This document shows, piece after piece, positions 1-11,540 of a stretch of 11,540 nucleotides of DNA (its first letter is position 1; every line of letters begins with the position of its first letter). The stretch is from the NCBI GenBank assembly GCA_003157225.1, contig PMIZ01000285.1:395-11934 (forward strand), read 5' to 3'. Position numbers and translations under genes: made by a program. The notes under the pieces were generated by a model. It saw only the letters and a program-made list of their open reading frames with translations. It ran no database searches and was not told the DNA's origin. This DNA comes from Actinomycetota bacterium (GTDB lineage Bacteria; Actinomycetota; Thermoleophilia; RBG-16-64-13).

Positions 1-420
1 GGCAAGAAGGTGGTCATCATCGGCGGCGCGATCCAGGGCTGCCAGTTGGCCGAGTACCTTATCAAACGCGGCCGCCAGGTGACGATCGTCGAGCCCGGCG
101 ACGAGATGGGCAGGTGGCTTGTGCCCGAGCGCAAGACCCGCCTCTTCTACTGGTTCGACAAGAGGGGCATCGAGCGCTTGACGGGCGTGAAGCTCCTCGA
201 GATCACTAACAAGGGTCTCTCCATCGAAACAAAAGAGGGCCAGAAGCGCTTCCTCGAGGCCAACACCATCATCCCAGTCATGCCGTTCGCGCCGAATAAG
301 GACCTGGCCGACAAACTCAAAGGCAAGGTAGCCGAGGTGCTCACCATCGGTGACTGCAACGAACCAGGCGTTATCCCCGACGCCACCCGAGCCGGCTGGG
401 AGGTCGGGAACGCTCTCTAA
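1..420 (+). CDS. NADH:flavin oxidoreductase / 2-enoate reductase-type flavoprotein, C-terminal part (5' truncated)
   Basis: The frame is open from base 1, so the gene starts upstream; 139 residues are visible before the TAA. They read as the NAD(P)-binding and final FAD-binding part of a pyridine nucleotide-disulphide oxidoreductase-type module. Seen: a Rossmann start VVIIGGAIQGCQLAEYL followed by an acidic strand end VTIVEPGDE, and the C-terminal GDCNEPGVIPDATRAGWEVG box, which in this fold contacts FAD. The GDC-E-P-x-I-x-D-A pattern is typical of the C-terminal half of 2,4-dienoyl-CoA reductase/2-enoate reductase-like enzymes, which have an N-terminal FMN TIM barrel and a 4Fe-4S cluster. 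That barrel would lie outside the window, so the full architecture is inferred. Such enzymes reduce enoates or enones with NAD(P)H. A terminator follows, so the gene ends its own transcription unit. Confidence 0.8.
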   Translation, partial: GKKVVIIGGAIQGCQLAEYLIKRGRQVTIVEPGDEMGRWLVPERKTRLFYWFDKRGIERLTGVKLLEITNKGLSIETKEGQKRFLEANTIIPVMPFAPNKDLADKLKGKVAEVLTIGDCNEPGVIPDATRAGWEVGNAL

Positions 421-432
421 GAGTCCGTACCC

Positions 433-475
433 GGGAGGGGCGGCGCCAAGTGCGCCGCCCCTCCCCTGCTTTTTC
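433..475 (+). terminator. Rho-independent terminator after the flavoprotein gene
   Basis: A perfect 14-bp GC-rich stem (433-446 pairs with 452-465) with a 5-nt CAAGT loop is followed within a few bases by a T-run (470-474). It begins 13 bases after the TAA. It should insulate the downstream molybdoenzyme operon from read-through. Confidence 0.9.
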
Positions 476-654
476 CTGCTTCTCCCTACTTCTCACAGCT
501 TCTCTTCTCGTGTACCACTCCCCAGAGTCCCCATGGGCCCAGAAACCTGGCTGCTCGATTCCGGACGTCCCCTGCCGTTTCAGAGGTCCAAAGTTCAGCC
601 AGCGTAACCACGTGCACTCTGCGCAACTTTCTGCTTCCCTCTCCGGCTTCTCCC

Positions 655-663
655 TGCTATCGT
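655..663 (+). promoter_or_regulatory. Possible extended -10 element before the molybdoenzyme operon
   Basis: The sequence TGCTATCGT matches an extended -10 (TGn followed by TATnnT) and lies 36 bases before the ATG at 699. No good -35 is visible upstream, which extended -10 promoters can do without. The surrounding leader (about 465-655) is pyrimidine-rich and contains GCTTCTCCCT twice (478-487, 646-655). The call rests on the motif alone. A very similar motif, TGCTATTCT, precedes the regulator gene at 4143. Confidence 0.3.
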
Positions 664-698
664 CATGTCGTTGAGGAGTGCCTAGAAAGGGAACCAAC

Positions 699-3293
699 AT
701 GGATCGTGAGCCGGATACCGGGGAGGGCCGCGAGAAGACCCTTGTGCGTGATATCAGCTGGTGCGGAACCTGCGCGGGCGCGAACGCCTGCATGGTCGAC
801 GTCAAGGACGGCAAGATGATCCGCATCCGTCCGGCGCGCTACTACGAGCAGTACACCAAGGAAGAGGTCAAACCCTGGGTGATGCACGCGAGGGGCAAGA
901 CCTTCGAGCCCAGCGAGAAGAGCCTCATACCTCCGCTCAGCCTCGCCTACAAGAAACGCGTGTACTCACCTGCCCGCATTCGCTATCCCATGAAGCGGGT
1001 GGATTTCGATCCCAACGGAGAGCGCAATCCCCAGAACCGCGGCACGAGCAAGTACGAGCGCATCACCTGGGATGAGGCACTCGACATCATCGAGAGCGAG
1101 ATGCTCCGCGCCAAAGCGAAGTACGGGTCTACCTCTATCCTCTATCAATCCGATCAGCATGGCGAGACCAAGGTGGTCCATGGCCCGCATGGCTGTGGGC
1201 GCAAGTTGCTGCGCCTGTTCGGCGGATACACCTTGCAGGTACGCAACCCCGACAGTTGGGAAGGATGGACCTGGGGCGCCAAGCACGTCTGGGGCATGCA
1301 GCCGATAGGGCAGCAAGTGCCACAGAGCAATCTGCTCTACGACATCTCTAAGAACGCGGAACTCCTGCTGTTCTGGGGATGCGACCAGGAGACCACCACC
1401 TGGGGGTGGCAGGGACAGCTACCCAGCCGCCTCAGCTACTGGTGGACCGAATTGGGCATCAAGCAGATCTACATCTCCCCCGACTGCAACTACGCGAACG
1501 CGGTGCACGCCGACAAGTGGATCCCCGTCCTGCCGAACACCGACGCGGCACTCTATCTCGCCATCGCCTACCAGTGGTTCAAGAACGGCACCTACGACAA
1601 GGAGTACCTCGAGACCCACGCCGTCGGAGTGGACAAGTTCGAGGACTACGTGATGGGGCGAGTGGATGGCCAACCAAAGACGCCCGAGTGGGCCTCTCCC
1701 ATCACCAGCGTCCCCGGTCGCATCATCAAGGCGCTCGCCGCCGAGTGGGCCTCCAAACGCACTACCGTTGTCATCGGCAATGGCGGTCCGGCGATCCGCG
1801 GCCCCTACTCCCACGAACCGGCCCGCCTACAGGTCCTGTGCCTGGCCATGCAAGGCCTGGGCAAGCCGGGCTGCAACCAGTCGAAGATGATCGAGTGGGG
1901 TCTTACCAACGACATCAAGCAGATGGCCCAGCCCGAACCGGCGGTGCTGCTCAGCCTGTGGCCTGCCTATACGGGCGGAAGTGTCAGGGACACCAATCAC
2001 CCCTCCTTCCTGCCGAAGACCCTTATCCCCAAGGCGATCCTTGAAGGCGAATGCGATTGGTACGGCTGCGAGCAGGAGATGGCCCCGCGCGAGAACCAGT
2101 TCGTCCACTACCAGTATCCGGCGGATGGCTGCTCGCCCATCCACCTGATCTGGACCGACTCGCCCTCCTGGCTGACCTCTTGGAACGACGGCAACAACTA
2201 CACCCGTGCGCTGCGCCACCCGTCCATCGACTTCATCTTCGCCCAGCATCCGTGGATCGAGAACGACTGTCTCTTTGCCGACGTCATCCTCCCGGTCAAC
2301 ACCAAGCTGGAGGAGGACGACATCAACACCGACCTGTTCGGCGGTCAGATGAACTTGATCTTCCCCGAGACGCGCTGCATCGAGCCCCTGGGCGAATCGT
2401 TCAGCGACTACGAGATAGTCTGCATGATCGCGGAGCGTCTCGGTCTGCTCGAGGAGTACACCGATGGAATGACCATTCCCGAGCGGATCAGAATGGGATA
2501 CGAGAAGTCGAACGCCGCTCATCTGATCAGTTGGGAGGAGTTGAACGAGAAGGGATACTACGTGATCCCTACCAACCCCGACTGGGAAAAGACCCCACCC
2601 GGCCTCATCAAGTTCTACGAGGACCCGGAGAACAACCGCCTCTCCACCCCGACCGGCAAGCTCGAGTACTACTCCACCGGCCTCGCCGAGCACTTCCCCG
2701 ACGACCCTGAGCGTCCCCCGGTGCCCAAGTGGATCCCGAAAGGCATCAGCCACGAGGAGACCATCGGCACCGAGCGGAGCAAGAAGTATCCGCTGCTCGT
2801 CATGAGCAACCACCCGCGCTGGGGCGTGCACGCCCAGCACGACGACATCACGTGGCTGCGCGAGATCGAGACCTGCAAGGTCAAGGGCCCGGATGGCTAC
2901 CAGTATCAGCCCCTATGGATGAACCCTATGGACGCTGCGGCCCGAGGTATCAAGCATGGCGACGTGGTCAGTGTCTTCAACGAACGGGGCACGGTCCTGG
3001 CCGGCGCCTACGTCACCGACCGGATCATCCCGCGGGTGGTGAGCATGGACCATGGCGCCAAGTACGATCCCATCGTGTTGGGTGAGATCGACCGAGGCGG
3101 CGCGATCAATACCATCGTGCCCGGCAAGACCACTTCAAAGAACGTCTGTGGCATGGTGGTCTCAGGCTTCTTGGCCGAGGTCGAGAAGACCGACCTCGAG
3201 GATATGCGAGCCAGGTACCCCGAGGCCTTCGCCCGGAAGTGCCATGTCACCGCGGGTCCGTGCCTCGCCGGAATCGTGGAGGGAGGTGCCTGA
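699..3293 (+). CDS. Molybdopterin (bis-MGD) oxidoreductase large subunit, pyrogallol transhydroxylase / resorcinol hydroxylase-like
   Basis: 864 residues, close to the roughly 875 of Pelobacter acidigallici transhydroxylase large subunit (TthL). ATG 699 is preferred over GTG 678 because AGAAAGGG sits 8 bases before it and GTG 678 has no usable spacing. Shared blocks recalled from TthL include ARGKTF-P, YPMKR--FDPNGERNPQ-RG, YERI-WDEA and NPDSWEGW-WG. TthL active-site residues His144, Asp174, Ser175 (Mo ligand) and Trp176 correspond to His154, Asp185, Ser186 and Trp187; Tyr424 (PAYTGGS) probably matches the catalytic Tyr404. The C-terminal molydopterin-dinucleotide-binding domain runs from about residue 690. 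There is no twin-arginine signal, so a cytoplasmic enzyme is expected. The N-terminus keeps Cys22, Cys25 and Cys31, a degenerate FS0 site. Known activities of the family are O2-independent hydroxyl transfer on pyrogallol, resorcinol hydroxylation and, in relatives, catechol dehydroxylation. The substrate here is unknown. Confidence 0.88.
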   Translation: MDREPDTGEGREKTLVRDISWCGTCAGANACMVDVKDGKMIRIRPARYYEQYTKEEVKPWVMHARGKTFEPSEKSLIPPLSLAYKKRVYSPARIRYPMKRVDFDPNGERNPQNRGTSKYERITWDEALDIIESEMLRAKAKYGSTSILYQSDQHGETKVVHGPHGCGRKLLRLFGGYTLQVRNPDSWEGWTWGAKHVWGMQPIGQQVPQSNLLYDISKNAELLLFWGCDQETTTWGWQGQLPSRLSYWWTELGIKQIYISPDCNYANAVHADKWIPVLPNTDAALYLAIAYQWFKNGTYDKEYLETHAVGVDKFEDYVMGRVDGQPKTPEWASPITSVPGRIIKALAAEWASKRTTVVIGNGGPAIRGPYSHEPARLQVLCLAMQGLGKPGCNQSKMIEWGLTNDIKQMAQPEPAVLLSLWPAYTGGSVRDTNHPSFLPKTLIPKAILEGECDWYGCEQEMAPRENQFVHYQYPADGCSPIHLIWTDSPSWLTSWNDGNNYTRALRHPSIDFIFAQHPWIENDCLFADVILPVNTKLEEDDINTDLFGGQMNLIFPETRCIEPLGESFSDYEIVCMIAERLGLLEEYTDGMTIPERIRMGYEKSNAAHLISWEELNEKGYYVIPTNPDWEKTPPGLIKFYEDPENNRLSTPTGKLEYYSTGLAEHFPDDPERPPVPKWIPKGISHEETIGTERSKKYPLLVMSNHPRWGVHAQHDDITWLREIETCKVKGPDGYQYQPLWMNPMDAAARGIKHGDVVSVFNERGTVLAGAYVTDRIIPRVVSMDHGAKYDPIVLGEIDRGGAINTIVPGKTTSKNVCGMVVSGFLAEVEKTDLEDMRARYPEAFARKCHVTAGPCLAGIVEGGA

Positions 3294-4117
3294 TGGGCAA
3301 GGTGATGATCATAGATCTGGCCATCTGCAACGGCTGCCACAACTGCCAGGTGGCCTGCAAGGACGAGCACGTTGCCAACGACTGGTCACCGATCGCGAGA
3401 CCACAACCCGACACGGGTCAGTTCTGGAACAAGGTGATCAACCTGGAAAGGGGCACGGTGCCCAAGGTCCAGGTCACGTATCACCACTCCATCTGTCAGC
3501 ACTGCCAGGACGCTCCTTGCATCCCGGCCTGCAACGCCCATGCCATCTACCGCCGGGAAGACGGCATTGTCATCGTCGACCCGGACAAATGTCGGGGCAA
3601 CAAGATGTGCATCGCCGCGTGCCCCTACGAGAACGTGATCTTCTTCAACGATTCTCTGAACATCGCCCAGAAGTGTACGTTCTGCGCCCACCTGATCGAC
3701 CGGGGCTGGACGGAGACCCGCTGTTCGGATGCCTGTCCCACCGGCGCCTTCACCTTCGGCGACGAGGAAGACCTGAAAGACAAGATCGCGCTGGCGGAGT
3801 TGCTCAAGCCCGAGGTCCCCACCCGTCCCCGGGTCTACTACCTCAACCTGCCGAAGAAATGGATCGCGGGGGCCGTCTACGACCAGGCGGCGGACGAATG
3901 CACCGAGGGAGCCGTGGTCAAGGGCACGAACCACGATACCGGCGAGACGATCACAGTGGAGACCGATCGCTACGGTGACTTCTGGCTCAAGAACTTGGCA
4001 GACGGTACGTACACGGTGGTCATCGAGAAGCAGGGGTACCTCACCCTGAAGCTCGGGCCCGTCGACGCGACGAAAGCCGATCAGAACCTGGGCGATCTCG
4101 CCCTGTGGAGGGCGTGA
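3293..4117 (+). CDS. Iron-sulfur small subunit of the transhydroxylase-like molybdoenzyme
   Basis: 274 residues, the same length as Pelobacter TthS. ATG 3293 overlaps the large-subunit TGA by one base (TGATG) and follows a strong GGAGGGAGGT, which implies translational coupling and a stoichiometric complex. Residues 1-155 form a DmsB/NarH-type ferredoxin domain with four cysteine sets: C12-C15-C18-C22, C68-C71-C76-C80, C100-N103-C106-C110 and C128-C131-C144-C148. That is 15 of the usual 16; Asn103 replaces the second Cys of the third set. Residues about 187-274 form a carboxypeptidase-regulatory/transthyretin-like beta domain (GAVVKGTNHDTGETITVET, DGTYTVVIEKQGY), the same extra C-terminal domain found in TthS and absent from ordinary DmsB. 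The protein should wire electrons between the Mo site and an unknown cytoplasmic partner. No membrane anchor gene follows. Confidence 0.88.
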   Translation: MGKVMIIDLAICNGCHNCQVACKDEHVANDWSPIARPQPDTGQFWNKVINLERGTVPKVQVTYHHSICQHCQDAPCIPACNAHAIYRREDGIVIVDPDKCRGNKMCIAACPYENVIFFNDSLNIAQKCTFCAHLIDRGWTETRCSDACPTGAFTFGDEEDLKDKIALAELLKPEVPTRPRVYYLNLPKKWIAGAVYDQAADECTEGAVVKGTNHDTGETITVETDRYGDFWLKNLADGTYTVVIEKQGYLTLKLGPVDATKADQNLGDLALWRA

Positions 4118-4120
4118 GCC

Positions 4121-4188
4121 GCCTAGGCTAGCTTTGCAGCCATGCTATTCTCCCAACATGTATGGAGAGGCAGAACCCGGGCCTAGGC
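4121..4188. repeat. Paired GCCTAGGC palindromes around the regulator start
   Basis: The perfect 8-bp palindrome GCCTAGGC occurs at 4121-4128 and again at 4181-4188, exactly 60 bases apart; the second is part of a 10-bp palindrome GGCCTAGGCC. They flank the putative promoter and ATG of the GntR-type gene. CTAG-containing words are usually scarce in bacterial DNA, so a pair here may be an operator, but it could be chance. Confidence 0.35.
4143..4158 (+). promoter_or_regulatory. Candidate extended -10 placing the regulator transcript start at its ATG
   Basis: TGCTATTCT (4143-4151) fits an extended -10. Six bases separate its end from ATG 4158, so transcription would start at or next to the A of the ATG, giving a leaderless mRNA. 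This agrees with the lack of any Shine-Dalgarno sequence in the 40-bp spacer. No clear -35 is visible. Confidence 0.35.
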
Positions 4189-4904
4189 CTGCCGAAACGG
4201 AGACCGTCCCCGAGGAGAACATCGCCTTCACTGTCGAGCAGACCCGGGCCAGCGACTTGGCGGAACGGCATCTGCGCTCACTCATCTTCTCGGGTCGCCT
4301 CCGCCCCGGCGACAAGTTGCCGTCGGAGAGAGAGTTGGCAGCGCAGTTCGGCATTGCCCGGATCACCCTACGGGCTGCGCTCAGGTCCCTCGAGACCGTC
4401 GGCTTCCTAGTCATCAAGATCGGGTCCAAGGGCGGTGCCTGGATCAACGACGCCGGCACCGTTATGGCCCGGTGGGAAGAATGGATGCGCGCCCATGAGC
4501 ACCAGATCGGTGAGATGCTGGAGTTCCGCAGGGTGGTGGAGACGAAGATCGCGTCGCTGGCGGCGGAGAGACGCACGCCCGAGGAACTGGAGACGCTCGA
4601 GCGCATCGCTTCTCCGGGGCGAGAGAACCGGCCTTCGATCGTCACCTGGCATTTCGACTTCCACGACACATTGGCGAAAGCCGCCCACAACCGGTATCTG
4701 GCGCAGTCGATGGTGACCATCCGGGGCGAACTGTTCGTGCCTACCGACTGGGTGCTCACCAATCACCGGCTGGCCGACATCGAGGCGGTGCACGACCGCA
4801 TCCTTTCGGCGGTCCGCGACCAGGATCCGGAAGGAGCAGCTCGGGAGATGGCCGTGCACCTCGAGTTCTCCGACGAGCCTTTCAGAATCCACAAGCCCGG
4901 CTGA
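4158..4904 (+). CDS. GntR-family transcriptional regulator, FadR/FCD subfamily
   Basis: 248 residues from ATG 4158; an in-frame TTG at 4134 would add 8 residues but has no ribosome site either. Residues about 32-100 are the winged helix-turn-helix (GRLRPGDKLPSERELAAQFG, then ITLRAALRSLETVGFL and a wing KIGSKGGAWI). Residues about 115-245 are the all-helical FCD effector domain, with the expected metal/ligand pattern: D-x-H in WHFDFHDTLAKAAHN and two later histidines in EAVHDRIL and EMAVHLEF. FCD regulators sense small carboxylates or acyl compounds and usually repress neighbouring catabolic genes, so control of the molybdoenzyme and dioxygenase genes is the simple inference. It lies 40 bp after the small subunit and 30 bp before the dioxygenase frame on the same strand, so it may be co-transcribed as well as have its own start. 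Confidence 0.9.
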   Translation: MYGEAEPGPRPAETETVPEENIAFTVEQTRASDLAERHLRSLIFSGRLRPGDKLPSERELAAQFGIARITLRAALRSLETVGFLVIKIGSKGGAWINDAGTVMARWEEWMRAHEHQIGEMLEFRRVVETKIASLAAERRTPEELETLERIASPGRENRPSIVTWHFDFHDTLAKAAHNRYLAQSMVTIRGELFVPTDWVLTNHRLADIEAVHDRILSAVRDQDPEGAAREMAVHLEFSDEPFRIHKPG

Positions 4905-4934
4905 CCCAGAGGGGCGCAGGCGTTCGGAGGTCCG

Positions 4935-5528
4935 ATGGATCACTGGAAGAACGGTGCGACAATGGCGACTACCGCTTCGGGCCCCGCGACGGGCCATGGG
5001 CTCACCGTGAGCACTGGCGAGGGGCCATATTACGTGATTGGCGCCGCACTGGTGACCAGCGGCAAACTGAACTACACTGACCTGCCCGGCGACCCCATCA
5101 AGATCGTTGGACACGTATACAGCGGCACCGACACATCCAAGCCGTTGGCCGCCGCGAAGATCGAGATCTGGCAGGCGGATAGTGACGGCGTCTATCACCC
5201 TGAGGGGAATGGCCACATCGGCAAGTACGCCGCCGACGAGATCGCTCTGCGCGGCCACGTGCTCACCGACGGCTCAGGAGCCTTTCAGTTCACCACCATC
5301 TACCCAGGGCACTATTAGGGCCGCACGCGGCACATCCACGTACGGGTTTCGGCGCAAGGCTACCGTGAAGTGGTCACGCAGATCATCGTGCCGGCCAAGC
5401 CCGGTGATGACACCACCCCTGATAACGACATGATCGCCCGCTATCTTCCGAAGACAAACCTCGTGACGTTCGGAGACGAAGACGGCGTCCAGACAGCCGG
5501 CTTCGACTTCTTCATCGCCGCCGACTGA
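4935..5528 (+). pseudogene. Intradiol ring-cleavage dioxygenase with in-frame TAG (pseudogene or recoded)
   Basis: ATG 4935 follows GGAGG at 4926-4930. The frame encodes 127 residues, then TAG at 5316-5318, then 69 more clean codons to TGA 5526. Both halves belong to one short (about 197-residue) intradiol dioxygenase: GEGPYY near the N-terminus, EIWQADSDGVYHPEG, TDGSGAFQFTTIYPGHY, then GRTRHIHVRVSAQGY and a beta-rich tail ending AGFDFFIAAD. By analogy with protocatechuate 3,4-dioxygenase the Fe(III) ligands are the Tyr of DGVY, the Tyr of PGHY and both His of HIH; all four are present. The TAG falls directly after the second Tyr, so a terminated product lacks both His ligands and cannot be an active dioxygenase. 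Family members often have Pro there. Nothing else is damaged, so the mutation is recent, a sequencing error, or (unlikely) a read-through codon. Intradiol enzymes open catechol-type rings with O2. Confidence 0.85.
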
Positions 5529-5540
5529 GCGCCGGCCGGC

Positions 5541-5676
5541 CTGGCAGGCTGCTGAACAACGACGCTGCGCCGGGTGCCCTCTGGGCGTGGGCACGATCGC
5601 CGCGCGCGAGACAAGGACGCAGTATCGCTCTGGCCAGCATGTCCTGGTGGCCGTGGCTTCGTTGTTCAGCGGCCTT
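5541..5676. mobile_element. MITE-like element with 16-bp terminal inverted repeats (repeat copy 1)
   Basis: The ends 5546-5561 (AGGCTGCTGAACAACG) and the reverse complement of 5660-5675 (AGGCCGCTGAACAACG) match at 15 of 16 positions, bounding a 130-bp segment with no plausible gene. The left 82 bases recur at 9083-9164 (about 77 of 82 identical, no gaps). It fills the gap between the convergent dioxygenase and decarboxylase genes: its left end is 17 bases after one stop codon and its right end abuts the other (TAG at 5679-5677). As RNA it would fold into a long stem and could act as a bidirectional terminator. No target duplication is obvious. Confidence 0.6.
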
Positions 5677-6705
5677 CTAAGCCAGCCCGATAGTAGCGGC
5701 GTTGCCGCTGTAGATCTGCGTCTTCTCGCTCTCGGAAAGCCCCAGTCCCTCGATGAAGGCCAGGCACTCGTTCATCTCCTCGTAGGGGTAGTCGGTGCCC
5801 AGGAAGATCTTGTCCATTCCCAGAGCTTCCCGTGTGCACTTGAAGGCCGCCGGTAGGTAGTTGCCGCTTGTCGTGACCAGCATGTTGTCGTGGAGGTATT
5901 CGCTCGGCACGCGTTTCAAGCTGGGCACGGCGTCGGGGTCGGCAGCCTTGATGTGTGGCCGCACGAAGGGATGGTCGATGCGTTGCATCAAGAATGCCAG
6001 ACCCTCGCCGTAGTGGCCCAGCATTATCTTGAGCTTCGGAAAGGCATCGAAGGCGCCGCTCAGCACCAGCCGCATCGTGACGGTCGCCGTCTCGAGACCA
6101 AACCCGAAAGCGGCGCCCCCAAGAGCCAGCCCATAGGTGCGCAGCTCGTCGATCATCGGTGCTGTGGGGTGGATGTAGATGAGCACGTTCAGCTCCTCGG
6201 CCTTGGCCAAGATCGGCCAGTAGCGCTTGTCGTCGAGGTAGGAGTCGCCGAAGTTGGAGTGCGTCTTCCAGCCTTTCAGGCCCAGCTCCTTGACGGCGCG
6301 CTCGAGTTCACGTACGGCGGCATCCGGATCCTTGGGTGCCAAGGCGGCGAACCCCATGAGCCTGTCCGGGTGTTTGTCGATGGCGGCGGCCAACTCGTCG
6401 TTGGCTTGTGATGCAAGGCGAGTCCCGATCCTAGGCGAAAAATGATCGATGCCCGGGGCAGTGAGCGAGATCACAGCCAGGTCGATGCCGGCGGCGTCCA
6501 TCTCTCTTATGCGGCCCTCGCCGAATTCGAGAAGCCGGTCGAGAAGCTTGTCCCCGTGCGGCTCGAAGGCGTCAGGCCAGTACCACAGACGGCGCTTGCG
6601 CCGCGCAGAGTCGTCGGCAAACCGCGGGTACCCGGGGTTGGCGTACATCGCGTCCACCCAGCCCTGGGTGGCAAAGTGGGCCTCGAGGTCGATGGTCCTA
6701 GGCAT
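5677..6705 (-). CDS. Metal-dependent amidohydrolase/decarboxylase (gamma-resorcylate decarboxylase / ACMSD-like)
   Basis: 342 residues, normal for the amidohydrolase-2 family. The metal-site residues line up with gamma-resorcylate (2,6-dihydroxybenzoate) decarboxylase: Glu8 and His10 in the N-terminal LEAHFA motif (the ExH variant), His179 (YIHP), His231 (LGHYGEGL) and Asp305 (LGTDYPYE). Other shared family text includes TTSGN and the ending GNAATIGL. Known members remove CO2 non-oxidatively from aromatic or semialdehyde acids (gamma-resorcylate, 5-carboxyvanillate, aminocarboxymuconate semialdehyde); a few are hydrolases. Soluble, with no signal peptide. GGAAGGGG lies about 6-13 bases before the ATG. 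It is the last gene of a minus-strand set, 48 bp after the MoaD-like gene. Pairing with a resorcinol/pyrogallol-type molybdoenzyme suggests hydroxybenzoate decarboxylation. The exact substrate is not readable from sequence. Confidence 0.85.
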   Translation of the reverse strand: MPRTIDLEAHFATQGWVDAMYANPGYPRFADDSARRKRRLWYWPDAFEPHGDKLLDRLLEFGEGRIREMDAAGIDLAVISLTAPGIDHFSPRIGTRLASQANDELAAAIDKHPDRLMGFAALAPKDPDAAVRELERAVKELGLKGWKTHSNFGDSYLDDKRYWPILAKAEELNVLIYIHPTAPMIDELRTYGLALGGAAFGFGLETATVTMRLVLSGAFDAFPKLKIMLGHYGEGLAFLMQRIDHPFVRPHIKAADPDAVPSLKRVPSEYLHDNMLVTTSGNYLPAAFKCTREALGMDKIFLGTDYPYEEMNECLAFIEGLGLSESEKTQIYSGNAATIGLA

Positions 6706-6753
6706 GTCGTCGCCCCTTCCGGCGGATTCGGGTGGCCGTGCGAAGCCGGGACT

Positions 6754-7038
6754 CTAGCCGCCGGCGATGGGGAGGAAGATCAGCACGTCGTCGCCATCGG
6801 CAAGGACGAGCTTGCTGCCCTGCGCTGGGGTCAGGTCCCGCCCGTTGACGACTATTCGAAGTGGAGCGTAGAGCGTCCCCTCGGTGGGCCGCGCGTAAGG
6901 CGCGAACTTCTCGCCCTTCTCCTCCACCAACTTGGTCAGCAGGCCCGGGAAGGTGGCGCCCTCGGGGAGGGTCACCTCGACCTCGGCAGCGCCGAGCACT
7001 TGCCGGATGGGACCCAGGCTGCGGACCGTCACCTTCAC
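6754..7038 (-). CDS. MoaD/ThiS-family ubiquitin-like sulfur carrier, AOR-associated
   Basis: 94 residues with GTG start at 7038, two bases after the TGA of the aldehyde oxidoreductase gene. The protein shows the beta-grasp pattern (MKVTVRSLGPIRQVL, VEVTLPEGATFPGLLTKLV, DGDDVLIFLPIAGG) and ends in the required Gly-Gly, the site adenylated and thiocarboxylated by a MoeB/ThiF-type enzyme. MoaD is the sulfur donor for the molybdopterin dithiolene. A copy tightly joined to an AOR gene is a common arrangement and probably serves tungsto/molybdopterin supply for that enzyme. It is slightly longer than typical MoaD (about 80) because of a loop, GEKFAPYARPTEGTLYAP. No MoaE, MoaA or activating enzyme is in the window, so those would be elsewhere. 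Confidence 0.87.
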   Translation of the reverse strand: MKVTVRSLGPIRQVLGAAEVEVTLPEGATFPGLLTKLVEEKGEKFAPYARPTEGTLYAPLRIVVNGRDLTPAQGSKLVLADGDDVLIFLPIAGG

Positions 7039-7040
7039 GC

Positions 7041-8912
7041 TCAGACGCCCAACCTGTCGGCGGCGTAGCCCAACCGCAGCTCTTCCAGCTTGGCCCGAGT
7101 GGGCACACCTTCTTTGGTCCAGCCGCGCGCCTCGTAGTACTCGTCGAGCATGGTGTCGAGATCGGCCTGCGAGATCAGCTCGCCCTTGGACGCCCCGGCC
7201 TTGATGGGCTCGGTCTTGAGCCGTTCGGGCAGGTCATCGTCGGCCCGAGTGAAACCGGCCAGAGCATTGAACACTCGGGCCAGATTGTTGATGCGCTCGC
7301 CCACCTGGTGAACTTCCTCAGGCGTTATCTTGAGCCCTGTGAGACCCTCCATGAGGTTGGAGGTGTTCTCGAACATGAAATCGGCCACCGCCATGTCCAT
7401 CAAGAAGACGCACATGGTGGCGGAGTCGGCGACCACAGTGCGGGCGTCCTGGTTCCACTTGGTGAGCTTGCCCTTGCCCTCGATGGCCAGGCGATCTACC
7501 TGGTAGGGAATGGGAATACCGAAGATCTCCTGGAAAGCGTAACCCTTGTTGTGGTCCGCACCGGTGAAGGCCGTGGCGAGGCTGAGACCGTGGGCCTTGG
7601 CCCCGCGCACGTCGTAGCCCGGAAGCTCGAGACCCTTGATGTGCATGGCGTACTTCTCGCTGCCCTTGCCGATCCTCTCCGCGGCGGCCTTGGTACCGTC
7701 GGCCAGGATGTCGCCGAGGCCTTCGCGCTCGCCCATCATGTGGAGGAGCCTGATCATCGATTGGTCGTTGCCGAAGCTGAGGTCCATGCCCCCCGTGTCC
7801 TCGAGGGTGAGGATGCCCTTCTCGAACAGCTCCATGGCGAACGCGATGGTCACGCCGGCCGAGATGGTGTCGAGGCCCAGCTCGTCGGAGATTCGGTCGG
7901 CCGCGATGATGGCATCGGGGTTGTCGACCCCGGTGACGCCGCCGAAGGAGTAGAGCGTCTCGTACTCCGGCCCTTCGGTGAAGAAGCCGGCGTAGGGTGG
8001 CTCCTTCGCGAGCCGCATCTGACTGCAGCCCACCGGGCAGCCGGAGCAGGCAGTCTTGCCCGCGCTGAGCGCTTCGATGGCGAACCCGCCTATCTTGTCG
8101 GCCGGGGTAAACACTCCCGTGCCTGCCCAGTTGATCGCCGGGTAGATGCCGAGGGCCTGAGTAAGATCCAGAGTTGTCGACGTGCCGTAGCGGGAGAACT
8201 CCGGGTAGAGTATGGGGCTCGCCTGCATGCCGGCGCGCATGCGCCTGCGGGCCGCGTCGTACTTGTCATGGTCGGCGATATCGAGTTGGAGATCGCCGCG
8301 CAGCGCGATCGCCTTGAGGTTCTTCGAGCCCATCACGGCGCCCAGTCCCTTGCGTCCGGCCACCCGGCGCTCGTTGACGATGGCCGCCATCTTCGAGAGC
8401 TTCTCCCCTGCCGGCCCGATGCAACTGACGCGGATGTTCTGGTCGTGCAGCTCGTCCTTGATGACCTGCTGGGTGTCGGTACTGGTGAGGCCCCAGATCA
8501 TGGAGGCCGAGCGGAACTTGACGTCGCCGTTCTTGATGTAGACGTAGGTGGGTTCCTCAGCCTTGCCCTCGATGATCATCACGTCGTACCCGGCGCGTTT
8601 CATCTCCACCGGGAAGTGCCCGCCCGTGGTGGCCACGCCCATAGCCCCCGTGGCCGGGGACTTCGCGTTGACGGCCATGCGGCTCGCGCAGGGGATGGTG
8701 GTACCGGTGAAGGGACCGGGCGCGTAGATCAGCTTGTTCTCTGGTCCGAGCGGGTCGCAGTTCGGGTCGACCTCGTCGTAGAGATACTTAACGGTGAGTC
8801 CCGACCCTCCGATGAAGTCCTGAGCGACTTCTTCGGCCAGAGGTTCTTCTTGGAAGGTCTTTTCGGTGAGATTGATCCTCAGGACCCTGCCGGCGTAGCC
8901 GCCGCGATACAT
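7041..8912 (-). CDS. Aldehyde:ferredoxin oxidoreductase family (tungsten/molybdopterin) enzyme
   Basis: 623 residues. ATG 8912 is chosen because GGAGTGAC precedes it and the family's first strand (YAGRVLRINLTEKT) starts immediately; the upstream extension to 8963 has no family match. Seen: FIGGSGL, the phosphate/pterin segment RRVAGRKGLGAVMGSKNLKA, and 4Fe-4S ligands Cys289, Cys292, Cys296 (CSGCPVGC) plus Cys501 (DSATMC), nearly the same positions as Cys288/291/295/494 of Pyrococcus furiosus AOR. The usual DxxGLC box reads DSATMC. The family oxidises aldehydes to acids, reducing ferredoxin, in the cytoplasm; some relatives act in benzoyl-CoA reduction. It is first in an apparent operon with MoaD and the decarboxylase. 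No ferredoxin-like subunit gene lies next to it. The substrate is unknown. Confidence 0.9.
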   Translation of the reverse strand: MYRGGYAGRVLRINLTEKTFQEEPLAEEVAQDFIGGSGLTVKYLYDEVDPNCDPLGPENKLIYAPGPFTGTTIPCASRMAVNAKSPATGAMGVATTGGHFPVEMKRAGYDVMIIEGKAEEPTYVYIKNGDVKFRSASMIWGLTSTDTQQVIKDELHDQNIRVSCIGPAGEKLSKMAAIVNERRVAGRKGLGAVMGSKNLKAIALRGDLQLDIADHDKYDAARRRMRAGMQASPILYPEFSRYGTSTTLDLTQALGIYPAINWAGTGVFTPADKIGGFAIEALSAGKTACSGCPVGCSQMRLAKEPPYAGFFTEGPEYETLYSFGGVTGVDNPDAIIAADRISDELGLDTISAGVTIAFAMELFEKGILTLEDTGGMDLSFGNDQSMIRLLHMMGEREGLGDILADGTKAAAERIGKGSEKYAMHIKGLELPGYDVRGAKAHGLSLATAFTGADHNKGYAFQEIFGIPIPYQVDRLAIEGKGKLTKWNQDARTVVADSATMCVFLMDMAVADFMFENTSNLMEGLTGLKITPEEVHQVGERINNLARVFNALAGFTRADDDLPERLKTEPIKAGASKGELISQADLDTMLDEYYEARGWTKEGVPTRAKLEELRLGYAADRLGV

Positions 8913-8986
8913 GTCACTCCTTTGCACGACGTGCGGGGAGACACTAGTAGGCTGCCGAACCAATAAAGTGCTTCAATGCAGCCAAA

Positions 8987-9001
8987 ACTTGTCTCCCAAG
9001 T
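8987..9001. promoter_or_regulatory. Candidate operator: ACTTG-N5-CAAGT inverted repeat
   Basis: A perfect 5+5 bp inverted repeat with a TCTCC spacer sits 75-89 bases upstream of the AOR start codon. The size and symmetry suit a dimeric regulator such as the GntR-type protein of this window, but short palindromes also arise by chance and no second copy was seen. Confidence 0.25.
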
Positions 9002-9082
9002 CTACCGTGCAATGTTAGCGCAAGTTGCCGCGCGTGGCGAGTCTAGTTCGGCACTCCGACGGACATTTCGCTCCGCGCCTCG

Positions 9083-9164
9083 CTAGCAGGCTGCTGAACA
9101 ACGACGCTGCGCCGGGTGCCCTCTGGGCGTGGACACGATCGTCCCGCGCGAGAGAAGGACGCAG
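9083..9164. repeat. Partial second copy of the MITE-like repeat (direct orientation)
   Basis: It aligns without gaps to 5541-5622; over 9086-9164 against 5544-5622 I count 75 of 79 identical bases. It carries the same terminal motif (AGGCTGCTGAACAACG) but no right-hand inverted end is found downstream, so it is a truncated copy. With copy 1 it brackets the minus-strand AOR-MoaD-decarboxylase block in the same orientation. Confidence 0.85.
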
Positions 9165-9318
9165 GAAGCAAGGGACGGGTGGACCGCGCCTTCCTCGTCA
9201 CCCCTCGGGGATGATGTCTCTTCAGCTCGCTCTACTTGTAGACCATCGGCTGGACTGTGCACTAGAGGAATATCATCGGAGCCATCACAGGAGGCCAAGC
9301 AGGGCGTGTGGGGATAGT

Positions 9319-9347
9319 TTGGGGTCGTCGCCCTTCCTCGATATGAT
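9319..9347 (+). promoter_or_regulatory. Probable sigma70-type promoter of the SDR gene
   Basis: TTGGGG (9319-9324), a 17-base spacer, then TATGAT (9342-9347). The -10 is one base off consensus, the -35 is weak. The predicted start near 9354 gives a leader of about 55 bases to ATG 9409. Confidence 0.5.
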
Positions 9348-9408
9348 GGTCGCTGACTTCTTCCGTCTCGGACCGCGGAAGCCCCCCACCAACACCCGGA
9401 GGCGAAGA

Positions 9409-10425
9409 ATGATCGCGATCACCGGCGCGACCGGTCATGTGGGCAATGCGCTGCTGCGCGCTCTGGCCGCACGCCAGACGGCCAGCGAAAGCCAAGGAGA
9501 ACCGGCCGCCGGTCGGGTGCGAGCCATCGTCCGACCGGGGAGAGACGTCAGCTCCTGCTTCGCGGGTCTGGATGTGGAGGTGGCCGAGGCCGACATGCGG
9601 GACCAGGAAGCACTGGTCGCTGCCTTCCGAGACGTCAATGTGGTGTTTCACCTTGCCGGCATCGTCAGCATCACCAAGGAGCGATACGAGCGGCTGCACG
9701 CAGTGAACGTCGAGGGCACCAGCAACGTACTCGCCGCCTGCCGTGAGACCGGGGTCCGGCGCTTGGTCTACACGAGTTCGATCCACGCCTTTGTCGAGCC
9801 GCCGCACGGAACCTGCACCGACGAGACCACTGCGGTTGATCCCCAGTTGGTCACTACCCCCTACGCCAAGACAAAGGCGGAGGCCACCCGGCTAGTCTTT
9901 GCCGCCGCGCGTGACGGGCTGGATGCTGTCGTCGTCTTCCCTTCAGGCATCATCGGGCCATACGACTTCAAGCCGAGCCAGACGGGGCAGTTGGTGCTCG
10001 ACCTGTCCAGGGGGCGAATCAAGGCATGGGTGGACGGCGGCTATGACTTCGTGGATGTGCGCGATGTCGCCTCCGGTCTGATAGCGGCTCTCGAGCGCGG
10101 CCGCTCGGGAGAAGGGTACGTGTTGTCCGGAAGCGAGATCAGCGTCTGGGACCTGTTCCACACCGTCGCCGAACTCTCAGGCACGCCTGCGCCCCGGCTG
10201 CACGTCAACATGCGGCTGTTGCGCGCCGTCAGCCCCCTCATCCCCTTCTACTATTGGGCCACACGCCAGCAGCCGCTCTTCACCAGCATGTCGCTCGAGG
10301 TCATAAACTCCAACTGCGCCATGAGCTGCGCCAAGGCCGAACGCGAGCTGGGCTTCGCACCGCGCCCGCTCCGCGACACCCTCGGAGACACCATCGGCTG
10401 GTTCAGAGAGCAGCGGATGCTGTAG
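9409..10425 (+). CDS. Extended SDR: NAD-dependent epimerase/dehydratase family protein
   Basis: 338 residues. ATG 9409 is preferred over in-frame upstream codons because GGAGG (9398-9402) sits 6 bases before it and the Rossmann motif starts at once: MIAITGATGHVG (TGxxGxxG). Further landmarks are the D-M-R segment after the second strand (EADMRD), VVFHLAG, the catalytic Ser region VYTSSIH, the catalytic YAKTK (YxxxK), and FPSGIIGPYD, all of the extended short-chain dehydrogenase fold. The C-terminal part is variable and its substrate pocket gives no firm clue; relatives include sugar epimerases, dihydroflavonol-4-reductase-like and sterol dehydrogenase-like enzymes. A role on an aromatic-ring-derived hydroxy or keto intermediate is possible but unsupported. 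It has its own promoter and is 245 bases from the repeat copy. Confidence 0.88.
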   Translation: MIAITGATGHVGNALLRALAARQTASESQGEPAAGRVRAIVRPGRDVSSCFAGLDVEVAEADMRDQEALVAAFRDVNVVFHLAGIVSITKERYERLHAVNVEGTSNVLAACRETGVRRLVYTSSIHAFVEPPHGTCTDETTAVDPQLVTTPYAKTKAEATRLVFAAARDGLDAVVVFPSGIIGPYDFKPSQTGQLVLDLSRGRIKAWVDGGYDFVDVRDVASGLIAALERGRSGEGYVLSGSEISVWDLFHTVAELSGTPAPRLHVNMRLLRAVSPLIPFYYWATRQQPLFTSMSLEVINSNCAMSCAKAERELGFAPRPLRDTLGDTIGWFREQRML

Positions 10426-10628
10426 GTAGCTACACCATACCGCCGCCGACAACATCGCGCTCGCCCGCGAACGCGGCGTGGTGAGCGTCTGGTGCGGAAA
10501 CGCAGAGCACGCCTGATTCTCGACACCGTCGGCGCCGTGTTCGAGCAGCGGCGGCTTTGACATATGCAGGGACGTCGGATATAAGTGAGAACTCGGGCCG
10601 GGGCGCAGAGCGAGGAGGAGGACCGGGA
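10426..10628 (+). other. Intergenic spacer with a possible 3' gene remnant
   Basis: This 203-bp gap has one coding-looking scrap: from the TAG at 10427 to TGA 10515 an open frame of 28 codons reads LHHTAADNIALARERG and on to WCGNAEHA before the stop. Residue choice looks protein-like, but there is no start codon and no ribosome site. It may be the tail of a deleted gene, or chance in GC-rich DNA. The rest is promoter and leader of the aminotransferase gene. Confidence 0.3.
10557..10585 (+). promoter_or_regulatory. Near-consensus sigma70 promoter of the aminotransferase gene
   Basis: A perfect -35 TTGACA (10557-10562), exactly 17 spacer bases, then -10 TATAAG (10580-10585). Transcription should begin near 10592, about 37 bases before ATG 10629. 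It is the strongest promoter in the window, implying high or constitutive expression unless an unseen repressor acts. Confidence 0.8.
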
Positions 10629-11540
10629 ATGACGGAGCAGCTCGAGGACCTGCAGAAGGAGTATCTCTTCCCCTGCGTCGCAACCTACTACGAGAAGCCG
10701 CTCACGCTCGTCCGCGGCAAGGGGATGCACCTGACCGACTCCCAAGGCACGGAGTATCTCGACTTCTTCGGCGGCATTCTCAGCGTCAGCGTGGGCCACT
10801 GCAATGAGGCCGTAAATCAGGCGGTCGTCGAACAGAATCGGACGCTGCAGCACACCTCCACGCTCTATGTCACCGAGCCCCAGGTGCGGCTGGCCAAGAA
10901 GCTGGCGGAGCTCACGCCCGGACCACTCAGCAAGAGCTTCTTCACCTCCTCGGGCACCGAGGCCAACGAGACGGCGGTGCTTTTCGCGAGGATCGCGACC
11001 GGCCACTCTGACATCATTGCGCTCCGTCACGCCTACTCCGGCCGGAGCGAGGTAGCCATGAACATCACGGCCCACGCGTCCTGGCGTCCCATGCCCAGCA
11101 GCATTCCCTATGTCAAGCACGCCCACAACCCGTACTGCTACCGGTGCAGCCTCGGGCTTTCCTATCCTGGCTGCGACCTGCGCTGCGCGCGGGACGTGGA
11201 GGAGCTGATACAGACCACCACGAACGGAGAGGTCGCCGCCTTCATGGCGGAGCCGATCCAAGGGGTGGGTGGGTTCATCACGCCGCCCAAGGAGTACTTC
11301 CAAGAGGTCCTGGGAATCGTTCGTCGGTACGGGGGCATCTTCATCTGCGATGAGGTGCAGACGGGGTGCGGCCGAACCGGAGGGAGCTTCTGCGGCATCG
11401 AACATTGGGGAGTGCAGCCAGACATCATGACCTTCGCCAAGGGGCTGGCTAACGGGTTGCCGATCGGGGCTACCGTCGCGACCCCTGCTGTCGCCGACAG
11501 TTACACCGGACTCTCCATCTCGACCTTCGGCGGCAACCCG
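10629..11540 (+). CDS. Class III PLP-dependent aminotransferase, 3' truncated (AGXT2/omega-transaminase-like)
   Basis: 304 codons are visible from ATG 10629; the frame is open to the window end, so roughly the last third is missing. AGGAGGAGG (10612-10620) lies 8 bases before the ATG. Class III features: LDFFGGILSVSVGHCN, FFTSSGTEANETAV (PLP phosphate loop), HAYSGRS, AEPIQGVGG, ICDEVQTGCGRTG with the PLP-N1 Asp241, and TFAKGLANGLPIGA with the Schiff-base Lys271. The family moves amino groups from omega- or beta-amino donors (4-aminobutyrate, beta-alanine, ornithine, or alanine to glyoxylate) to 2-oxo acids. The insert CYRCSLGLSYPGCDLRC carries Cys170, 173, 182 and 186, a C-x2-C-x8-C-x3-C layout. 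Such a segment occurs, as I recall, in AGXT2-like bacterial members. It has its own strong promoter. A link to the aromatic genes is not evident. Confidence 0.9.
   Translation, partial: MTEQLEDLQKEYLFPCVATYYEKPLTLVRGKGMHLTDSQGTEYLDFFGGILSVSVGHCNEAVNQAVVEQNRTLQHTSTLYVTEPQVRLAKKLAELTPGPLSKSFFTSSGTEANETAVLFARIATGHSDIIALRHAYSGRSEVAMNITAHASWRPMPSSIPYVKHAHNPYCYRCSLGLSYPGCDLRCARDVEELIQTTTNGEVAAFMAEPIQGVGGFITPPKEYFQEVLGIVRRYGGIFICDEVQTGCGRTGGSFCGIEHWGVQPDIMTFAKGLANGLPIGATVATPAVADSYTGLSISTFGGNP

Follow-up and report, generated by a model that had tools for sequence, protein, structure and literature searches.

Intradiol ring-cleavage dioxygenases (PF00775) are characterised by a Tyr/Tyr/His/His pattern of iron ligands and a PGxY-x-GRTRHIHV core. 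The gene described here has both features together with the domain match, but a TAG breaks it after the second Tyr ligand and before the two His ligands. Its four ligands are presumably the counterparts of Tyr408, Tyr447, His460 and His462 of protocatechuate 3,4-dioxygenase. Genes of pyrrolysine (Pyl)-containing MttB (TIGR02369) likewise have an in-frame TAG with conserved sequence to either side of it, and Pyl-type MttB is itself present in relatives of the host. In MttB, however, the in-frame TAG occurs in all listed rows over the cut-off (15 genomes), whereas the dioxygenase TAG is private to one sequence and its position is variable, and the host of the dioxygenase is not known to have pyl genes. 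With ordinary bacterial pseudogenes carrying a single nonsense mutation, the gene shares one premature stop, intact flanks and sporadic occurrence, and we found no difference from them. Expression of pyrrolysine-encoding mttB and mtbB by Actinobacteriota bins is described in PMC10805028, and Pyl and Sec in marine Deltaproteobacteria are the subject of PMC8318568.

We analyzed a stretch of 11,540 bases (the window). The dioxygenase gene in it has the following features.

4926..4930, forward strand: ribosome-binding site of the dioxygenase, GGAGG (from the sequence)
4935..5315, forward strand: intradiol ring-cleavage dioxygenase (PF00775), N-terminal 127 codons (PF00775 match, alignment)
5193-5195, forward strand: presumed iron ligand Tyr87
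5313-5315, forward strand: presumed iron ligand Tyr127
5316..5318, forward strand: in-frame amber codon TAG, codon 128 (from the sequence)
5319..5525, forward strand: last 69 codons of the dioxygenase, open (frame, homology)
5331-5333, forward strand: presumed ligand His133
5337-5339, forward strand: presumed ligand His135
5526-5528, forward strand: TGA, natural end of the frame (from the sequence)

The frame extends from the ATG at 4935 to the TGA at 5526-5528 and is interrupted once, by the TAG at codon 128, so that under the standard code it is not continuous and the product ends at Tyr127. The amber codon directly follows Tyr127 of the PGHY motif and precedes His133 and His135; the split between Tyr and His ligands reported in a preliminary description of this DNA was thus confirmed at 5316-5318 within 4935-5528, as were the 69 clean codons after it. 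By itself, this openness is weak evidence, because 13% of shuffles keeping the base composition also leave a 69-codon stretch open. Homology, by comparison with relatives, indicates that the continuation is real. The N-terminal 127 residues matched PF00775 with E=6e-15 and 55.6 bits (cut-off 27.3), and the C-terminal 69 residues alone reached 21.0 bits (E=2.5e-4), under the gathering score of 27.3. Compared with its nearest homologue, P0001, the protein was 80% identical across the 102 columns 5′ of the TAG and 78% identical across the 69 columns 3′ of it. Among columns conserved at 80% or more in the homologue alignment, 2 of 47 were changed before the TAG and 0 of 23 after it, which bears out the strong family similarity claimed earlier for both sides. 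The stretch after the stop therefore showed no further decay and no sign of relaxed selection; this is compatible with a young mutation, and in so short a stretch few lesions would be expected either way. All four presumed Fe(III) ligands were retained, as had been proposed: Tyr87, Tyr127, His133 and His135 are in frame, both His residues lying 3′ of the stop. Aligning the protein with homologues and with solved relatives (nearest by sequence, 4ilt and 4ilv), in combination with what is known of the family, led to this assignment, and Tyr127 presumably corresponds to Tyr447 in protocatechuate 3,4-dioxygenase. The H-x-H motif was present in all but 4 of 108 homologues. No signal peptide was seen by eye in the window's dioxygenase, whereas several homologues (for example in L001) begin with a signal resembling that of a lipoprotein.

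To see which residue relatives carry at the TAG, a check proposed in the preliminary description, we aligned P0001-P0087, taken from the 108 homologues with the weakest 21 omitted. The column was variable: each of the 87 proteins had a sense residue, of nine types in all (Ser in 37, Pro in 17, Thr in 12, Glu in 8, Gln in 6, Arg in 3, Trp in 2, and Leu and Gly in 1 each). For several of these residues, some codon differs from TAG by a single base, and the large residue Trp is found in P0001 and P0004. None of the 108 homologues ended at the TAG site, in a matching of ends that used predicted proteins and may miss untranslated relatives. Of 399 class genomes searched in six frames, 123 gave a match, mostly to distant relatives; among the matches listed, none had an in-frame TAG, and one had a TGA. 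No viral contig was found to carry the 27 bases before the TAG. None of the diverged homologues compared shared the TAG; the one protein that ends there, P0229, is identical, and it was alone in doing so among the 12 proteins of a second search. P0229 is 94 residues long, identical to residues 34-127 of the window's protein, and ends at Tyr127, an end that probably reflects the TAG. It comprises two member sequences on one contig, the longest of 2,046 bases, shorter than the window, and it may stem from the very sample or read set that gave the window.

The remaining genes are as follows.

Cut at the window edge: pyridine nucleotide-disulphide oxidoreductase
In the window: pyrogallol hydroxytransferase-like large subunit, and an Fe-S subunit
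In the window, listed before the dioxygenase: GntR/FCD regulator
5677..6705, reverse strand: amidohydrolase (PF04909), ending in TAG (profile match, orthologues)
6754..7038, reverse strand: ThiS-family small protein (PF02597), TAG right after a C-terminal Gly-Gly (profile, orthologues)
Opposite strand to the dioxygenase, with the amidohydrolase and the ThiS-family protein: aldehyde ferredoxin oxidoreductase (AOR)
9025..10425, forward strand: NAD-dependent epimerase family protein, ending in TAG (profile, orthologues)
After the epimerase, cut at the window edge: class-III aminotransferase

Judged from these genes, the neighbourhood looks like one for catabolism of polyhydroxylated aromatics. 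Among the few close homologues of the large subunit that bear names are Thermoleophilia bacterium (twice), a Thermodesulfobacteriota and a Dehalococcoidales, which makes the phylum of the host a presumption. In the bin of about 3.2 Mb G001, this subunit gave 43 matches, 17 of them at 50% identity or more, in a search at E up to 0.001 that includes fragments and distant enzymes; one distant match (C235:3319-5868) was reported with one TAG and one TAA inside. AOR, the ThiS-family protein and the amidohydrolase (5677-8963) are also neighbours, in varying order, in L038, L039, L040, L041 and L043, and L042 has AOR and ThiS only. An initial scan had flagged internal stops (TGA, TAA and TAG) in several AOR genes. 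Of 15 AOR loci, 3 had no stop and 12 had one, each at an alignment edge, either ahead of the start (query 15-17) or at the end (query 631-635); the TAG seemingly inside AOR of G041 and G011 lies at the very end, outside alignments that stop at query 631. The 15 loci examined thus gave no sign of recoding.

TAG is also an ordinary terminator in the window, ending three of the eight other genes whose 3′ end falls within it. Five orthologous loci of the amidohydrolase equal it in length or differ by at most two residues, and their stop is TGA in two and TAG in three. The ThiS-family protein matches PF02597 to the last profile position, and 10 orthologous loci likewise end in Gly-Gly, followed by TGA (4), TAG (4) or TAA (2). 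All four epimerase orthologues with the same end use TAG, and three further loci end elsewhere or are cut; the true start of the epimerase is uncertain, its domain beginning near codon 130. Directly 3′ of the dioxygenase lies a MITE-like stretch of 154 bases (5534-5687) with 32-nt inverted ends that are 81% complementary. One of these ends contains the amidohydrolase TAG and the codons just before it, and 82 bases of the stretch are repeated (94%) at 9083-9164, before the epimerase.

A single premature stop in a frame conserved among relatives is what a nonsense pseudogene presents, and we consider the gene to be, probably, a recently inactivated accessory intradiol dioxygenase, in which a young nonsense mutation struck a dispensable gene. 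Judging from the relatives, one point substitution would have converted a sense codon at a variable position to TAG. The truncated product, devoid of both His iron ligands, should be inactive; no other lesion would be seen because the mutation is young, and loss would be tolerated because the gene is sporadic in the lineage and so presumably dispensable. Among 18 genomes of the G001 family, one was found to carry the dioxygenase, which is therefore regarded as an accessory gene. Among the options left open in the preliminary description, a recent nonsense mutation fits best; error is less likely, and recoding lacks support at the site.

The intact sequence after the TAG would equally be expected from functional read-through or from a base error. 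A sequencing or assembly error at 5316-5318 needs only a single-base event and agrees with the lack of any other lesion in the dioxygenase, but P0229, identical over residues 34-127, ends at the same Tyr. Because this second record ends at the same codon, a one-off assembly error becomes less likely, even though both may derive from the same sample or reads, and we regard error as improbable. Far more improbable is an enzyme formed by two separately translated pieces, for which we found no supporting evidence. No in-frame ATG, GTG or TTG precedes the His ligands after the TAG; the starts available (GTG 5370, GTG 5388 and ATG 5430) all lie 3′ of both, so the earlier judgement that a separate C-terminal fragment is unlikely holds, the first start being GTG 5370 and the first ATG 5430. 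Another explanation is decoding of UAG in the host, either as pyrrolysine or by a suppressor tRNA, which would yield some full-length dioxygenase with a residue inserted after Tyr127; such read-through would hide the mutation from selection. It fits the frame, intact on both sides of the TAG, and the column holds a large residue, Trp, in P0001 and P0004. On the other hand, the column is variable and none of the 108 homologues ends at the site, the predicted RNA fold 3′ of the TAG does not stand out (z 0.37), and the window has no predicted tRNA. It also gave no Rfam match. The preliminary description had stressed that recoding would place a non-standard residue beside the active-site Tyr; the codon does adjoin Tyr127, but this emphasis is weakened because nine different residues occupy the position in relatives.

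What makes pyrrolysine worth weighing is the lineage. PylS scored over the family cut-off in 19 of the 399 class genomes, in 13 of 20 selected genomes and in 5 of the 18 related genomes also surveyed for the dioxygenase; tRNA-Pyl(CTA) lies beside pylS in G007 and G083; and mttB over the cut-off, with an in-frame TAG, was found in 15 of 27 chosen genomes, including the near relative G061. PylS-bearing relatives include G007, G011, G023, G049, G059 and G083, often with several TAG-mttB per genome, and in G071 TAG-mttB and PylB were found and PylS was not. The TAG terminators in the window do not exclude pyrrolysine, because G049 and G079, which bear PylS, use TAG too, their ThiS-family gene also ending in Gly-Gly-TAG. 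Against this, PylS over the cut-off was found in none of seven near relatives (G001, G031, G043, G055, G061, G073 and G095, whose AOR is at least about 80% identical or whose aminotransferase is at least 74% identical), which is weak evidence in draft bins of untold completeness, and neither was PylB, although G043 and G055 gave matches under the cut-off. The window's AOR shares 79.8-84.5% identity with those of G061, G095, G055, G031 and G043, and its aminotransferase 86-87% with those of G031 and G001. In trees of both proteins, the window groups with PylS-negative genomes, without full support at its forks; the next branch outside its group in the AOR tree is the PylS-bearing G041, the wider aminotransferase group contains the PylS-bearing G007, and either gene may have moved laterally. 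In G061, the nearest by AOR, PylS was not found, yet there are three mttB copies that contain an in-frame TAG, and two of these score over the cut-off. These lie on one 6,030-base contig without tRNA-Pyl, so mis-binning is possible (L091, contig C35, 1-6030; neither PylS nor PylB is over the cut-off in the bin). Either G061 uses Pyl and its pyl genes are missing from the bin, or the contig is mis-binned. The lineage thus makes pyrrolysine read-through possible, but the site itself lends it no support, and we judge amber decoding in this gene, by pyrrolysine or a suppressor tRNA, to be unlikely.

As a nonsense mutation, the dioxygenase TAG is ordinary. A more far-reaching idea, which we hold to be unlikely, is that the host, presumably from an Actinomycetota lineage in which pyrrolysine machinery is scattered, sometimes decodes this UAG as pyrrolysine, putting Pyl beside an iron-ligand Tyr, and that Pyl decoding acts as a standing suppressor that shields chance ambers in unrelated metabolic genes from decay. 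The pyrrolysine genes of the relatives make it testable whether a Pyl decoder reads through chance ambers elsewhere. If the idea were true, a protein that is not a methyltransferase would carry Pyl by accident, not by design.
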